From the NCBI GenBank assembly GCA_958295955.1, contig OY282420.1, forward strand, positions 1,316,435 through 1,380,434: 64,000 nucleotides of DNA, given 5' to 3'. Numbering within the stretch: the first letter of the stretch is position 1; each line of letters starts with the position of its first letter. Both the position numbers and the translations under genes were made by a program. The stretch comes from an uncultured Bryobacterales bacterium (GTDB lineage: Bacteria; Acidobacteriota; Terriglobia; Bryobacterales; UBA6623). Below, piece by piece: positions 1 to 64,000 of this stretch. The notes beneath the pieces were generated by a model, which worked only from the letters and a program-made list of their open reading frames with translations, was not told the origin of the DNA and made no database searches.

Positions 1-916
1 AGAAGCGCATGTCGAGCACGGCGACGTGGGCGCCGAGGAGGACATCCGGGTAGATGCTCTTCTTGACCATGTCGGGCGCGACGTCTTTGTGGCGCGGCTC
101 TTCGTTCGGCCCCGTGTAGGCGTAAGGCCAGCCGTAAAAACCGCCGGGCTTGATCTGCACCAGGTAGTCGGCAACCAGGTCGTCTCCCAAGCCGTCGCGT
201 TCCTGCACGGCGCCCCAAAGGTCGCTGCTTCCCGGACGCCATTGCAAGCCGATCACGTTGCGCAGGCCGGTCGCTACCGTTTCATGGCCGCTGCCGTCGG
301 GATTGTAGCGATGCAGCGCCGCGCGGATCGGATCTTCGCCGAGATCGATGTTCGAGCCGGAGCCGACGGTGACGTAGAGCTTCGAGTGATCCGCATTGAA
401 CAGCAAAGAGCGGGTCCAGTGACCCTTGCCGGTGTCGCCGAAGGCGATGATTTCCTCGCCTTCGCCGGCGGTCATGGCCTCGGCGTCGTATTTGTAGCGC
501 TTGACCGAGGTCGGCTCGGCGACATAGAGCCGGTCTTCATGAAAGGCCAGGCCGAAAGGCCGATCGAGATTTTCGATGATCTTCTTGCTGGCGCCTTCGT
601 GGATGACATAGACGACTCCGTCGGGCTGGTTTCTGGACCCCGAATCCGACAGGATCAACTCATCGTTGGGGCCGAGAAGCATAAAGCGCGGCCTCTCGAA
701 ACCGCCGGATGCGTACTCTTCCACCTTGAAGCCGGCCGGAACCTGAAGGGCTGCGCCGTCAGGCTGTTGGACGACCCGAGGGCGATTGCGAGCCGAGGGC
801 GTATGGAACGGTTCGGGCAGTCCTGCCCAATTCACCGGCTTCTGTTGGGCGCTTCCCGCCGCGCAAAGCGTGAGCAAGCCGCCCGCGAGCAGAGATGCGC
901 GAGTTCTGTTTGTCAT
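1..916 (-). CDS. PQQ-dependent sugar (sorbosone-type) dehydrogenase, 3' end outside window
   Basis: The minus-strand frame is open from an ATG at 916 to the window edge, so the C-terminus is missing. Residues 1-25 form a signal peptide ending near AGSAQQ, so the protein is exported. The mature part reads as the six-bladed soluble glucose/sorbosone dehydrogenase propeller: a VPAGFKVEEYASG opening, then RPFGLAFHED, NPDGSGHE and RNVIGLQW segments and a PGGFYGWPYAY segment. Such enzymes oxidise sugars in the periplasm and pass electrons to the respiratory chain through PQQ. A second in-frame ATG at 928 overlaps a TATGCT -10-like box at 924-929, so 916 is the better start. PQQ binding is assumed from the family. 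Confidence 0.8.
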   Translation of the reverse strand, partial: MTNRTRASLLAGGLLTLCAAGSAQQKPVNWAGLPEPFHTPSARNRPRVVQQPDGAALQVPAGFKVEEYASGGFERPRFMLLGPNDELILSDSGSRNQPDGVVYVIHEGASKKIIENLDRPFGLAFHEDRLYVAEPTSVKRYKYDAEAMTAGEGEEIIAFGDTGKGHWTRSLLFNADHSKLYVTVGSGSNIDLGEDPIRAALHRYNPDGSGHETVATGLRNVIGLQWRPGSSDLWGAVQERDGLGDDLVADYLVQIKPGGFYGWPYAYTGPNEEPRHKDVAPDMVKKSIYPDVLLGAHVAVLDMRF

Positions 917-923
917 GCCCAAT

Positions 924-929
924 AGCATA
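924..929 (-). promoter_or_regulatory. -10-like box for the sugar dehydrogenase
   Basis: TATGCT on the minus strand ends 7 nt before the ATG at 916. A start point about 7 nt downstream of the box would fall on the start codon, implying a leaderless mRNA. No -35 or ribosome binding site is apparent. Confidence 0.4.
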
Positions 930-966
930 ACAACCCGCGAAGTCACGCCGACCTTCCGGCAACTTG

Positions 967-972
967 CATAAT
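967..972 (+). promoter_or_regulatory. -10-like box for the first sulfatase
   Basis: CATAAT ends 6 nt before the ATG at 979. This supports 979 over the in-frame TTG at 964, which would place the box inside the coding region. Confidence 0.4.
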
Positions 973-978
973 GGCTGC

Positions 979-2439
<1,461 letters not shown>

Positions 2440-2452
2440 AAAGCAAAACCAA

Positions 2453-2468
2453 TGTGCGCTAGCGCACA
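2453..2468. promoter_or_regulatory. perfect 16-bp palindrome, possible operator
   Basis: TGTGCGCTAGCGCACA is its own reverse complement and begins 13 nt after the first sulfatase stop. It could be a regulator binding site or simply a short hairpin; nothing else supports a function. Confidence 0.35.
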
Positions 2469-2651
2469 CCGCGGCGGCCGGCGGCGTAACTTTACGCCGG
2501 CAGCCGCGTCTGATTCAACGAGATGCCGACGGCGCAGACTTCTCCCGATGTTTGCATCGCCGGTTGATCGTCTCCTCCTTATGTCCGGTGGAGGAGCGTG
2601 AGACGGCCGGGCGGCGCGACCTTACTCGCTTCCCAACCTACCCCCGCGCCG

Positions 2652-2686
2652 CCCGTGAAGGCGCTCCTCCACTTGGCGGGTTTTTT
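2652..2686 (+). terminator. possible intrinsic terminator or attenuator
   Basis: CCCGTGAAG (2652-2660) pairs with CTTGGCGGG (2672-2680) with one mismatch and one G-T pair across an 11-nt loop, and TTTTTT follows at 2681-2686. It lies 57 nt before the second sulfatase, so it could end upstream transcription or act in that gene's leader. Confidence 0.4.
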
Positions 2687-2743
2687 CCAGGCATTGCTCG
2701 ATTGCGCGGGCGCCGCCGCGGCGGTTTGCGACAATCTTCGGTG

Positions 2744-4156
2744 ATGCAACCGCACAAGAACCCCAGCCGGCGGACGTTTCTTTCGGCGCTTTCCGCCGCC
2801 GCGCTGCAGGCGGCGAACGGGGCGCCCCGCAACGTGCTGTTCGTGGCTTCCGACGATCTCAACAACAGCTTGGGCTGCTACGGCCATCCGCTGGCGCAAT
2901 CGCCGCATATCGACGGCTTGGCGGCTCGCGGCGTCCGCTTCGACCGGGCGTATTGCCAGTTTCCTTTTTGCGGGCCGAGCCGGGCTTCGCTGCTGACCGG
3001 GCTGCGCCCCGACCGCAGCGGCGTCACCAGCAATGCGCAAGTGGACTTCCGCCGCAAAAATCCCGATGCCGTGACGCTGCCGCAGTATTTCAAGCAGAAC
3101 GGCTACCGCTCGATGCGCGTCGGCAAGATTTTTCACATGGGAGTTCCCGGCGGCGTGGGCTCGATGAACCACCAGGACCCGCCGTCGTGGGACGTCTCCA
3201 TCAGCCCCGACGGGCTGGAGGAAGAAAGCGCCGGGGAGGGCGGCAATCCGAACCCGGATATCCGCCACGGCCTGCGGATGCAGTGGGTGCGCACCGCCGA
3301 CGACCGCGGACAGGCCGACACCGCAGCCGCGGACAAGGCGATCGAGCTTCTGGAGGAAACCGCGGGCGAGCCGTTTTTCCTGGGGCTTGGGTTCGTGCGC
3401 CCGCACGTGCCGTTCGTGGCGCCGTCGGAGTTTTTCGACCTCTACCCGCTCGACGCCATCGAACCCGTCGCGAACCCGGCGAACGACCTCGACGACATTC
3501 CCGCCCCGGCCAAAAATCTGCGCCCGTTCCTGTGGAACGACATGGGCATGACGCCGACGCAGCAACGCATCGCCTTGCGCGGCTACTATGCGTCGGTTTC
3601 GTACATGGACCGCCAGTTCGGGCGGGTTCTCCACGCGCTCGACCGGTTGAAACTGACGGATAACACCGTGGTCGTGTTTTTCGGCGATCACGGCTGGCAT
3701 TTGGGAGAACATACGCACTGGCAGAAAATGTCGCTGATGGAGGAATCGGTGCGGGCGCCGCTGATCGTCGCCGCGCCGGGCATGGACGGCAACGGGCGCG
3801 CGACGCAAGCGTTGGCGGAATTCGTTGACCTTTACCCGACTCTGACGGAGCTTTGCGGACTCCCGCCGCCGCCGGACCTCGACGGCGTCAGCTTGGCGCC
3901 GGTTCTTCAAAACCCTCTTGAAACGGTCAAAAACGCCGCTTACAGCCAGGTTGAATACGAGAACCGCATTTACGGCCGCAGCGTGCGCACCGACCGTTAC
4001 CGCTACATTCAATGGCAGGGTGACGGCGGGGGCGAAGAGCTCTACGACCACGACAACGACCCGCGGGAGTTCCACAATCTGGCGGCAAGCGCACGGCGCA
4101 GCGGCGCGGTTAACGAGGTCATCGAGCGCCTGCGCGCGGCCCTCTCCCGGCCGTAG
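2744..4156 (+). CDS. Tat-exported sulfatase, iduronate-2-sulfatase-like
   Basis: A 470-aa sulfatase. The N-terminus carries a twin-arginine signal (SRRTFLSALSAAAL, residues 8-21), which fits export of a folded protein. VASDDLNNSLGCYG supplies the metal-binding Asp pair. The formylglycine motif is CGPSR at residues 76-80. FVRPHVPFVAP and FFGDHGWHLGEH are typical of the iduronate-2-sulfatase-like branch. The frame is open 315 nt further upstream, but that part is low-complexity, so the ATG at 2744 is chosen. It differs from its neighbour in both export route and motif (CGPSR versus CSPAR), so they are not recent duplicates. Confidence 0.9.
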   Translation: MQPHKNPSRRTFLSALSAAALQAANGAPRNVLFVASDDLNNSLGCYGHPLAQSPHIDGLAARGVRFDRAYCQFPFCGPSRASLLTGLRPDRSGVTSNAQVDFRRKNPDAVTLPQYFKQNGYRSMRVGKIFHMGVPGGVGSMNHQDPPSWDVSISPDGLEEESAGEGGNPNPDIRHGLRMQWVRTADDRGQADTAAADKAIELLEETAGEPFFLGLGFVRPHVPFVAPSEFFDLYPLDAIEPVANPANDLDDIPAPAKNLRPFLWNDMGMTPTQQRIALRGYYASVSYMDRQFGRVLHALDRLKLTDNTVVVFFGDHGWHLGEHTHWQKMSLMEESVRAPLIVAAPGMDGNGRATQALAEFVDLYPTLTELCGLPPPPDLDGVSLAPVLQNPLETVKNAAYSQVEYENRIYGRSVRTDRYRYIQWQGDGGGEELYDHDNDPREFHNLAASARRSGAVNEVIERLRAALSRP

Positions 4157-4183
4157 GCTCGAGACCGCGCCCGGACGCCGCCG

Positions 4184-5470
4184 TCAGCCGCGCGCCGCGT
4201 AGGCTTCGTCGAGCAATTCCACTACGTGCATCACGGGCTGCCGCTTCGAAAATTTTCGGGCGCCGGCCTGGAGTTGCAGCATGCAGCCGGGGTTGGCCGT
4301 CACGATCGTGTCCGCGCCGGTGGCCTCGACCATGCGCATTTTGTCTTCGAGCAGGGACATCGAAATGTCGGTGTGCTCGACGTTATAGACGCCGGCCGAC
4401 CCGCAGCAAAGCTCGGTCAGGGGAAGCTCGCGGAAGACGACCCCGGGAATGGCGCCGATGATCCGCCGCGGCTGCGCGCTGATTTTCTGGCCGTGCAGCA
4501 GGTGGCAGGAGTCCTGATAGGTCACGGTGCGGCGCACTTCGCCGAAGTCGCGGTTCAATTCGACGGACGCCAGGAATTCGCTGACGTCTTGCACCTTGGC
4601 CGAAAACTCCGCGGCGCGGCGGCGCCACGCGGAGCCGGTCTCGAAAAGGTCGGGGTATTCCTTGAGCACTGAGCCGCAACCGGCGGTGTTGGTGATCACC
4701 GCGTCGTAGCCGCCTTTTTCCAGGGCGGCGATGTTTTGCCGCGCCTGCTCGCGGCCCAGGCCGCGCAGCCCGGCGTGAACGTGCAGCGCGCCGCAGCAGC
4801 CCTGTTCGCCGGGGATGGCGACTTCGCAACCGTTCTTTTGCAAAACCCGCACCGTGGCCTCGTTCAGGCGGCTGAAGAAAACGTTTTGCATGCACCCGGC
4901 CAGGAAGGCTACGCGATGCCGGGTTTCGCCCTCGGCGGGAAACGTTTTACCGATGCGGCTGAAGAAAAACGGCGCCTGCGCCTCGGGCGCGAGTTGCTCC
5001 AACTCGCCGAGCCGTCCGAGACCGTCGAAAAATCCCGTCGCGCGCATCATTTGCTGCAAGCCGCTCTTGCGGTAGAAGAGCAGCTTATAGCCGCCGGCGG
5101 CGAGCAGAAAGCGGCTGCGCAGTATCTTGGCGAACACCAGCCGGCGGATGAGGCGGGAGACAAGCGGGCGCGGCGCTTCGCGTTCGATCTGGGCCAGCGC
5201 CCCCTCGATCAGCCGCCCGTACTGCACCCCGGAAGGGCACGCCGTCTCGCAGGCGCGGCAAGCCAGGCAAAGCCCCATGTGCTCGACATAGTCGTCGTTG
5301 ACGGGCATTTTGCCCGCGGCGACCTGCGCCATCTGATAGATGCGGCCGCGCGGAGAGTCCATCTCGACGCCGAGCTCGCGGTACGTCGGGCAGGCGTTGA
5401 GGCACAGCCCGCAATGCACGCACTTCTTCAGGTCTGCGGGCTGCGGCTTGTCGAGAATGGGCAGGGTCAC
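4184..5470 (-). CDS. glcF: glycolate oxidase iron-sulfur subunit GlcF-like
   Basis: A 428-aa protein with two [4Fe-4S] ferredoxin motifs near the N-terminus (Cys17/20/23/27 followed by Pro and Cys68/71/74/78 followed by Pro) and two C-terminal cysteine-rich CCG domains (GCCGALHVHAG and ELCCGSAGVYN). This is the architecture of GlcF, the electron-transfer subunit of glycolate oxidase, and of related heterodisulfide-reductase-like subunits. The flavoprotein partners GlcD and GlcE are not in the window. It starts 21 nt after the DUF1501 gene on the same strand and may be its co-transcribed partner. It could instead serve another FAD-dependent 2-hydroxyacid dehydrogenase. Confidence 0.85.
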   Translation of the reverse strand: MTLPILDKPQPADLKKCVHCGLCLNACPTYRELGVEMDSPRGRIYQMAQVAAGKMPVNDDYVEHMGLCLACRACETACPSGVQYGRLIEGALAQIEREAPRPLVSRLIRRLVFAKILRSRFLLAAGGYKLLFYRKSGLQQMMRATGFFDGLGRLGELEQLAPEAQAPFFFSRIGKTFPAEGETRHRVAFLAGCMQNVFFSRLNEATVRVLQKNGCEVAIPGEQGCCGALHVHAGLRGLGREQARQNIAALEKGGYDAVITNTAGCGSVLKEYPDLFETGSAWRRRAAEFSAKVQDVSEFLASVELNRDFGEVRRTVTYQDSCHLLHGQKISAQPRRIIGAIPGVVFRELPLTELCCGSAGVYNVEHTDISMSLLEDKMRMVEATGADTIVTANPGCMLQLQAGARKFSKRQPVMHVVELLDEAYAARG

Positions 5471-5491
5471 GGGAAGCGGGGTAAGAACATG

Positions 5492-6952
5492 CTACGCCAG
5501 GATGTCTTCATGCACCAGCCCGGCAACGTCCGTCAGGCGGAAGTCGCGGCCGGAATCGCGGTAGGTCAGCTTCTCGTGGTCCATGCCGAGGAGGTGCAGC
5601 ACCGTGGCGTGGAAATCGTGGATGTGCATGCGGTTGCGCTCGGCGTGGTAGCCGATCTCATCGGTGGCGCCGTAGCGAAAGCCCTTCTTCACGCCCGCGC
5701 CGGCCATCCACAGCGTGTAGCCGTAGGGGTTATGATCGCGTCCGTCGCCGCCCTGGCTGACCGGCGTGCGGCCGAACTCGCCGGACCAGATCACCAGCGT
5801 ATCGTCGAGCATGCCGCGCGACTTGAGGTCTTTCAGCAAGCCCGCAATCGGCTTGTCCACCTCGGCGGCGTTCGCGGCGTGCTTGTTGTAAAGCTCCGAG
5901 TGCTGATCCCATTTGTAGGAATGGGTGCATTGCACGAAGCGCACCCCGCGCTCGCTCAGCCGGCGCGCCAGCAGGCATTGCCAACCGAAGTCCGCCGTGG
6001 CCGGGTCGTCCAGGCCGTAGAGCTTTTGGGTCGCCGGCGATTCCTTCTCGACCTCGAACGCCTCGGGAGCCTGCACCTGCATGCGGAAAGCCAACTCGAA
6101 CGACTGGATGCGCGCTTCGAGCCGCGGGTCGCGCCTACGCATTTCGGCATGACGCCGGTTGAGGTTCTGCAGCATGTCGAGCTCGTAGCGCTGCCGCTCT
6201 TTGGAGAGTCCCTTGTTGCTCAGATACTCGATCGGCTCGCCCCGGATGTCGTCCACTTGCAGGCCGGCATGGCCGATCGGCGTCCCCTGGAACGATCCGG
6301 GCAGAAAAGCCGACGACCAATTCTTCGACCCGCCGTGCGACAGAGCCGGCTTGATGGTGATATAGCCGGGCAGGTCCTGATTCTCGGTACCGAGGCCGTA
6401 AACGGTCCACGAGCCCATGCTCGGGCGCGTGAACGTGCTGCTGCCGGTAAAGGTCTGCAACAGCGCCGCCCCGTGATCGACTCCTTCGCCGACCATCGAG
6501 TGAATGAAGCACATATCGTCCACGCAGGCGCGGACATGGGGGAACAGATCGCTGACCGCAATGCCGCTTTCGCCGCCGGGGCGGAATTTCCACGGCGAGC
6601 GCATCAGCGGCCCCGCTTCGTTTTCGTCGTCGAACGCCAACGGGCGCTCGATCGGCAGCGGTTCTCCGTCATGCTTTTCGAGATAGGGCTTGTGCTCGAA
6701 GGTATCGACCGACGACGGCCCGCCATGCATGAACAGGAAGATGACCTTTTTGGCGCGCGGCGTGAAATGCGGGGGACGCACGGCGAGCGGGTTCGCCGGG
6801 TCGAACGCGACGTTCTTCGCCGCCGCCCAATTGCCGGCGAACAGCCCGCCGAGGCCCAACAAACCGAAACCGCAGGCCGCGTCGCGCAACATGCCGCGGC
6901 GCGTCATCGGCTTGACGGCGTTCATGTGGTTGATCGTCTTGCGGTAATTCAT
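5492..6952 (-). CDS. DUF1501 protein, sulfatase-fold secreted protein
   Basis: A 486-aa DUF1501 family member. A twin-arginine-like N-terminus (MTRRGMLRDAACGFGLLGLGG) indicates export. IFLFMHGGPSSVDTFEHK, IHSMVGEGVDHG, WSGEFGRTP and GRDHNPYGYT are the family's conserved blocks. The family is related to the alkaline-phosphatase/sulfatase fold but has no assigned reaction. The ATG at 6952 is chosen; starts further upstream would run into the preceding gene. It lies 34 nt downstream of the PSCyt/DUF1549 gene. The pair is almost always adjacent in Planctomycetes, Verrucomicrobia and Acidobacteria, where it is thought to work on complex carbohydrates. Confidence 0.9.
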   Translation of the reverse strand: MNYRKTINHMNAVKPMTRRGMLRDAACGFGLLGLGGLFAGNWAAAKNVAFDPANPLAVRPPHFTPRAKKVIFLFMHGGPSSVDTFEHKPYLEKHDGEPLPIERPLAFDDENEAGPLMRSPWKFRPGGESGIAVSDLFPHVRACVDDMCFIHSMVGEGVDHGAALLQTFTGSSTFTRPSMGSWTVYGLGTENQDLPGYITIKPALSHGGSKNWSSAFLPGSFQGTPIGHAGLQVDDIRGEPIEYLSNKGLSKERQRYELDMLQNLNRRHAEMRRRDPRLEARIQSFELAFRMQVQAPEAFEVEKESPATQKLYGLDDPATADFGWQCLLARRLSERGVRFVQCTHSYKWDQHSELYNKHAANAAEVDKPIAGLLKDLKSRGMLDDTLVIWSGEFGRTPVSQGGDGRDHNPYGYTLWMAGAGVKKGFRYGATDEIGYHAERNRMHIHDFHATVLHLLGMDHEKLTYRDSGRDFRLTDVAGLVHEDILA

Positions 6953-6986
6953 TGCTTCGCTTCCGTGATTCGCGGCGCCCCCAAGT

Positions 6987-9803
<2,817 letters not shown>

Positions 9804-9810
9804 TGTCTTT

Positions 9811-9816
9811 ATGATA
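9811..9816 (-). promoter_or_regulatory. -10-like box for the PSCyt gene
   Basis: TATCAT, preceded by GC, ends 7 nt before the ATG at 9803 with no Shine-Dalgarno in between. It places a promoter between uvrC and the PSCyt-DUF1501-glcF run. Confidence 0.4.
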
Positions 9817-9850
9817 GCGTCTCGCCGCGGCGCCCCGCCGTCCGGCAGTC

Positions 9851-11683
9851 TTACTCTCCACTCAAATATGCGCGGATGCTTTCCGCCCGGGGCTTGTTGA
9901 CCACCGCGGCCAGTTGCTCCAGGGAAGAGCGCCGTATCTTGTCGAGGCTGCCGAACTCGCGCAGGAGCTTCTGCGCCGTGCGCTCCCCGATGCCCGGGAT
10001 TTCCAGCAACTCGGAAGCGACCGCGCGCTTGCCGCGGCGCCGGCGGTGGAAGGCGACCGCAAAGCGGTGGGCCTCGTCGCGGATCTGTTGGATCATGCGC
10101 AGAATCGGATTGAAGCGGTCCAAGCGGACCGGATCGTCCTCTTGGCCGAAGACGTAGATCGTTTCCTCGCGTTTGGCGATGGCGGCCAGCGGCTGGGTGA
10201 CGGCCCCGAGTTCTTCGAGCGCTTCGGCCGCGGCGCGCAACTGGCCTAACCCGCCGTCCACCAGCGCCAGCACGGGGAACGGCTTGCCCTCTTCCTTGAG
10301 ACGCTTGTAGCGGCGGCCGACCACCTCGCGCATCGCGGCGAAGTCGTCGTTCGTCTGGCGCTGCACGATGAAGCGGCGGTAGTCGGCCTTTTTCATGCGG
10401 CCGCCCTCCCAAACCACCATCGACGCCACCACGTCGGCGCCTTGCGTGTGCGAGATATCGAAGCACTCGATGCGGTCGGACGTTTCCTCGCCCTTTTCCG
10501 GCTGCGGCAGGTTCAGCGCGTCGCGCCAGGCGGCGATGAGTTGCTTCGCGCCGGGCTTGCGGATGCGGAACCGCTGCTCGAAGCCCTGCCGCGCGTTGGC
10601 GGCGACAAGATCGAGCATCGCCTTTTTCGAGCCGCGCAGCGGAACGTTGATTTCCACCTTCCGCCCGCGCTTCTCGCTGAGCAACTCTTCGAGAACGCCC
10701 CTGTCGTCGAAGTCCTCCGGCACGTGAACGAGCGACGGCACGTACTGCTGATCGAGGTAAATCTGCGTGAGCAGCGCGCTGAGGAATTCGAGGCGCTCGA
10801 ACTCGAAAACGTCTTCCCAGAAGAACTCGCGGCGGTCGACAACGCGGCCGTTGCGCACGTGGAAGAGATTGGCCGCGACGAGCGGCGGCTCGGCGTAGAA
10901 GCCGACGATGTCGATATCCCGGCCCTCGACTGCGGCCATGCGCTGGCGCTCGGCCATCTCTTCGACGGTCGCGATGAGGTCTCGCAAGCCCGCCGCCTTT
11001 TCGAATTCGAGGTCCGCTGCGGCCTGCGCCATGCGCCGCTTGAGGTCTTTGACCAACTCTGCCTGACGGCCGCCGAGAAAGGCTTTGACGTCCTCCACGG
11101 CGCGCCGATAGACCGCGTCCGCGACCAGACCTTGCACGCAAGGCCCCAGGCAACGGTGGATGTGGTATTCCAGACAGGCGCGGGCATGGTAGCGCGTCAG
11201 ATCGATGCGGCAAGACGGAATCTTGAAGTAGCGGTGTACGAAGTGAACCAGCCGGTGCGCCAGATTGCCGGGGAAATAGGGGCCGAAATAGGACGAGCCG
11301 TCTTTCTTGAGCCGCCGCGTGACATAGACGCGGGGGTACTTCTCGCCGGTCAGCTTGATGTAGGGATAAGTCTTGTCGTCGCGCAGCAGGACGTTGAATT
11401 TGGGCTTATGCCGCTTGATCAGGTTGTTTTCGAGCGCCAGCGCCTCTTTCTCGTTATGGACGACGATGCAGGCAATGTCGCGCGCCTCGAACAAGAGGCC
11501 GCCGGTCTTGGCGTCGGCAAGCTTTTCGGCCAGGAAATAGGCGCGGACGCGGTCGCGCAGGCTTTTGGCCTTGCCGACGTAGATTACCCGGCCGCGGCCG
11601 TCGCGGTACTGGTAAACGCCCGGCGCCGCGGGCAGGGCCGCGGCAGCCTCTTTAAGCTTGTCCCAATGATTGGGAGTGCGCAT
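9851..11683 (-). CDS. uvrC: excinuclease ABC subunit C
   Basis: A 610-aa UvrC, the nuclease that makes both incisions in nucleotide excision repair after UvrAB recognition. Domains in order: GIY-YIG nuclease (GVYQYRD then VIYVGKAKSLRDR, about residues 22-50), a cysteine cluster CLEYHIHRCLGPC, the UVR motif that contacts UvrB (around ELVKDLKRRMAQAAADLEFEKA), the RNase H-like second nuclease domain (ECFDISHTQG, ALVDGGLGQL) and C-terminal helix-hairpin-helix DNA-binding repeats (LLEIPGIGERTAQKLL). The ATG at 11683 gives the family-typical start; upstream codons in frame are not UvrC-like. A TATGCT box lies 12 nt before it. Confidence 0.97.
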   Translation of the reverse strand: MRTPNHWDKLKEAAAALPAAPGVYQYRDGRGRVIYVGKAKSLRDRVRAYFLAEKLADAKTGGLLFEARDIACIVVHNEKEALALENNLIKRHKPKFNVLLRDDKTYPYIKLTGEKYPRVYVTRRLKKDGSSYFGPYFPGNLAHRLVHFVHRYFKIPSCRIDLTRYHARACLEYHIHRCLGPCVQGLVADAVYRRAVEDVKAFLGGRQAELVKDLKRRMAQAAADLEFEKAAGLRDLIATVEEMAERQRMAAVEGRDIDIVGFYAEPPLVAANLFHVRNGRVVDRREFFWEDVFEFERLEFLSALLTQIYLDQQYVPSLVHVPEDFDDRGVLEELLSEKRGRKVEINVPLRGSKKAMLDLVAANARQGFEQRFRIRKPGAKQLIAAWRDALNLPQPEKGEETSDRIECFDISHTQGADVVASMVVWEGGRMKKADYRRFIVQRQTNDDFAAMREVVGRRYKRLKEEGKPFPVLALVDGGLGQLRAAAEALEELGAVTQPLAAIAKREETIYVFGQEDDPVRLDRFNPILRMIQQIRDEAHRFAVAFHRRRRGKRAVASELLEIPGIGERTAQKLLREFGSLDKIRRSSLEQLAAVVNKPRAESIRAYLSGE

Positions 11684-11714
11684 CCGAACGCTTTCAGCAT
11701 AACGGCGGGGCCGG

Positions 11715-11756
11715 GCCGCCGCGCCGGGCGGCAAGACCGGGGACCGCAGGAAGCCG
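11715..11756 (-). repeat. copy C of a dispersed intergenic repeat
   Basis: 34 of 42 bases match 29859-29900 without gaps, including GGCAAGAC and GACCGCAGGAA. It lies between uvrC and the toxin-gene remnant. Judged by eye only. Confidence 0.4.
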
Positions 11757-11896
11757 GCCTCAACGTTCCCTGCAAGGTCCGCTTCAAGCTCTTCACCCTC
11801 GATGACGCTCTGCTTGTCCGCAAGCTCGGGCGCTTGTCGGAACGAGACGGCGAAGCGGTAAAAGAAGCGTTGGGGCGCGCCTTGGCAAGCAACTGA
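11753..11896 (+). pseudogene. C-terminal remnant of a MazF/PemK-family toxin
   Basis: The frame encodes a segment beginning NVPCKVRFKLFTLD and continuing ALLVRKLGRLSERDGEAVKEAL to a TGA at 11894-11896. This matches my recollection of the C-terminal third of MazF/PemK endoribonucleases, where a KVR...LFTLD...RRLGRLS...V..AL pattern is common. The N-terminal two thirds with the catalytic residues are absent, and the frame upstream is antisense to uvrC. No antitoxin gene is present. I infer a decayed type II toxin-antitoxin locus left between uvrC and the next gene. Confidence 0.55.
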
Positions 11897-11946
11897 GAGC
11901 TGCGCGTACACCCGGCGCTGAAAAGATCGCGCCTTGCCGAACCGTT

Positions 11947-11952
11947 TATAAT
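11947..11952 (+). promoter_or_regulatory. -10 box for the PHP fusion gene
   Basis: A consensus TATAAT ends 9 nt before the ATG at 11962, leaving no room for a ribosome binding site. Confidence 0.5.
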
Positions 11953-11961
11953 CAGGGCGCC

Positions 11962-14421
11962 ATGAAACGCGCCGTCGTTCTTTTTCTTTGCGCCGCATCG
12001 GCGGCTTGGGGTCAGCAGAGTCTCGAGGAAGTCCGGGCTCGCGACCTGCCGGCGGCGGAGATCGCCGGCGAGGTCTCGAGCGAGCGCATCAGCGCGCGGG
12101 ACATGACCGGCGACTGGCCCGCGCTTGCCGCCGCGGACGACGGGTCGGTCTGGGCCGCGTGGGTCGAATGGGACGGGGCCGACAGCGACCGCGTACTCGT
12201 CCGGCGGCGGGACCCGTCGGGCGCCTGGGGCGCCGCGGTGGAAATCGCCGACGGGCGCCGGGACCACTATCTGCCGGCAATCGCGGCGATTCCCGGCGGG
12301 GCGCTCGTCGCCTGGTCGGCGCAGGTTGACGACGGCGGCTACGATCTTTTCGCGGCCAGGGTGTCGCCGAACGGCGCGGCCGGCGCCGTCCGCGCGCTCT
12401 CGACAATGGATCACGGCGACTTCCATGTTCGGCTGGCCGCCGATTCCGAGGGCAACGTCACCGCCGTCTGGCAGTCGTTCGGACGCCTCAACGCCGACAT
12501 TTTTGCCCGCAGACTCAGCGGCGGCGCCTGGGGGCCGACCGTCCGCGTCTCCACGTCGGAGGCGTCGGACTGGGAGCCGGCGGTCGCTCTGGACTCCGCC
12601 GGCAAGGCGTGGATTTCATGGGATACCTACCACGCCGGGAACTACGACGTGCTGCTGGCCTCGTTCGACGGCGCGCAAGCAAGCGCGCCCGTGGTCATCG
12701 CCTCCGGGCCGCGGACGCAGTTCCATTCCAGCCTCGCCGTGGACTCCGCCGACCGCATCTGGGTAGCCTACGACACGGCCCGCCCGAACTGGGGGAAGGA
12801 CTATTCCAAATCCAGCGCGGTCGAGGGCAGCGAAGGCCTGCACGCCCGGCGCAGTCCGGCGGTGCGCGTTTACGCCAACGGCCGCGTCTTCGAGCCGCAG
12901 GCTTCGCTGGAAAACATCCTTACCGGGCGCATGAGCCGCTTCGCCGAGTTGCCGTCGGTCGCCATCGACGGCGGCGGCTCGCCGTGGCTGATCTTCCGGC
13001 ATTGGACGACCCGCAAGCCCCACGAGATGTTTCATGTCTATGCGACGCGCCTGGCCGAAAGCGGCTGGACCAAACCCGTCATGCTGGCCGCCAGCGCGGG
13101 CAGAAACACCCAGCGGACCGCCGTGGCCGTGCAGCCCGGCGGCTCTTTGCTGGCGGCCTATGCGAGCGATCTGCGCTCCGCCGAAAACCTGCCGAAAGAT
13201 CAGCAGCACGCGCTGCACTACAACGTCTATCTCGCGCGGCTCGACCCCGGGGAGTCGGGCGGCCCGGCACTGAAGGAAGTCGAAACGGCGGCGATTCAAT
13301 CCGGCTTCGAGCGACGCCGGCGGGCGCAAATGACGCTGAACGGCAAAACCTACACGCTGCTGCTCGGCGATTGCCACCGCCATACCGACATCCGCGGGCA
13401 CTCGGCGGTGGACGGCTCGACCGAAGACACCTACCGCTACGCCATCGACGCCGCGCAACTCGACTTCGTAGGCCCCAGCGATCACAACGCGGCCATCGGC
13501 GGCAGGTGGCCTGACAGCCTGCGCGATTATCAGTGGCGGTACAACCAGAAACTCGTCGACGTTTACACGCACGCGCCGCGCTTCTGGGGCATCTACGCCT
13601 ACGAGCACTCGATGCAGCGGCCCGGCGGACACCGCAACATCCTCTTCCTCAAGCGCGGCGCCCCGCTGCGCATGATCGACCGCGAGAAGGGACTCGACGC
13701 CGCGGACAATCAACCGCCCGTCTTGTGGGATTGGGCCGAAAAGAACGTGCTGACGCAAGACGGACAAAAACTCGTCATCGTCCCGCATACCTTTGCGGCG
13801 GGACCGCTGGCCGACTGGAATTGGCCCAACTCGCCGTTCGACTGCCTGCTCGAGATTTACCAGGGCGCGCGCGGAAGCTATGAGAAATGGCGGCTGCCGA
13901 AAACCGAAATCCGCGGCGGCACGCAAGTGGACGACCCGGGACATTTCGCGGTGGACGCGCTCGACCGGGGGAATCTCTACGGCTTCGTCTCTTTCAGCGA
14001 CCACGGCTCGACGCACAATTCGTGGGCGGCCGTCTGGGCCGAGCAGGAAACCCGCGAGGCGTTGTTCGACGGCATGCTCGCGCGGCGCACCTACGCCGCC
14101 AGCGACGAGATCGTGCTCAAAGTGTCGGCCGACGGACACAACGCGGGCGAGCGTTTTACCGCGGCGGCAAGCGCGCCTCCGGAGATTGCGATCGACATCG
14201 AGGCTCCCGACGAAATCCTCCGCGTCGACGTCGTCAAAAACGGCGAATATGTCTATACCCGCAGGCCCGCAGGCCGCAGCGCCCGCCTGGCCTACCGCGA
14301 TTCGGCCGCGGCGCCCGGCGACAGCTATTACTACGTCCGCGTCTTCCAACGCGACCCCGAAAACCCGACCGGAGACCCCGAAATCGCCTGGGCGTCGCCG
14401 TTCTTCGTCCAATACGAGTAG
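11962..14421 (+). CDS. secreted beta-propeller / PHP-type phosphoesterase-like fusion
   Basis: An 819-aa protein. Residues 1-18 are a signal peptide (ends AAWGQ). Residues about 40-420 contain repeated DSEGNVTAVW / DSAGKAWISW / DGGGSPWLIF units, each ending in Asp and Trp, as in sialidase-like propellers. From about residue 469 a PHP-like metal site begins (LGDCHRHTDIRGH), followed by SDHNAAIGG, YEHSMQRPGGHRN and VPHTF, resembling the DUF3604/PHP superfamily. The C-terminus looks like an Ig-type beta domain. A hydrolase acting on an extracellular substrate bound by the propeller is a reasonable guess; the substrate is unknown. It ends convergent with the acyl-CoA dehydrogenase, 34 nt away. 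Confidence 0.75.
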   Translation: MKRAVVLFLCAASAAWGQQSLEEVRARDLPAAEIAGEVSSERISARDMTGDWPALAAADDGSVWAAWVEWDGADSDRVLVRRRDPSGAWGAAVEIADGRRDHYLPAIAAIPGGALVAWSAQVDDGGYDLFAARVSPNGAAGAVRALSTMDHGDFHVRLAADSEGNVTAVWQSFGRLNADIFARRLSGGAWGPTVRVSTSEASDWEPAVALDSAGKAWISWDTYHAGNYDVLLASFDGAQASAPVVIASGPRTQFHSSLAVDSADRIWVAYDTARPNWGKDYSKSSAVEGSEGLHARRSPAVRVYANGRVFEPQASLENILTGRMSRFAELPSVAIDGGGSPWLIFRHWTTRKPHEMFHVYATRLAESGWTKPVMLAASAGRNTQRTAVAVQPGGSLLAAYASDLRSAENLPKDQQHALHYNVYLARLDPGESGGPALKEVETAAIQSGFERRRRAQMTLNGKTYTLLLGDCHRHTDIRGHSAVDGSTEDTYRYAIDAAQLDFVGPSDHNAAIGGRWPDSLRDYQWRYNQKLVDVYTHAPRFWGIYAYEHSMQRPGGHRNILFLKRGAPLRMIDREKGLDAADNQPPVLWDWAEKNVLTQDGQKLVIVPHTFAAGPLADWNWPNSPFDCLLEIYQGARGSYEKWRLPKTEIRGGTQVDDPGHFAVDALDRGNLYGFVSFSDHGSTHNSWAAVWAEQETREALFDGMLARRTYAASDEIVLKVSADGHNAGERFTAAASAPPEIAIDIEAPDEILRVDVVKNGEYVYTRRPAGRSARLAYRDSAAAPGDSYYYVRVFQRDPENPTGDPEIAWASPFFVQYE

Positions 14422-14455
14422 CGGCCGCGCACAGCGGCGGCAAGGAACTGCGCCG

Positions 14456-15619
14456 TCAGTACGAGCGGGGCAGCCCCAGCACCTTCTCGGCGATGAAGCT
14501 CAAAATCAGATTCGTCGAGACGGGGGCCACCTGATACAGCCTGGTTTCGCGGAACTTCCGCTCGACGTCGTAGTCGGCCGCGAAGCCGTAGCCGCCGTGG
14601 GTTTGCAGGCAGACATTCGCCGCTTCCCACGACGCTTCGGCAGCCAGCAGCTTCGCCATGTTGGCTTCGGCGCCGCAGGGTTCTCCTGAATCGAACATCT
14701 CGGCCGCGCGGAAACGCATCAGATCGGCCGCCTCCACCGCCGCATGCGCTTTGGCGATGGGGAACTGGACGCCCTGGTTCCGTCCGATGGGCCGGCCGAA
14801 AACGATGCGCTCGCGGGCATAGCCGCAGGCTTTCTCGATGAACCAGCGACCGTCGCCCACGCACTCGGCCGCGATCAGGATGCGTTCGGCGTTGAGTCCG
14901 TCGAGCAGGCAGCGGAAGCCGTTCCCTTCCCCGCCCACCAGATTCTCGGCCGGCACCTCGAGGCCGTCGATGAAGACCTCGGCGGTGTGGTGGTTCATCA
15001 TCGTTCGCAGCGGGCGGATTGCCAACCCGTTGCCCGCGGCCTGCCGGAGGTCGACCAGAAAGATGGACAACCCTTCGGTCTTCTTGCGCACTTGCTCCCG
15101 CGGAGTTGTGCGCGCGAGCAGCAGCATCAGGTCGGAGTGCTCGATGCGCGAGGTGAAGACCTTCTGGCCGTACGCCACGTACTTGCCGCCGCGGCGCTCG
15201 GCGCGCGTCTGGATCGCCGTCGTGTCCGAACCGCTGGTCGGCTCGGTGACGCCGAAAGCCTGTAGCCGCGCGCTTCCGTCCGCGATCGACGGCAGGTAGC
15301 GGCGCTTTTGTTCGGGCGAGCCGTGGCGCACGAGCGAGCCCATGATGTACATCTGCGCGTGGCACGCCGCCGCGTTGCCGCCTTGGCGGTTGATTTCCTC
15401 CAGGATCAAGCTCGCTTCCAGGATGCCCGCGCCGCCGCCGCCAAACTCCTCGGGGATGAGCGCCGCCAGCCAGCCGCCTGCGGTAAGCGTGCGCACGAAC
15501 TCCTCGGGATAGCCGCCGTCTGCGTCGAGCCGGCGCCAGTATTCAGCGGGGAAGTCCGCGCAGATTTCCGTGACGCTCCGGCGGATTTGCCGCTGTTCCT
15601 GGGTCAGGGGGTAGCTCAC
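14456..15619 (-). CDS. acyl-CoA dehydrogenase with relocated catalytic Glu
   Basis: A 387-aa flavoprotein of the acyl-CoA dehydrogenase family. Seen in order: an N-terminal helical domain, FAD-contact FGVTEPTSGSDT, and a C-terminal helical domain with RIVFGRPIGRNQGVQ and LQTHGGYGF. Where most family members have YEGT with the catalytic Glu, this protein reads QVAPVST (about residues 363-369). A Glu sits in NAERILIA (about residue 245), the position used as base by isovaleryl-CoA and long-chain acyl-CoA dehydrogenases. The start is GTG at 15619, overlapping the upstream MaoC stop as GTGA, so the two are translationally coupled. The substrate is likely branched or dicarboxylic, given the neighbours. 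Confidence 0.88.
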   Translation of the reverse strand: MSYPLTQEQRQIRRSVTEICADFPAEYWRRLDADGGYPEEFVRTLTAGGWLAALIPEEFGGGGAGILEASLILEEINRQGGNAAACHAQMYIMGSLVRHGSPEQKRRYLPSIADGSARLQAFGVTEPTSGSDTTAIQTRAERRGGKYVAYGQKVFTSRIEHSDLMLLLARTTPREQVRKKTEGLSIFLVDLRQAAGNGLAIRPLRTMMNHHTAEVFIDGLEVPAENLVGGEGNGFRCLLDGLNAERILIAAECVGDGRWFIEKACGYARERIVFGRPIGRNQGVQFPIAKAHAAVEAADLMRFRAAEMFDSGEPCGAEANMAKLLAAEASWEAANVCLQTHGGYGFAADYDVERKFRETRLYQVAPVSTNLILSFIAEKVLGLPRSY

Positions 15620-16077
15620 GCCGTCTTCACCGGACGCTTGGGCACGAGCACCGTCCGCTTGAGCGTGAGGATCGTTTCCCGGCGCTGATTGAACCCGCGG
15701 CTTTCGACGAAAACGAGGCCGCGGTCGGGTTTCGATTGCGATTCGCGCAGGCCGGCGATGCGGCTTGCGGCATAGACGGTGTCGCCGTGGAAGACGGGGC
15801 CGACGTGCTTGACCTCGCTGTAGTCGAGGTTGGCGATGGCGCGGCCGCTGATGTCGCCGACGCTCATGCCGACCACGATGCTGAACACCAGCGTGCCCAC
15901 CACCAAGCGCCGGCCGTGCTGCGCGCCCGCGGCGTAATGCGCGTCGATGTGTACCGGATGCTGATTCATCGTCAGCAGTGAAAACCAGGTGTCGTCGGCC
16001 TCGTTGATCGTGCGTCCGGGCCAATGCTCGAACTCCTGCCCGATCTCGAAATCCTCGAAGTAGCGCCCGAAACTCAT
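15616..16077 (-). CDS. MaoC-family enoyl-CoA hydratase
   Basis: A 153-aa single hot-dog-fold MaoC dehydratase with the family pattern of an early acidic FEIGQEFEH segment, the active-site-like HPVHID region, and a VGDISGRAIANLDYSEVKHVGPVFHGDTV segment. These enzymes hydrate 2-enoyl-CoA esters. Divergent to it, 28 nt away, is a CitE-like lyase. That pairing recalls itaconyl-CoA or mesaconyl-type hydratases working with (S)-citramalyl-CoA lyase. It is first in a two-gene unit with the acyl-CoA dehydrogenase. The pathway assignment is inference. Confidence 0.85.
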   Translation of the reverse strand: MSFGRYFEDFEIGQEFEHWPGRTINEADDTWFSLLTMNQHPVHIDAHYAAGAQHGRRLVVGTLVFSIVVGMSVGDISGRAIANLDYSEVKHVGPVFHGDTVYAASRIAGLRESQSKPDRGLVFVESRGFNQRRETILTLKRTVLVPKRPVKTA

Positions 16078-16105
16078 ACGCGGCTCCTTCCCTGCGCGGC
16101 CCGCA

Positions 16106-16975
16106 TTGGGTAGCGTACCTTATGAGATTGTGCTCGATCCAGCTTCGATCCGCAGCCTGCTCTTCGTCCCCGGAGACAACGCCGCCAAGCTCGAGAAGGC
16201 GAAAGGCGTCGCCGTCGATGCGCTGATTTTCGACTGGGAAGACGCCGTCCTGGACGAGCACAAAGCCCAAGCCCGGGCAACCACGGCCGCGGCGCTGCGG
16301 GCGCGCGACGGGTATCCCCAGCCGGTTTTGATTCGCCTCAATCCGGCCGGCGGCGAGGCGTTTGCCGCAGACTGCGAGGCGCTGGCCGCGTGTCCGGCCG
16401 ATGCCGTCATGCTGCCGAAGTGCGCGTCTCCGGCGGATATCCGCTTGCTCGAACGGCGGTCTCCCGCCGCCTTGGGCATCTTTGCGGTGATCGAGACCCC
16501 CCGCGGCGTCTTGCAGGCGCCGGCGATCGCCGCGTGCTCTGAAAGGGTGCGCGCCTTTCTCTTCGGCGCCGAGGATTATTCCGCCGCAATGGGCATCGAG
16601 CGCTCGCCCGGCGAGGCGGAATTGCTCTACGCGCGAAGCGCAACGGTAACCGCGGCCCGCGCTTATGGAATCGAGGCGTTCGACTCGCCGGCGATGGACT
16701 ACCGCGACCCGGAGGCGCTGCGCGCGTCGTCGCTGCGCGGCCGGCGCTTGGGCTTCAGCGGCCGCGCGGCGATCCATCCCAACCAGATTCCCGTGATCGA
16801 AGAAGCCTACGCGCCGGCGGCGGAGGAGGCCGCGGAGGCGAGAGAAATCCTGCAGCGGTTCGCCTCCGCCGGCGCCGGCGCGGTCGGCCTGGACGGCCGG
16901 CTGGTGGACGAGCCGATCCTCCGCCAAGCGCGCCGCATCCTGGCGCGGTTCGAGCGGCGCGGCGGCATGCGCTGA
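16106..16975 (+). CDS. CitE-like CoA-ester lyase (HpcH/HpaI family)
   Basis: About 289 aa. SLLFVPGD, DALIFDWEDAV (acidic metal-site residues), GYPQPVLIRLNP, DAVMLPKCAS, IETPRGVLQAP and LFGAEDYSAAMG are the hallmarks of CitE/malyl-CoA lyase TIM barrels. It cleaves or condenses beta-hydroxy dicarboxyl-CoA esters (malyl-, citramalyl-CoA type). Stand-alone placement without CitD/CitF argues against a citrate lyase subunit. The start is uncertain: TTG at 16106 gives the length shown, while GTG at 16130 would begin just before LDPASIRSLLF and also fits the family. No clear ribosome binding site precedes either. Confidence 0.85.
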   Translation: MGSVPYEIVLDPASIRSLLFVPGDNAAKLEKAKGVAVDALIFDWEDAVLDEHKAQARATTAAALRARDGYPQPVLIRLNPAGGEAFAADCEALAACPADAVMLPKCASPADIRLLERRSPAALGIFAVIETPRGVLQAPAIAACSERVRAFLFGAEDYSAAMGIERSPGEAELLYARSATVTAARAYGIEAFDSPAMDYRDPEALRASSLRGRRLGFSGRAAIHPNQIPVIEEAYAPAAEEAAEAREILQRFASAGAGAVGLDGRLVDEPILRQARRILARFERRGGMR

Positions 16976-17118
16976 AAAACCGTCGCGCCGTTGTAGCGTA
17001 TGCTTAAGGGTAAGCGGGGACGAGCTTATCGCCGACAAGCCTGACGGAGAGCAGACGACCGACCACGCCGCGGACTTCGTCGTCCTCTCGTCTCCGAAGA
17101 TTCAACGCGCCGCCAATA

Positions 17119-17202
17119 GAGGGCTTGCCTGCCGGACGTTACCGCGTGTTTGGATTCGTGGCGCCGGACATCGGCGCTTTCCAGAACCCGAACATCCGCG
17201 AT
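17119..17202 (+). pseudogene. possible remnant of a carboxypeptidase-regulatory-like domain
   Basis: The frame reads EGLPAGRYRVFGFVAPDIG and then AFQNPN. This resembles the closing strand of the acidobacterial carboxypeptidase-regulatory/TonB-plug domain, which commonly runs LPPGxYxLFAxxDxExGAxxxP. No start codon or upstream homologous sequence is in the same frame, although a different frame just upstream (17019-17117) also looks protein-like, suggesting frameshift decay. The call rests on pattern memory only. Confidence 0.3.
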
Positions 17203-17207
17203 GCGCC

Positions 17208-18434
17208 ATGCCTTCCAACTCAGGGAAGCGCAGTCCGACGGCGCAGCGGCGGTCGCTTGCGCTCCTGATGCGGTTCGCGGTTCCCGTTATGGGAGTCGTT
17301 GCGGCGGCCGGCGGCTTGGCCTTGGACGCATCCGCGCAAACGGTAACCTTCGGTCTGGCTGCCGGCGGATACGCCAACCGCGATTTCTATGAGACGATCG
17401 AGCCGGACCCGTTTCCCGTTCCCGGCTTTTTCCCTCACGTCACACAGTCCGATTCCGGGGGATATCTCATCGGGCCGGCGGCGGAGGTCCACTGGTCCCC
17501 GCGAGTGTCGCTCCGGGTAGAGGCGTTGTACAAACCTCTGCGCTATCATGCTTCGGCGTCGTGGCGCGACGGCGTTCTGATCGGCTTTGCGCCCGCCCCG
17601 GTGATTACTTGGCAGTTTCCCGTCTTGACCCGCTACAAATTTCCTTTCGGCCGCGCGGGTCTGTTCGTCGAAGGCGGCCCGTCGTTTCGTTCGGCGGGCA
17701 ACCTGAATTCGTCGGACCCGTCCCATACGGGCGTCAGCGCCGGCGCGGGGCTGGAGACGCGGTGGCGCAAGCTCAGGATTACGCCGGGCGTCCGTTATAC
17801 CCGCTGGGCCGGCGATGACACATACCCCCTTTGGTCCGGCATGGCGCGCACGAAACCCGACCAGTTGGAGTTCCTGGCCGGCTTCGGCTACGTTCCGGAT
17901 TCCGCCGCCTACCCGCTGGGCCGGAGGATAGCGCTCGGCGCGGTGATCGCCTCGACTTTGTCCGGCGATATTCGCGAACGCCTGGGGGAAAACTTCCACG
18001 TGACTCCCGCCCCGCCAACCGTTGTGTTCGGGCCGATGGTCGAGTTCAAGCTATTCTCGGGTCTGTCCCTCGAGGCGAACGCCCTCCCGCGGTCTTTTCG
18101 CAGCAGGTTCTTGAACCTCTCGTTGAACCGTATCTCTTCAGGCAATAGTGGAGGGACTTGGGAGTTTCCCGTTCTGGTCAAGCGCCGGCTGACCAAGGGC
18201 TCCGCGCGGCCGTTTGTCGTATTGGGACCCTCGTTCCGCTTGCCGAAGTTCAATTACCCCATTTGGGGAGTAACCGCGGGAGCGGGGGTTGAATTCGCGT
18301 TGCGGCGGGTCAGGCTCGCTCCGGCGGCGCGCTATACGCGTTGGGGGCCTCAGCGCAACCGGCTGCCGGGCATCGACCCGGACCGGTCAATCGTTTACAA
18401 CCAGGCGCAGGTCCTGGTCGGCGTCTCCTTTTGA
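17208..18434 (+). CDS. outer-membrane beta-barrel protein with two fused barrel domains
   Basis: A 408-aa protein with an N-terminal signal segment ending ALDASAQ (about residue 44) and a C-terminal Phe after QVLVGVSF, the usual signature for BAM-inserted barrels. It is internally duplicated. The first half has FVEGGPSFRS, GAGLETRWRKLRITPGVRYTRW and LEFLAGFGY; the second has FVVLGPSFRLP, GAGVEFALRRVRLAPAARYTRW and AQVLVGVSF. Each unit looks like an eight-strand OmpA/OmpW-size barrel, so the product may be two small barrels or one merged barrel. An in-frame ATG at 17268 would give a shorter, equally plausible signal peptide. Function unknown. Confidence 0.8.
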   Translation: MPSNSGKRSPTAQRRSLALLMRFAVPVMGVVAAAGGLALDASAQTVTFGLAAGGYANRDFYETIEPDPFPVPGFFPHVTQSDSGGYLIGPAAEVHWSPRVSLRVEALYKPLRYHASASWRDGVLIGFAPAPVITWQFPVLTRYKFPFGRAGLFVEGGPSFRSAGNLNSSDPSHTGVSAGAGLETRWRKLRITPGVRYTRWAGDDTYPLWSGMARTKPDQLEFLAGFGYVPDSAAYPLGRRIALGAVIASTLSGDIRERLGENFHVTPAPPTVVFGPMVEFKLFSGLSLEANALPRSFRSRFLNLSLNRISSGNSGGTWEFPVLVKRRLTKGSARPFVVLGPSFRLPKFNYPIWGVTAGAGVEFALRRVRLAPAARYTRWGPQRNRLPGIDPDRSIVYNQAQVLVGVSF

Positions 18435-18627
18435 TCAGACCCCGTGGACTCTCCGCGTCTCCGCTGCCGGCGCCGCCACGCCTAAAATCGAGATCGGTTC
18501 CGGGGTTATTGCCTGCATGCTCTACTCCGCTCCTCTGCGGATACCGTTGAACTACCGGCAAAGTAGCATACGCCGGTCCGGCGGTCATCGTATTACAGGC
18601 GTTTTCTACGCCGCTGCGCCGGCTCGC

Positions 18628-18633
18628 TATACT
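18628..18633 (+). promoter_or_regulatory. -10-like box for the aminotransferase
   Basis: TATACT preceded by GC ends 6 nt before the ATG at 18640, predicting a leaderless transcript. The in-frame extension upstream of 18640 overlaps the barrel gene and is not aminotransferase-like. Confidence 0.45.
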
Positions 18634-18639
18634 CCGAAC

Positions 18640-20025
18640 ATGCCGCAGTCCATCGGCGAACGCGACATCGCCGGCGTTCTTCATCCCTTCACCAACCCGG
18701 CCGACCACGAGCGGCAGGGTCCCCTGGTCATTGCTTCGGGCCGGGGCGTTTGGGTTTACGACGAGGCCGGAAAAGGCTATATCGAAGGGGCGTCGGGGCT
18801 CTGGTGCGCCTCGCTCGGTTTCGGCGAGGAACGGCTGATCGCAGCCGCGCAGCGGCAGATGAAGACTCTGCCGTTCATGCATCTGTTCGGGTCGCGGAGC
18901 ACGTCGCCCGCAATCGAGTTGGCCGAACGGCTGCTGGAGCTCGCGCCGGTTCCCATGTCGAAGGCATTTTTCGCCAACTCGGGTTCCGAGGCCGCCGACA
19001 CCGCCGTCAAGATGGTCTGGTTTTACAACAACGCGCTCGGCAGGCCGCAAAAGAAGAAAATCATCGCCCGCGAAGACGGCTTTCACGGATCGACCGTCGC
19101 CGCGGCGAGCTTGACGGGCATTCGGCGCAACCACCGCAAGTTCGACCTGCCGATCGCCAACGTCGTCCATACGGCGCGGCCGCATTTCTACCGCGACGGC
19201 TTGCCGGGCGAGTCGGAAGAGGCATTTTCCGCGCGCCTGGCCGAGATTTTAGAGCGGCAGATTATCGACGAAGGGGCGGATACCGTGGCGGCCTTCATCG
19301 CCGAGCCGGTCATGGGCGCGGGCGGCGTGCTGACGCCCCCGGCGGGCTATTTCGAGAAAATCCAAAAAGTCTTGCGCAAGCACGACCTGCTGTTCATCGC
19401 CGACGAGGTGATTTGCGGCTTCGGCCGCACGGGCAATCTCTGGGGCTGCCTGACGTTCGGCCTGGAGCCGGACATCATAATGGCCGCCAAACAGCTTTCC
19501 GCCGCGTACGCGCCGATCTCGGCGGTCATGGTCAACGAGAAAGTGTACGCGGCGCTGGCGCGGGGCGGCGACGAGATCGGCACGTTCGCTCACGGGTTCA
19601 CCTACAGCGGCCACCCGGTGAGCGCCGCCGTCGCGCTCGAGTGCCTGAAGATTTACGAGGAGCGCGGCATCGTCGACCGCGTTCGCGCGATTGCGCCGCG
19701 TTTGCAGGACGGACTGCGGCGGCGGTTCGCCGATCATCCGCTGGTAGGCGAGATCCGCGGCGTCGGACTGATGGCCGCGGTGGAGTTGGTCGCGGACAAG
19801 GAAACCCGCCGGCGCTTCGACCCTTCCCTGGGCGCCGGCGCGTACTGCTACCGGCGGGCGATCGAGCACGGCTCGATCCTGCGGGCGCTCGGCGACTCCA
19901 TCGCTTTCTCGCCGCCGATGATCATTAGCGAAGAAGAGATCGACCGCTTGCTCGACGGTTTCGCCAAAGCGCTCGACGACACGCACCGCTGGATAGTGGA
20001 GAAAGCTCAGTCGAACCATTGGTAG
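18640..20025 (+). CDS. class III PLP-dependent aminotransferase
   Basis: A 461-aa omega-aminotransferase-type enzyme. Seen: YIEGASGLWCASLGFG near the N-terminus, the phosphate-binding ANSGSEAADTAVKM, GFHGSTVAAASLTG, the PLP-ring Asp in LLFIADEVICGFGRTG, and the Schiff-base Lys in MAAKQLSAAYAPISAVM. Family members transfer the amino group of beta-alanine, GABA, polyamines or other omega-amines to pyruvate or 2-oxoglutarate; the substrate cannot be fixed here. The final 19 nt overlap the convergent feoB 3' end. Confidence 0.9.
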   Translation: MPQSIGERDIAGVLHPFTNPADHERQGPLVIASGRGVWVYDEAGKGYIEGASGLWCASLGFGEERLIAAAQRQMKTLPFMHLFGSRSTSPAIELAERLLELAPVPMSKAFFANSGSEAADTAVKMVWFYNNALGRPQKKKIIAREDGFHGSTVAAASLTGIRRNHRKFDLPIANVVHTARPHFYRDGLPGESEEAFSARLAEILERQIIDEGADTVAAFIAEPVMGAGGVLTPPAGYFEKIQKVLRKHDLLFIADEVICGFGRTGNLWGCLTFGLEPDIIMAAKQLSAAYAPISAVMVNEKVYAALARGGDEIGTFAHGFTYSGHPVSAAVALECLKIYEERGIVDRVRAIAPRLQDGLRRRFADHPLVGEIRGVGLMAAVELVADKETRRRFDPSLGAGAYCYRRAIEHGSILRALGDSIAFSPPMIISEEEIDRLLDGFAKALDDTHRWIVEKAQSNHW

Positions 20026-21851
20026 GCAATCCAGGCCGCGGCGTAGGCCAGGAACGCCATGTAAAGGAACTGAACCGCGGGCCATTTCCAGCCGCCGGTC
20101 TCCCGCCGCACGATGGCGACGGTTGACATGCACTGCAAGGCGAAAGCGAAAAACATCATCAAGGCGATCGAGGCGCCGAAGGAAAGCTCCGAACGCAGCA
20201 CGGCTTGCAACTCGACCGAGTCCTCGTCGGCCTCCATGCCGTAGATCGTGCCGAGAGTGCCGATAATCACTTCGCGGGCGGCCAGGGACGTAATCAGGCC
20301 GATGCCGATTTTCCAGTTGAAACCCAACGGCTCGATCACGGGTTCGATGGCCTTGCCGATCGAACCGGCGTAGCTGTCGGCAATCTCGGGCGGCTCGCCG
20401 TTCTCGCGGGGCAGGCCGGCGAGCACCCAGAGAACGATCGTCGTCGCCAGGATGACCGTACCGGCGCGGCGCAGAAAGATCTTTGAGCGGTCAATGAGGC
20501 GGTAGGCCAGCGAGCGCAGAGTCGGCAGCCGGTAGGGAGGCAACTCCAACATGAACGGCGTCGAGACGCTGCGCAAGATCGTGGACTTGAGCAGCCAGGC
20601 GGTCAGGACCGCGGCCGCAAACCCTACGGCGTACAAGCCGAGCAGCACGGCGGCGCGGGTTCCGAACAGGGGGCCCAGCAACGGCCGTTCGGGGACGAAC
20701 GCCGCGATCAGCAGCGCATACACGGGCAAGCGGGCCGAGCAGGTCATCAGCGGCGCGACGAGCAGCGTGGCCATGCGGTCGCGTTTGTTTTCAATGGTGC
20801 GCACGGCCATGATCGCCGGGACCGCGCAGGCGTAGGCCGAAAGAAGCGGGATGAAAGATTTGCCCTGCAAGCCGACCAGCCGCATCGAACGGTCGGCGAT
20901 CACGGCGGCCCGCGCCAGGTAGCCCGAATCCTCGAGAATGCCGATAAACAGGAACAAAATCAGGATCTGCGGCAGGAAAACGATTACCGACCCGACCCCG
21001 CCCCAAACGCCGTCGATCAAGAGCCCCTTGAATGCAGTCTCGGGCAACACGGCCCCCAGCCACGCGCCGCTCGTTGCGATGGCGGCGTCCACGCCGTCCA
21101 TCAAAGGCACGGCCAAGGTAAATATGCTTTGGAAGACGGCCAGGACGACGGCCAGGAAAATGAGCGGCCCGGCAAGCGGGTGCAGGAAGATGCGGTCGAG
21201 GCGGCGGCTCCATTGCGGCGGCCCCGGGGCGGCGTATCCGCAGCGCTGCGCGACTCCCCCCGCCCACTTGCGCACGGCCGGAACGTCTTGCAGTACCGGA
21301 AGCTGCACGGGTTTCGGCGGAACGACCGCGCCTTCGATGAACTTGCGCACTTCGTCCATGCCGCCGCCCCGGCGCGCGCTCACCGTTGCGGTCGGCGCGC
21401 CGATTTCGGCGGCGACGGCTGCGGCGGAGACGGCGCCGCCGCGGCTCGCGAGCTCGTCGGCCATGTTCAGCACAACGAGCGTGGGGATGCCGAGCTCGAG
21501 AACGCCGGGCGCATGGCTGAGATGGCGCGCGAGATTGGTCGAGTCCAGCATCAGAATCGCCGCCGCGGGCTTGGCGACGGTGGCGTTCCTGCCGCTAAGC
21601 ACTTCGACCGCAATTCTTTCGTCCTCGGATTGCGGGTCGAGACTGCACGCGCCGGGAAGATCGACCAGGTCGATTTCTTCGCCCGAGCACAGCTTCATGC
21701 CGCCGATCTTTTTCTCGACCGTGACTCCGGGGTAATTCGCCACTTTCTGGCGCAAACCCGTGAGTTGGTTGAAGAGCGTGGATTTGCCGACGTTCGGCGG
21801 GCCGCAGAGGGCCACGACGCGCCGGGAACTCGTTGTCGTTGCGGCAGCCAT
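20007..21851 (-). CDS. feoB: ferrous iron transporter B
   Basis: A 614-aa polytopic membrane GTPase for Fe(II) uptake. The N-terminal G domain shows G1 GPPNVGKST (residues 17-25), a G2 region at GVTVEKK, G3 DLPG and G4 LNMADE. The membrane part contains both Gate-type blocks, including FIPLLSAYACAVPAIMAVRTI and LMTCSARLPVYALL with the conserved Cys. It is at the short end for FeoB, with a compact linker after the G domain. feoA lies 24 nt upstream in the same direction. The 3' end overlaps the aminotransferase gene on the other strand. Confidence 0.95.
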   Translation of the reverse strand: MAAATTTSSRRVVALCGPPNVGKSTLFNQLTGLRQKVANYPGVTVEKKIGGMKLCSGEEIDLVDLPGACSLDPQSEDERIAVEVLSGRNATVAKPAAAILMLDSTNLARHLSHAPGVLELGIPTLVVLNMADELASRGGAVSAAAVAAEIGAPTATVSARRGGGMDEVRKFIEGAVVPPKPVQLPVLQDVPAVRKWAGGVAQRCGYAAPGPPQWSRRLDRIFLHPLAGPLIFLAVVLAVFQSIFTLAVPLMDGVDAAIATSGAWLGAVLPETAFKGLLIDGVWGGVGSVIVFLPQILILFLFIGILEDSGYLARAAVIADRSMRLVGLQGKSFIPLLSAYACAVPAIMAVRTIENKRDRMATLLVAPLMTCSARLPVYALLIAAFVPERPLLGPLFGTRAAVLLGLYAVGFAAAVLTAWLLKSTILRSVSTPFMLELPPYRLPTLRSLAYRLIDRSKIFLRRAGTVILATTIVLWVLAGLPRENGEPPEIADSYAGSIGKAIEPVIEPLGFNWKIGIGLITSLAAREVIIGTLGTIYGMEADEDSVELQAVLRSELSFGASIALMMFFAFALQCMSTVAIVRRETGGWKWPAVQFLYMAFLAYAAAWIAYQWFD

Positions 21852-21875
21852 GCAGTCGATAAAAAGCCGCGGTCT

Positions 21876-22133
21876 CTAGCCCGCGGGCGGGGATTCGATC
21901 CGAATCGCGATATGCCGGGCGGTCTCCCGGCGCAGGGCGACTTCCGACCCGTCGATGCGGTAGATCACGGGGTCGCCGAGGGGCGACCGGCCCGCGCAGC
22001 CCACGGTCGTATCGGGGATGAAGCCGAGAATCATCAAGCGATGGGCGTCGGTCTCAGCGAGATGAAGAGCCTCGATTACGGCAAGGGCGCCCGGTTGCAG
22101 ATCGGCAAGGCTCATGACGCGCGCCGCGTTCAC
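21876..22133 (-). CDS. feoA: ferrous iron transport protein A
   Basis: An 85-aa SH3-like FeoA protein (MSLADLQPGALAVIEAL, then LMILGFIPDTTV, GDPVIYRIDGSEVALRRETARHI). FeoA is a small cytosolic partner needed for FeoB activity. The start is GTG at 22133; an ATG at 22115 would give the more usual MSLADL N-terminus. Its upstream neighbour, a small membrane protein, ends only 6 nt away, so the three probably form one operon. Confidence 0.9.
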   Translation of the reverse strand: MNAARVMSLADLQPGALAVIEALHLAETDAHRLMILGFIPDTTVGCAGRSPLGDPVIYRIDGSEVALRRETARHIAIRIESPPAG

Positions 22134-22139
22134 GAATTC

Positions 22140-22346
22140 TCAGGCTTCAGCCGGCAGCCGGCGCGCTCCGCCCGGCGCATTGCCGCCCGCGCCGCGGCCC
22201 CATCGGCATTCCTCGAACAAGCCTTCGAGCCGCGCTATTCTCTCGCGCAATTCGCCAATTGCTTTCTCGGTCGCCTGCTGCCCGCGCCATTGCTGAACGG
22301 CCAACCCTATCGCCGCAACAATGATCGCGATGGCGCCCGTCGTCAT
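22140..22346 (-). CDS. small membrane-anchored coiled-coil protein upstream of feoAB
   Basis: A 68-aa predicted protein. Residues 3-18 are one hydrophobic helix (TGAIAIIVAAIGLAVQ). Residues 25-45 form a charged heptad-like helix (TEKAIGELRERIARLEGLFEE). The tail is Gly/Ala-rich. A good Shine-Dalgarno (AGGGGA) lies 6 nt before the ATG. I do not recognise the family. Position and spacing suggest a third component of the Feo operon, comparable in size to but not recognisably related to FeoC. It could also be an unrelated short gene. Confidence 0.55.
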   Translation of the reverse strand: MTTGAIAIIVAAIGLAVQQWRGQQATEKAIGELRERIARLEGLFEECRWGRGAGGNAPGGARRLPAEA

Positions 22347-22451
22347 GCCGTTCCCCTTTTCACGCCCGCCTGCCGCCGGCCGACATTCTTCAGTATCTCA
22401 CAGAGAAGATCGAGCGGCGGGCGCAGCAGGGGCGCAAGCCGTTCCGGGCTG

Positions 22452-23261
22452 CTAACCGATGTCCATGCGGCAAACGACCCCGACATCGTCGCAGTACCAC
22501 AGGACGCGGCCGCGGATGGTCATGCCGTGCGGCAGCGGGTCGTTGTCGGCAAGCCGGATGCTTTCCAGCACCTCCCCGGTCTCCACGTCATGCTTGAAAA
22601 AAGCGTTGAGATTGGAATCCGTACACCAAAGATGCCGCCCTTCCCAACCGATGCCGTGCGGGCGGTTTCCGGCCGTGGGGAATTTGTGCTCGACCTGCCA
22701 GGTTTGCGGGTCGATGCGATAGATGGTTCGCGACGGCGGGACGGCAACCCACAGCTTGCCGTCCCGCCATTCGAGGCCGTGGGCGCCCGTCCCGGGGCGG
22801 GGAGCGGAGTCGATCTTCGCCGCGCCGCCGCTGCGCGCCGGGGCGGGCGGGGCCAACGGGCTGCGGCGGCCGGGCGGGTCCGTCGGCATGCGATAAATGA
22901 CGCCTGCCCCGGGGGTGAAGCGCTTGGCGATCGTCTCTCCGCTTTGCGCATCCGCGCGGATCAACTCGCGGCTGTAAGTCGAAGCCAGCCAGACCGCCTC
23001 GCCGTCGAAGGTAATGCCGCTCGAACGGTCCGCCGCGGTCGGCAGATCGCGCAGGACCTTGCCGTTCTCGTAAGCAACGAGATAAGCATGGTTATCGCCC
23101 TGATCGACGATCCAGAGACCTTCCTCCGCCGCCTGCAGCCCGTTAGGCTTCGGCCCCGGCGACTCGAAGACTTTTCGCACCGGACCAACACCGCGGGACT
23201 TCGCCGCGGCCGTCGCCGCGCCTGCCGCCGTCAACGAAAAAAGAAAGCGCCGCCGCAACAT
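22452..23261 (-). CDS. Tat-exported beta-propeller (SMP-30/NHL/YncE-like) protein
   Basis: A 269-aa protein beginning with a twin-arginine-type signal (MLRRRFLFSLTAAGAATAAA). The mature part has repeated propeller strands: GLQAAEEGLWIVDQGD, SGITFDGEAVWLAST, AHGLEWRDGKLWVAVPPSRTIYRIDP, PHGIGWEGRHLWCTDSN and HGMTIRGRVLWYCDD. Each begins with a Gly/His turn and ends with a LW strand. It may bind or hydrolyse a small lactone-like or sugar substrate, but no catalytic set is clear. The ATG at 23261 is preceded by GGGAGG 10 nt upstream, which favours it over the ATG at 23285. Confidence 0.7.
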   Translation of the reverse strand: MLRRRFLFSLTAAGAATAAAKSRGVGPVRKVFESPGPKPNGLQAAEEGLWIVDQGDNHAYLVAYENGKVLRDLPTAADRSSGITFDGEAVWLASTYSRELIRADAQSGETIAKRFTPGAGVIYRMPTDPPGRRSPLAPPAPARSGGAAKIDSAPRPGTGAHGLEWRDGKLWVAVPPSRTIYRIDPQTWQVEHKFPTAGNRPHGIGWEGRHLWCTDSNLNAFFKHDVETGEVLESIRLADNDPLPHGMTIRGRVLWYCDDVGVVCRMDIG

Positions 23262-23336
23262 CGCTAACCGGCCTCCCGCAGTCATCGTAACGCATAAGCG
23301 GTCGTTGTACGATAGAATTCAGTCTTCTTTGGCGCA

Positions 23337-24164
23337 ATGCAGAAGTTTCTCGAGTGGGCTGCGCCCGACAGCCGGGAGTTTCGTCTTGCGCGGCAACTCG
23401 ACCCGGCAAAGCTGCCCGGGCATATCGCAGTCATCATGGACGGCAACGGGCGCTGGGCGAAGCGCCGCGCGCTGCCGCGCGTTGCCGGACACCGCGCCGG
23501 AGTGCAATCCGTGCGCGAGATCATCGAGTCCTGCTGCCGTCTCGGCATCGAAGCGCTGACGCTGTACGCGTTTTCCGTAGAAAACTGGAAACGCCCGAAA
23601 TTTGAAATCGAAACGCTGTGGCGCCTGCTCAGCCACTACCTGCACGTGGAGTTGCCCGAGCTCAAGGCCAACAACGTGCGTTTCCAGACAATCGGGCGCA
23701 TCGAGGCTCTGCCGCAAAAGACGCGGGACGACATCGACTACGCCATCGTCGAGACGGCCGCAAACACCGGGTTGCGTCTCAATGTCGCCCTCAATTACAG
23801 CGGGCGGACCGAGATCGTCGATGCCGTCAACAGCCTCTTGCGCCGGTCGCGGCGGACCGGCGCGCCGCTCGAAATCGACGAGCAAATGTTCAGCGATCAA
23901 CTCTGCACCGCCGGACTGCCGAACCCTGACCTGCTGATCCGCACTTCCGGCGAGGTGCGCATCAGCAACTTCCTGCTCTGGCAAATCGCTTATTCGGAAA
24001 TCTGGGTCACCGAAAAGTATTGGCCCGACTTCCGGCCCGTCGATCTGCTGGAATCGCTGCTCGATTTTCAGAAGCGGGACCGGCGCTACGGCGGACTGAA
24101 CGGCCGGGAAACACCGCGCGCCGAGCTGGCCGCCGCCGGAACTCCGCCGTATTCCCACGAGTGA
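23337..24164 (+). CDS. uppS: isoprenyl (undecaprenyl) diphosphate synthase
   Basis: A 275-aa cis-prenyltransferase. HIAVIMDGNGRWAKRR contains the catalytic Asp and diphosphate-binding Arg, YAFSVENWKRP is the second conserved block, and LIRTSGEVRISNFLLWQIAYSE with WPDF forms the C-terminal block. It condenses isopentenyl diphosphate units to make the C55 carrier for peptidoglycan and surface glycans. It sits 10 nt upstream of cdsA, the usual bacterial uppS-cdsA order. A possible TAGAAT box is at 23313-23318. Confidence 0.96.
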   Translation: MQKFLEWAAPDSREFRLARQLDPAKLPGHIAVIMDGNGRWAKRRALPRVAGHRAGVQSVREIIESCCRLGIEALTLYAFSVENWKRPKFEIETLWRLLSHYLHVELPELKANNVRFQTIGRIEALPQKTRDDIDYAIVETAANTGLRLNVALNYSGRTEIVDAVNSLLRRSRRTGAPLEIDEQMFSDQLCTAGLPNPDLLIRTSGEVRISNFLLWQIAYSEIWVTEKYWPDFRPVDLLESLLDFQKRDRRYGGLNGRETPRAELAAAGTPPYSHE

Positions 24165-24174
24165 GCGCATCCGC

Positions 24175-24948
24175 ATGAAACGGGTCCTCACGGCCCTGGC
24201 GCTCGCCGCCTGCGTCCTGGGTCTGGTTTTTTGGGCCCCGCCCGTCGTTTTCGGCGCAGCGGTTGCGGCCTTGGCCGCCGCCGGACTTCGCGAGTTCTAC
24301 GCCCTCGCCGAGCGCTACGGCATCCGCGCGCTCGCGGCGCCGGGCTATGCGGCGGGCGTGCTGACGGCGCTCTTGCCGCAATTGGACCTAAGCCTGCTGC
24401 TTACGGTTTTCACCCTGGCTCTGCTGGCCGCGGGTTTCCGCGGGCGCGGCGGCCTGGCAAAATCGCTGCCCGCGGCGGCGGTTACTCTGACCGGCGTCGT
24501 TTACGTTGCGGCGCCGCTGCTCTGGGGGCGGCTCGTGCATCGCATCGACCCCTACTGGCTGCTGTTCGTTCTGGTCGTCAACGCCGCCGGCGACATAGCG
24601 GCGCTCTATACGGGCAAGGCGCTCGGAAAACGCCCGCTGGCGCCGCGCCTCAGCCCGCACAAAACATGGGAAGGAGCGATCGGCTCGGTCGTCTTCTCGA
24701 CGCTCGCCGGGGTCGTGTACGCCAACGTTTTCCTGGCGAGCTACCTGAGTCCGGCGGAAGCGGCCGCGCCGGCCTTGGCGCTGAACATCGCCGGACAATT
24801 GGGCGATCTTGCCGAGTCGGCGCTGAAACGCGGGGCCGGCGTGAAAGACAGCGGCAAGCTGCTGCCGGGACACGGCGGCATACTCGACCGGCTCGACGCC
24901 TTTCTGTTTTCCGCGCCCGTGCTGTATGCATATCTGCGCTATCTCTAA
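24175..24948 (+). CDS. cdsA: phosphatidate cytidylyltransferase
   Basis: A 257-aa integral membrane enzyme with about seven hydrophobic helices. The CDP-diglyceride synthase signature is at the C-terminus (LKRGAGVKDSGKLLPGHGG and then ILDRLDAFLF), containing the acidic metal-binding residues, and HKTWEGAIGS is a second conserved loop. It makes CDP-diacylglycerol from phosphatidic acid and CTP for phospholipid synthesis. It is co-oriented with uppS and probably co-transcribed. Confidence 0.95.
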   Translation: MKRVLTALALAACVLGLVFWAPPVVFGAAVAALAAAGLREFYALAERYGIRALAAPGYAAGVLTALLPQLDLSLLLTVFTLALLAAGFRGRGGLAKSLPAAAVTLTGVVYVAAPLLWGRLVHRIDPYWLLFVLVVNAAGDIAALYTGKALGKRPLAPRLSPHKTWEGAIGSVVFSTLAGVVYANVFLASYLSPAEAAAPALALNIAGQLGDLAESALKRGAGVKDSGKLLPGHGGILDRLDAFLFSAPVLYAYLRYL

Positions 24949-25051
24949 CCGGCGGGCCGCCGCTTTCGGTGCGGCGCCCGCCCGCGGGGATTGCCGAGGT
25001 TGCTCTCGACCAGGCTCATCCTGCATTCAAAAAGAACGGTCAAAACCTTGC

Positions 25052-25057
25052 TATACT
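25052..25057 (+). promoter_or_regulatory. -10-like box for the cbiM gene
   Basis: TATACT preceded by GC ends 10 nt before the GTG start at 25068. It suggests that the metal-uptake genes have their own promoter rather than reading through from cdsA. Confidence 0.45.
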
Positions 25058-25067
25058 CCGCAATTCC

Positions 25068-25655
25068 GTGCATGTAGCGGACGGCATCTTTCCGGTCGGC
25101 GCCTGCGTCGCGGCTCACGTCGCAGCGTACGGCGGCCTCTATGTATCCGGCCGCAATCTGCGGGCCGAAGACACTTCCAGGATGGGCTTGCTGGCCGCGG
25201 CGTCGTTCGTGGTCTCGACGATTCAATTTCCGTTGGCGGGCGCTTCGATGCATCTGGGGCTGTACGGTCTTCTCGGCGTTCTGTTGGGCCGCCGCGCTTT
25301 CCCGGTCTTGTTCGCCGGCCTGCTGTTCCAATCGCTGCTCTTCCAGCACGGCGGGCTTTTATCGCTGGGCCTGAACGCTCTGAATATGGGCTGCGGCGCG
25401 CTTGCGGGCTGGGCCATCTGGCTTATCGGCGCGCTCCCGGAGACGCCCCGCGCCGCCGCCGCCGGTTTCGCCGGCGCCCTGCTGCCGGCTTTCCTGCTCG
25501 CGGCGGAGTTCGAGCTCGCGGCATACGGACGCGGGTTCTACGTCATCGCCTCGGCCTATGCGGCGGTCGCTCTCGTCGAAGCGGCGGTAACGGTTGCTAT
25601 CATTACATTTCTACGCAAAACGAAGCCGGAAATTCTACAGCCGGCGGCGGCGTAG
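25068..25655 (+). CDS. cbiM: CbiM/NikM-like substrate-binding subunit of a Co/Ni ECF transporter
   Basis: A 195-aa polytopic protein. From the GTG at 25068 it reads MHVADGIFPVG, the invariant CbiM/NikM N-terminus whose amino group and His2 bind the metal, which fixes the start. PLAGASMHLGLYG and FQHGGLLSLGLNALNMG are further family blocks with the second metal-site His. It is a little shorter than usual (210-250 aa). Downstream come a CbiL-like protein and CbiQ. Whether it carries Ni or Co cannot be decided from sequence; LarC in the window favours nickel. Confidence 0.88.
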   Translation: MHVADGIFPVGACVAAHVAAYGGLYVSGRNLRAEDTSRMGLLAAASFVVSTIQFPLAGASMHLGLYGLLGVLLGRRAFPVLFAGLLFQSLLFQHGGLLSLGLNALNMGCGALAGWAIWLIGALPETPRAAAAGFAGALLPAFLLAAEFELAAYGRGFYVIASAYAAVALVEAAVTVAIITFLRKTKPEILQPAAA

Positions 25656-25705
25656 CAGATTCCTCGCGACCGGCGAAGCAGTCTCGGATGGTTTTTGGAA
25701 ACGAC

Positions 25706-26194
25706 ATGAAACGAGCGTTTACAGCGCTTTGTAACGCATCTTCAAAGCTCTTTTACTGTGCGCTTTCAGGGCTGCTCTTCCCGGCCGCCGCGCCGGCGCA
25801 CAGTCTCGGCATCGGCGTGGAAATCGCCGAGCAGACAGTCATCGTGCGCTGCCGCTACGCCGACGGCGCCTTCCCCGACGCCGACGCGTGGGTTTATTCC
25901 CCCGACGAACCGGACCGCCCGTTTCAAAGCGGCAGAACCGACCGCGGCGGCGTGTTCAGCTTCGTGCCCAACGCAAACGGCACGTGGCGCGTGATCGTGG
26001 ACGACGGCATGGGCCACCACAAGGAGATCGAGGTGACGGTGGACGGCAGCGCGCCCATTGCTCCCGAACCGTTTTCTCCGCCGCTGCTGCGTCTTGCCGC
26101 CGCCGCGGTGGGCCTGGCCGCTCTCGGATTCTATCTCGGACGTATCTCGCAAAGACAAACCGGCCGCGGAAGGTCGCCCGTTGAAGGGACTTGA
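25706..26194 (+). CDS. CbiL/NikL-like periplasmic accessory protein
   Basis: About 162 aa. A signal peptide ends AAPAHS; the mature N-terminus starts HSLGIGVEIAEQTVIVRC. Next comes a carboxypeptidase-regulatory-like Ig domain (DADAWVYSPDE, TDRGGVFSFVPNANGTWRVIVDDGMGHHKEI), with a C-terminal membrane helix (LAAAAVGLAALGFYLG). This matches the CbiL/NikL accessory component of bacterial Co/Ni ECF transporters, which I recall from cbiKLMQO and nikKLMQO clusters. An ATG at 25688 is also possible; 25706 has GGAAA upstream. It overlaps the next gene by 14 nt. Confidence 0.7.
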   Translation: MKRAFTALCNASSKLFYCALSGLLFPAAAPAHSLGIGVEIAEQTVIVRCRYADGAFPDADAWVYSPDEPDRPFQSGRTDRGGVFSFVPNANGTWRVIVDDGMGHHKEIEVTVDGSAPIAPEPFSPPLLRLAAAAVGLAALGFYLGRISQRQTGRGRSPVEGT

Positions 26195-26891
26195 GAGCGC
26201 GGTCGAGGCCCCCGATTCTCCTCTGGCGCCTTTCGACCCCAGAGCGAAGGTCAGCGCAGCCCTGCTCACCATCCTGACCGTCTCCTCGTTTCCTGCCGAA
26301 CCGACGCCGCGGTTTTTCGCGGCGGGCGTCTATGTTCTGTTGCTGGCTCTGGTTGCCGCCGTCGGCTTGCGCTATCTGCTCAAGCGCTGCCTGGCGGCCA
26401 CGCCCTTCATCGCCATGGCGGCGCTTCTGCCTGTGCTCTCCGGGCTGCCCAATGGCGACGTGCTGGCGTGTGCGGTCGGGATCAAAGCCTATGCCGCCAT
26501 CCTGCTGCTTTCGGCTCTGGCCGCGACGACGCCCGTCGACCACACGCTGCGCGCCGTCGGCGCGCTCGGCGCGCCGCGGTCTCTCGTGCTGACAACCACC
26601 CTGATGTACCGCTATCTGTTCGTCCTGCTCGACGAATGGCGGCGGATTTCCCGAGCCCGCGAATGCCGCACGGGAGGCAACCCCGCCAAATGGCGCTTTC
26701 GCCTGTGGGCGAACCAGCTTGCGACGGTCTTCGTCCGCGGCTGGGAGCGCGCCGAGCGCGTCACGGCCGCGATGATCCTGCGGGGGTTCAACGGCAGCTT
26801 CCCGACCCTGCGCCGCCGCCGGTTTTCCCTGTCGGATTGGGCGCTGGCCGCCGGCGTTCCGCTCGGCGCAGTCATTCTAAGGGTAAGTTAG
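26181..26891 (+). CDS. cbiQ: CbiQ/NikQ-like transmembrane (T) component of a Co/Ni ECF transporter
   Basis: A 236-aa polytopic protein with an N-terminal LAPFDPRAKVSAAL segment typical of CbiQ. The cytoplasmic coupling region contains RARECR and GWERAERVTAAMILRGFNG, matching the Ala-Arg-Gly helix that docks on the ATPase. The start is TTG at 26181, 7 nt after GGAAGG and overlapping the preceding stop; an ATG further upstream would duplicate the preceding gene in another frame. No CbiO ATPase gene follows: the next gene is convergent and overlaps by 15 nt. Confidence 0.88.
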   Translation: MKGLESAVEAPDSPLAPFDPRAKVSAALLTILTVSSFPAEPTPRFFAAGVYVLLLALVAAVGLRYLLKRCLAATPFIAMAALLPVLSGLPNGDVLACAVGIKAYAAILLLSALAATTPVDHTLRAVGALGAPRSLVLTTTLMYRYLFVLLDEWRRISRARECRTGGNPAKWRFRLWANQLATVFVRGWERAERVTAAMILRGFNGSFPTLRRRRFSLSDWALAAGVPLGAVILRVS

Positions 26892-27701
26892 ATTCAGCCG
26901 CCGCGCCCAGATATTCCGATAGCGAACGGGGTTGCCGTGCGCCTGCAGCAGCAGCGGCAACTGCGCATCGTGCGGATCGTATTTCGTCGCCTTCTTGTGC
27001 CTCATCGGCCCCATCATTTCCTTACGGTTGTGCAATAACACCCCGTTGTGGAACACGGTCACGAATGCCGGTTTGACCACTTTCCCGCCCGCGAACCGCG
27101 GCGCTTCGAAAACGATGTCGTAGGTCTGCCACTCGCCGGGCTTGCGGGAAGCGTTGACCAGCGGAGGGTACTGGCCGTATATCGATCCCGCCTGCCCATC
27201 GGCGTAGGAGACATTGTCGTAGGAATCGAGCACCTGAATCTCATAAAGCCCCATGAGCAGCACGCCCGAGTTGCCCCGCCCCTGGCTGGAGCGCTCGACT
27301 TTCGCCGGAGTCGCCCACTCGATGTGCAGTTGGACGTCGCCGAACTTCTCCTTGGTGAAGTGGCTGCCGGTACCGGGCGCGACCTCCATGTAGCCGTTCT
27401 CGACTTTCCAGGCCGGCGGGAGCGTCACTCCGCCGCGCTTGCGCTGCACCCAATGGGAGAGATCCGTTCCGTCGAACAGCACGACGGCATCGGACGGAGC
27501 TTTGCCCGGCCGTTCGGGCGCGCTCGCGGTTCCGGGAGCGACGACCGGCGGCCGCGGCCGGGAGTCGTCATGCACCCGCCACTTGCCGCCGGGCAAGAAT
27601 TCGGTGTCGGCGTATCCGGTCGGGTATGTTTTCGGAGCGTCTGCCGCAAAGAGCGCCAACAGGGCGGCCGCCAGGCCCGCGGTCAACAATCGAAAGCTCA
27701 T
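26877..27701 (-). CDS. secreted DUF1080 (3-keto-disaccharide hydrolase-like) protein
   Basis: A 274-aa protein. A signal peptide (about residues 1-20) precedes a concanavalin-like DUF1080 fold: AVVLFDGTDLSHWV, WKVENGYMEVAPGTG, KFGDVQLHIEWATP, GNSGVLLMGLYEIQVLDSY, GEWQTYDIVFEAPRF and FHNGVLLHN. Family members are glycan-active proteins common in Planctomycetes, Verrucomicrobia and Acidobacteria, and some hydrolyse 3-keto-glycosides. A clear Shine-Dalgarno (AAGGAG, 6 nt) precedes the ATG at 27701, and a TATACT is 19 nt further upstream, so this gene has a normal leader unlike several others here. Confidence 0.88.
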   Translation of the reverse strand: MSFRLLTAGLAAALLALFAADAPKTYPTGYADTEFLPGGKWRVHDDSRPRPPVVAPGTASAPERPGKAPSDAVVLFDGTDLSHWVQRKRGGVTLPPAWKVENGYMEVAPGTGSHFTKEKFGDVQLHIEWATPAKVERSSQGRGNSGVLLMGLYEIQVLDSYDNVSYADGQAGSIYGQYPPLVNASRKPGEWQTYDIVFEAPRFAGGKVVKPAFVTVFHNGVLLHNRKEMMGPMRHKKATKYDPHDAQLPLLLQAHGNPVRYRNIWARRLNLTYP

Positions 27702-27838
27702 CTTCAACTCCTTTGCGTCTAGTATAAGGCGCAGGCGCGGCGAATGCGGGGTTTTCCGCGAATGCCTCGAGCGTTCCCGGCCGCCGGCCCTCTGCCGGGA
27801 ATCTTCGCCCCGACCTGATAAACTGGCGTAACCGTCCG

Positions 27839-28108
27839 ATGCCGGCAGACCCCACCGACGACGAACTCGTAACGGTTTTTTCCTCGCGAAGCCATCTCGC
27901 AACCATCGAAGCCGAGGTGATTTATGCGCTGCTCGACTCCGCGGGAATCTCCGCTTGGCTGGTGCGCGAAAACGTCGTCCAACAGCCGGTCGGCAAGGTG
28001 TCGATCAAGGTCGTTTCCGAATGCGCGGCCGATGCTTTGCAACTGATCGAATCCGCTCCGGCGGCATCCGCAAGCGACGGCGGCCACCCGGAGCTTGAAA
28101 ACTCATGA
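27839..28108 (+). CDS. DUF2007-like small protein
   Basis: 89 aa. The core ELVTVFSSRSHLATIEAEVIY, then LLDSAGISAWL and VSIKVVSECAADALQLIES follow the DUF2007 alpha/beta pattern (a putative signal-transducing domain related to the ferredoxin-like fold). The stop overlaps the next start as ATGA (28105-28108), so translation of the phosphatase gene is probably coupled to it. A weak TAAACT box (27819-27824) lies upstream. Confidence 0.7.
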   Translation: MPADPTDDELVTVFSSRSHLATIEAEVIYALLDSAGISAWLVRENVVQQPVGKVSIKVVSECAADALQLIESAPAASASDGGHPELENS

Positions 28109-29724
28109 GGAAATACGCATACCCGGCTTCCTGGCTGATCGTTTCCGCCGCGGCCGCGTGGTCAATCGTTTCGTTCCGCGTCCCGCCGCCGCCGCGGCTG
28201 GCCGTCGTCATTGTCGTGGACCAACTCCGCCCCGATTATCTGACCCGCTTTTCAGAGTTGTACGCGGGCGGTTTCAAAACGCTGCTCGCCAACGGCGCAA
28301 ACTTCACCAACGCGGCCTACAGGCACGCCTCGACCTATACGGCGTCAGGCCACGCTTCCGTTTCGACCGGCCTGCATCCCTCCACGCACGGCATGATCGG
28401 CAATTCCTGGTACGACCCGACTCAAGACGCCGTAGTCAACTGCGTTGCCGACGACGCATACGCCGCGGTCGGCGGCCCCGGAGAGCGCGCCTCCCCCAGG
28501 CCACTGCTCGCGGACACTCTCGGCGATCTGCTCAAGCGCAAGCACGGCGGCTCGAAAGTCTATGCGTTCTCATCCAAAGACCGTTCCGCGCTGATGCTGG
28601 CCGGCCGCGGCGCCGACGGGGCGTTCTGGTATTCGGAGGAGTGCGGTTGTTTCGTCACGTCATCGTATTACGAGAACGGCATGCCGCAATGGCTTGCCGC
28701 TTTCAACGCAACCCGGCCGACAGCAGAGTATGCCGGAAAGGTCTGGAAACGATTCCTCGCAGACCGCTCGCTCTACGAGAAGCTCGCCCGCGAAGACGCC
28801 TTTCCGACCGAAGCCGACGGCAAAGCCGTAACATTTCCCCATGCGCTACCGCAAGAAGACATCGCAACGCGGATTCAGATGACGCCGTTTGACGACGAGT
28901 TGACGCTGCAAGCCGCCCTCACCGCGCTCGACTCCGGCGAGTTGGGCACGGACGGAGAACCCGATCTGTTGGCCGTCGGCTTCTCCGCAACGGATCGTAT
29001 CGGCCATCTTTACGGCCCCTACAGCCAGGAAGCGATGGATCAAAACCTGCGTCTCGACCGTCTGCTGGCCGATCTGCTGGCGGCAATCGACCGCCGGGTC
29101 GGGATCGAGAAAACCGTGGTGGCGCTGACCGCCGACCACGGCGTCCCGCCCCTGGTCGAGGAAATGCAACGCCGCGGCGCAGCGGCGAGCCGCGTGAACT
29201 CCGACGAGTTCTGGCAGCGCGCGCGGGACGCGCTCAAGCAGCATTTCCCCGCTGCTCCCGACCTGGTTGCCTACGCGGGCGGCAACCGCCTCTACTGGCG
29301 CCTGCCGGCGTTCCGCAACGGCGCGGTCAAGCGGGCCGCGGCGGAAAAGTTTCTGGTGGAGCGGCTTCTCCGGCATCCGCTCGTTGCCGGCGTGTACACT
29401 GCGTCGGAGCTCGCCAATGCCTCCGACCGCGCCCCGGAAATGACACGGCTCTTCGCCAATGCGTATTTCCAGCGCCGCTCGCCGCATCTCATCGTCCACT
29501 TCAACGAATTCGTCTATCCGCGCAACGCGTTCGGCACGGCCCACGGCACTGCCTACCCCTACGACCGCGAGGTTCCCGTGCTGCTCTACGGCGCCGGGAT
29601 ACGCCCAGGGAATTCCGAGCGGCCGGCGGGGCCCGAAGATATCGCCCCGACCCTGGCCAAGATGCTCCGCCTCAAAATGGCGCAGGATCCCGACACGCGC
29701 ATTCTCTCGGAAGCGCTGCAATAA
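28105..29724 (+). CDS. secreted alkaline phosphatase-family protein, PafA/NPP-like
   Basis: 539 aa. After a signal peptide or anchor (about residues 1-26) comes the metal-binding VVIVVDQLRPDYL (Asp39), a nucleophile candidate Thr68 in ANFTNA, and TYTASGHASVSTGLHPSTHGMIGN, the pattern of PafA phosphatases and type I phosphodiesterase/nucleotide pyrophosphatases. The second metal half is VALTADHGVPPLVEE and GTAHGTAYPYDREVPVLLYG. It likely releases phosphate from organic monoesters in the periplasm. Coupled to the DUF2007 gene. Confidence 0.88.
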   Translation: MRKYAYPASWLIVSAAAAWSIVSFRVPPPPRLAVVIVVDQLRPDYLTRFSELYAGGFKTLLANGANFTNAAYRHASTYTASGHASVSTGLHPSTHGMIGNSWYDPTQDAVVNCVADDAYAAVGGPGERASPRPLLADTLGDLLKRKHGGSKVYAFSSKDRSALMLAGRGADGAFWYSEECGCFVTSSYYENGMPQWLAAFNATRPTAEYAGKVWKRFLADRSLYEKLAREDAFPTEADGKAVTFPHALPQEDIATRIQMTPFDDELTLQAALTALDSGELGTDGEPDLLAVGFSATDRIGHLYGPYSQEAMDQNLRLDRLLADLLAAIDRRVGIEKTVVALTADHGVPPLVEEMQRRGAAASRVNSDEFWQRARDALKQHFPAAPDLVAYAGGNRLYWRLPAFRNGAVKRAAAEKFLVERLLRHPLVAGVYTASELANASDRAPEMTRLFANAYFQRRSPHLIVHFNEFVYPRNAFGTAHGTAYPYDREVPVLLYGAGIRPGNSERPAGPEDIAPTLAKMLRLKMAQDPDTRILSEALQ

Positions 29725-29858
29725 CAGCCCGTGACAAAAGTCGCGCAAGCGTCGTTACGCGCCCGGGAATCGATGCAATATCGTGGCAACTCTCAAAGAA
29801 ATCGGCGCCTTGCTGTCCGCCCGGCAAGTAGGCAGGGGCGCGTAACCCTTCGCGCGGC

Positions 29859-29931
29859 GCCGCTGCGCGGGCCGGCAAGACGAACGACCGCAGGAACCCG
29901 CCGCGCCGCTTTCACCACGGACCGTTAAACG
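29859..29931 (-). repeat. copy A of a dispersed intergenic repeat
   Basis: Its left half (29859-29900) matches 11715-11756 at 34 of 42 positions. Its right end (29902-29931) matches 36404-36433 at 24 of 30. It abuts the ATG of the next gene. The family is seen by eye and needs alignment. Confidence 0.4.
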
Positions 29932-31074
29932 ATGCTCAGCCGCAAAGGAACGACTTTCCCTTCGGAATACTCGCGTTCGGTGGACGAGCGAACCGGGGCC
30001 GTCGTCCACCAACTCACGAATCATCCTTCGATCAACCATCCGACGTATTTTTTGCAGTCGTCGTTCACGGCGGATCAACGCGCGCTGATTTTCACGAGCT
30101 ACCGCACCGGCAGCGCGCAATTATTCGAAGTCGGCTTTCCCGACGGCGAGATCCGGCAGCTTACCTGCGATCAGGCGATCCATCCCTTCTCGCCCACGAT
30201 TGCCCCGGACGACAGCATTTTCTTCGTCAGGGGAGGGGGCGTTTGGCGCCTCGCCCGAGAAACCCTGGAAGAGATCGAAATCGCCTCGTTCGGCGGCCAA
30301 CTCGGCGAATGCTCGCTGACTCCGCTCGGCGATCGGTTCGTCGCCGCCTGCAAGCGCGGCAACGAATGGGGCTTGGCGCTCGGCGCCGTCGGCGGCGCGG
30401 AAACCCGGTTTATCCCCTTTCCGCGAACGATCATTCATCCCCAGTTCAACCCGGCCGATCCCGAGTGGATCGAGTTCGCCGCGGATCCCGCGCCGCGCAT
30501 GCACCGCGTGCGCATCGACGGCAGCGGGCTGGAATGCCTCTACGAGCACGGCAACGACGAGTTCATCGTCCACGAGACTTTCCTGGGGACGTCGTCAGAC
30601 CTGGTTTTCACCGTCTGGCCCCGCGCGCTCAAGCGCATGGACTGGAACAGCCGCCGCATCGCCGCCATCGCCGAGTTCAACGCTTGGCACATCACGCCGA
30701 ACCGTTCGGGAACCAAGATTCTCTGCGACACCGTCCATCCCGATATCGGCCTGCAACTAGTTGACGTTGCCGACGGGTCGCGGGAAACGATCTGCTACCC
30801 GCAAGCAACGTCGCAGGGCAGTCAGTGGAGAACGTCGCGCTACGCCGTCGCCGCGGATTGGCAGGCGGCCCGCAGCGCGGCGGAAAAAGCGCAATCGCTG
30901 AGTTGGATGGAAATGGCCGCCGACTCCGTTTACGGCCCACAGTGGACCCACCCGCACCCGTCGTTCTCGCCCGACGAAACGATGGTTGCTTTCGCCGGCG
31001 ACCGCAGCGGCCACGCGCAGGTCTATGTCGCCGAAATTCCAGGCGCTGCGCGGGAAGCAAGAAAAGGCGAGTGA
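29932..31074 (+). CDS. oligogalacturonate lyase-like protein (PL22)
   Basis: A 380-aa seven-bladed propeller related to TolB. Blades repeat patterns such as PFSPTIAPDDSIFFV and PSFSPDETMVAFAGDRSG. His253 (NAWHITPN) and Gln337, His340, His342 (PQWTHPHPSF) correspond to the four metal ligands I recall for Yersinia oligogalacturonate lyase, where His, Gln, His, His hold Mn(II). The reaction is beta-elimination on short unsaturated galacturonates from pectin, normally in the cytoplasm; no signal peptide is visible here, in agreement. The GTGA overlap with the following methylase gene is unusual for this family. Confidence 0.78.
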   Translation: MLSRKGTTFPSEYSRSVDERTGAVVHQLTNHPSINHPTYFLQSSFTADQRALIFTSYRTGSAQLFEVGFPDGEIRQLTCDQAIHPFSPTIAPDDSIFFVRGGGVWRLARETLEEIEIASFGGQLGECSLTPLGDRFVAACKRGNEWGLALGAVGGAETRFIPFPRTIIHPQFNPADPEWIEFAADPAPRMHRVRIDGSGLECLYEHGNDEFIVHETFLGTSSDLVFTVWPRALKRMDWNSRRIAAIAEFNAWHITPNRSGTKILCDTVHPDIGLQLVDVADGSRETICYPQATSQGSQWRTSRYAVAADWQAARSAAEKAQSLSWMEMAADSVYGPQWTHPHPSFSPDETMVAFAGDRSGHAQVYVAEIPGAAREARKGE

Positions 31075-32213
31075 ACCGGCAGCGCCAAATGCCGCTCCGG
31101 GCCGGCGCGCCGGTTGCGGAAGACCCCGACTACCTCTCGCAGCAACTCATTACGTACATCGGCAACAAGCGCGCGCTGCTGGGCCCCATCGGCAGCGCCG
31201 TTGCGCGCGTCAAGCGCCGCCTGGGCAAAGACCGCCTGCGCTGCTTCGACGCCTTCAGCGGATCCGGCGTCGTGTCCCGTTTGCTCAAGGGCCATGCGTC
31301 GCTGCTCGTCAGCAACGATCTGGAGGATTATGCGGCAGTCATAGGACGGTGCTATCTCGCCAACCGCAGCGCAATCGACATCGCTCTGCTGCGCGAAATC
31401 GTCAGCGACTTGAACGCGCGCGTACGAACCGAGCCACTCCCCGCGGGATTCATCGAAGAGCTGTATGCGCCCCGCGAAGAGTCGCGCATCGACAACAAAG
31501 ACCGGGTTTTCTATACCAAGAGCAACGCCCGGCGGCTGGATAACTACCGCAGAATGATCGCCGAGGCGCCGCGCAACCTGCGCGACTTCCTGCTGGCGCC
31601 GTTGCTGAGCGAGGCGTCGATCCACACCAACACCGCGGGCGTTTTCAAGGGTTTCTACAAGAACCGACAGACCCGCATCGGTCAGTTCGGCGGGAGCGGG
31701 TCGGACGCTCTGCTGCGCATCCTGGGGGATATCACCCTCAACCTGCCCGTCTTCAGCAACTTCGAGTGCGAGTACAAGGTGCTGTCAGAGGACGCCAACG
31801 CCGCCGCGCGGCGCCTTTCGGACCTGGACCTCGCCTATCTCGATCCGCCGTACAATCAGCATCCCTACGGGTCGAACTACTTCATGCTGAACCTGCTCGC
31901 CCGCTACGAGCGCCCGCGGCGCATCAGCCGGGTTGCGGGCATCCCCGCGGACTGGCGGCGGTCGGGATACAACGTGCGGGCCGAGTCCGCCGGACTGATG
32001 GCCGACCTGGCGCAACGCCTCGACGCGCGGTTTCTGCTCATCTCGTTCAACAACGAAGGCTTCATCCGGCCTGCCGCAATGCGCGCCATGCTCGACAAAG
32101 CGGGCTCGGTCGAGGTCGTCGAGATGCGGTACAACGCCTTCCGCGGCGGCAGGAGCTTCAAGAACCGCCCCGTTCACGTAACCGAGCAGCTCTTTTTAGT
32201 GGAAAGGAAGTAA
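31071..32213 (+). CDS. D12-class DNA adenine-N6 methyltransferase (solitary)
   Basis: 380 aa. Motif X QLITYIGNKRALL, SAM-binding motif I CFDAFSGSGVVSRLL and catalytic motif IV LAYLDPPYNQHPYGSNY occur in the D12 (Dam/alpha-class) order. The C-terminal part LISFNNEGFIRP and EVVEMRYNAFRGGRSFKNR also fits DNA methylases. The start is GTG at 31071, overlapping the previous stop; the in-frame ATG at 31089 is an alternative. No restriction endonuclease gene is near, so it is an orphan methylase or the surviving half of a type II system. Target site unknown. Confidence 0.88.
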   Translation: MNRQRQMPLRAGAPVAEDPDYLSQQLITYIGNKRALLGPIGSAVARVKRRLGKDRLRCFDAFSGSGVVSRLLKGHASLLVSNDLEDYAAVIGRCYLANRSAIDIALLREIVSDLNARVRTEPLPAGFIEELYAPREESRIDNKDRVFYTKSNARRLDNYRRMIAEAPRNLRDFLLAPLLSEASIHTNTAGVFKGFYKNRQTRIGQFGGSGSDALLRILGDITLNLPVFSNFECEYKVLSEDANAAARRLSDLDLAYLDPPYNQHPYGSNYFMLNLLARYERPRRISRVAGIPADWRRSGYNVRAESAGLMADLAQRLDARFLLISFNNEGFIRPAAMRAMLDKAGSVEVVEMRYNAFRGGRSFKNRPVHVTEQLFLVERK

Positions 32214-32254
32214 AGCGTCCGCGGTGTCTCAAGCCGACTGTCCGCTTACGGCCG

Positions 32255-33040
32255 TCATCCCCGCGCGCCGGGGAACAATCTCTCGAAATTCGCAGTCGTT
32301 CGCTCGGCGATCTCTTCGAAGTCGCAACCGACGACCTGCGCCAGCTTCTTGGCCGTTTCGACAACGAAGCGCGGTTCGTTGCGCCGAATCTTGCGATAGG
32401 GAACGGGGGTCAGATACGGCGAGTCGGTCTCGACCAGAAGCCTGTCCGGCGGAATCCAACGCGCCGTGTCGCGCAGATCCTGCGCTCGGTTGAACGTCAG
32501 GATACCGGCAAAGGAAATGTGAAAGCCCATGTCGAGGCAGCGCGCCGCCTGCTCGGAACCCGCCGAGAAACAGTGCATGACGCCGCCGAGCCCGGTTGCG
32601 CTCCAGTGCTCGTCGAGCAGCTCGAGCGTGTCGTCCCAGGAGTCGCGCACATGGATGACGATCGGCATTCCCCGTTCGGCGGCGATCTCCATTTGCGCGA
32701 CGAACGCCCTCTTCTGCGCCTCTCGCGGTGAATGGTCGTAGTGGTAATCGAGTCCGATCTCGCCGACGCCGACGACTTGCGGATGCAGGCACAACTCCGC
32801 GATTTCGTCCCCGGTCGATTGCTCGAATGCGGACGCATCGTGCGGATGCACGCCCACGCTCGCCGACACGTCCTCGTAGGCTTCGGCGAGCCGCACTGCG
32901 CAGGAAAGATCGGGAGGGCCGCTGCCTGTCCCGATCGCCAACATGCGGCCGACCCCGGCCTCGCGGGCGCGCGCGATAACCTCGGCGCGGTCCGCGTCGA
33001 ACGCGGGGCCGTCGAGGTGGCAGTGGGCATCGACCAACAC
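32255..33040 (-). CDS. tatD: TatD-family metal-dependent deoxyribonuclease
   Basis: A 261-aa TIM-barrel amidohydrolase. LVDAHCHLD gives the first two metal His, GEIGLDYHYDHSP the bridging Glu, PIVIHVRDSWDD and GGVMHCFSAG further His ligands, and LLVETDSPYLTPVPYRKIRRNEP the Asp and C-terminal signature. TatD enzymes act as 3'-5' exonucleases in DNA repair and turnover. The GTG start lies 6 nt after the metG stop, the common metG-tatD arrangement. Confidence 0.95.
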   Translation of the reverse strand: MLVDAHCHLDGPAFDADRAEVIARAREAGVGRMLAIGTGSGPPDLSCAVRLAEAYEDVSASVGVHPHDASAFEQSTGDEIAELCLHPQVVGVGEIGLDYHYDHSPREAQKRAFVAQMEIAAERGMPIVIHVRDSWDDTLELLDEHWSATGLGGVMHCFSAGSEQAARCLDMGFHISFAGILTFNRAQDLRDTARWIPPDRLLVETDSPYLTPVPYRKIRRNEPRFVVETAKKLAQVVGCDFEEIAERTTANFERLFPGARG

Positions 33041-33046
33041 CGGCCG

Positions 33047-35008
33047 TCAACTCAACCGGGCGCCGACCGGCGCGTCTTCCAGAAAACTCACCAGATACGG
33101 ATGACCGTGGTCGATCGACGCCGCGACCACCATGCCCTGCGACATACGGCCCATCATCTTGCGCGGTTTCAGGTTGGCGACGATCGCCACCTTGCGCCCC
33201 ACCAGCTCCTCGGGAGCGTAAGCGCCTGCAATCCCGGCCACAATCGAGCGCGGCTCGGCTTCGCCGATATCTACGGTCAGCGCGAGCAGCTTTTTCGATT
33301 TCGCCACCTTCTCGGCAGCCTTGACCAGTCCGACGCGCATATCGATTTTGACGAAATCGTCGAAGGCGACTTCGGGCGCGTCGATCGTAATCGCTGCGGG
33401 TTCGTCCGCGGCCGGCTTGCCGAAAATCGCGGCCTGTTCCTTGAGCGCTTCCTGTTCCAACTCTTCCATCCGCTTCACCGACTTCTCGACATCGAGACGC
33501 GGGAAAATGGCGTCCTGCCCGGCGAGCTTCACGTCCGGCTTGAGTCCTCCCCAGGCGAGATCGGCCAAGCGAAAATCGCGCAGCGGGACGGTCTCGCCGA
33601 GCATCGCCCAGATTTTCTGCGAAGCCTGCGGCAGCACGGGATGCGCCAGCGCGGCGCCGATGCGCAGCGCTGCGGCGGAGTTGTAGAGCGTCGCCGCAAG
33701 CTGCGCCTGCGAAGATTCATCCTTGGCCTTGGCCAGCGCCCAGGGCTTGTTCGCGACGATGTACTTGTCCACCGCGGCGAACAGGGACCAAATCGCTTCC
33801 AGCGCCCGCGAGAACTCGAACTTCGCGTAGCGCGCCGCGGCCTTTTCGATCGTCTCGGCCGCCAATGCCTGCAAACCGCCGTCGCCGCCTGCGCCGGCTG
33901 CAGGGACGAGGCCGCCGTGGAACTTGGCAATCATTGCCGCCGTCCGGCCGGCCAGGTTGCCGACGCCGTTGGCCAGATCGGAGTTGTAGCGCCCCACCAG
34001 CGCCTCAAAAGAAAAATTGCCGTCCTGCCCGAAAACGATTTCACGCAGCAAGTAATAGCGCAAACCTTCGATGCCGACAACTTTGTCGATCGGCCGCGCT
34101 CTCACGATGTTGCCCTTGGACTTCGACATCTTGCCGCCCTGAAAGATCAGCAGGCCGTGCGCCCAGACCTGCTTCGGCAACGGCAGTTCGGCCGCCATCA
34201 GGAAAGCAGGCCAGTAAACGGCATGGAAACGGACGATCTCTTTGCCGACCAGATGAACATCGACCGGCCACAACTTCTCCCAACGCTTGCGGGCTTCGCC
34301 CTCTTCGCCGTAGCCGACCGCGCTCATGTAAGTCGAAAGAGCATCGAACCAGACATAAAAGACGTGCGCCGGATCGTTCGGCAGCGGAATGCCCCATTGC
34401 AGCGTCGAACGGCTGATCGAAAGGTCTTTCAAACCGCCCCGCACGAACGAGAGGACCTCGTTCCGCCGCGAGTCGGGTTGGACGAAATCCGGCTGCGATT
34501 CGTAAAGCTCGATGAGCTTGTCCCGGTACGCCGAGAGCTTGAAGAAATAGTTTTCTTCGGTGACGGTCGTAATCATGGCCGGGTCGGCCTGCTCGGCTTC
34601 TTCGTCGGTCACGAACGCTTCGTCGCCGATGTGGTACTTGCCCGTGTACGAATCTTTGTAAATCGCTCCGTTTGCCAGGCAGCGCGAGAAGATCGCCCTG
34701 ACGGCCTTGGCATGACGGGGATCCGTTGTCCGGCGATAGAAATCGTATTCGAGCCCGAGATCGTTCCACTCGGCCCGAAACGCCTCAGAGACGCGGTCGG
34801 TGAACTCCCGCGGCGTCAGTCCGGCGGCCGCAGCCGATTTTTCGACCTTCTGGCCATGCTCGTCGGTGCCGGTGGTCAGATATGCTTCGTCGCCCATCAT
34901 GCGCCGGAAGCGCTTGATGGTATCGGCAACGATCGTCGTATAGGCGTGGCCGATATGGGGCGTCGCGTTGACGTAATAGATCGGCGTTGTCAGATAGTAC
35001 TTGCTCAT
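33047..35008 (-). CDS. metG: methionyl-tRNA synthetase
   Basis: A 653-aa class I synthetase. HIGH motif PHIGHAYTT near the N-terminus, KMSKSKGN in the catalytic core, an alpha-helical anticodon-binding domain with ANKPWALAK, and a C-terminal EMAP/tRNA-binding OB domain (KIDMRVGLVKAAEKV, GEAEPRSIVAGIAGAY). The connective insertion reads YTGKYHIGDEAFVTDEE with no Cys quartet, so this belongs to the type without a zinc knuckle. It charges initiator and elongator tRNA-Met. Confidence 0.97.
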   Translation of the reverse strand: MSKYYLTTPIYYVNATPHIGHAYTTIVADTIKRFRRMMGDEAYLTTGTDEHGQKVEKSAAAAGLTPREFTDRVSEAFRAEWNDLGLEYDFYRRTTDPRHAKAVRAIFSRCLANGAIYKDSYTGKYHIGDEAFVTDEEAEQADPAMITTVTEENYFFKLSAYRDKLIELYESQPDFVQPDSRRNEVLSFVRGGLKDLSISRSTLQWGIPLPNDPAHVFYVWFDALSTYMSAVGYGEEGEARKRWEKLWPVDVHLVGKEIVRFHAVYWPAFLMAAELPLPKQVWAHGLLIFQGGKMSKSKGNIVRARPIDKVVGIEGLRYYLLREIVFGQDGNFSFEALVGRYNSDLANGVGNLAGRTAAMIAKFHGGLVPAAGAGGDGGLQALAAETIEKAAARYAKFEFSRALEAIWSLFAAVDKYIVANKPWALAKAKDESSQAQLAATLYNSAAALRIGAALAHPVLPQASQKIWAMLGETVPLRDFRLADLAWGGLKPDVKLAGQDAIFPRLDVEKSVKRMEELEQEALKEQAAIFGKPAADEPAAITIDAPEVAFDDFVKIDMRVGLVKAAEKVAKSKKLLALTVDIGEAEPRSIVAGIAGAYAPEELVGRKVAIVANLKPRKMMGRMSQGMVVAASIDHGHPYLVSFLEDAPVGARLS

Positions 35009-35066
35009 GTGCGCAAAGCCCAGTCTTTCAGTGTGCCGTATTGCGCCGCCGCGCCGCCGGTTCGCG

Positions 35067-36245
35067 CTAATTTCGGGCGAGCTTCATGAACTCGAAGCTC
35101 GCCGCCTGCCACACGTCCTTGAAGGGGATGTTCTTCTCTCTGGCGATACGGCGGCAGTCTTCGTACTCCGGGGCGAAATTCCGCAGCGATCCGTCGGCCG
35201 CGGCCACTTTGACACGCACGCGCCCGAACGCCGTCTCGACTTGCCGCCAGCGGCGCTCCAGCACGCGCCGCTGCGCCGCATACTCGCGAATCCCGATGGT
35301 TGTCGTTTCGGCGAACAGCACATCCCCCAAGCGCAGCCGGTCGGCCGGGTCGGCCAGGACCGTCAGCGTAAACCCGGGACGGTCTTTTTTCATGAAAACA
35401 GGCGTCAGCGTCACATCGAGCGCTCCGCACTCCAGCAGCCGCTCGCGGACAAAACCCGCCACCTGCGGCGACATGTCGTCGATGTTGGCCTCGATAACGC
35501 GCACTTCGGCGGCCTCGGGAATGTCAACCGTCTCCCCGATCAACACGCGCAATACGTTCGCCCGGCCCTTGAAATCGCGGTCGCCGGCGCCGTAGCCCGA
35601 AGCTTCCAGCCGCATCGCGGGCATGACGCCGAACGAGTCCGCCAGCGTGACCGCGATGGCCGCTCCGGTGGGAGTCGTCAACTCCGCGGCCGGACCGTCC
35701 ACGTATGCCGGCACGCGTTCGACCAGGCGCGCCGTCGCCGGCGCCGGAACCGGCAGCACGCCGTGCGCCGCCTGCACCGTGCCGCTGCCGAGGTTGAGCG
35801 GCGAGCAAACGATGCGCTCGATGCCGAGGGCGTCGAAGCCGACCGCCGCGCCGACGATATCCGCGATCGCGTCGAGCGCGCCGACCTCGTGGAAGTGAAC
35901 CTTTTCGAGCGGAACGTCATGAGCCCGAGCTTCGACCTCGCCCAAGCGCCGAAAGATTCTTCGCGCGTCGGACTTTACCTTGTCCGCCAGTCCGCTCTCG
36001 CCGATCATCTTCTCGATCGCGCCGAGCGAGCGATGGCGTTGGCCGCCGCGGGGCGTCTCAACGGACACGTTCGTCGCCGCCAACCCGCCGCGCTTGGTTG
36101 CGGCAACTCTGAGCACGACGCCTTCGAGCTCCAGCTTCGCCAACTCCGAGCGCAGCAACTCGAAGTCAAGTCCGGCATCGATCAGGGCGCCCAGCACCAT
36201 GTTCCCGGCAATGCCCGAGAAACAATCGAGATAACAGACCTTCAT
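35067..36245 (-). CDS. larC: nickel-pincer cofactor biosynthesis protein LarC
   Basis: A 392-aa single-frame LarC. The N-terminal part (CYLDCFSGIAGNMVLGALIDAG; VHFHEVGALDAIADIVGAAV) and C-terminal part (EANIDDMSPQ, FMKKDRPGFTLTVL, TTTIGIREY) correspond to LarC1 and LarC2, which need a programmed frameshift in some lactobacilli but are one frame here. LarC is a CTP-dependent nickel insertase completing the pincer nucleotide used by lactate racemase and related enzymes. larB, larE and larA-type genes are not in the window. Confidence 0.93.
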   Translation of the reverse strand: MKVCYLDCFSGIAGNMVLGALIDAGLDFELLRSELAKLELEGVVLRVAATKRGGLAATNVSVETPRGGQRHRSLGAIEKMIGESGLADKVKSDARRIFRRLGEVEARAHDVPLEKVHFHEVGALDAIADIVGAAVGFDALGIERIVCSPLNLGSGTVQAAHGVLPVPAPATARLVERVPAYVDGPAAELTTPTGAAIAVTLADSFGVMPAMRLEASGYGAGDRDFKGRANVLRVLIGETVDIPEAAEVRVIEANIDDMSPQVAGFVRERLLECGALDVTLTPVFMKKDRPGFTLTVLADPADRLRLGDVLFAETTTIGIREYAAQRRVLERRWRQVETAFGRVRVKVAAADGSLRNFAPEYEDCRRIAREKNIPFKDVWQAASFEFMKLARN

Positions 36246-36319
36246 GGAAGCCGCGCGGACACAGCAGACGCCCTCAACGAATCAGCGCTCATGCTAGCAC
36301 AGAGCAGGCCGGACGCCGG

Positions 36320-36433
36320 GCCGCTGCGCGGCGGGCGGATAGCGGACAGCAAAACCGCCGGCGCGGAGAGGCAAGCCGGCGCAGAAGCCCGCGGCGCGCC
36401 TCACGCGCCGCTTCAACCGCGAACCGCTAAGCG
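36320..36433 (-). repeat. copy B of a dispersed intergenic repeat
   Basis: It begins with the same 12 bases as copy A (GCCGCTGCGCGG) and ends with a 30-base stretch 24/30 identical to 29902-29931, with a different middle. Its end runs a few bases into the lysR 3' end. Confidence 0.35.
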
Positions 36434-37326
36434 CTTCCGCCTGCGCTTTCGACCTCTTCGCCGACAAGCTCCAGGAAAGCTCCCGCGGCCTGCGAGAGCT
36501 TGCGCCTGGCCGAATAAACCAACCGAATCTTACGCTCCATCGCCAGTTCCCGGACGGCCACTTCCTTCAGCGACCCGTTTTTGATTTCCTGCTCGACACA
36601 CATCTTCGGCAGAAAGGCGACGCCCAGATTGCGCTGCACCAGCCGCCGAATCGTCTCGATGGTCGGCATCTCGACGGCCATGTTCAGCGGCGCCTGATGC
36701 GTGCGAAACGCCTCGATGACGCGCGCCCGATAAGGCGACACCACATTGTGCGCAATGAAGGTCTCTGCGCTCAACTCGCGAATGCCGACCTTCCGCTGCC
36801 GGGACAGCCTGTGTTGCGGCGAAACCACAAAAGTCAGCCGGTCGTTGTAGAACTCGAAGACCGTGAGCCTGGGGTCTTTCGGGTCGTAGCTGATTGCGCC
36901 GAGCTCGATGGCGCCCTCGCGCACCGCATCGGGAATCCTGCTCGAAAGACTGCGCCGCAATTCGACGTTGACCCGCGAATGACGCCGGCGGAACGCTTCC
37001 AGATGCTTCAGCAGATAGAGCGCCGTGGACTCGTTCGCCCCGATCGTCAGCTTGCCGGCGTTCAGGCCGTGCAGCTCGGTCAGCGCCCGGCGCAGTTGGC
37101 GGTCCAGCCCCTCAAAACGTTTGGTGTAGTCCAGCACCAGACCGCCGGCGTCAGTCAAGACCAGTGATCTGGACGAGCGGTCGATCAGTTGCGCTCCGAG
37201 GTCGGCTTCGAGCCGCTTCAGCGCCAACGAAATTGCCGGCTGCGTGCGCATAAGCTTCTGTGCGGCGCGGGAAAAGCTGCCCTCCTCGGCGACGGTGCGG
37301 AACATCCGCAGTAACGATATATCCAT
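36427..37326 (-). CDS. LysR-family transcriptional regulator
   Basis: 299 aa. An N-terminal winged helix-turn-helix (FRTVAEEGSFSRAAQKLMRTQPAISLALKRLE, shown in parts: residues 9-20, then SRAAQKL and QPAISLALKRLE) is followed by a periplasmic-binding-like effector domain (KLTIGANESTALYLLK, LGAISYDPKD, RLVQRNLGVAFLP). It is divergent from leuA across an 87-nt AT-rich gap, so leuA is the natural first target. The effector is unknown. Confidence 0.93.
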   Translation of the reverse strand: MDISLLRMFRTVAEEGSFSRAAQKLMRTQPAISLALKRLEADLGAQLIDRSSRSLVLTDAGGLVLDYTKRFEGLDRQLRRALTELHGLNAGKLTIGANESTALYLLKHLEAFRRRHSRVNVELRRSLSSRIPDAVREGAIELGAISYDPKDPRLTVFEFYNDRLTFVVSPQHRLSRQRKVGIRELSAETFIAHNVVSPYRARVIEAFRTHQAPLNMAVEMPTIETIRRLVQRNLGVAFLPKMCVEQEIKNGSLKEVAVRELAMERKIRLVYSARRKLSQAAGAFLELVGEEVESAGGSA

Positions 37327-37334
37327 ATGGATAT
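37319..37334. promoter_or_regulatory. perfect 16-bp palindrome over the lysR start codon
   Basis: ATATCCATATGGATAT is self-complementary and centred on the lysR initiation codon (37326-37324). It is a candidate operator for autorepression or for control of the divergent leuA. Confidence 0.45.
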
Positions 37335-37338
37335 TTTA
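37333..37338 (-). promoter_or_regulatory. -10-like box for lysR
   Basis: TAAAAT (minus strand) ends 6 nt before the lysR ATG and overlaps the palindrome by two bases, so a protein bound to the palindrome would block it. Confidence 0.35.
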
Positions 37339-37361
37339 TAGAAAACCAAAATATAATAAAC

Positions 37362-37391
37362 TTGCTTAATTCCCCTCGATTGCGGTTTACT
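37362..37391 (+). promoter_or_regulatory. candidate promoter for leuA
   Basis: TTGCTT (37362-37367), an 18-nt spacer and TTTACT (37386-37391) precede a leader with AGAGGA about 9 nt before the leuA ATG. The region is far richer in A/T than its surroundings. Confidence 0.4.
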
Positions 37392-37413
37392 GATTGAAAA
37401 GAGGACTCGGCCC

Positions 37414-38598
37414 ATGTCGAATCAGGTATATATCTTCGACACAACGTTACGCGACGGCGAGCAGTCTCCCGGCTGCAGCATGACGATCCCGGAAAAGCTG
37501 CGCATGGCGCGCAAGCTCGTCGATCTCGGGGTCGATATCGTCGAAGCGGGCTTCCCGATTGCCTCTGACGGCGACTTCCACGCCGTGCGGGCGATCTGCC
37601 GCGAGCACCCGGACACTCATATCGCGGCGTTGGCCCGAGCGGTGCCGATCGACATCGAGCGCGCCGCGCAGTCGATCGACGGTCACAAAAGGCCGCGCAT
37701 CCACTGCTTCATCGCCACGAGCGAGATCCATCTCAAATACAAATTCAACAAGAGTCAGGAGCAAATTCTCGAAGAAGCCGTCCGGGGCGTGGAACTGGCC
37801 AAAAAATACGTCGATGACGTCGAGTTCTCCGCCGAAGACGCCACCCGCACCGAGATCGGCTATCTGTGCCGGGTAGCCGAAGCCGCGGTCAACGCCGGCG
37901 CAACGACGATCAACATCCCCGACACCGTCGGTTTCATGACTCCCGGCGACTACGCGGAGACGATCGGCAAAGTGGCCGAGACGGTCGGCGACCGGGCCGT
38001 CATCAGCGTACACACTCACGACGATCTGGGGCTGGCCGTAGCGAACGCCGTCGCCGCGCTGTACGTCGGCGCCCGCCAAGTCGAATGCGCGCTCAACGGC
38101 ATCGGCGAACGCGCGGGCAACTGCTCGCTGGAAGAAGTGGCCGTCATCATGCAGGTGCGCCCCGACCGCGTTCCCTTCCACACCAACATCGACTGCGCCA
38201 GGCTCTACGACGCCAGCCAAACGCTCAACGAATGCATCACCTTCGGCCCGCAGCCGAACAAGGCGATCGTCGGCCGCAACGCCTTCGCCCACGAAGCAGG
38301 CATTCACCAGGACGGCTATCTCAAGCACCGCACGACCTACGAAATCATGACGCCCGCATCGGTAGGCGTCCCGGCCTCGAAGCTCGTGCTGGGGAAGCAC
38401 AGCGGCCGCCACGCGCTGCGCCAGCGCATCGTCGACCTCGGCTACGGCGACCTCGACAAAGCCGACACGATCAAGGTCTATAAGGCATTCACCGCCTTGG
38501 CCGACACGCGCAAGGGCCTGCTCGACGAAGACATCGTGGAGTTGCTGGAAGAGTTGGGCTTCCGCCGAGTCGGCGAGGAAGTCCCGGTCGGCGGCTGA
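37414..38598 (+). CDS. leuA: 2-isopropylmalate synthase, short form without regulatory domain
   Basis: 394 aa. IFDTTLRDGEQSPGCSM is the catalytic N-terminus; VISVHTHDDLGLAVANA holds the two metal-binding His; ECALNGIGERAGNCSLEEV and FAHEAGIHQDGYLK are typical of IPMS. It makes 2-isopropylmalate from acetyl-CoA and 2-oxoisovalerate. The protein ends soon after the linker (LLDEDIVELLEELGF), so the about 130-aa LeuA dimerisation/leucine-feedback domain is missing. It might instead be a homocitrate or citramalate synthase-like relative; motif fit is best for IPMS. Confidence 0.88.
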   Translation: MSNQVYIFDTTLRDGEQSPGCSMTIPEKLRMARKLVDLGVDIVEAGFPIASDGDFHAVRAICREHPDTHIAALARAVPIDIERAAQSIDGHKRPRIHCFIATSEIHLKYKFNKSQEQILEEAVRGVELAKKYVDDVEFSAEDATRTEIGYLCRVAEAAVNAGATTINIPDTVGFMTPGDYAETIGKVAETVGDRAVISVHTHDDLGLAVANAVAALYVGARQVECALNGIGERAGNCSLEEVAVIMQVRPDRVPFHTNIDCARLYDASQTLNECITFGPQPNKAIVGRNAFAHEAGIHQDGYLKHRTTYEIMTPASVGVPASKLVLGKHSGRHALRQRIVDLGYGDLDKADTIKVYKAFTALADTRKGLLDEDIVELLEELGFRRVGEEVPVGG

Positions 38599-38629
38599 GG
38601 GCGCTTATGGGGAACCGCCGCGCGGCCGC

Positions 38630-39061
38630 ATGCTCGAATTGAGCACGGGCGTCGGGCAGTCCGCCGCCCGGATTCTCGACGGCATGTGCCCGCATTCCCG
38701 CCTCACCAGCGTTGACGCGGCGCAGCGGCAATCGGAAGCCGCCAAACGCGTTCTTGGCGCCGACCGCCGCGTTGCGTTCGTCACCCAAGACGGCGCGGCC
38801 TTTCTCGAAGAATGCGGCGAGACTTTCGACCTGATTTTCGCCGACGCCCTGCCCGGGAAATTCACCCACCGCGAGCGGGCAATCGCCCTGCTGCGTCCCG
38901 GCGGCTTGTACGTGATCGACGATCTCACCCCCCGGCCCGATTGGCCGGACGGGCGCGAATCCGGGGTCGAACGGTTGCTTGCGGGCGTGGAGGCGGCGGG
39001 CCTGCGCTGGTTCCACGCCGCGCAGGCGGCGGGTCTCATGGCGGCCTGCCGCGGAGTGTAA
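38630..39061 (+). CDS. class I SAM-dependent methyltransferase, N-terminally short
   Basis: 143 aa starting directly at motif I (LELSTGVGQSAARILDG), followed by a SVDAAQ acidic loop, FDLIFADALPGK (motif IV) and ALLRPGGLYVIDDL (motif V). Homologous O-methyltransferase-like proteins carry 40-60 residues before motif I. Codons just upstream in the same frame (YGEPPRGR, 38606-38629) still look like that region, but no start codon precedes them and leuA ends at 38598. It may be a truncated gene, or a genuinely short one. Confidence 0.5.
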   Translation: MLELSTGVGQSAARILDGMCPHSRLTSVDAAQRQSEAAKRVLGADRRVAFVTQDGAAFLEECGETFDLIFADALPGKFTHRERAIALLRPGGLYVIDDLTPRPDWPDGRESGVERLLAGVEAAGLRWFHAAQAAGLMAACRGV

Positions 39062-39108
39062 CCCCGTTAACCGCAACTTCGCCTGTATGGGTTAGGCTAC
39101 AGAGAAGG

Positions 39109-39125
39109 TTCCAGTCCGACTGGAA
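39109..39125 (+). other. short hairpin upstream of the Ig-like surface protein gene
   Basis: TTCCAGT, loop CCG, ACTGGAA: a perfect 7-bp stem 60 nt before the start codon at 39186. It could shape the mRNA leader. No T-run follows, so it is not a terminator. Confidence 0.3.
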
Positions 39126-39185
39126 GCTCATCGCCGGCTACGGCCGTGCCGCTTGGGGCGCGGCTTTGTTGACCTCGGAGGATTC

Positions 39186-39767
39186 ATGGCGCATCGCAAT
39201 TTTCAATCCCTGGCCGTTTTGCTGAGCATTCTGCTGCTGACCCCGCAGTTCGGCTTGGCGCAGGAGGAGTCGGCGATCCGGATCAAGGTGCTGGCGGGCG
39301 AAGCCGGCATCAACAACATCAACCAGAACGTAGTCGTCGAGCCGATGATCGAGATTCAAGACGCCAACGGAAAACCAATTCCCAAAGCGACCGTGACGCT
39401 CCGCTCGCCCGCGACCGGTCCGAGCGTAACTTTCTTCGGCGCCTCTCGCGTATCGACGCTGACGACCGACGACCAGGGGCGCGTTCGCGCCGCCGGCATG
39501 CTGCCGAATTCGGAAGAGGGCACTTTCAACATCGAAGTGGAAGCCGCCTACAACAACATGACCGCAGCAACCACGATTACCCAGACGAATGCCGTCGCGC
39601 CGGGCGATCCGAAACCGAAAAAGAAGGGCGTCGGTTGGAGACTGCTGGCGGTCATCGGCGCCGGGGCCGCCGCCGGCATCGTTGCCGCGGCGCGACGCGA
39701 CGAAACCGCTACGGTGTCGCCGACCAGCGTCGGCGTGGCCTCGGTGAACGTCGGCGGACCGCGCTAG
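39186..39767 (+). CDS. exported Ig-like (Big1-type) protein with C-terminal membrane segment
   Basis: 193 aa; start ATG at 39186 after GGAGG. Signal peptide residues 1-25 (ends GLAQ). Residues about 45-140 form an Ig-like domain with the invasin/Big1-style pattern VEPMIEIQDANGKPIPKATVTL, TLTTDDQGRVRA, GTFNIEVEAAY. A KKKGVGWRLLAVIGAGAAAGIVAAARR segment (residues about 150-176) is a hydrophobic Gly/Ala-rich anchor. Function unknown; it sits 43 nt before the large ASH protein and probably shares its transcript, suggesting a surface assembly. Confidence 0.7.
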   Translation: MAHRNFQSLAVLLSILLLTPQFGLAQEESAIRIKVLAGEAGINNINQNVVVEPMIEIQDANGKPIPKATVTLRSPATGPSVTFFGASRVSTLTTDDQGRVRAAGMLPNSEEGTFNIEVEAAYNNMTAATTITQTNAVAPGDPKPKKKGVGWRLLAVIGAGAAAGIVAAARRDETATVSPTSVGVASVNVGGPR

Positions 39768-39810
39768 CCGCTTGGACCGCCTCTACGAACGAGCACGAAA
39801 GATATCAGCC

Positions 39811-42630
39811 ATGCGAAGGTTCTCGACAGCAACTGCATCCCTTGTTTTTGGGGCAATTTTCGTTGCCTCGCTGCACGCCCAACTCACGGTCACGGTCGAA
39901 GATGCGAACGTGTTTCGCCAGCTCCGCCGCACCGGGGACACGTTGACGTTCGACTCCGAAGGCGTTAGGCAGACGGTCGAGGAACGTCTTGTGATCGCTT
40001 ACGAAAGCGACAGCGGTACTGCGGAAATCGAAGAACCGGAGATGGTCGGCTCTTCGACTTTTATGGTTTCGTCGGCGCGGTCGTTCCCGGTCATACTCGA
40101 TCCCGGAGAAACTCATGTTATTCGCGTTCGCTTCGTACCGACCGGCGTGGGGCCCTTCACGGGACAATTCCGTTTGCCGATCAAGATCAACCCCAGGGGC
40201 GCTGACAATTCTTTCCTCTTCAACTTGAGCGGGCGCGTCGCGGATTACAGTCTCAGCTTTCAGCTTCCGGGTGGCAACCAGACCGTGGTCGGCAACGGCG
40301 GCACGGTTTCGTTCGAAGACACGACCGTCGATACCACGATGGCGGCGACGGTAATCGCGACGAACCGCGGCAGCGGTCCGGGCACGCTCGAAACCGTCTC
40401 GATCGCCGGCGGCGGAATCTTCGAGCTCGGCGGACTGGGGCTTTTGCCCGCGACGATTCCACCCGAGCGGGATTTTCGCTTTCAGGTGCGCTTCACGCCG
40501 ACCGCCGCGCAGAGCTTCGGCGGCTCGCTAAGATTGGGCTTCGGCTCTGGGGCAAGCACGCTTCAACTCGCGGGCAGCGGCGTTGCCGCCGCATACAGTT
40601 ACCAGTTGACGACCTCCGATGGCCGAACCGCTTCGATTCCTGAAAACGGGACAATCTCCGTCGGCTCGACCCCCGTGGGAGAAGAAATCGCCGCGACCCT
40701 GACCGTGACCAATGCCGGCACGGCGGAAGGCAGGATCGGCAACATCACGATAACCGGCGACGGCTACAGCCTCTCCGACCGCCCGCTGCTGCCGGCGCTG
40801 CTCGATGTCGGCGAGAGTTTCACCATCACGATCAACCTGACTCCCGTTGAACCCGGACCCGCCACCGGCCAATTACGCATCGGCGATTCCACGTTCGACT
40901 TGAGCGGCGAGGGACTGGACACGATCCTTACCTACACGCTGACGACCTCCGACGGCCGAACCGCTTCGATTCCTGAAAACGGGACAATCTCCGTCGGCTC
41001 GACCCCCGTGGGAGAAGAAATCGCCGCGACCCTGACCGTGACCAATGCCGGCACGGCGGAAGGCAGGATCGGCAACATCACGATGACCGGCGACGGCTAC
41101 AGCCTCTCCGACCGCCCGCTGCTGCCGGCGCTGCTCGATGTCGGCGAGAGTTTCACCATCACGATCAACTTGACTCCCGTTGAACCCGGACCCGCCACCG
41201 GCCAATTACGCATCGGCGATTCCACGTTCGACTTGAGCGGCGAGGGACTGGACACGATCCTTACCTACACGCTGACGACCTCCGACGGCCGAACCGCTTC
41301 GATTCCTGAAAACGGGACGATCTCCGTCGGCTCGACCCCCGTGGGAGAAGAAATCGCCGCGACCCTGACCGTGACCAATGCCGGCACGGCGGAAGGCAGG
41401 ATCGGCAACATCACGATAACCGGCGACGGCTACAGCCTCTCCGACCGCCCGCTGCTGCCGGCGCTGCTCGATGTCGGCGAGAGTTTCACCATCACGATCA
41501 ACTTGACTCCCGTTGAACCCGGACCCGCCACCGGCCAATTACGCATCGGCGATTCCACGTTCGACTTGAGCGGCGAGGGACTGGGCGCGATTCTCACCTA
41601 CACGCTTGTCGGCGCCGACGGACCGAAACAGATCGAGCCGCGCGACACGATCGTATTCCCGCAGACCCAAGTCGGCGACGCGTCCGAGGTGACTTTGCAA
41701 ATCTCCAACTCCGGCAACGAAAGCGAAACGCTTTCCGGCATTGGAGTCGGCGCAGGGGCGTTCTCGCTGCGCAACTTACCGGAGCTGCCGTCCCCGTTGC
41801 AGGCGGACCAGACGATCACCTTCGCCATTGTCTTCGAACCCGAGAGGCTGGGCCCGCAGAGCGCAATGTTGGCGGTTAACGCCGCAAACTTCACGCTCAG
41901 CGGAGTCGGTGAAAACGTGTCCGATCTGCCGGCCGTGAGTTTCTCGACATCGGGCGGAACGGTCGCTGCGGCCGATTCCGTTCCGATCAGCTTGAGCATC
42001 GCCGAAGCCTTCCCTGTCGATCTTAAAGGCGTGCTGCGCCTGACCTTCGACACGGAGGTGTTTTCGAATGCCCCGACGATTCAGTTTTCCACCGGCGGGC
42101 GCAATGCGTCGTTCCGGATTCCGAAAGGCCGAACGGAAGCAATCTTCCCCGGAAACCTGACGACCAATCCTTTCTTGACGGGAACCGTTGCGGGCACGAT
42201 TACCGCCTCGGCAACGTTCGCCACCGAAGCCGGCTCAGTGGACATTACTCCGGACACGATCCCTGAAGTGGTCTTCACCGTCACCAAAGCGGCGCCCTTG
42301 CTGCGAAGCATGACCTTGGGCTCCACCGGGCAGGGCCGCTTCAGCGTTCTGGTAACCGGATTCGCAACCTCGCGCACCGTCAGCCAATTGCAGATCGCCT
42401 TCGCCGGCGTCACCGGCGCGGACATCACGACGCCGAATCTGACCGCCGATGTCTCGGACGCGTTCACCCTGTATTACGGCAGCAATCAGTCAGCGAACTT
42501 CGGCAGCCTGTTCACGGCAACGGTCGCCTTCACTGTCAATGAAGGCGAATTCGAGGATCTGAGTACGGTCACGATTACGGCGACGAACGAGCTCGGTCAA
42601 TCGAATCCCGTCAGCCTGACGTTGAATTAG
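39811..42630 (+). CDS. large exported ASH/choice-of-anchor D repeat protein
   Basis: 939 aa. Signal peptide residues 1-24 (ends SLHAQ). Then a first Ig-like region, and a series of about 110-aa ASH/HYDIN-like domains marked by VGSTPVGEEIAATLTVTNAG and a closing LRIGDSTFDLSGEGL strand. Three consecutive domains (residues about 266-598) are nearly identical in DNA as well as protein; the flanking domains are diverged relatives. The C-terminal 300 residues are further beta-rich Ig-like segments ending in LGQSNPVSLTLN. Probably extracellular and adhesive or scaffold-like. The ATG at 39811 is chosen because it begins the signal peptide. Confidence 0.8.
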   Translation: MRRFSTATASLVFGAIFVASLHAQLTVTVEDANVFRQLRRTGDTLTFDSEGVRQTVEERLVIAYESDSGTAEIEEPEMVGSSTFMVSSARSFPVILDPGETHVIRVRFVPTGVGPFTGQFRLPIKINPRGADNSFLFNLSGRVADYSLSFQLPGGNQTVVGNGGTVSFEDTTVDTTMAATVIATNRGSGPGTLETVSIAGGGIFELGGLGLLPATIPPERDFRFQVRFTPTAAQSFGGSLRLGFGSGASTLQLAGSGVAAAYSYQLTTSDGRTASIPENGTISVGSTPVGEEIAATLTVTNAGTAEGRIGNITITGDGYSLSDRPLLPALLDVGESFTITINLTPVEPGPATGQLRIGDSTFDLSGEGLDTILTYTLTTSDGRTASIPENGTISVGSTPVGEEIAATLTVTNAGTAEGRIGNITMTGDGYSLSDRPLLPALLDVGESFTITINLTPVEPGPATGQLRIGDSTFDLSGEGLDTILTYTLTTSDGRTASIPENGTISVGSTPVGEEIAATLTVTNAGTAEGRIGNITITGDGYSLSDRPLLPALLDVGESFTITINLTPVEPGPATGQLRIGDSTFDLSGEGLGAILTYTLVGADGPKQIEPRDTIVFPQTQVGDASEVTLQISNSGNESETLSGIGVGAGAFSLRNLPELPSPLQADQTITFAIVFEPERLGPQSAMLAVNAANFTLSGVGENVSDLPAVSFSTSGGTVAAADSVPISLSIAEAFPVDLKGVLRLTFDTEVFSNAPTIQFSTGGRNASFRIPKGRTEAIFPGNLTTNPFLTGTVAGTITASATFATEAGSVDITPDTIPEVVFTVTKAAPLLRSMTLGSTGQGRFSVLVTGFATSRTVSQLQIAFAGVTGADITTPNLTADVSDAFTLYYGSNQSANFGSLFTATVAFTVNEGEFEDLSTVTITATNELGQSNPVSLTLN
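40607..41605 (+). repeat. three in-frame 333-bp tandem repeats
   Basis: Units 40607-40939, 40940-41272 and 41273-41605 each encode one 111-aa ASH domain. I can see only a few base differences between copies (for example ATAACC versus ATGACC, and ACAATC versus ACGATC); the last copy diverges from 41585. Such near identity implies recent duplication or ongoing recombination. Confidence 0.92.
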
Positions 42631-42658
42631 CCGCCGGCCTGCGCGGTCGGCAACACGC

Positions 42659-43549
42659 GTGAAACCGCAGCCGCCGGTAACGCGTTACGCGCCCAGCCCG
42701 ACGGGACGGCTCCACCTGGGCCACGCCGCGCATGCGCTCTACGTATGGGGGCTGGCCGACTTGTTGGGCGCGCGCGTGCTGCTGCGCATCGAAGACCACG
42801 ACCGGCAGCGCTGCCGCACGGAATACGAGGCGGCGATCCTCGAAGACCTGGACTGGCTGGGCTTCGAACCCGAGAACGCGGTAACGCCGGACTACCGCCA
42901 AAGCGACTCGGACGCGGTTTACAGGGAAGCGCTCGGCAGGCTGCGGCGCGGTCATAACGTCTATCGCTGCGTCTGCACGCGGAAAGACCTCGCCGCTCAT
43001 TGCCCGGCAAGCGGGACGGGCGAACGCATCTACGGAGGGCGCTGCCGCGCGGCGAACCATCCGCGCGGCGCCCCTCACGGCCTGCGGCTGGAATGGGGCG
43101 GCGGCGAAGAATCGTTCGAAGACGGCTTCCTCGGCCCGCGCAAACAAGAGCCCGCGCGGCAATGCGGCGACCTGTTGCTCAGAGACCGTCACGGCCAGTG
43201 GACCTACCAGTTTGCGGTCGCCGTGGACGACATGCGCCACGGCGTCAATCTGATCGTGCGCGGCGAGGACCTGCTCGATTCCACCGGACGGCAGATCCGC
43301 TTGGCGCGTCTGTTGGGCCGCGCCGCGCCGGCGCGCTTCTATCATCACCCGCTGGTGACCGACGCCGCGGGCGTCAAGCTCGGCAAGAAGCAGCGCTCGC
43401 CCGCGTTGGGGGAGCTGCGCGCGGACGGTATCCGCCCGGAGAAAGTCTTGGGGGAAGCGGCGCGGATGGTCGGACTTCCGGTTGAAGCAAGACCGCTCGA
43501 GCGCCTGGAAATCGCCGCGACGATCGCCGCCCGCCACGGCATGGCCTAA
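42659..43549 (+). CDS. gluQ: glutamyl-Q tRNA(Asp) synthetase
   Basis: 296 aa. RYAPSPTGRLHLGHAAHALY contains the class I HIGH-type motif; VLLRIEDHDRQRC and FAVAVDDMRHGVNLIVRGEDLLDST are the GlxRS core; VKLGKKQ replaces KMSKS as in YadB proteins. There is no anticodon-binding domain, which distinguishes GluQ-RS from GltX. Cysteines CVCTRKDLAAHC and YGGRC probably bind zinc. It attaches glutamate to queuosine in tRNA-Asp. Start GTG at 42659; the stop overlaps the convergent next gene (CTAA). Confidence 0.93.
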   Translation: MKPQPPVTRYAPSPTGRLHLGHAAHALYVWGLADLLGARVLLRIEDHDRQRCRTEYEAAILEDLDWLGFEPENAVTPDYRQSDSDAVYREALGRLRRGHNVYRCVCTRKDLAAHCPASGTGERIYGGRCRAANHPRGAPHGLRLEWGGGEESFEDGFLGPRKQEPARQCGDLLLRDRHGQWTYQFAVAVDDMRHGVNLIVRGEDLLDSTGRQIRLARLLGRAAPARFYHHPLVTDAAGVKLGKKQRSPALGELRADGIRPEKVLGEAARMVGLPVEARPLERLEIAATIAARHGMA

Positions 43550-44298
43550 CGCCGGCGGCGATAGTCCTGCGTCGCGATGCGCACTTCGCGGCAGACTTCG
43601 CAGAGCCGCGAAACCGCCCGCGCTCCGATGCGGTCGGCGAGGCTGTCGTTCACCCTGGGACGGCTGCCGATCTCGTCGCTCAAGACGACGTTATGCCCCA
43701 ACTCGACCACCGGCAGGTTGGTGGTGACGATGAGCGCCTTCTCTTCGTTGTAGCGGTGGTTGATGATCGTCGCTACCGTATCGAGCACCCAATCGGTCAC
43801 GCGGTGCGCGCCCAGATCGTCCAGCAGCAGCACCTCGGTTTCGAGCGCGGCGCGGTAAGTTTCGCGGCTGCTCCCCCCTGCCGCCGGGTCGTAGCCCTCG
43901 CGAATTTTCTGCAACAGCGTCTGGTAGTCGAAAAAAATACAGTCGAAGCCGCGCTCGGCCAGCCGTTTCAGCGCGGCAACCGCCAGATGCGTTTTGCCCA
44001 CTCCCGGGGAGCCCTGAAACAGCAGTCCGCGTTTGGGACCGAAAGGGTATTCTTCCGCGAATTTCTTCGCGGCGCTCATCGCGCCGGTCAGCAGGTTGTA
44101 TTCGATCGCGTTTTCGTAGGGGGTTCCCGCGCGAAAATTGTCGAAGCCGACCGCGGCGAATTTGCGCGGCAAGCCGAGCTTGCGGACACGTTCGTCGGGG
44201 CCGACATCGCCGCTGCAACCGCAGCGGACGACGCCGCCGTTTTCGGCGTGCTTCCAGCCGGCGCCTTGACAGGCAGGGCAATCAGGATTGGCAGCCAC
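43546..44298 (-). CDS. DnaC/IstB-like AAA+ ATPase with N-terminal zinc-binding motif
   Basis: 250 aa. A CPACQGAGW ... RCGC cluster at the N-terminus suggests a zinc knuckle. The AAA+ core has Walker A LFQGSPGVGKTH, Walker B EVLLLDDLGAH and a sensor ALIVTTNLP. The family contains DnaC-like helicase loaders and IstB transposition helpers. No transposase lies next to it, so a chromosomal helicase-loader role is more likely. Start GTG at 44298 follows GGAGGG by 8 nt. Confidence 0.85.
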   Translation of the reverse strand: MAANPDCPACQGAGWKHAENGGVVRCGCSGDVGPDERVRKLGLPRKFAAVGFDNFRAGTPYENAIEYNLLTGAMSAAKKFAEEYPFGPKRGLLFQGSPGVGKTHLAVAALKRLAERGFDCIFFDYQTLLQKIREGYDPAAGGSSRETYRAALETEVLLLDDLGAHRVTDWVLDTVATIINHRYNEEKALIVTTNLPVVELGHNVVLSDEIGSRPRVNDSLADRIGARAVSRLCEVCREVRIATQDYRRRR

Positions 44299-44332
44299 CT
44301 CGCGTTCCCTCCGCTTGTCCCATCGTAGGCGA

Positions 44333-44821
44333 TCATTCGATCACCGCCAACGCGCTTCCGGGAACGACCGAATCGCCCGCGGAAACATTGACCGCCGCCA
44401 CCGTACCCTCTTTCACGGCCTTGATCTCGTTCTGCATTTTCATCGCCTCGACAACGATGACCCCGTCGCCTGCGCGCACGGAGTCGCCGCGCGCCACCTT
44501 GACGGCGACGACCTTCCCCGGCATCGAGGCCGTGATTGTCTGCGGTCCGGCGACTGCGAGATCCGCCCCGCCGCGAGCCAGGCGGCGCGGATCGATGATC
44601 TCGATCTCGAACGAACCTTCCCGCGTTTCCGCCCGATAGCAGCCGTTTCCGCCGCGCTCAAGATGGACCGTATGCTGGGCTCCGCCGACAACAACGGAGT
44701 ACGCCCCCTCGCCGAGCGCAACGATCTCGGCCTTTCCGTTCAGCCCGTCGATTCGGAACCGTCCGCCGGCGCCGATCTCGACCTGCCGTTTTTCGCCGCC
44801 AACGATAACCGTCGTCTTCAT
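44333..44821 (-). CDS. accB: biotin carboxyl carrier protein
   Basis: 162 aa. The C-terminal biotinyl domain has VIVVEAMKMQNEIKA with the biotinylated Lys128 and the second half VNVSAGDSVVPGSALAVIE. The N-terminal half is a small beta domain (EGAYSVVVGGAQHTVHL) as found in BCCPs of propionyl/methylcrotonyl-type carboxylases. The ATG overlaps the stop of the biotin carboxylase gene (ATGA), so the two are translationally coupled. Confidence 0.9.
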   Translation of the reverse strand: MKTTVIVGGEKRQVEIGAGGRFRIDGLNGKAEIVALGEGAYSVVVGGAQHTVHLERGGNGCYRAETREGSFEIEIIDPRRLARGGADLAVAGPQTITASMPGKVVAVKVARGDSVRAGDGVIVVEAMKMQNEIKAVKEGTVAAVNVSAGDSVVPGSALAVIE

Positions 44822-46341
44822 ACCGAGACCGCCGGCGCGCGCAACGCCTTGCGCCTGCCTTCCGTTTTCCAGCGGGAGGGCGCCGCGACGTTTGTCTCCG
44901 CCGGTTTCGCCGAATCCCGGCGGTCGGCCGTCATTGCGGCAAGCACCGCCGCGGCCTCGGCAGGCCGGAGCTCCGCTGTGGACTTCTCGGGCCGAGCGGC
45001 CATCCAGCGGGCGATGAAGCCCGTATCGATATCGCCGCGGACGAATGCCCGGTCGTTGAGCGCCTCGCGGAAAAAACCCAGCGTCGTGCGGATGCCGCCG
45101 ATGCGGTACTCGCCGAGGGCCGAGAGCAGCTTGGCGATCACCTCCTCGCGGGTTGCGGCCCAGGCCGCCAACTTGGCTATCAGCGGATCGTACTCGAGCG
45201 GAACTTGCCAACCTTCGTACGCGCCCGAATCGAGCCGAATGCCGGGGCCGGCCGGCTCTTGAAGGGCGGTAATCCTGCCCGGCGCGGGCATAAACCCGGC
45301 GTCGGGGTCTTCGGCATAGACACGGCACTCCATGGCGTGCCCGCGCGGGTCGATGTCTCGCTGCGCATAGCGAAGCTTCTCGCCGGCCGCTATCTCGATT
45401 TGCTCGCGAACCAAGTCGATGCCGGTGACGAGTTCCGTGACCGGATGCTCGACCTGCAGCCGCGTATTCATCTCCAGAAAGTAGAAATTGCAGTCGGCAT
45501 CCATCAGAAACTCGACGGTCCCCGCGTTGGCGTATCCGCAGGCACGCGCGGCTTTTATGGCCGCTGCGCACAAGACCGGGCGCACTGCCGGATTCGCCTC
45601 GACCAGCGGCGACGGAGTCTCTTCAATCACTTTTTGGTGGCGTCGTTGCAGGCTGCATTCGCGTTCGCCCAGGTGGATCGCGTTCCCGTGCTCGTCGGCC
45701 AGAATCTGCACCTCGACATGCCGCGGCCTGACGATTGCCTTTTCGACATAGACGGCTTCGTCGCCGAATGCCTGCCGCGCCTCGGCTTTCGCCTGTTCGA
45801 GCGCGGCCGGCAACGCTTCCCTGCCCGCGACCAGGCGCATGCCCTTACCGCCGCCGCCGGCCGCGGCCTTGAGCATCACCGGGTAGCCGACAGCGGCGGC
45901 CGCCGCCAGCGCCTCGGAGGGACCGCTCACGGCCGATGCCGTGCCGGGCACGACGGGCACGCCCGCGGCCCGCATCGCCTCGCGGGCCTCGGTCTTCGAA
46001 CCCATGCGGCGAATCGCGCGCGCCCCCGGCCCAATGAACTTGATCCGTGCTTCCGCGCATGCTGCGGCGAAGTCGGCATTCTCGCTCAAAAAGCCATAGC
46101 CCGGGTGAACAGCGCCGGCGCCGGCGGTCTTGGCAATCTCAAGGATGCGCTCGATACAAAGGTAGCTTTCGCTTGCCGCGGCAGTACCGGCGCGGTACGC
46201 TTCATCCGCCATCTGGACATGAAGCGCCTTGCGGTCGACATCCGAATAGACCGCGACCGTGCGTATTCCCATTTCGCGGCAGGTGCGGATCACCCGAACG
46301 GCGATTTCTCCGCGATTCGCAATGAGGATTTTTCGGAACAC
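44818..46341 (-). CDS. accC: biotin carboxylase subunit
   Basis: 507 aa. FRKILIANRGEIAVRVIR opens the biotin carboxylase domain; AAGGGGKGMRL is the ATP-grasp glycine loop; GERECSLQRRHQKVIEE and FLEMNTRLQVEHPVTE contain catalytic and metal-binding residues; GGIRTTLGFF closes the core. About 45 extra C-terminal residues are low in complexity. It carboxylates biotin on the downstream carrier. No carboxyltransferase gene is near, so the acyl-CoA substrate (acetyl, propionyl or methylcrotonyl) is open. Start GTG at 46341. Confidence 0.93.
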   Translation of the reverse strand: MFRKILIANRGEIAVRVIRTCREMGIRTVAVYSDVDRKALHVQMADEAYRAGTAAASESYLCIERILEIAKTAGAGAVHPGYGFLSENADFAAACAEARIKFIGPGARAIRRMGSKTEAREAMRAAGVPVVPGTASAVSGPSEALAAAAAVGYPVMLKAAAGGGGKGMRLVAGREALPAALEQAKAEARQAFGDEAVYVEKAIVRPRHVEVQILADEHGNAIHLGERECSLQRRHQKVIEETPSPLVEANPAVRPVLCAAAIKAARACGYANAGTVEFLMDADCNFYFLEMNTRLQVEHPVTELVTGIDLVREQIEIAAGEKLRYAQRDIDPRGHAMECRVYAEDPDAGFMPAPGRITALQEPAGPGIRLDSGAYEGWQVPLEYDPLIAKLAAWAATREEVIAKLLSALGEYRIGGIRTTLGFFREALNDRAFVRGDIDTGFIARWMAARPEKSTAELRPAEAAAVLAAMTADRRDSAKPAETNVAAPSRWKTEGRRKALRAPAVSV

Positions 46342-46354
46342 GCGATAAGAGGCG

Positions 46355-46360
46355 ATTGTA
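46355..46360 (-). promoter_or_regulatory. -10-like box for accC
   Basis: TACAAT on the minus strand, preceded by GC, ends 13 nt before the GTG at 46341, leaving an mRNA leader of only about 6 nt. Confidence 0.4.
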
Positions 46361-46391
46361 GCAACCGCGCAACAACCGGCAAGAACCGCGC

Positions 46392-46397
46392 TATGCT
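46392..46397 (+). promoter_or_regulatory. -10-like box for the M20 peptidase
   Basis: TATGCT preceded by GC ends 9 nt before the ATG at 46407. Back to back with the accC box in a 65-bp gap. Confidence 0.4.
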
Positions 46398-46406
46398 CGA
46401 AACGAT

Positions 46407-47795
46407 ATGATTCGCGCGACTCTGCTCACGCTCGTTGCCGCGGCGCTTTTCGCCGCGCCGCAGCCGGACTGGCCGGCGGCAAGACAAGAGGCGCTCGATA
46501 CGCTGGGCGACCTCGTCAAACTCGACACTTCGCAGCCGGAAGGCAACGAGATCCGCGCCGCGAAATATCTCAAGGCCAAGTTGGACGCGGAGGGCATCGC
46601 CTCTGCAATCGTCGAAGCGAAACCCGGTCGGGCGAGCCTGATCGCGCGCGTCAAGGGGAACGGCTCGAAGCGTCCTCTGCTCTTGCTCGGACACCTCGAT
46701 GTCGTCGCCGTCGAGCGCAGCGAGTGGTCGTTCGATCCCTTCGGCGGAGTCGTCGAGGACGGCATCCTGTACGCGCGCGGCAGCGGCGACGACAAAGGCG
46801 TGGTGGCCGGATCGTTCCAGACGCTCTTAATGCTCCACCGCCTGCAAGTTCCGCTTGCCCGCGACGTGATCTTTCTGGGCGTCGCGGACGAGGAAGCCGG
46901 CGGACTCGAAGGCATCACTTACCTGCTCGACAACCACCGGGAAAAAATCGAAGCCGAGTTCGCCATCAACGAAGCCGGCAAGGGCGTTTTCGACCGCAGC
47001 GCCAACTACACGCGATTCGAAATCCAGACCGCCGAGAAAACTCCGCGGCGGGTCGATCTCAAAGCCGCCGGAACGTCCGGGCACGGCTCGATTCCGCTGA
47101 AAGACAACCCGGTCGGCTCATTGGCGCGCGCAGTAGGGCGGTTGTTCGACCACGAGATGCCGCCGCGCCTGAACGAAACCACCCGGGAATACTTCCGCCG
47201 CCTCGCGGAGATATCCCCGCCCGAGCGGGCCGAGGTTTTCCGCGCAATTCTCGCGCCCAACCCAACCCCCGAGGACTACGAACGCCTGCGCGGCCTTTCC
47301 CCCGTGTACCACTCCATGGTGCGAACCTCCATCGTGCCGACGATCTTCCGCGGCGGCTATCTGAAGAACGTGATCCCTGCGGAAGCCGAGGCCACCATCG
47401 ACATCCGAGCGTTGCCCGACGAAGACCCCGAGCGCATGTTCTCGCTGCTGAAGCGCATCATGAACGAGCCGACGGTCGATCTCACGCCGCACCCGCAGAC
47501 GCGGCCGTCACACGAGCCTTCCTCGCTGGAAACGGACGTATTCCGGGCATTCGAGAAAGTTCTCGAGAAAATGCATCCGGGCGTTCCGGTGCTCCCGACC
47601 ATGTCCACCGGGGCGACCGATTCCGCGCAGCTTCGCGCGGCCGGAATCGCCAGTTACGGTTTCGGCCCCGCCAAGCCCGCATGGGACCTGGCCGGCGGCA
47701 TCCACGGCAAGGACGAGTACCTGTACGTCAAGCCCTTCCAGGACTACGTTGAAATTCTCTGGAACGTCGTCCTCGAAATCGCCGCCGACCGCTAA
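46407..47795 (+). CDS. secreted M20-family metallopeptidase
   Basis: 462 aa. Signal peptide residues 1-17. Zinc-site motifs LLLLGHLDVVA, GILYARGSGDDKG and VADEEAGGLEG (catalytic Glu pair), plus the dimerisation domain after AAGTSGHGSIPLKDNP, and a distal His in GGIHGKDEYL. M20 enzymes hydrolyse dipeptides or N-acyl amino acids. The signal peptide points to a periplasmic di- or tripeptidase. Ends in a CTAA overlap with hemH. Confidence 0.9.
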   Translation: MIRATLLTLVAAALFAAPQPDWPAARQEALDTLGDLVKLDTSQPEGNEIRAAKYLKAKLDAEGIASAIVEAKPGRASLIARVKGNGSKRPLLLLGHLDVVAVERSEWSFDPFGGVVEDGILYARGSGDDKGVVAGSFQTLLMLHRLQVPLARDVIFLGVADEEAGGLEGITYLLDNHREKIEAEFAINEAGKGVFDRSANYTRFEIQTAEKTPRRVDLKAAGTSGHGSIPLKDNPVGSLARAVGRLFDHEMPPRLNETTREYFRRLAEISPPERAEVFRAILAPNPTPEDYERLRGLSPVYHSMVRTSIVPTIFRGGYLKNVIPAEAEATIDIRALPDEDPERMFSLLKRIMNEPTVDLTPHPQTRPSHEPSSLETDVFRAFEKVLEKMHPGVPVLPTMSTGATDSAQLRAAGIASYGFGPAKPAWDLAGGIHGKDEYLYVKPFQDYVEILWNVVLEIAADR

Positions 47796-48784
47796 ACTTC
47801 GCAACGTAGCGCCCGCAGCGCCCGATCCGCCAGCGCAGCGATAAATCCGGGCGAGTCGTTCAACCCGGCCATAGTCTCAAAGTGCCGGATTCCCCAGCTT
47901 CGCGCGGCGCGGCGCGCTTCGATGTCGATCTCGCTGAGCGTTTCGATGTGGTCGGAAACGAAAGCAATCGGAATCACGAGCGCCGCTTGCTCTCCTCCGC
48001 GCCCCAGGCTTTCCAGAGTCGGCAGAAGAGCCGGCTGCAGCCAGCGCTCCGGGCCGACCTTGCTCTGATAGCAGAGCGTATGCGGCAGCCCGAAGCCGCC
48101 CGTTTCGACCACGAGCCGGACCGTCTCCTCGATTTGCCGCCGATAGGGGTCGCCGTTCTCAATCAGCCTGACCGGCAGGCCGTGCGCGCTGAAAACCAGA
48201 TGCGGCCGCGAATCGGCGGGGAAGCGCGCGAGCGCCTGCCGCAGGCGGCCCACTACGGAATCGACGTAAAGCGGCGCATCGAAGTAGGAATCGACGGCAA
48301 CGGCCGGCAAGTCGAGCGCCGCCTCGGCCGCGCAGCGCCGCCATTCGCGCAGCGAGCTTCCGGTCGTGACCGCGGAATACTGCGGATAAAGCGGCAACAA
48401 CACGAGCCGCCCGCATTGCGCTTGGCGTACCGCTTCGACGGCGTCGGCGCTCGACGGCTTCCAGTAGCGCATGGCGACAAAAACCCGCGCGTCGATGCTT
48501 TCCCGAAGCTTCTTTTCCAGCTTTGAAGCCTGCCGCGCGGTATGCTCCCCGAGCGGTGACTTGCCGCCGATCTCGATGTAGTTCCTTCGTGCTTTGGGGG
48601 CGCGGAACTTGGCGGCCGCCCGCGCCAGGAGCGGGCGCGCCACGCCGGCCAGCGGGAAGTCGAAGATGTTCGGGTCATTGAAGAGATTGCGCAGAAACGG
48701 CTCAACGGCGTCGAGCGAGTCCGGGCCGCCAAGTTGAAAAAGGACAACTCCGATGCGTTCGCCGCGGTTTCCTCTGCCGGCCAT
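47792..48784 (-). CDS. hemH: ferrochelatase
   Basis: 330 aa. GVVLFQLGGPDSLDAVEPFL near the N-terminus, LPLYPQYSAVTTGSS, LVFSAHGLPVRLIENGDPY with the catalytic His, CYQSKVGPERWLQP, and PIAFVSDHIETLSEIDIE with the conserved acidic metal path. It inserts Fe(II) into protoporphyrin (or coproporphyrin) in heme synthesis. Starts ATG at 48784, 32 nt after the moaA stop. Confidence 0.95.
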   Translation of the reverse strand: MAGRGNRGERIGVVLFQLGGPDSLDAVEPFLRNLFNDPNIFDFPLAGVARPLLARAAAKFRAPKARRNYIEIGGKSPLGEHTARQASKLEKKLRESIDARVFVAMRYWKPSSADAVEAVRQAQCGRLVLLPLYPQYSAVTTGSSLREWRRCAAEAALDLPAVAVDSYFDAPLYVDSVVGRLRQALARFPADSRPHLVFSAHGLPVRLIENGDPYRRQIEETVRLVVETGGFGLPHTLCYQSKVGPERWLQPALLPTLESLGRGGEQAALVIPIAFVSDHIETLSEIDIEARRAARSWGIRHFETMAGLNDSPGFIAALADRALRALRCEV

Positions 48785-48816
48785 GCGCAATCCCGATTGT
48801 GCAGGGTTCCCGGCCG

Positions 48817-49830
48817 CTAACCGCCCAGACTGATCATTTCGATTTTCTTGACCGCGCCGGGCCGGTAGCCCTGCGGCGATGCGATGGCGGCAAGACGCTG
48901 CTCGGAGTAGCGATCGTCGCGGGCATTCCAGACCGCAACGACAAAGCTGCGAATCTCGCCGTCGCTCGCGCCCGCCCGCAGCAGCGATTTCAAGTTGTGG
49001 CCGCGCGTCGAAAACAGACAGGTGACCAGCCGGCCGTCGGCGGTGATGCGAGCGCGCGTGCAAGCTCCGCAAAAAGGCTCGGTAACGGAGGCGATCACGC
49101 CGACAGTACCGCCGCCGTCGGTGAACGCATAGTCCATCGAGGGCGCGCTGCCACGTTCCCGCCGGACAGGCTCTATCGCCTGCGCCGAGGCGATTTTCGC
49201 CAGTATCTCCGTTTTCGGAACGAGCTTCTCTGAAGTCCAGCGATTGGCGTTGCCCACGTCCATGTATTCGATGAATCGAAGTTCGCAGCCTGCGGCGCGC
49301 GCGAACGCGACCAGATCGGGGATTTCACGCTCATTGACCCCACGCTCGATCACGGCGTTCAGCTTGATCGGAGCGAAACCCGCCTGCCGCGCCGCGGCGA
49401 TGCCTTCAAGCACCGGCTGCAACTCGGCGCGCTGGGTCATTTGGGCGAACGTTTCCGGGTTTACGGAGTCGATGCTGATCGTAACGCGGTTGACCCCGGC
49501 GGCCCGCAGCGCAACGGCGCGGCCGGCAAGCAACGCGCCGTTGGTGGTGAGACAGATATCCTCGATGCCTTCGATCCCGGCCAGCAGCGCCGCCAGGCGA
49601 TCGAGGTCCTGGCGAACAAGCGGCTCCCCTCCGGTCAGGCGCAGCTTGCTGACACCCAACCCTGCGAAAATCCGCGCCAAACGCGCGATTTCTTCGTAGT
49701 TAAGGATTTCATCTCGAGCGATCCAGTCGTACTCGTCGAGAGGCATGCAGTACGTGCAGCGGAAGTTGCAGCGGTCGGTGACCGAGATGCGCAGGTCTTC
49801 GAGCGGCCGCTGCAAGCGATCGACGGGCAC
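48817..49830 (-). CDS. moaA: GTP 3',8-cyclase (molybdenum cofactor synthesis)
   Basis: 337 aa. Radical-SAM cluster motif in TDRCNFRCTYCMPLDEYDW (Cys-x3-Cys-x2-Cys), SKLRLTGGEPLVR for SAM binding, and the second cluster in EPFCGACTRARITADG ... LVTCLF. The C-terminal Gly-Gly (ISLGG) is the MoaA tail needed for activity. It rearranges GTP in the first step of molybdopterin synthesis. GTG at 49830 is chosen: a TACAAT box ends 7 nt upstream, while upstream codons lie inside the preceding gap and gene end. Confidence 0.95.
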   Translation of the reverse strand: MPVDRLQRPLEDLRISVTDRCNFRCTYCMPLDEYDWIARDEILNYEEIARLARIFAGLGVSKLRLTGGEPLVRQDLDRLAALLAGIEGIEDICLTTNGALLAGRAVALRAAGVNRVTISIDSVNPETFAQMTQRAELQPVLEGIAAARQAGFAPIKLNAVIERGVNEREIPDLVAFARAAGCELRFIEYMDVGNANRWTSEKLVPKTEILAKIASAQAIEPVRRERGSAPSMDYAFTDGGGTVGVIASVTEPFCGACTRARITADGRLVTCLFSTRGHNLKSLLRAGASDGEIRSFVVAVWNARDDRYSEQRLAAIASPQGYRPGAVKKIEMISLGG

Positions 49831-49837
49831 AGCGTTT

Positions 49838-49843
49838 ATTGTA
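49838..49843 (-). promoter_or_regulatory. -10-like box for moaA
   Basis: TACAAT preceded by GC, ending 7 nt before the GTG start at 49830; predicts a leaderless moaA mRNA starting just downstream of the epimerase stop. Confidence 0.45.
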
Positions 49844-49856
49844 GCTTTGGGTCCGC

Positions 49857-50831
49857 CTACCGGGTCTCGATCCCGCGGGCCCATTGCCGGTTCCGGAGAT
49901 ACCAGTCGACGGTATTGCGGATGCCTTGCCGCAGCGGCGTTCGCGGCCGCCAGTCGAGTAACTCCCGCGCTTTCGAGATGTCGGCCCAGCTAGCCGGCAC
50001 ATCGGCGCGGTGCATGGGCTCGCGGCGCACGTCGGCCGACTTGCCAAGCGCCTGCTCGATCATGCCGAGAGCATCGTTGAGCGCAACCGGCGCGTCGGAG
50101 CCGAGATTGATCGTTTCGTACCCGAGCGGCTTCAGTCCCGCGACGGTTCCGCGGGCTATGTCTTCGACATAGGTAAAATCCCTCGATTGCAAGCCGTCGC
50201 CATAGAGCAGCACCGGCCGTCCCTCTGCGACCCATTGAATGAAGCGGAACAAGCTCATATCCGGCCGCCCCGCCGGGCCGTAAACCGTGAAGTAACGATA
50301 AACCGTAACGTCGATGCCGTAAAGGTAGTGGTGCGTGTAGCACATCGCCTCGGCGGCTTTCTTCGACGCGGCATAGGGCGAAAGCGGACGGCTCGTGTCG
50401 GCGTCTTCTGAAAACGGCCGCGGATTGTGGGCGCCGTACAGGCTTGAAGTCGATGCCAACAGAAACTTGGGAACCCCACGATCTCTGCACAACTCCAGCA
50501 GATTGAGCGCGCCCGTCGTATTCACGCGGACATGGGACCAGGGGTCGGCAACGCTTTGGCGAACGCCGGAGCGCGCGGCGAGGTTGAGCACGGCGGCGAA
50601 CCGGTTCGCCGCAAAGAGCTTCGCAACTGCATCGCGGTCTTCGATATCCGCCTCGATAAAGCGGAACCCGTCCCGCCCTTGAAGCTGCTCTAACCGCCAA
50701 CGCTTCAGCCGCGGATCGTAGGCATGGTCGAGATTATCGACGCCGACCACTTCATCGCCGCGGTCCAACAGCAATCCCGCCACGCGCGATGCAATGAAGC
50801 CGGCGGCTCCGGTCAGAAGGTATTCAGCCAT
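49857..50831 (-). CDS. NAD-dependent nucleotide-sugar epimerase, UDP-glucuronate 4-epimerase-like
   Basis: 324-aa extended short-chain dehydrogenase. The N-terminal Rossmann motif is TGAAGFIASRV; catalytic Tyr/Lys occur in PYAASKKAAEA, and STSSLYGA supplies the Ser. TVYGPAGRPDMSLFRF is typical for UDP-glucuronate 4-epimerases, which would suit the upstream nucleotide-sugar dehydrogenase. The product likely feeds capsule or exopolysaccharide synthesis. Confidence 0.88.
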   Translation of the reverse strand: MAEYLLTGAAGFIASRVAGLLLDRGDEVVGVDNLDHAYDPRLKRWRLEQLQGRDGFRFIEADIEDRDAVAKLFAANRFAAVLNLAARSGVRQSVADPWSHVRVNTTGALNLLELCRDRGVPKFLLASTSSLYGAHNPRPFSEDADTSRPLSPYAASKKAAEAMCYTHHYLYGIDVTVYRYFTVYGPAGRPDMSLFRFIQWVAEGRPVLLYGDGLQSRDFTYVEDIARGTVAGLKPLGYETINLGSDAPVALNDALGMIEQALGKSADVRREPMHRADVPASWADISKARELLDWRPRTPLRQGIRNTVDWYLRNRQWARGIETR

Positions 50832-50852
50832 GGGGGGTTCAGGAAACGCTCA

Positions 50853-52157
50853 TCATAAGCGCACGATCCGTTCATCTTCGACGCCCCTGAGCGCATTGCG
50901 GGTATCGACGACGAGTTGAGCCGCCTTGGCCATCGCTGCATAATCGACTCCGTCATGGTCGGTGACAATGACGCAGCAGTCCGCCGCGCCGGCCGCGTCC
51001 TGCAACGACTGCCGCTCGAGCGCCGCGCCCTCGACCGCGAGCGCATCGACATGAGGGTCGCTGAACGAAAGCTCCGCGCCCAACTCCCGTAGGAGCGCCG
51101 CAATATCGACCGCCGGCGATTCCCGCACATCCGACACATTCTTCTTGTAGGCCACTCCGACCAGGTGAATCCGCGATCCCCGCACGGCCTTGCCGCGGTC
51201 GTTGAGCGCATCCTGTATCTTCCTCACCACATGCCGCGGCATCGAGCCGTTGATTTCCGAAGCGAGCTGAATGAACCGGGATTCCACGCCGACCTGCTTT
51301 GTCTTCCACGCCAGGTAGTGCGGATCCAGGGGAATGCAGTGCCCTCCCAGTCCGGGTCCGGGGTAGAACGGCATAAATCCGAAGGGCTTCGTCGCCGCCG
51401 CTTCGATCACCTCCCAAACGTCGATGCCCATGCGGTCGCACATCAGCGCCACCTCGTTCGCCAAGCCGATGTTAATCATGCGGAAAGTGTTCTCCAGCAG
51501 CTTGACCATCTCCGCGGTCCGCGTCGAGCCGACCGGCACAACCTCGCGCATCACTTGCGAATAGAAAGCGGTTCCCAATGCGCAGCAGGCAGCGGTGACG
51601 CCGCCGATGACCTTGGGGATTTCACGCGCGCCGTAGGCGGAGTTGGCCGGGTCCACCCGCTCGGGCGAAAAGCAGAGGAAAAAATCTTTGCCGACAGCGA
51701 GTCCGGAGCTCTCGAGAAGCGGCAAGACCGCCTCTTCGGTGGCGCCCGGATAGGTCGTGGATTCCAGAATAATCAGCATTCCGGAATGCATCCGTTGCGC
51801 CAGCGATTCCACGGCTTCGAAGACGTGGATCAGGTTCGGATCCCGCGTCTTGCGCAACAGAGTCGGGACGCAGATGCTGACGGCGTCGCAGCCGCGAAGC
51901 GCCTCGCTGTTCGTCGTAGCCGACAGCCTGCCTTCGCTGACGAGGCGGCCGAGCAGGCGCCTGTCCACGTCGGCGATATAGCACTCGCCGGAGGCGACGG
52001 CCTTGACTCTGGCCGCATCAGAGTCCACGCCCGTGACGCGAAAGCCCGCACGGCCCAATTCGACGGCAAGCGGCAACCCGACATAGCCAAGTCCGACAAC
52101 CGCGGCGCGCGCCTCGCGCCTGTTGAGCTTTCCGGCCAGATGCTCGGCAATCGTCAT
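50853..52157 (-). CDS. nucleotide-sugar 6-dehydrogenase (UDP-GlcNAc/UDP-Glc dehydrogenase family)
   Basis: 434 aa. NAD-binding VVGLGYVGLPLAVELG at the N-terminus; ESTTYPGATEE; the substrate-binding SPERVDPAN; catalytic Cys in GPGLGGHCIPLDPHYLAWK (about residue 270); and a C-terminal domain with GVAYKKNVSDVRESPA. The WbpA/VipA-like branch seems closest, oxidising UDP-GlcNAc to the uronic acid. MTIAEHLAG at 52157 is the likely start. It lies 21 nt upstream of the epimerase gene. Confidence 0.9.
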   Translation of the reverse strand: MTIAEHLAGKLNRREARAAVVGLGYVGLPLAVELGRAGFRVTGVDSDAARVKAVASGECYIADVDRRLLGRLVSEGRLSATTNSEALRGCDAVSICVPTLLRKTRDPNLIHVFEAVESLAQRMHSGMLIILESTTYPGATEEAVLPLLESSGLAVGKDFFLCFSPERVDPANSAYGAREIPKVIGGVTAACCALGTAFYSQVMREVVPVGSTRTAEMVKLLENTFRMINIGLANEVALMCDRMGIDVWEVIEAAATKPFGFMPFYPGPGLGGHCIPLDPHYLAWKTKQVGVESRFIQLASEINGSMPRHVVRKIQDALNDRGKAVRGSRIHLVGVAYKKNVSDVRESPAVDIAALLRELGAELSFSDPHVDALAVEGAALERQSLQDAAGAADCCVIVTDHDGVDYAAMAKAAQLVVDTRNALRGVEDERIVRL

Positions 52158-52271
52158 TCCGCGTGTTCGCTGCACTCTCCGGCCGGTCTGCCGCAGGAAT
52201 CGTCAGGCGCGGTCGAAGCCGCCGCGGCCGTTACGGAAAAGGTTTGCAAGCAGCGTATCGTCCCCCGGCGC

Positions 52272-52739
52272 CTATTGAATCGGCTGATCGTTTTCGGTCG
52301 CCGGCTGGTTTCCGTAATGCTGCCGCACCACCGTGGAGTGGTCGGTAAAAAACGTTCGCGATCCCGTGACTTCAAACGCCTGCGGGTCGGCATTGACGGT
52401 ATATCCGGCCGGCGTGCCGACCATCGTATAGACGTAACCCTGGTGCAGACCCGCGGCCAGGCTTTCGGGAATCAGATCGGCGGCCGAGGGCGAAGACGAA
52501 GTGCTGCCGGGCGGAGGCCCCAACTCGGAAAGCGTGGCGGCGTAGCGGCTGTAAGTCGAGAAATACTGCACCTGGGCCGTATTGATCGTCTGGCAGGCAC
52601 GAATCGCGGCGAGCTCGTAAGCCGATCTGCGCGCCGAGCCCAGCTTCGGAATGGCAATCGCCGCCAGGATCAAAATGATGGCGATCACAATCAGCAACTC
52701 GATCAGCGAAAAGCCCCGCCGCTTCCTGTGTTCTTCCAT
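52272..52739 (-). CDS. type IV pilin-like prepilin
   Basis: 155 aa. A short basic leader MEEHRKRRG is cut after Gly9 by prepilin peptidase, leaving FSLIELLIVIAIILILAAIA with Glu5 of the mature protein. The rest is a small globular pilin head. This is the standard type IVa pilin or type II secretion pseudopilin N-terminus. Only one Cys is visible, so a C-terminal disulfide loop is absent. No pilus assembly genes are adjacent. Confidence 0.88.
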   Translation of the reverse strand: MEEHRKRRGFSLIELLIVIAIILILAAIAIPKLGSARRSAYELAAIRACQTINTAQVQYFSTYSRYAATLSELGPPPGSTSSSPSAADLIPESLAAGLHQGYVYTMVGTPAGYTVNADPQAFEVTGSRTFFTDHSTVVRQHYGNQPATENDQPIQ

Positions 52740-52933
52740 GCCGCACCGTCCTTCCGCAGAGCCAGTCTTCATTGTAAAGCCGATTCGCCGGACATGCCGT
52801 CCTTTAGGTTTTGACGCGCGAACAGCCCGGAGCGTTCAAAAATCCTGACGGGGAGCGCCCCGATTGCAGCCTATTCCGACAAGGGACCGATCGGGAACGC
52901 TCACTGAATACGGTTATGATAGGGGGCACTCCC

Positions 52934-54607
52934 ATGCAACCCGCCGCCGCCGCGATCGTTTGTTTCATCCTCTATTTCGTCGTGTACCGTTTCTATGCGC
53001 GGTATCTCGGCGCCCGCATCTTTCGGCTGGACCCGAACGCCTCCACGCCCGCTCACGAGCTCAACGACGGCGTCGACTATGTCCCCTGCCGCAAGCCGAT
53101 CCTCTTCGGGCATCATTACGCTTCCATCGCAGGTCTCGCGCCGATGCTCGGCCCGGCCATCGCCGTCATTTGGGGCTGGCTGCCGGGCATGCTCTGGGTC
53201 GTGCTGGGAACGCTGTTCATCGGCGCGGTTCACGATTTCGGCGCCTTGGTCGTCTCCATGCGCAACAAGGGCCTGAGCATCGGCAAAGTCGCCGAAAACC
53301 TGATCGGACGGCGGGCGAAGGGTATTTTCCTGCTCATCATCCTTTTCCTGATCTGTCTGGTCATGGGCGTCTTCGTGCGGACCGTCGCCGGGCTCTTCAC
53401 CGTCGAGTTCTATCCGGAATCGGTTTTCCCGACGTTTTTCTTGATGGCCGTGGCGATAGTGATCGGCTGGCTCGCCTACAAGCGCGGGGCTTCGATAGGC
53501 CCTTTGACGCTGGTCGGCTTCGTGCTGATGATCGCTTCGATCGGCGTGGGTCTCAACATTGCTCGACCCGACCTCGGCGCCGAGACTTGGGTGCTGATCC
53601 TGCTGGTCTATGCTTTTGCGGCGTCGATCTTACCGGTGTGGGCCTTGCTGCAGCCCCGCGACTATTTGAATTCGCTGCTGCTCTACCTGGGCCTGGGCGC
53701 TTCTTACATCGGGCTTTTCGTGCTGCAGCCGTCATTCGCGGCGCCGGCGGTGGACACGCAGCCGGCGGGCGCGCCGCCGATCTTTCCCTTCGTATTCATC
53801 GTGATCGCTTGCGGAGCCGTCTCGGGGTTCCACGGGCTGGTGTCGTCGGGAACCACGTCGAAGCAAATCGACAAGGAAACCGACGCCGTGCCGATCGGAT
53901 ACGGGGGCATGGTCGGGGAGTCGATGCTGGGCTTGCTGGCCGTGCTGGCCTGTACCGCCGGGTTCCGCTCCCCCGAAACATGGGCGCAGCACTACGCGGA
54001 GTGGGGTTCGGCAAACGGTCTGTCGGAAAAGATGCGGGCATTCATCGACGGCACGGCCGTTTTCATCAACTCGATGGGCATCCCGCTGGAGCTTGCGCAG
54101 GCATTCATCGCGCTCGTGGCGGTTTCGTTCGCGCTGACCTCGCTCGATTCCGGCACGCGGCTGTTGCGCTACAACATCGAAGAAATCGCCGGCTCGATCG
54201 GGGTGAGCGCGCTCGGCCGGCGCTATCCCGCTTCCATCGTTGCGGTCGCGTTGATCGGCTTCTTCGCCTTCTACGAGATTCAGGGCCAACCCGCCGGCTT
54301 GGCGCTGTGGAGTCTGTTCGGCAGCACGAATCAGGTGCTGGGCGCCTTGACGCTGCTGACGATCACCATTTATCTGCGGCAGAGAGGGCGCAACTACCGC
54401 TATACCTTCTTCCCGATGGCCTTCATGCTGGTCGTCACCTTGATCGCCATGGTCATCAACCTGGACAAGTACTGGCGGGGCGGTCAGCTTTTGCTCGCGT
54501 TCGTCGCGGCTTCGATTTTCCTGCTGAGCATCTGGCTGGTCGTCGAGGCCGTGCTGCGTTTCCGCAAAGACACTGCCGATCTGCAGGCGTCGGCCGCCGG
54601 CGATTAG
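52934..54607 (+). CDS. cstA: carbon starvation protein CstA family transporter
   Basis: 557 aa, about 14 membrane helices. ARIFRLDPNASTPAHELNDGVDYVPC and RKPILFGHHYASIAGLAPMLGPAIAV are the CstA N-terminal signature; GAVHDFGALVVSMRNKGLSIG and SGFHGLVSSGTTSKQI, LTSLDSGTRLLRYN follow. Family members import pyruvate or peptides. Start ATG at 52934, after AGGGGG 7 nt upstream; a TATGAT box is at 52915-52920. Confidence 0.94.
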   Translation: MQPAAAAIVCFILYFVVYRFYARYLGARIFRLDPNASTPAHELNDGVDYVPCRKPILFGHHYASIAGLAPMLGPAIAVIWGWLPGMLWVVLGTLFIGAVHDFGALVVSMRNKGLSIGKVAENLIGRRAKGIFLLIILFLICLVMGVFVRTVAGLFTVEFYPESVFPTFFLMAVAIVIGWLAYKRGASIGPLTLVGFVLMIASIGVGLNIARPDLGAETWVLILLVYAFAASILPVWALLQPRDYLNSLLLYLGLGASYIGLFVLQPSFAAPAVDTQPAGAPPIFPFVFIVIACGAVSGFHGLVSSGTTSKQIDKETDAVPIGYGGMVGESMLGLLAVLACTAGFRSPETWAQHYAEWGSANGLSEKMRAFIDGTAVFINSMGIPLELAQAFIALVAVSFALTSLDSGTRLLRYNIEEIAGSIGVSALGRRYPASIVAVALIGFFAFYEIQGQPAGLALWSLFGSTNQVLGALTLLTITIYLRQRGRNYRYTFFPMAFMLVVTLIAMVINLDKYWRGGQLLLAFVAASIFLLSIWLVVEAVLRFRKDTADLQASAAGD

Positions 54608-54843
54608 CTCTCCGCCGTCTTCGACTTCGGGTTGCGCTCCACTACGCCGGCGGCCAAGCGGAAACCCGTATCGTGCAGCGGATCCGCAGAGCAGACCAGC
54701 CGCGGGTCTCCGTGGTCGCCGCGAGTTTCTGGGAAACTGCCGCTGAAGTCCGGGTCCGCTTCGTCGATCGTCCATACCAGACGCCCCTTGAAACGCACGC
54801 GCACTTCGAGAGCGGCGCCGCAGGCTTGACAGCGATAGCGCAT
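54604..54843 (-). CDS. small zinc-ribbon-like protein, unknown function
   Basis: 79 aa starting MRYRCQACGAALEVRVRFKG, with a CxxC knuckle at Cys5-Cys8 and a third Cys in RLVCSADPLHDTG. The middle is acidic (TIDEADPDFSG). The Cys spacing suggests a partial zinc ribbon. I do not recognise a named family. The stop overlaps the cstA stop on the other strand (TTAG). Confidence 0.55.
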   Translation of the reverse strand: MRYRCQACGAALEVRVRFKGRLVWTIDEADPDFSGSFPETRGDHGDPRLVCSADPLHDTGFRLAAGVVERNPKSKTAES

Positions 54844-54866
54844 CGTTTGCGGCCGCGCCCCCCGGC

Positions 54867-56024
54867 TTAAAGTTCCCCTGACGCGGCAAGCTCGACAACT
54901 TGGCCCGACCGGCGGTCTGCGATGCGCAGCTTGCCGCCGCTCCACTGCACTTCATCGACCCCCCGGAAGCCCTCCGGCATACGCGTCCAAAAGAGCAAGT
55001 AGGAGGCGTCGATGCGCCCGCGGGCGGGCAGCCAGCGATAGAGCAGCCGGCCGAACAAACGGCCCTGGGTAACCATCTCGCGCCGCGGGCGGTCGAACGC
55101 CTGCGTTCCGAACTCGAGCCCTCTGGCGAGCATGCCCTCGCGCGGATAGTTCTCCCACGTTTGCAGCCAGGGATAGGCGCTCGTGCGGAACAGATATCCG
55201 ATCAAGAGCCGCTTCTCGGTGTGCAGCGCGGTGACAAACGCCCACTCGCGAGTCGGGTCCATCAGGTGACCGGTATGGTCGAGCGAATGCGACTCGAGCG
55301 GCGCCGCCCGCAGATCGACGGCGCCGCCTGCTCCGGCCGGCGCCAGCGGCCAGGCGAAGTCCTTGTTGCCGATAAGCCGGTGAACGCGCCCGCCGGACGG
55401 CGGCCCCGAACGCGGCCGCGTGAGCGCCCGGTTGGGAGACATATCGACCACCGTGACCCCTCTCTCGAGAAACGGCGAGCCGATCGTTGCGTGCTCCGCC
55501 CAGTTGACGGGCCGGTCGAAGTCGAGCAAGCTCGTCAGACTCGATTTCACGTACACCACGTTTTCGCCGGGTTTGAGGCGCACTTCACGTTGCAGCAATT
55601 CGTGAACGCGCGGCAGCGTGACTGCCTGACGCAGCACGCTGTCGCCGTTTTCAATGCCTGCGAATGCAGCCGCCCAAGGAAGGCGGTGCGCCTCCCCGTG
55701 GCCCTGCATGCCCGCCGCGGCTTCGGCGGCGGACGGCGGACCGAAGCCGTCCACGCAGACAAAGTGTCCGGTTCCGCCGGCCTGGCGCTCGGGACGGCCG
55801 CTCTCGCGGTTCGCCCGCAGCGCGTCCCACATCGGGTTGTTCCGCTCCGCGTCGCCGGCGAGCACGATCGACGCAAACGAGCCGCCGTGCTTGAGGACGG
55901 TCAACTCGACCGCGCCGTTGGTCAGCAAGACCGCCCCGCGGCCGCGAAACGAGTGCTGCGCGTCAACCGCGGCGAGAATCGTTTGCGCCGCCAGAAAAGG
56001 CAAAGCTGCGGAACGGAGCTTCAT
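54867..56024 (-). CDS. exported galactose-mutarotase-fold-like protein, function unknown
   Basis: 385 aa. Signal peptide residues 1-22 (ends ILAAVDA). The body begins VLLTNGAVELTVLKHGGSFASIVL, resembling the opening beta sheets of aldose-1-epimerase-like proteins, with later strands VVYVKSSLTSLLDF, HTGHLMDPTREWAFVTALH and WLQTWENYPREGMLARGLEFGTQ, the last typical of this superfamily's active-site region. Probably a carbohydrate-binding or epimerising periplasmic protein. A TACCAT box ends 9 nt before the ATG. Confidence 0.65.
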   Translation of the reverse strand: MKLRSAALPFLAAQTILAAVDAQHSFRGRGAVLLTNGAVELTVLKHGGSFASIVLAGDAERNNPMWDALRANRESGRPERQAGGTGHFVCVDGFGPPSAAEAAAGMQGHGEAHRLPWAAAFAGIENGDSVLRQAVTLPRVHELLQREVRLKPGENVVYVKSSLTSLLDFDRPVNWAEHATIGSPFLERGVTVVDMSPNRALTRPRSGPPSGGRVHRLIGNKDFAWPLAPAGAGGAVDLRAAPLESHSLDHTGHLMDPTREWAFVTALHTEKRLLIGYLFRTSAYPWLQTWENYPREGMLARGLEFGTQAFDRPRREMVTQGRLFGRLLYRWLPARGRIDASYLLFWTRMPEGFRGVDEVQWSGGKLRIADRRSGQVVELAASGEL

Positions 56025-56033
56025 GTTCAACGA

Positions 56034-56039
56034 ATGGTA
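56034..56039 (-). promoter_or_regulatory. weak -10-like box for the mutarotase-like gene
   Basis: TACCAT preceded by GC, 9 nt from the ATG at 56024. It is further from consensus than the other boxes of this kind. Confidence 0.3.
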
Positions 56040-56092
56040 GCAAGCCTTGCGCGGCATGAGAAAATAGACACTCGTCTCCCGGGGAGGTTTGC

Positions 56093-56986
56093 ATGTTCAG
56101 AGGATGTGGGACAGCGATGATTACGCCGTTCGCGGCGGACGGCTCATTGGACGAAGCCGCTCTGCGGCGGCTCGTTCGCCGCCAGGTGGACGCGGGCATC
56201 CATTTCCTCGTGCCCTGCGGAACCACCGGCGAAAGCCCCACGCTGACCCGCCGGGAACATTTGCGCATCGTCGAGGTCACCCTCGAAGAAGCCCGCGGCC
56301 GCGTTCCCGTAGTCGCCGGCTGCGGCGGCTACAACACGAGCAAAATCATCGCGCTTGCCGCCGATCTGGCAACGATGGGAGTCGACGGATTACTTTCCGT
56401 GACGCCCTACTACAACAAGCCGACCGCGGAAGGGCTGTATCGGCATTACGCCGCGCTGGCCGGCGCCACACGGCTGCCGATCGTCGTTTACAACGTTCCG
56501 GGGCGGACGAGTTGCAACGTCAAGCCCGACCTGCTGCGCCGGCTTGCCGCGCTGGACAACGTCGTCGCCGTGAAAGAAGCATCGGGCGACATCGGACAGA
56601 TGGTCGCCATCTGCCAAACGGCGGCGAACGATTTCGCCGTGCTTTCCGGCGACGATTCCGTGACGCTGCCGCTGATGGCGCTCGGCGGTGCGGGCGTCAT
56701 CTCTGTGGCGTCGAATGAGATTCCGGCCGAAATGGCCCGGCTGTGCGCGGCTGCGCTTGCCGGAGACTTTGCTCGCGCCCGCGAAATCCATCGACGCTAC
56801 TGCCCGTTGATGGATGTCAATTTTTGCGAGACCAGCCCCGGCCCGGTGAAAGTCGCCATGGAGAAGATGGGGCTGATCGAGGCGCATTATCGGCTTCCGA
56901 TGGTGCGGCCGCAAGCGGAAAGCTGCGGTCGCGTTGGCGCCGTCCTGGAGGAGTTGGGGTTATGCCCGGCCGGGACGGCCCGATAA
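56093..56986 (+). CDS. dapA: 4-hydroxy-tetrahydrodipicolinate synthase
   Basis: 297-aa class I aldolase. GTTGESPTLTRREH, VTPYYNKPTAEGLYRHY with the catalytic Tyr, YNVPGRTS and the Schiff-base Lys in VAVKEASGDIGQM fit DapA, which condenses pyruvate and aspartate semialdehyde in lysine and diaminopimelate synthesis. A strong Shine-Dalgarno (GGGGAGG) precedes the ATG. Other members of the family act on sugar acids, but the motif set fits DapA well. Confidence 0.92.
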   Translation: MFRGCGTAMITPFAADGSLDEAALRRLVRRQVDAGIHFLVPCGTTGESPTLTRREHLRIVEVTLEEARGRVPVVAGCGGYNTSKIIALAADLATMGVDGLLSVTPYYNKPTAEGLYRHYAALAGATRLPIVVYNVPGRTSCNVKPDLLRRLAALDNVVAVKEASGDIGQMVAICQTAANDFAVLSGDDSVTLPLMALGGAGVISVASNEIPAEMARLCAAALAGDFARAREIHRRYCPLMDVNFCETSPGPVKVAMEKMGLIEAHYRLPMVRPQAESCGRVGAVLEELGLCPAGTAR

Positions 56987-56998
56987 CCGCCGCTCTCG

Positions 56999-59900
56999 TC
57001 AAAATTGGAGTTTCAGCGCGGCCTGATAAACCCGCCCTACGCCTTCTTGCCGGACAATCCCGAAGAAGGGGTGGTCGATGTTGCCGAACGGCGCGGCCCA
57101 ATTTTTGTTGTTGAACACGTTGAGCAGATCGAAGCCGAGCTCCATGGTGAGAAACTCGCCCGTTTCGATCGGCCGCGAGATACGCAGATCCCATTGCTGA
57201 AAGCTCGGCAGCCGATAGGCGTTCCGCTTGGAAGTGCCGGGCCGCGTTTCGTCGAAATCCGTGGGGACGACGGGCGAGAAGGCAGTCGGGTCGAAGGCGA
57301 ATCTGCCGCTGACTTCCCGGCCGTCGGCGGTTGGGAACGTTTGTGTCTGCGACGGATCCAGCAGGCGGAAGCGGCCGACCAGATCCGGCCGGCCGACATG
57401 CTCGAAGGTGAATGTCGGATCCTCCGCCTGGCGGATGTCGAGCGGCAGCCCGGAACGCAGCCGCCAAACGCCGCTCACGCTCCAGCGGTCGGCCCAGCGG
57501 GCGTTCTCGACCCAACCGCGCGGCAGGCGCACTTGGTAAAACCACGTCGCGATCACGTTGTGCCGCCGGTCGAAGTTGGAGAACGTCCAGTCCTCGTTGA
57601 CCAGCTCGTCGCCAAAAACCGTGCTGCCGTTATCGAACGAGCGGCTCCAGTTGTAGCTGGCGTCGAATGCGATGCCGCGATGAAGGTAGCGGTTCGCCCT
57701 GATTTGCACGGCCTCGTACCGCGACCCGCCCGAACTTTCGAACGACCGGACGTTGCGGTATCTGGAAAACAAGCGCATGTTGCGGACAAACGTGAAGCTG
57801 CGCAGCGGATTGTAGGAGAACGTATTGATCTCGCGCTGGCGCTGCAGCCGTTGAGCGCGCGTGCCGAGGTAGCTGGCGCTGACGAATACCCGACCGGGCA
57901 AAAGTCGTTGCCAACTGAAATTCCAATGGTGGGCGCGTGCATTCTGAAAGTCTCGATCGAACACGCGAATCGGGTAACGCACTATGGAGGGCACAAATTT
58001 CACCGGGTCGCTTGTCGACAGCGCGGTGAACGGCGCTTGAAACGATCCCTCGGTCCGCCCCGGCGTGAAGCGGTTGTCGACGCTGAACGGCGGATATGTC
58101 GCTTGGAACAGCGCCGCGGCGCTGGCGCCGGCAAAAGTGCCGTGGTCGTAAAACAGCCCGTACGAGCCTCGAAAAACCGAGCGGCCGGACTCGCCGAGAA
58201 TCCAACGCGACAGTCGATGCTCCCCGCTCGGCGAGTAGGCGACGCCGACGCGCGGCGCGTAGTTCCGGCCCTTGGTCACGACCGTCGAACGGGTCAAGGG
58301 GCCGAAATCCGGATCGATGTCGCCTGGAAAAAGCAGGCTCGGCAGGGTCTCCGGGAAACGTTCGCTTAGCGTTCCGGGACGGAAGGCGGCAATGCGGTCC
58401 TGCGAATCGACCGCGGGAGGCTGCAACTCGACCCGAAATCCAAAAGTGACCTGCAACGAGCGCAACGGGCGGACTTCCGTTTCGCCGTAAACTGCGAACT
58501 CGCGCCAGCGAAGGTCGAGACTGCGCGGGGTCTGGAGCCGAAACTCCCCCGGCTGCCCCAGCAGCAAATCTCGAAGGCCGTCTCCGTAGGCTCGGACCGG
58601 CGGTTCCGGCGGCGCCGGGAAGCTGAAGCTGCCGGCGAAGTTCTCAGTGTTCGTGAAAGGCCAGAGACCGCGCTGAAAAAGGAAGCCGCCGCGGACAACC
58701 GTCCCGAACTTGCGGTATTCGGCATCGTGACCGGCTTGAAAGGTCGTTTGCGTGGAATTCTCCGAGCTGAGAAACGGCGCGATGTGGAAGCGCGGCAGAC
58801 CGGCGTCCGTCCAGAGCGTTACGTCGGGTATGGTTCCGGGGTTTTCCCCAAAATACTCGAAACCGAACTCCCGGGCGGGCGTGACTTCGAATTCGGAGTG
58901 CCCCTGACGGCGTGCGATGGAGAGTCGCTGCACGGCGATGCGTCCGGTCTGAACAAAATTCGGCGAGCCGGTATGAACAATTGAAAATTGGCCGTTGTTG
59001 GCGGTTTGACGCCGCTTATCGATGGTTCCGGGCGTGGTCACCAAGGTTTCCTTAATCGGTTCGTGGACGCGGTTGCGATAGAGATAGTGGCCGGCGTGCA
59101 GGGAAAGCGTCCGGGAACGTTTGTCGATCTTGGCCAGCGCCGACTGTCCGCTGCTGCGCAAATCCTCGTGCGTGCGCGCGTGCGTTGCGGTCAGATTCGG
59201 GGTCGGGAGAAAAGTTTCCAAATACTTTTGCATCAAGGGGTCGAGCCGGTCGGCGGGAATCCGCCCTTGGGGAAAGGGAACTCCCGTCAGCGGATCGACG
59301 GGAACATTGCCGGCGGCGGAAAAATCGCCAGCGCGCTCGGCGTTCGTCAACACTTCGGTCGTCGAATCGTGGCGGCGGTCCGTGCCCCAGCCTTCGGCGT
59401 CGGCAAGAAAATAGAGCTTTTTTTCGGGCCGGGCCGGACCGGTAATTTGGCCGCCTCCCGCCCATCCGTTCATTTGGTCGGCCGAACCGTCGAACGAGCC
59501 CAACGACCGGCTCCAGTTGGGGCGCCAATACGCTCGGAGTTGCCCGTGCCACTGCTCTTCGGCGCTGCGGAAAGTCGGCAGCACCACGGCCCCTGCATTG
59601 CGGCCTTCGCGGGCCGAATACGTATGCGTGACGACGCGGAACGTCTCGATCGCTTCCGGCGGCGGGCCGAAGTTCGCGGCTTGCGCGCCGGTGATTCGAT
59701 TTTGAGCGTTGTTCGATGCTCCGTCAAGTCGATAATTGATGAACGAGCGGCGCGACCCATTCGCCGAGACCGTTGCCGCTCTGCCGGTGAACGGGTCGAC
59801 TTCCAACATCGCCACGGGGTTCATGCCGGGGACGAGGTGGAGCAGCTTATCGACCGCCGTGCGGCCTTCCGCGCCGAGCAGCACCGGCACATCGGCGATC

Positions 59901-60304
59901 TGTTCCCGCACGAGCCCGAACTCGAGCGCGACCGTTTCCAGGCCGGAACGCGGCCGGGTGAGCGGCGGCTGCAACTTGCGCAGCGCCACTGCCGGAACAT
60001 CGACCGGGACTCCGGGCAGCACTTCGAACCAGGGCGTCCGCAGCACGGCGTAACTTTCATGGACAAACGCCAAGGAGTGCTCGCCGACCCGCACTCCCGA
60101 GAATGAAAACGCGCCGTCAACCGCCGTCCGCTCTCGAAGAACCTGGGCGCTGCGCCGGTTGATCAACTGGACTTCGACGCCTTCCAGACGATTCCGCTGC
60201 TCGTCTTCGACGATGCCGGCAACGATTCCATTCTGCGCCGAGAGGACGCTGACGAGTCCCGACAGGGCAAGAAACGCTGCAACGACGCATGATCGACGCC
60301 GCAT
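56999..60304 (-). CDS. TonB-dependent receptor-like protein with carboxypeptidase-regulatory plug (Oar-like)
   Basis: 1101 aa. Signal peptide residues 1-23; a carboxypeptidase-regulatory-like domain (GIVAGIVEDEQRNRLEGVEVQL, GAFSFSGVRVGEHSL); a plug region (DKLLHLVPGMNP, SANGSRRSFINYRLDGASNN); then a long beta barrel ending RVYQAALKLQF with a terminal Phe. This is the abundant acidobacterial Oar/SusC-like outer membrane family, probably importing oligosaccharides or peptides. It lies directly downstream of an ECF sigma/anti-sigma pair, which may control it. Confidence 0.92.
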   Translation of the reverse strand: MRRRSCVVAAFLALSGLVSVLSAQNGIVAGIVEDEQRNRLEGVEVQLINRRSAQVLRERTAVDGAFSFSGVRVGEHSLAFVHESYAVLRTPWFEVLPGVPVDVPAVALRKLQPPLTRPRSGLETVALEFGLVREQIADVPVLLGAEGRTAVDKLLHLVPGMNPVAMLEVDPFTGRAATVSANGSRRSFINYRLDGASNNAQNRITGAQAANFGPPPEAIETFRVVTHTYSAREGRNAGAVVLPTFRSAEEQWHGQLRAYWRPNWSRSLGSFDGSADQMNGWAGGGQITGPARPEKKLYFLADAEGWGTDRRHDSTTEVLTNAERAGDFSAAGNVPVDPLTGVPFPQGRIPADRLDPLMQKYLETFLPTPNLTATHARTHEDLRSSGQSALAKIDKRSRTLSLHAGHYLYRNRVHEPIKETLVTTPGTIDKRRQTANNGQFSIVHTGSPNFVQTGRIAVQRLSIARRQGHSEFEVTPAREFGFEYFGENPGTIPDVTLWTDAGLPRFHIAPFLSSENSTQTTFQAGHDAEYRKFGTVVRGGFLFQRGLWPFTNTENFAGSFSFPAPPEPPVRAYGDGLRDLLLGQPGEFRLQTPRSLDLRWREFAVYGETEVRPLRSLQVTFGFRVELQPPAVDSQDRIAAFRPGTLSERFPETLPSLLFPGDIDPDFGPLTRSTVVTKGRNYAPRVGVAYSPSGEHRLSRWILGESGRSVFRGSYGLFYDHGTFAGASAAALFQATYPPFSVDNRFTPGRTEGSFQAPFTALSTSDPVKFVPSIVRYPIRVFDRDFQNARAHHWNFSWQRLLPGRVFVSASYLGTRAQRLQRQREINTFSYNPLRSFTFVRNMRLFSRYRNVRSFESSGGSRYEAVQIRANRYLHRGIAFDASYNWSRSFDNGSTVFGDELVNEDWTFSNFDRRHNVIATWFYQVRLPRGWVENARWADRWSVSGVWRLRSGLPLDIRQAEDPTFTFEHVGRPDLVGRFRLLDPSQTQTFPTADGREVSGRFAFDPTAFSPVVPTDFDETRPGTSKRNAYRLPSFQQWDLRISRPIETGEFLTMELGFDLLNVFNNKNWAAPFGNIDHPFFGIVRQEGVGRVYQAALKLQF

Positions 60305-60352
60305 TGGGGCGTACGCCTCCGAGATAGACGGAAACCGCCGCCGAAAATCCCC

Positions 60353-60374
60353 AACCCCTGCTTGAGAGGGGGTT
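60353..60374. other. hairpin in the leader of the TonB receptor gene
   Basis: AACCCC (60353-60358) pairs with GGGGTT (60369-60374) across a 10-nt loop, between the anti-sigma stop and the receptor start. It may stabilise or regulate the leader mRNA; no U-tract is adjacent in the gene direction. Confidence 0.3.
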
Positions 60375-60400
60375 TGAATGATCCAAGCGATGATGTTTTT

Positions 60401-60406
60401 AGTGTA
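60401..60406 (-). promoter_or_regulatory. possible -10 box for the TonB receptor gene
   Basis: TACACT immediately after the anti-sigma stop would give a leader of about 90 nt, with GGAGG 11 nt before the ATG at 60304. Alternatively the receptor is simply read through from the sigma operon. Confidence 0.3.
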
Positions 60407-60409
60407 GGG

Positions 60410-62131
60410 CTAGCGCATCGCCCGGCGCAGACGCGCGATGTGAGAACGGATACCGGCCAGGCGCTCGCCGCAAGAGCGTTCCCCGCCGCGGGCGTCGAGA
60501 GCGGTTTCCCCGGAGACGAAGATCGTGGTCAGCATCCGGTCGAGCCCCAGCGCGTCGGCCAGAAGCTCGCTGCTTTCCTCAGCCGCTTCAACCGACTCTT
60601 TGGGGGCGGCCTTTTTAGCGCGGTAGGTCCAATAGCGGCGCGGCAAGACCTCTGACAGCTTGGCGTAGATAGCCGCCTCGCGGGCGGCGATGCCGTCAAG
60701 ATGGAACTCGATCAAGCGGCTGAGCGTGTTTGAACCGCCGAGTTCCGCCGTGTCCGCGCGGCTGAGCACGGAATGGACAACGTGGACATGGGCCAGCAAT
60801 TCGGAGTCGTGACGCAAGACGTCGCTCACGTAACGTTCGAGCTCGGCTTCAAGTAGAGTTGCCCGCGGCGAGCGGAAGGAGCGGCGGGCGGCATCTCGGT
60901 AATGAGCCAACAACGAATTGCGCACCATGCCGCCGGCCGGCCGCTCGGCGTTCCGCGCAAGAATCGTCACCCGCTCGGCGCTGCCGAGGCCGTCGTCACG
61001 CAGCGCCAGGTTGAACGTCAGCGGCCGCCCACCGGCCGCGGCGCGCAGCTTCGACTCGATGACGGCCCGTTCCGCAACACCGGCAACGCTGCCGCTGAAT
61101 ACAATGCTCTCGCCGTTGCCGGCGGGTCGGATATTCCGCTTCCACAAGCCTGTCCTGGCCAGCAGCCAGAATCCTTCGATCGCCGCTTCGCCCGCGTCTT
61201 CCAAAATGGGCTCCGGGCGGGCGGCGGCAACCGCCGTTTCCGAAACAGTCTCAGACGGCCGGTACGGCCGGAGCGCTGGAGCCGCCCGGGCAAGCAGCGC
61301 GGTTTCAGGAGCGGCGCCGGAGGTCAACGGCGCCGTGACGAGTTCGGCGACCGCTTCCCGGATTGGCGCGGACGCTGAGCTTGCCGCCAATTCGAATCGC
61401 TCGACGCGGCTTGCCGCAACGGCCTCGACGGTTTGCGGCAGGCTCCCGGGCCGCACGGCCGCGGGCGGTTCGGGAGTCGAAACGTCAGCGGCGGGCGTCG
61501 ACGCCGCGAACCGGTCGGACGGAAGCTCCGGCTCTTGAACGGCCTGGAACCCGGCCCAGACGACAAAGGCGGCCGCAGCGGCGACGGCCGCGTATTCGCG
61601 GACCCCGGCAACGGGGAACGTAATGATCTTGGCCGCGTTTTTCCAGACGGGCGCGGGTTCTTTCGTTTGCGCCGCCAAGCGCTTCTCGAGAGCGGCCAAG
61701 GCGGCAACCTTGATCTCGACCGGCTCTTCTGCGATCAGCGAGCGCAACTCCGCCTCAATATCCGCAAGCAGAATGCTCATGTTTGCGGCTTCCCGTTGGC
61801 ATTTGGAGCAGCCGCTCAGGTGAGCTGCGCGGTCGACCGGCAACTGCGCTTCACTCGAAAGCAGCAACTCGCCGGCCGTGAGGCAGCAGCCGATTTTCTC
61901 GGTTTCGGCAGCGATGTTGGCGCGCAGCCGCGTCAATGAAGCCGCTTGCAACGCGGCAGGCTCGGCGGGAACCGATGCGCGAATGACGGCAGCAGCGCCG
62001 ACGAACGTCTCCTGCGCCTCCACGAGGGAGGCTTTGCAATCGACACAGTCCCGGACGTGGCGGCAGAGCGCCCGATCGTCCAGTTCACCGGCTGCGTACA
62101 GCAGTAATTCTTCCGTACCGAGATGTCTCAC
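60410..62131 (-). CDS. large membrane-anchored anti-sigma factor with two zinc-finger motifs
   Basis: 573 aa. Two HC2 zinc-finger motifs: His25-x3-Cys29-x2-Cys32 and His104-x3-Cys108-x2-Cys111, typical of ECF anti-sigma factors. A hydrophobic segment (YAAVAAAAAFVVWAGFQAV, about residues 178-196) is the likely membrane anchor. The extracytoplasmic part is Ala/Pro/Glu-rich, then an alpha-helical region with ALAHV-like repeats. The first 110 residues can bind sigma. It is far longer than most members. GTG at 62131 is chosen; this overlaps the sigma gene by 47 nt, a strong coupling. Confidence 0.8.
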   Translation of the reverse strand: MRHLGTEELLLYAAGELDDRALCRHVRDCVDCKASLVEAQETFVGAAAVIRASVPAEPAALQAASLTRLRANIAAETEKIGCCLTAGELLLSSEAQLPVDRAAHLSGCSKCQREAANMSILLADIEAELRSLIAEEPVEIKVAALAALEKRLAAQTKEPAPVWKNAAKIITFPVAGVREYAAVAAAAAFVVWAGFQAVQEPELPSDRFAASTPAADVSTPEPPAAVRPGSLPQTVEAVAASRVERFELAASSASAPIREAVAELVTAPLTSGAAPETALLARAAPALRPYRPSETVSETAVAAARPEPILEDAGEAAIEGFWLLARTGLWKRNIRPAGNGESIVFSGSVAGVAERAVIESKLRAAAGGRPLTFNLALRDDGLGSAERVTILARNAERPAGGMVRNSLLAHYRDAARRSFRSPRATLLEAELERYVSDVLRHDSELLAHVHVVHSVLSRADTAELGGSNTLSRLIEFHLDGIAAREAAIYAKLSEVLPRRYWTYRAKKAAPKESVEAAEESSELLADALGLDRMLTTIFVSGETALDARGGERSCGERLAGIRSHIARLRRAMR

Positions 62132-62663
62132 TGGCGTCCTTGCTCGCTCGTTCGACTTGAGTCTCCCGCAATTTGTTGACCGCCCGCGCCACATAGCTCG
62201 CAGCGGTCGAAATCGTTATATCCAGCACTCCCGCGATTTCGCGGAACTTCAAACCCTCGGCCCGCAACCGCAGGCATTCCATTTCGGTGGAGGTCAACGT
62301 GTGCCACGGCAAGCTCGAAATCCGCAGCCGATACTCTGATTCCATGTCCTGAGCGGCCAAGCCGGCTTCGATCAGCCTCCACTCGTCGTCGCCTACCAGA
62401 TCCAGCTTCTTCGTGCGCCCGTGGTCGATGACCAGGTTGTGCGCAACCCGAAACAGCCAAGCTTTCGGCTGCTCGATGACCTCTTGCTTGCAACGCGCTT
62501 GGAAAAACCGGATAAAGCACTCTTGCGCGATGTCTTCCGCCGTTGCAAAATCGCCCAAGCGATAGCGCAAGTAGCGCATCAAGCTCGCGCGGTGCTCGAC
62601 GAACAACTCCTCCGTTTCCCATGCAATGCGAGCGGGATCGCCGGATGTGTCGTAGTCGTACAA
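62085..62663 (-). CDS. ECF-type RNA polymerase sigma factor
   Basis: 192 aa. Region 2: ELFVEHRASLMRYLRYRLGDFATAEDIAQECFIRFF and ACKQ-like linker to PKAWLFRVAHNLVIDHGR (quoted in parts). Region 4: LTSTEMECLRLRAEGLKFREIAGVLDITISTAASYVARAVNKLRE helix-turn-helix (residues about 130-175). The start is TTG at 62663; no better ATG or GTG lies nearby. Nested inverted repeats sit upstream (62677-62743). Gene order sigma, anti-sigma, TonB receptor resembles signal-responsive uptake operons. Confidence 0.88.
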   Translation of the reverse strand: MYDYDTSGDPARIAWETEELFVEHRASLMRYLRYRLGDFATAEDIAQECFIRFFQARCKQEVIEQPKAWLFRVAHNLVIDHGRTKKLDLVGDDEWRLIEAGLAAQDMESEYRLRISSLPWHTLTSTEMECLRLRAEGLKFREIAGVLDITISTAASYVARAVNKLRETQVERASKDASETSRYGRITAVRSR

Positions 62664-62676
62664 TCCGAGCCTCGAC

Positions 62677-62743
62677 AGCTCCCGTGCTCGCGCCCTGAGT
62701 ATGTAAGACGAACGAACCAGCCGTTCTTACGGCACGGGAAGCT
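62677..62743. promoter_or_regulatory. nested inverted repeats upstream of the sigma factor gene
   Basis: Outer arms TCCCGTGC (62680-62687) and GCACGGGA (62732-62739) are perfect complements; inner arms GTAAGA (62703-62708) and TCTTAC (62725-62730) are also complementary. An A/T-rich TAAAAATTATT follows at 62743-62753. This could be an operator or a folded leader for autoregulation. Confidence 0.4.
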
Positions 62744-62817
62744 AAAAATTATTGTGGGCGTTCAAGGGTGCGGTGTCAACCGCTGCTTGCGGAGCGGCCG
62801 AGAAAAAGCGCTCGATT

Positions 62818-64000
62818 TCAGCGCGCGGGCTGCGTCCGGCGCAGAAGCGCAACCCAGTCCTTGCCCGGATGATGCGGCGGCGCGATCTGGATGCTGCCCA
62901 CGTCGCGCATGCTCGCTTCGCCAACACGCACCGTCGCCTGTCTGTCCGCCTGCAGCCCGCCGCCGTTGCGCGGGTCGTACCAGCGCAGCGTGTACTCTCC
63001 CGCGGCTATCCTCAGGCTCGTCCGGTTTCCTTCGGGCAAATAGACGGCATAGATTTCTCCCTCCTTGGCGAACACGAACGCTTTGCCGTCGCCGCTCACC
63101 TCGTTCGCCGGCCACATTTCCCAAAACGGAAGATGCTTCTGGAAAAATTCAAGGGCGTAGCGGGTCTGGTCCCACATGATGTCGCGCGACCGCCAGTCTT
63201 CGCAGTTGAGATCCATGTGGTCGTAGGCATAGCCGAAATACCATTCGACGCCGGAGCCGCCGCCCATCAGATTGCCCCACAGGGCTTGCTTGCGCGGCTT
63301 GTCGTGCAGCGGGTCTTCGGCGTCAGGCATCACGCCGACCGATGCGGGCGTCTGCTCGTCGTGGAAGATCGCCCAGGGGCGTCCGGCGGCGGCCGACCGG
63401 GCGCGGAGCACGAAGGCTTCCCGGTTCGAGTCTTCCATGCGACCCTGGATGGAGGACGCGGAAAAGTTCTCGGAGCCCATGATGGCCGTATAGGAATGCA
63501 AGCTGCGGGTGTTGTGCGTATGCACGGTGACCGCGTGATCGTTCGGGTCCATGCGGCGGATGTAGGCCGCGATTTCTTCGCGGTCCGCGCGGGGCGTGTC
63601 GTTCTCTTCGCCGAGATTCCAGACCACGGCGAGATGATGGCCGAAGCGGGCGGCCAACTCGCGCAGGTAGAGCTTGCGGACGCGGTTCAGCCCCGGCGCG
63701 CCTCCGAGTTTCCGATCGTTCTCGGTTTCCTGCGTGATGACGTGCATCATGACGCCGCGCCGTTCCATGTGGGCGAAGACAATTTCCCATTGGGCCAGCT
63801 TCGAAACGTCGAAGCGGTCGCGGCTTTGGGGGTCGTTCCACATCCAGACGTCCTTGCCGTCGCCGCCGTCGAGGTTATAGGTCAGGAAATAGATGCTGTT
63901 CATTCCCTTCGAGGCCAGATAGTTCACCGCGCCGATGATGTTCTTGCCCTTATCGCCTTGCCAAGTGGGGTCGCCGGAGGCCCAGTCCCGCGCGTGCGGC
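62818..64000 (-). CDS. DUF4038/DUF5060-like glycosidase-type protein, 5' end outside window
   Basis: The minus-strand frame is open from the window edge to the stop at 62818; the N-terminus is missing. The visible part starts near DWASGDPTWQGDKGKNIIGA and NYLASKGMNSIYFLTYNLDGGDGKDVW. VFAHMERRGVMMHVITQETEND, VVWNLGEENDTP with a possible catalytic Glu, FHDEQTPASVG and LWGNLMGGGSGVEWYFGY are TIM-barrel blocks of DUF4038/DUF5060-like glycoside hydrolases; the C-terminus is a putative collagen-binding-like beta domain (AGEYTLRWYDPRNGG). Likely secreted, acting on a plant or microbial glycan. Confidence 0.75.
   Translation of the reverse strand, partial: PHARDWASGDPTWQGDKGKNIIGAVNYLASKGMNSIYFLTYNLDGGDGKDVWMWNDPQSRDRFDVSKLAQWEIVFAHMERRGVMMHVITQETENDRKLGGAPGLNRVRKLYLRELAARFGHHLAVVWNLGEENDTPRADREEIAAYIRRMDPNDHAVTVHTHNTRSLHSYTAIMGSENFSASSIQGRMEDSNREAFVLRARSAAAGRPWAIFHDEQTPASVGVMPDAEDPLHDKPRKQALWGNLMGGGSGVEWYFGYAYDHMDLNCEDWRSRDIMWDQTRYALEFFQKHLPFWEMWPANEVSGDGKAFVFAKEGEIYAVYLPEGNRTSLRIAAGEYTLRWYDPRNGGGLQADRQATVRVGEASMRDVGSIQIAPPHHPGKDWVALLRRTQPAR

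Follow-up and report, generated by a model that had tools for sequence, protein, structure and literature searches.

A solitary adenine methylase gene of an EcoRI-like lineage, probably acquired horizontally, behind a resident PL22 lyase gene in a Bryobacterales bacterium

Introduction

Why do a putative pectin-catabolic gene and a DNA adenine methylase gene share four bases? The question is raised by a 64,000-nucleotide stretch of DNA from an uncultured Bryobacterales bacterium (assembly GCA_958295955.1, contig OY282420.1, positions 1,316,435 to 1,380,434), hereafter the window. An earlier note, made from the letters of the window, took the two genes as a likely operon and left the choice between a recent insertion of the methylase gene and methylation tied to this locus. 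Passages of PMC6471742 report earlier work that found degraded endonucleases next to a number of orphan methylases, and cite the view that orphan methylases derive more often from large mobile elements than from decay of a pair.

Results

A lyase gene and a methylase gene share a GTGA overlap

The features of the locus are collected in Table 1. The pair described by the earlier note was recovered: both reading frames are present and both proteins match their Pfam families above the cut-off, the first as Pectate_lyase22 (PF14583, 5.5e-16, 58.7 bits vs. 30) and the second as MethyltransfD12 (PF02086, 9.6e-18, 65.3 bits vs. 22).

Table 1. Features of the lyase-methylase locus (window coordinates)
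Feature	Position	Strand	Basis and remarks
Type I phosphodiesterase / nucleotide pyrophosphatase-family gene	28105-29724	+	PF01663 1.6e-40; upstream of the lyase gene in ten relatives too
PL22 (oligogalacturonate-lyase-type) beta-propeller gene	29932-31074	+	PF14583; 380 aa, ATG start; resident of the locus
GTGA overlap, 4 bases	31071-31074	+	possible methylase GTG start and lyase TGA stop
D12-class N6-adenine DNA methyltransferase gene	31071-32213	+	PF02086, PDLC03257, relatives, Dam-like fold; solitary, EcoRI-like Type II lineage
Inferred inserted stretch, lyase stop to TatD stop	31075-32254	.	1,180 bp
TatD-type DNase gene, convergent, bounds the insertion	32255-33040	-	PF01026 2.1e-83; synteny
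Methionyl-tRNA synthetase (MetG) gene, next resident	33047-35008	-	PF09334; synteny

The GTG at 31071 is the likely, not the proven, start of the methylase, because the reading frame is also open further upstream, to a GTG at 30825 of the window sequence, and an in-frame ATG at 31089 is an alternative start. The first residues of the protein are not conserved among relatives, and, judged by eye, the nearest of these (L033, 80% protein identity) becomes similar in DNA sequence near 31083; the overlap may thus have arisen at the junction. Four-base gene overlaps are common. One other of 17 successive same-strand pairs has one (27839-28108/28105-29724), the pairs being taken from a 31-gene window list that skips some reading frames. 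The upstream member of that pair, an 89-codon reading frame that runs into the start of the phosphodiesterase gene, has no Pfam match.

In a profile search the lyase matched the structures 3pe7 and 3c5m (3.4e-24 and 4e-23, respectively). Its QxxHxH motif (Q337, H340 and H342), which we take to be the metal-binding motif of PL22 proteins, aligns with that of 3c5m and 3pe7 and is invariant in the 7 sequences of an alignment from which L027 and L030 were left out. Activity on oligogalacturonate is putative, given a poor alignment of the middle part of the protein with the solved PL22 structures. Of 61 genomes of the order, 41, its own among them, have a strong match to the lyase (E 2e-61 or better), 11 more have weak matches only and 9 have none at E 0.001. 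The 61 genomes are its own and 60 relatives, with no other member of its genus among them. A Pfam scan of 38 window proteins revealed no other family that we know as pectin-specific. Among 30 genes of the window compared for codon usage, the most atypical encodes a 952-codon protein (39772-42630) with ASH/HYDIN/CARDB-type repeats.

The methylase gene lies between two convergent resident genes

The order phosphodiesterase-lyase-TatD-MetG, with no methylase gene in it, was found in 10 genomes (L005, L009-L017), none of which carries the methylase elsewhere. Since all ten are members of a single sister genus (g5) in the family, they count as one observation. Four further lyase loci of the family (L004, L006, L007 and L008) showed no window neighbour genes within the fetched flanks of 1.5 kb. 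The distance from the lyase stop to the TatD stop is 1,180 bp in the window vs. -73 to +22 bp at the ten empty sites, and on account of this difference an insertion of the methylase gene between two convergent resident genes, lyase and TatD, explains the locus best. The gap between the phosphodiesterase and lyase genes measures 207 bp here (29725-29931) vs. about 40 bp between the matches in one syntenic relative (L010).

An 8-bp sequence, CGAAATTC (31032-31039 and 32284-32291), is the only direct repeat of at least 7 bp between the two flanks searched, and it was rejected as a target-site duplication because both copies lie within lyase and TatD codons that relatives also have; the flank comparison revealed no other candidate duplication. 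Transposon insertion was likewise set aside, since no transposase or integrase family was present among the 38 scanned window proteins, in which an IstB-like ATPase match (43546-44298) is the only hint of a mobile element. Codon usage and G+C content of the methylase gene are host-like, so that odd composition does not argue for a recent arrival.

Two suspicions of the earlier note can be divided on this evidence. That the methylase gene was inserted is supported by the ten methylase-free loci, all of one genus, but that this happened recently is not, given the host-like composition and a sample of 61 genomes with no other from its genus. Of the refuting case named in the note, non-adjacency of the pair holds in the relatives examined, but insertion looks a likelier origin of the overlap than a local deletion.

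The methylase is conserved and has a predicted Dam-like fold

The PADLOC model of a Type II methyltransferase (PDLC03257) matches residues 17-379 of the 380 residues of the methylase at 2.1e-106. Within FSGSG (residues 62-66), F62, G64, S65 and G66 are invariant in 12 sequences, as is DPPY (258-261); we take these to be the SAM-binding FxGxG-type motif and the catalytic motif. Of 108 columns conserved to 95% or more, the protein departs from a single one, with A289 where 81 of 81 others have S. Its structure model (pLDDT 79.1, pTM 0.82) has Dam structures at ranks 1-5 of its fold matches (for instance E. coli Dam, PDB 4rtm; E 3e-6 to 1e-5), a moderate match with TM by target of 0.51-0.56 and an rmsd of about 9-10 Å. 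The methylase differs from Dam in sequence, with 13-14% identity and 14.1 bits to the Dam family model, whose cut-off is 114.85 bits. The retention of 107 of the 108 conserved columns and the Dam-like fold of the model suggest that it is probably an active N6-adenine methylase. The genome carries one copy of it. Three further D12-class methylase genes lie on contig 1 of the same genome (334203, 879252 and 4191599).

Relatives of the methylase are paired with an EcoRI-family endonuclease or stand alone

At least 562 candidate stretches in the genome collection encode relatives of the methylase, and the best 80 of these (51-80% identity) were kept. They come from many phyla, the record titles including Planctomycetota, Dehalococcoidia, Poribacteria, Spirochaetes, Armatimonadetes and others. 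Directly downstream of the methylase gene, 29 of the 80 loci have an EcoRI-family endonuclease gene or a remnant of one; 40 have none, with 900 bp or more of sequence flanking the methylase on either side, and the remaining 11 run out at a contig edge too soon for classification.

The downstream endonucleases match PF02963 above its cut-off in 4 of 4 cases scanned, and the one searched against the PDB matches EcoRI at 4e-9. Among 25 aligned endonucleases of 225 aa or more, the EcoRI residues D91, E111, K113, N141, A142 and E144 are kept in all, R145 in 24 and R200 in 23, and the position of M137 is Q throughout; we take these nine positions to be catalytic or recognition residues. The EcoRI system itself (E. 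coli plasmid, L120), with which the relatives' endonucleases share PF02963 and these active-site and recognition residues, differs in that its methylase belongs to PF13651 (EcoRI_methylase) rather than D12 and in that the endonuclease gene precedes the methylase gene. A homology of the window methylase to M.EcoRI was rejected (E 0.65, no significant similarity, different families). An EcoRI-family endonuclease that goes with a D12 methylase in place of the M.EcoRI family is a mild oddity. In L034, L036, L040, L041, L045, L113 and others the methylase gene comes first and the endonuclease gene second. The same kind of pair lies on a 6 kb plasmid of Paracoccus marcusii (NZ_CP065909.1), where the D12 methylase, annotated as DNA adenine methylase, is 47% identical to that of the window over nearly its whole length; that pair differs from the window in its setting on a plasmid and in an endonuclease gene directly downstream, annotated as 'EcoRI family type II restriction endonuclease'. 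We noticed no description of this lineage in the titles and abstract openings of the literature searched, and it may well be catalogued in REBASE.

The window contains no EcoRI-family endonuclease gene. None was found in the genome of the window by a protein search run without a control of its own, and a search by Pfam family found none in the 61 genomes of the order, its own included, while 8 of 8 paired genomes used as a positive control were recovered. Likewise, 41 genomes without an intact endonuclease neighbour (39 classed as solitary, L033 at a contig edge and L037 with a remnant; L064 was left out) have no EcoRI-family gene anywhere, with the same 8 paired controls all positive. The earlier claim that the methylase lacks a restriction partner thus holds for a partner of the EcoRI family, the one that its relatives have. 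Since close relatives are paired with an endonuclease and the genome of the window has none, the gene is classed as a solitary methylase of a restriction-modification lineage.

No conserved neighbour other than the endonuclease was seen: the next flank clusters reach at most 7 of the 80 loci and include reverse-strand reading frames inside the endonuclease gene. Nine reading frames upstream of other solitary methylases were scanned, and they encode glutamine synthetase, elongation factor G, glucose dehydrogenase, an AhpC/TPR protein, DUF4345, DUF5692 (twice) and two proteins without a match. A same-strand reading frame of at least 180 aa ends 20-150 bp before methylase codon 17 in 9 of 38 solitary and 8 of 21 paired loci, once loci with under 1,200 bp upstream are left out.

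Solitary and paired forms are mixed on the methylase tree

Positions on the methylase tree do not follow taxonomy. On a 71-row tree, the solitary label (solitary vs. paired-or-broken) requires 18 changes, at least 8 of which are forced by well-supported branches; counting solitary vs. paired, with unclassed rows left out, gives 17. The label is weakly clustered: with unclassed rows left out, 8 of 500 shuffles of the 71-row tree came as low. A tree on which the 11 unclassed rows were taken as non-solitary gave 25 changes, a value that 86 of 500 shuffles matched or undercut. Both trees were built by a quick method and contain two long rows, and rows L039, L043 and L112 were left out before the counts. 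The window row falls within a starred set of four, with three solitary members and one that is paired or broken.

The absence of a partner could also have arisen on the spot, if a whole EcoRI-like pair had been inserted and its endonuclease gene then deleted in place. Three relatives (L037, L072 and L073) have an endonuclease remnant or a stop-split endonuclease behind the methylase, assembly error being possible there, and together with the at least 8 well-supported changes of label they lend this course some credit. Against it, the TatD stop lies just 41 bp beyond that of the methylase, no remnant was detected, and the window does not avoid GAATTC, though paired loci do not avoid it either. 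We regard deletion in place as possible but unlikely.

The likely target is GAATTC or RAATTY

Because the partner endonucleases of its relatives belong to the EcoRI family, the methylase would be expected to modify GAATTC or the looser RAATTY. Counts of GAATTC do not fall below expectation: 27 paired loci have 80 sites vs. 75.4 expected, 40 solitary loci have 123 vs. 120.8 and the window has 17 vs. 15.1. The whole genome holds 1,110 such sites. Avoidance of GAATTC, considered as proof of the target, was thus discarded, and the genome statistics lend the proposed target no support.

Members of PF02086 have many specificities, and recognition of some other sequence is a second reading that we hold to be possible rather than probable. 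The lack of GAATTC avoidance in paired loci and the absence of sequence similarity to M.EcoRI speak for it. The EcoRI catalytic and recognition residues kept by the relatives' endonucleases speak against it, as does a D12 methylase of Acinetobacter baumannii (L119:3944-5236), 33% identical to that of the window. This gene is likely aamA, and like the window gene it is solitary and shares a four-base overlap with a metabolic gene, in its case ribD, with riboflavin synthase next; the low identity marks the difference between the two. AamA (A1S_0222) is, in passages of PMC10483419, an orphan N6-adenine methylase that acts on GAATTC in vitro and was later assigned TTTRAATTYAAA by methylome analysis. 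AamA is also reported to affect the expression of many genes. For A. baumannii strains with aamA homologues, an excerpt of the methylome study PMC10287943 reports that GAATTC methylation was not detected, only longer related motifs.

The proposed RAATTY target has a counterpart in a second system. M.CjeNI and CtsM of Campylobacter, presumably the same gene, are likened to the window methylase by their reported mark and not by sequence comparison. According to part of PMC3526280, the target of the adenine methylase M.CjeNI was first reported as GAATTC and then shown to be RAATTY. Competent Campylobacter favours DNA with its own CtsM mark for uptake, as stated in sections of PMC8627207 and PMC8468864, the latter of which prints the motif as RATTY. 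Unlike for Campylobacter CtsM, we found no evidence in the genome of the window that a methylation mark is used for competence.

Neither an ancestral order nor a link to the lyase is likely to account for the pair

An order in which the methylase gene is ancestral behind the lyase gene and was lost from the relatives is very improbable. The ten methylase-free loci would permit it in so far as they are one observation; however, 59 of the 60 relatives of the order have no match to the methylase and the remaining one has a distant match of 25%, and its nearest relatives in the collection, the best 80 of at least 562, come from other phyla.

Co-option of the methylase to regulate the lyase or its operon is the least credible reading, with hardly any weight left to it: the GTGA overlap makes co-expression of the two genes likely, and GAATTC occurs at 29506 and 29610 inside the phosphodiesterase gene and one RAATTY-type site, AAATTC, at 31034 in the lyase 3' end, but a methylase match was found in 0 of 29 lyase loci (L004-L032, about 1.5 kb flanks) and a lyase match in 0 of 80 methylase loci in the flanking DNA examined, no GAATTC lies between 29725, past the phosphodiesterase stop, and the end of the lyase gene, the window has GAATTC near the expected number (17 vs. 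15.1), and the other solitary copies sit behind other genes, as the nine scanned upstream frames indicate. A functional coupling of lyase and methylase was rejected on the absence of the pair elsewhere and the variety of genes in front of other solitary copies. The suggestion that methylation may be tied to this locus finds no support either in the occurrence of the pair or in the stretch free of GAATTC, and the comparison of related genomes that had been proposed turned up the adjacency nowhere else.

Discussion

On these data the gene behind the lyase most likely encodes a solitary Type II N6-adenine methyltransferase of an EcoRI-like lineage, and came by horizontal transfer to lodge between convergent genes; we see no specific link to pectin use. 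We propose that (i) the methylase gene was acquired horizontally from a family whose members are partly the modification half of an EcoRI-like pair and partly stand alone; (ii) it would have lodged in the short interval that separates the resident lyase and TatD genes, as synteny with one sister genus suggests; (iii) it is intact, and by its conservation probably active; (iv) it probably owes its expression to the lyase message, on which the GTGA overlap would make it a passenger; and (v) the genome is then probably methylated at GAATTC or a RAATTY-type site, as the endonucleases of the relatives would predict. Loss of the endonuclease may have preceded or followed the transfer. The methylase itself would exert no restriction, and its likely benefit would be protection against EcoRI-like enzymes on incoming DNA; alternatively, its mark may have been domesticated. 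The methylase fits a known kind, the solitary methylases left from, or spread apart from, restriction-modification systems.

The pairing of lyase and methylase looks like an accident of the landing site. Tempting as an operon reading is, it needs correction: the shared bases most likely tell where a mobile methylase came to lie and not that the two genes have a common function. As a solitary methylase inserted in one lineage, the find is for the most part ordinary.

The methylase family, with paired, broken and solitary forms in one tree, is a good case for restriction-modification pairs turning solitary. A wider suggestion, speculative and improbable as it stands, is that the paired lineage repeatedly sheds its endonuclease and that the lone methylase spreads across phyla and lodges behind housekeeping genes, perhaps as immunity to EcoRI-like enzymes. 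If this were true, the copy in the window would be one single-gene epigenetic passenger.
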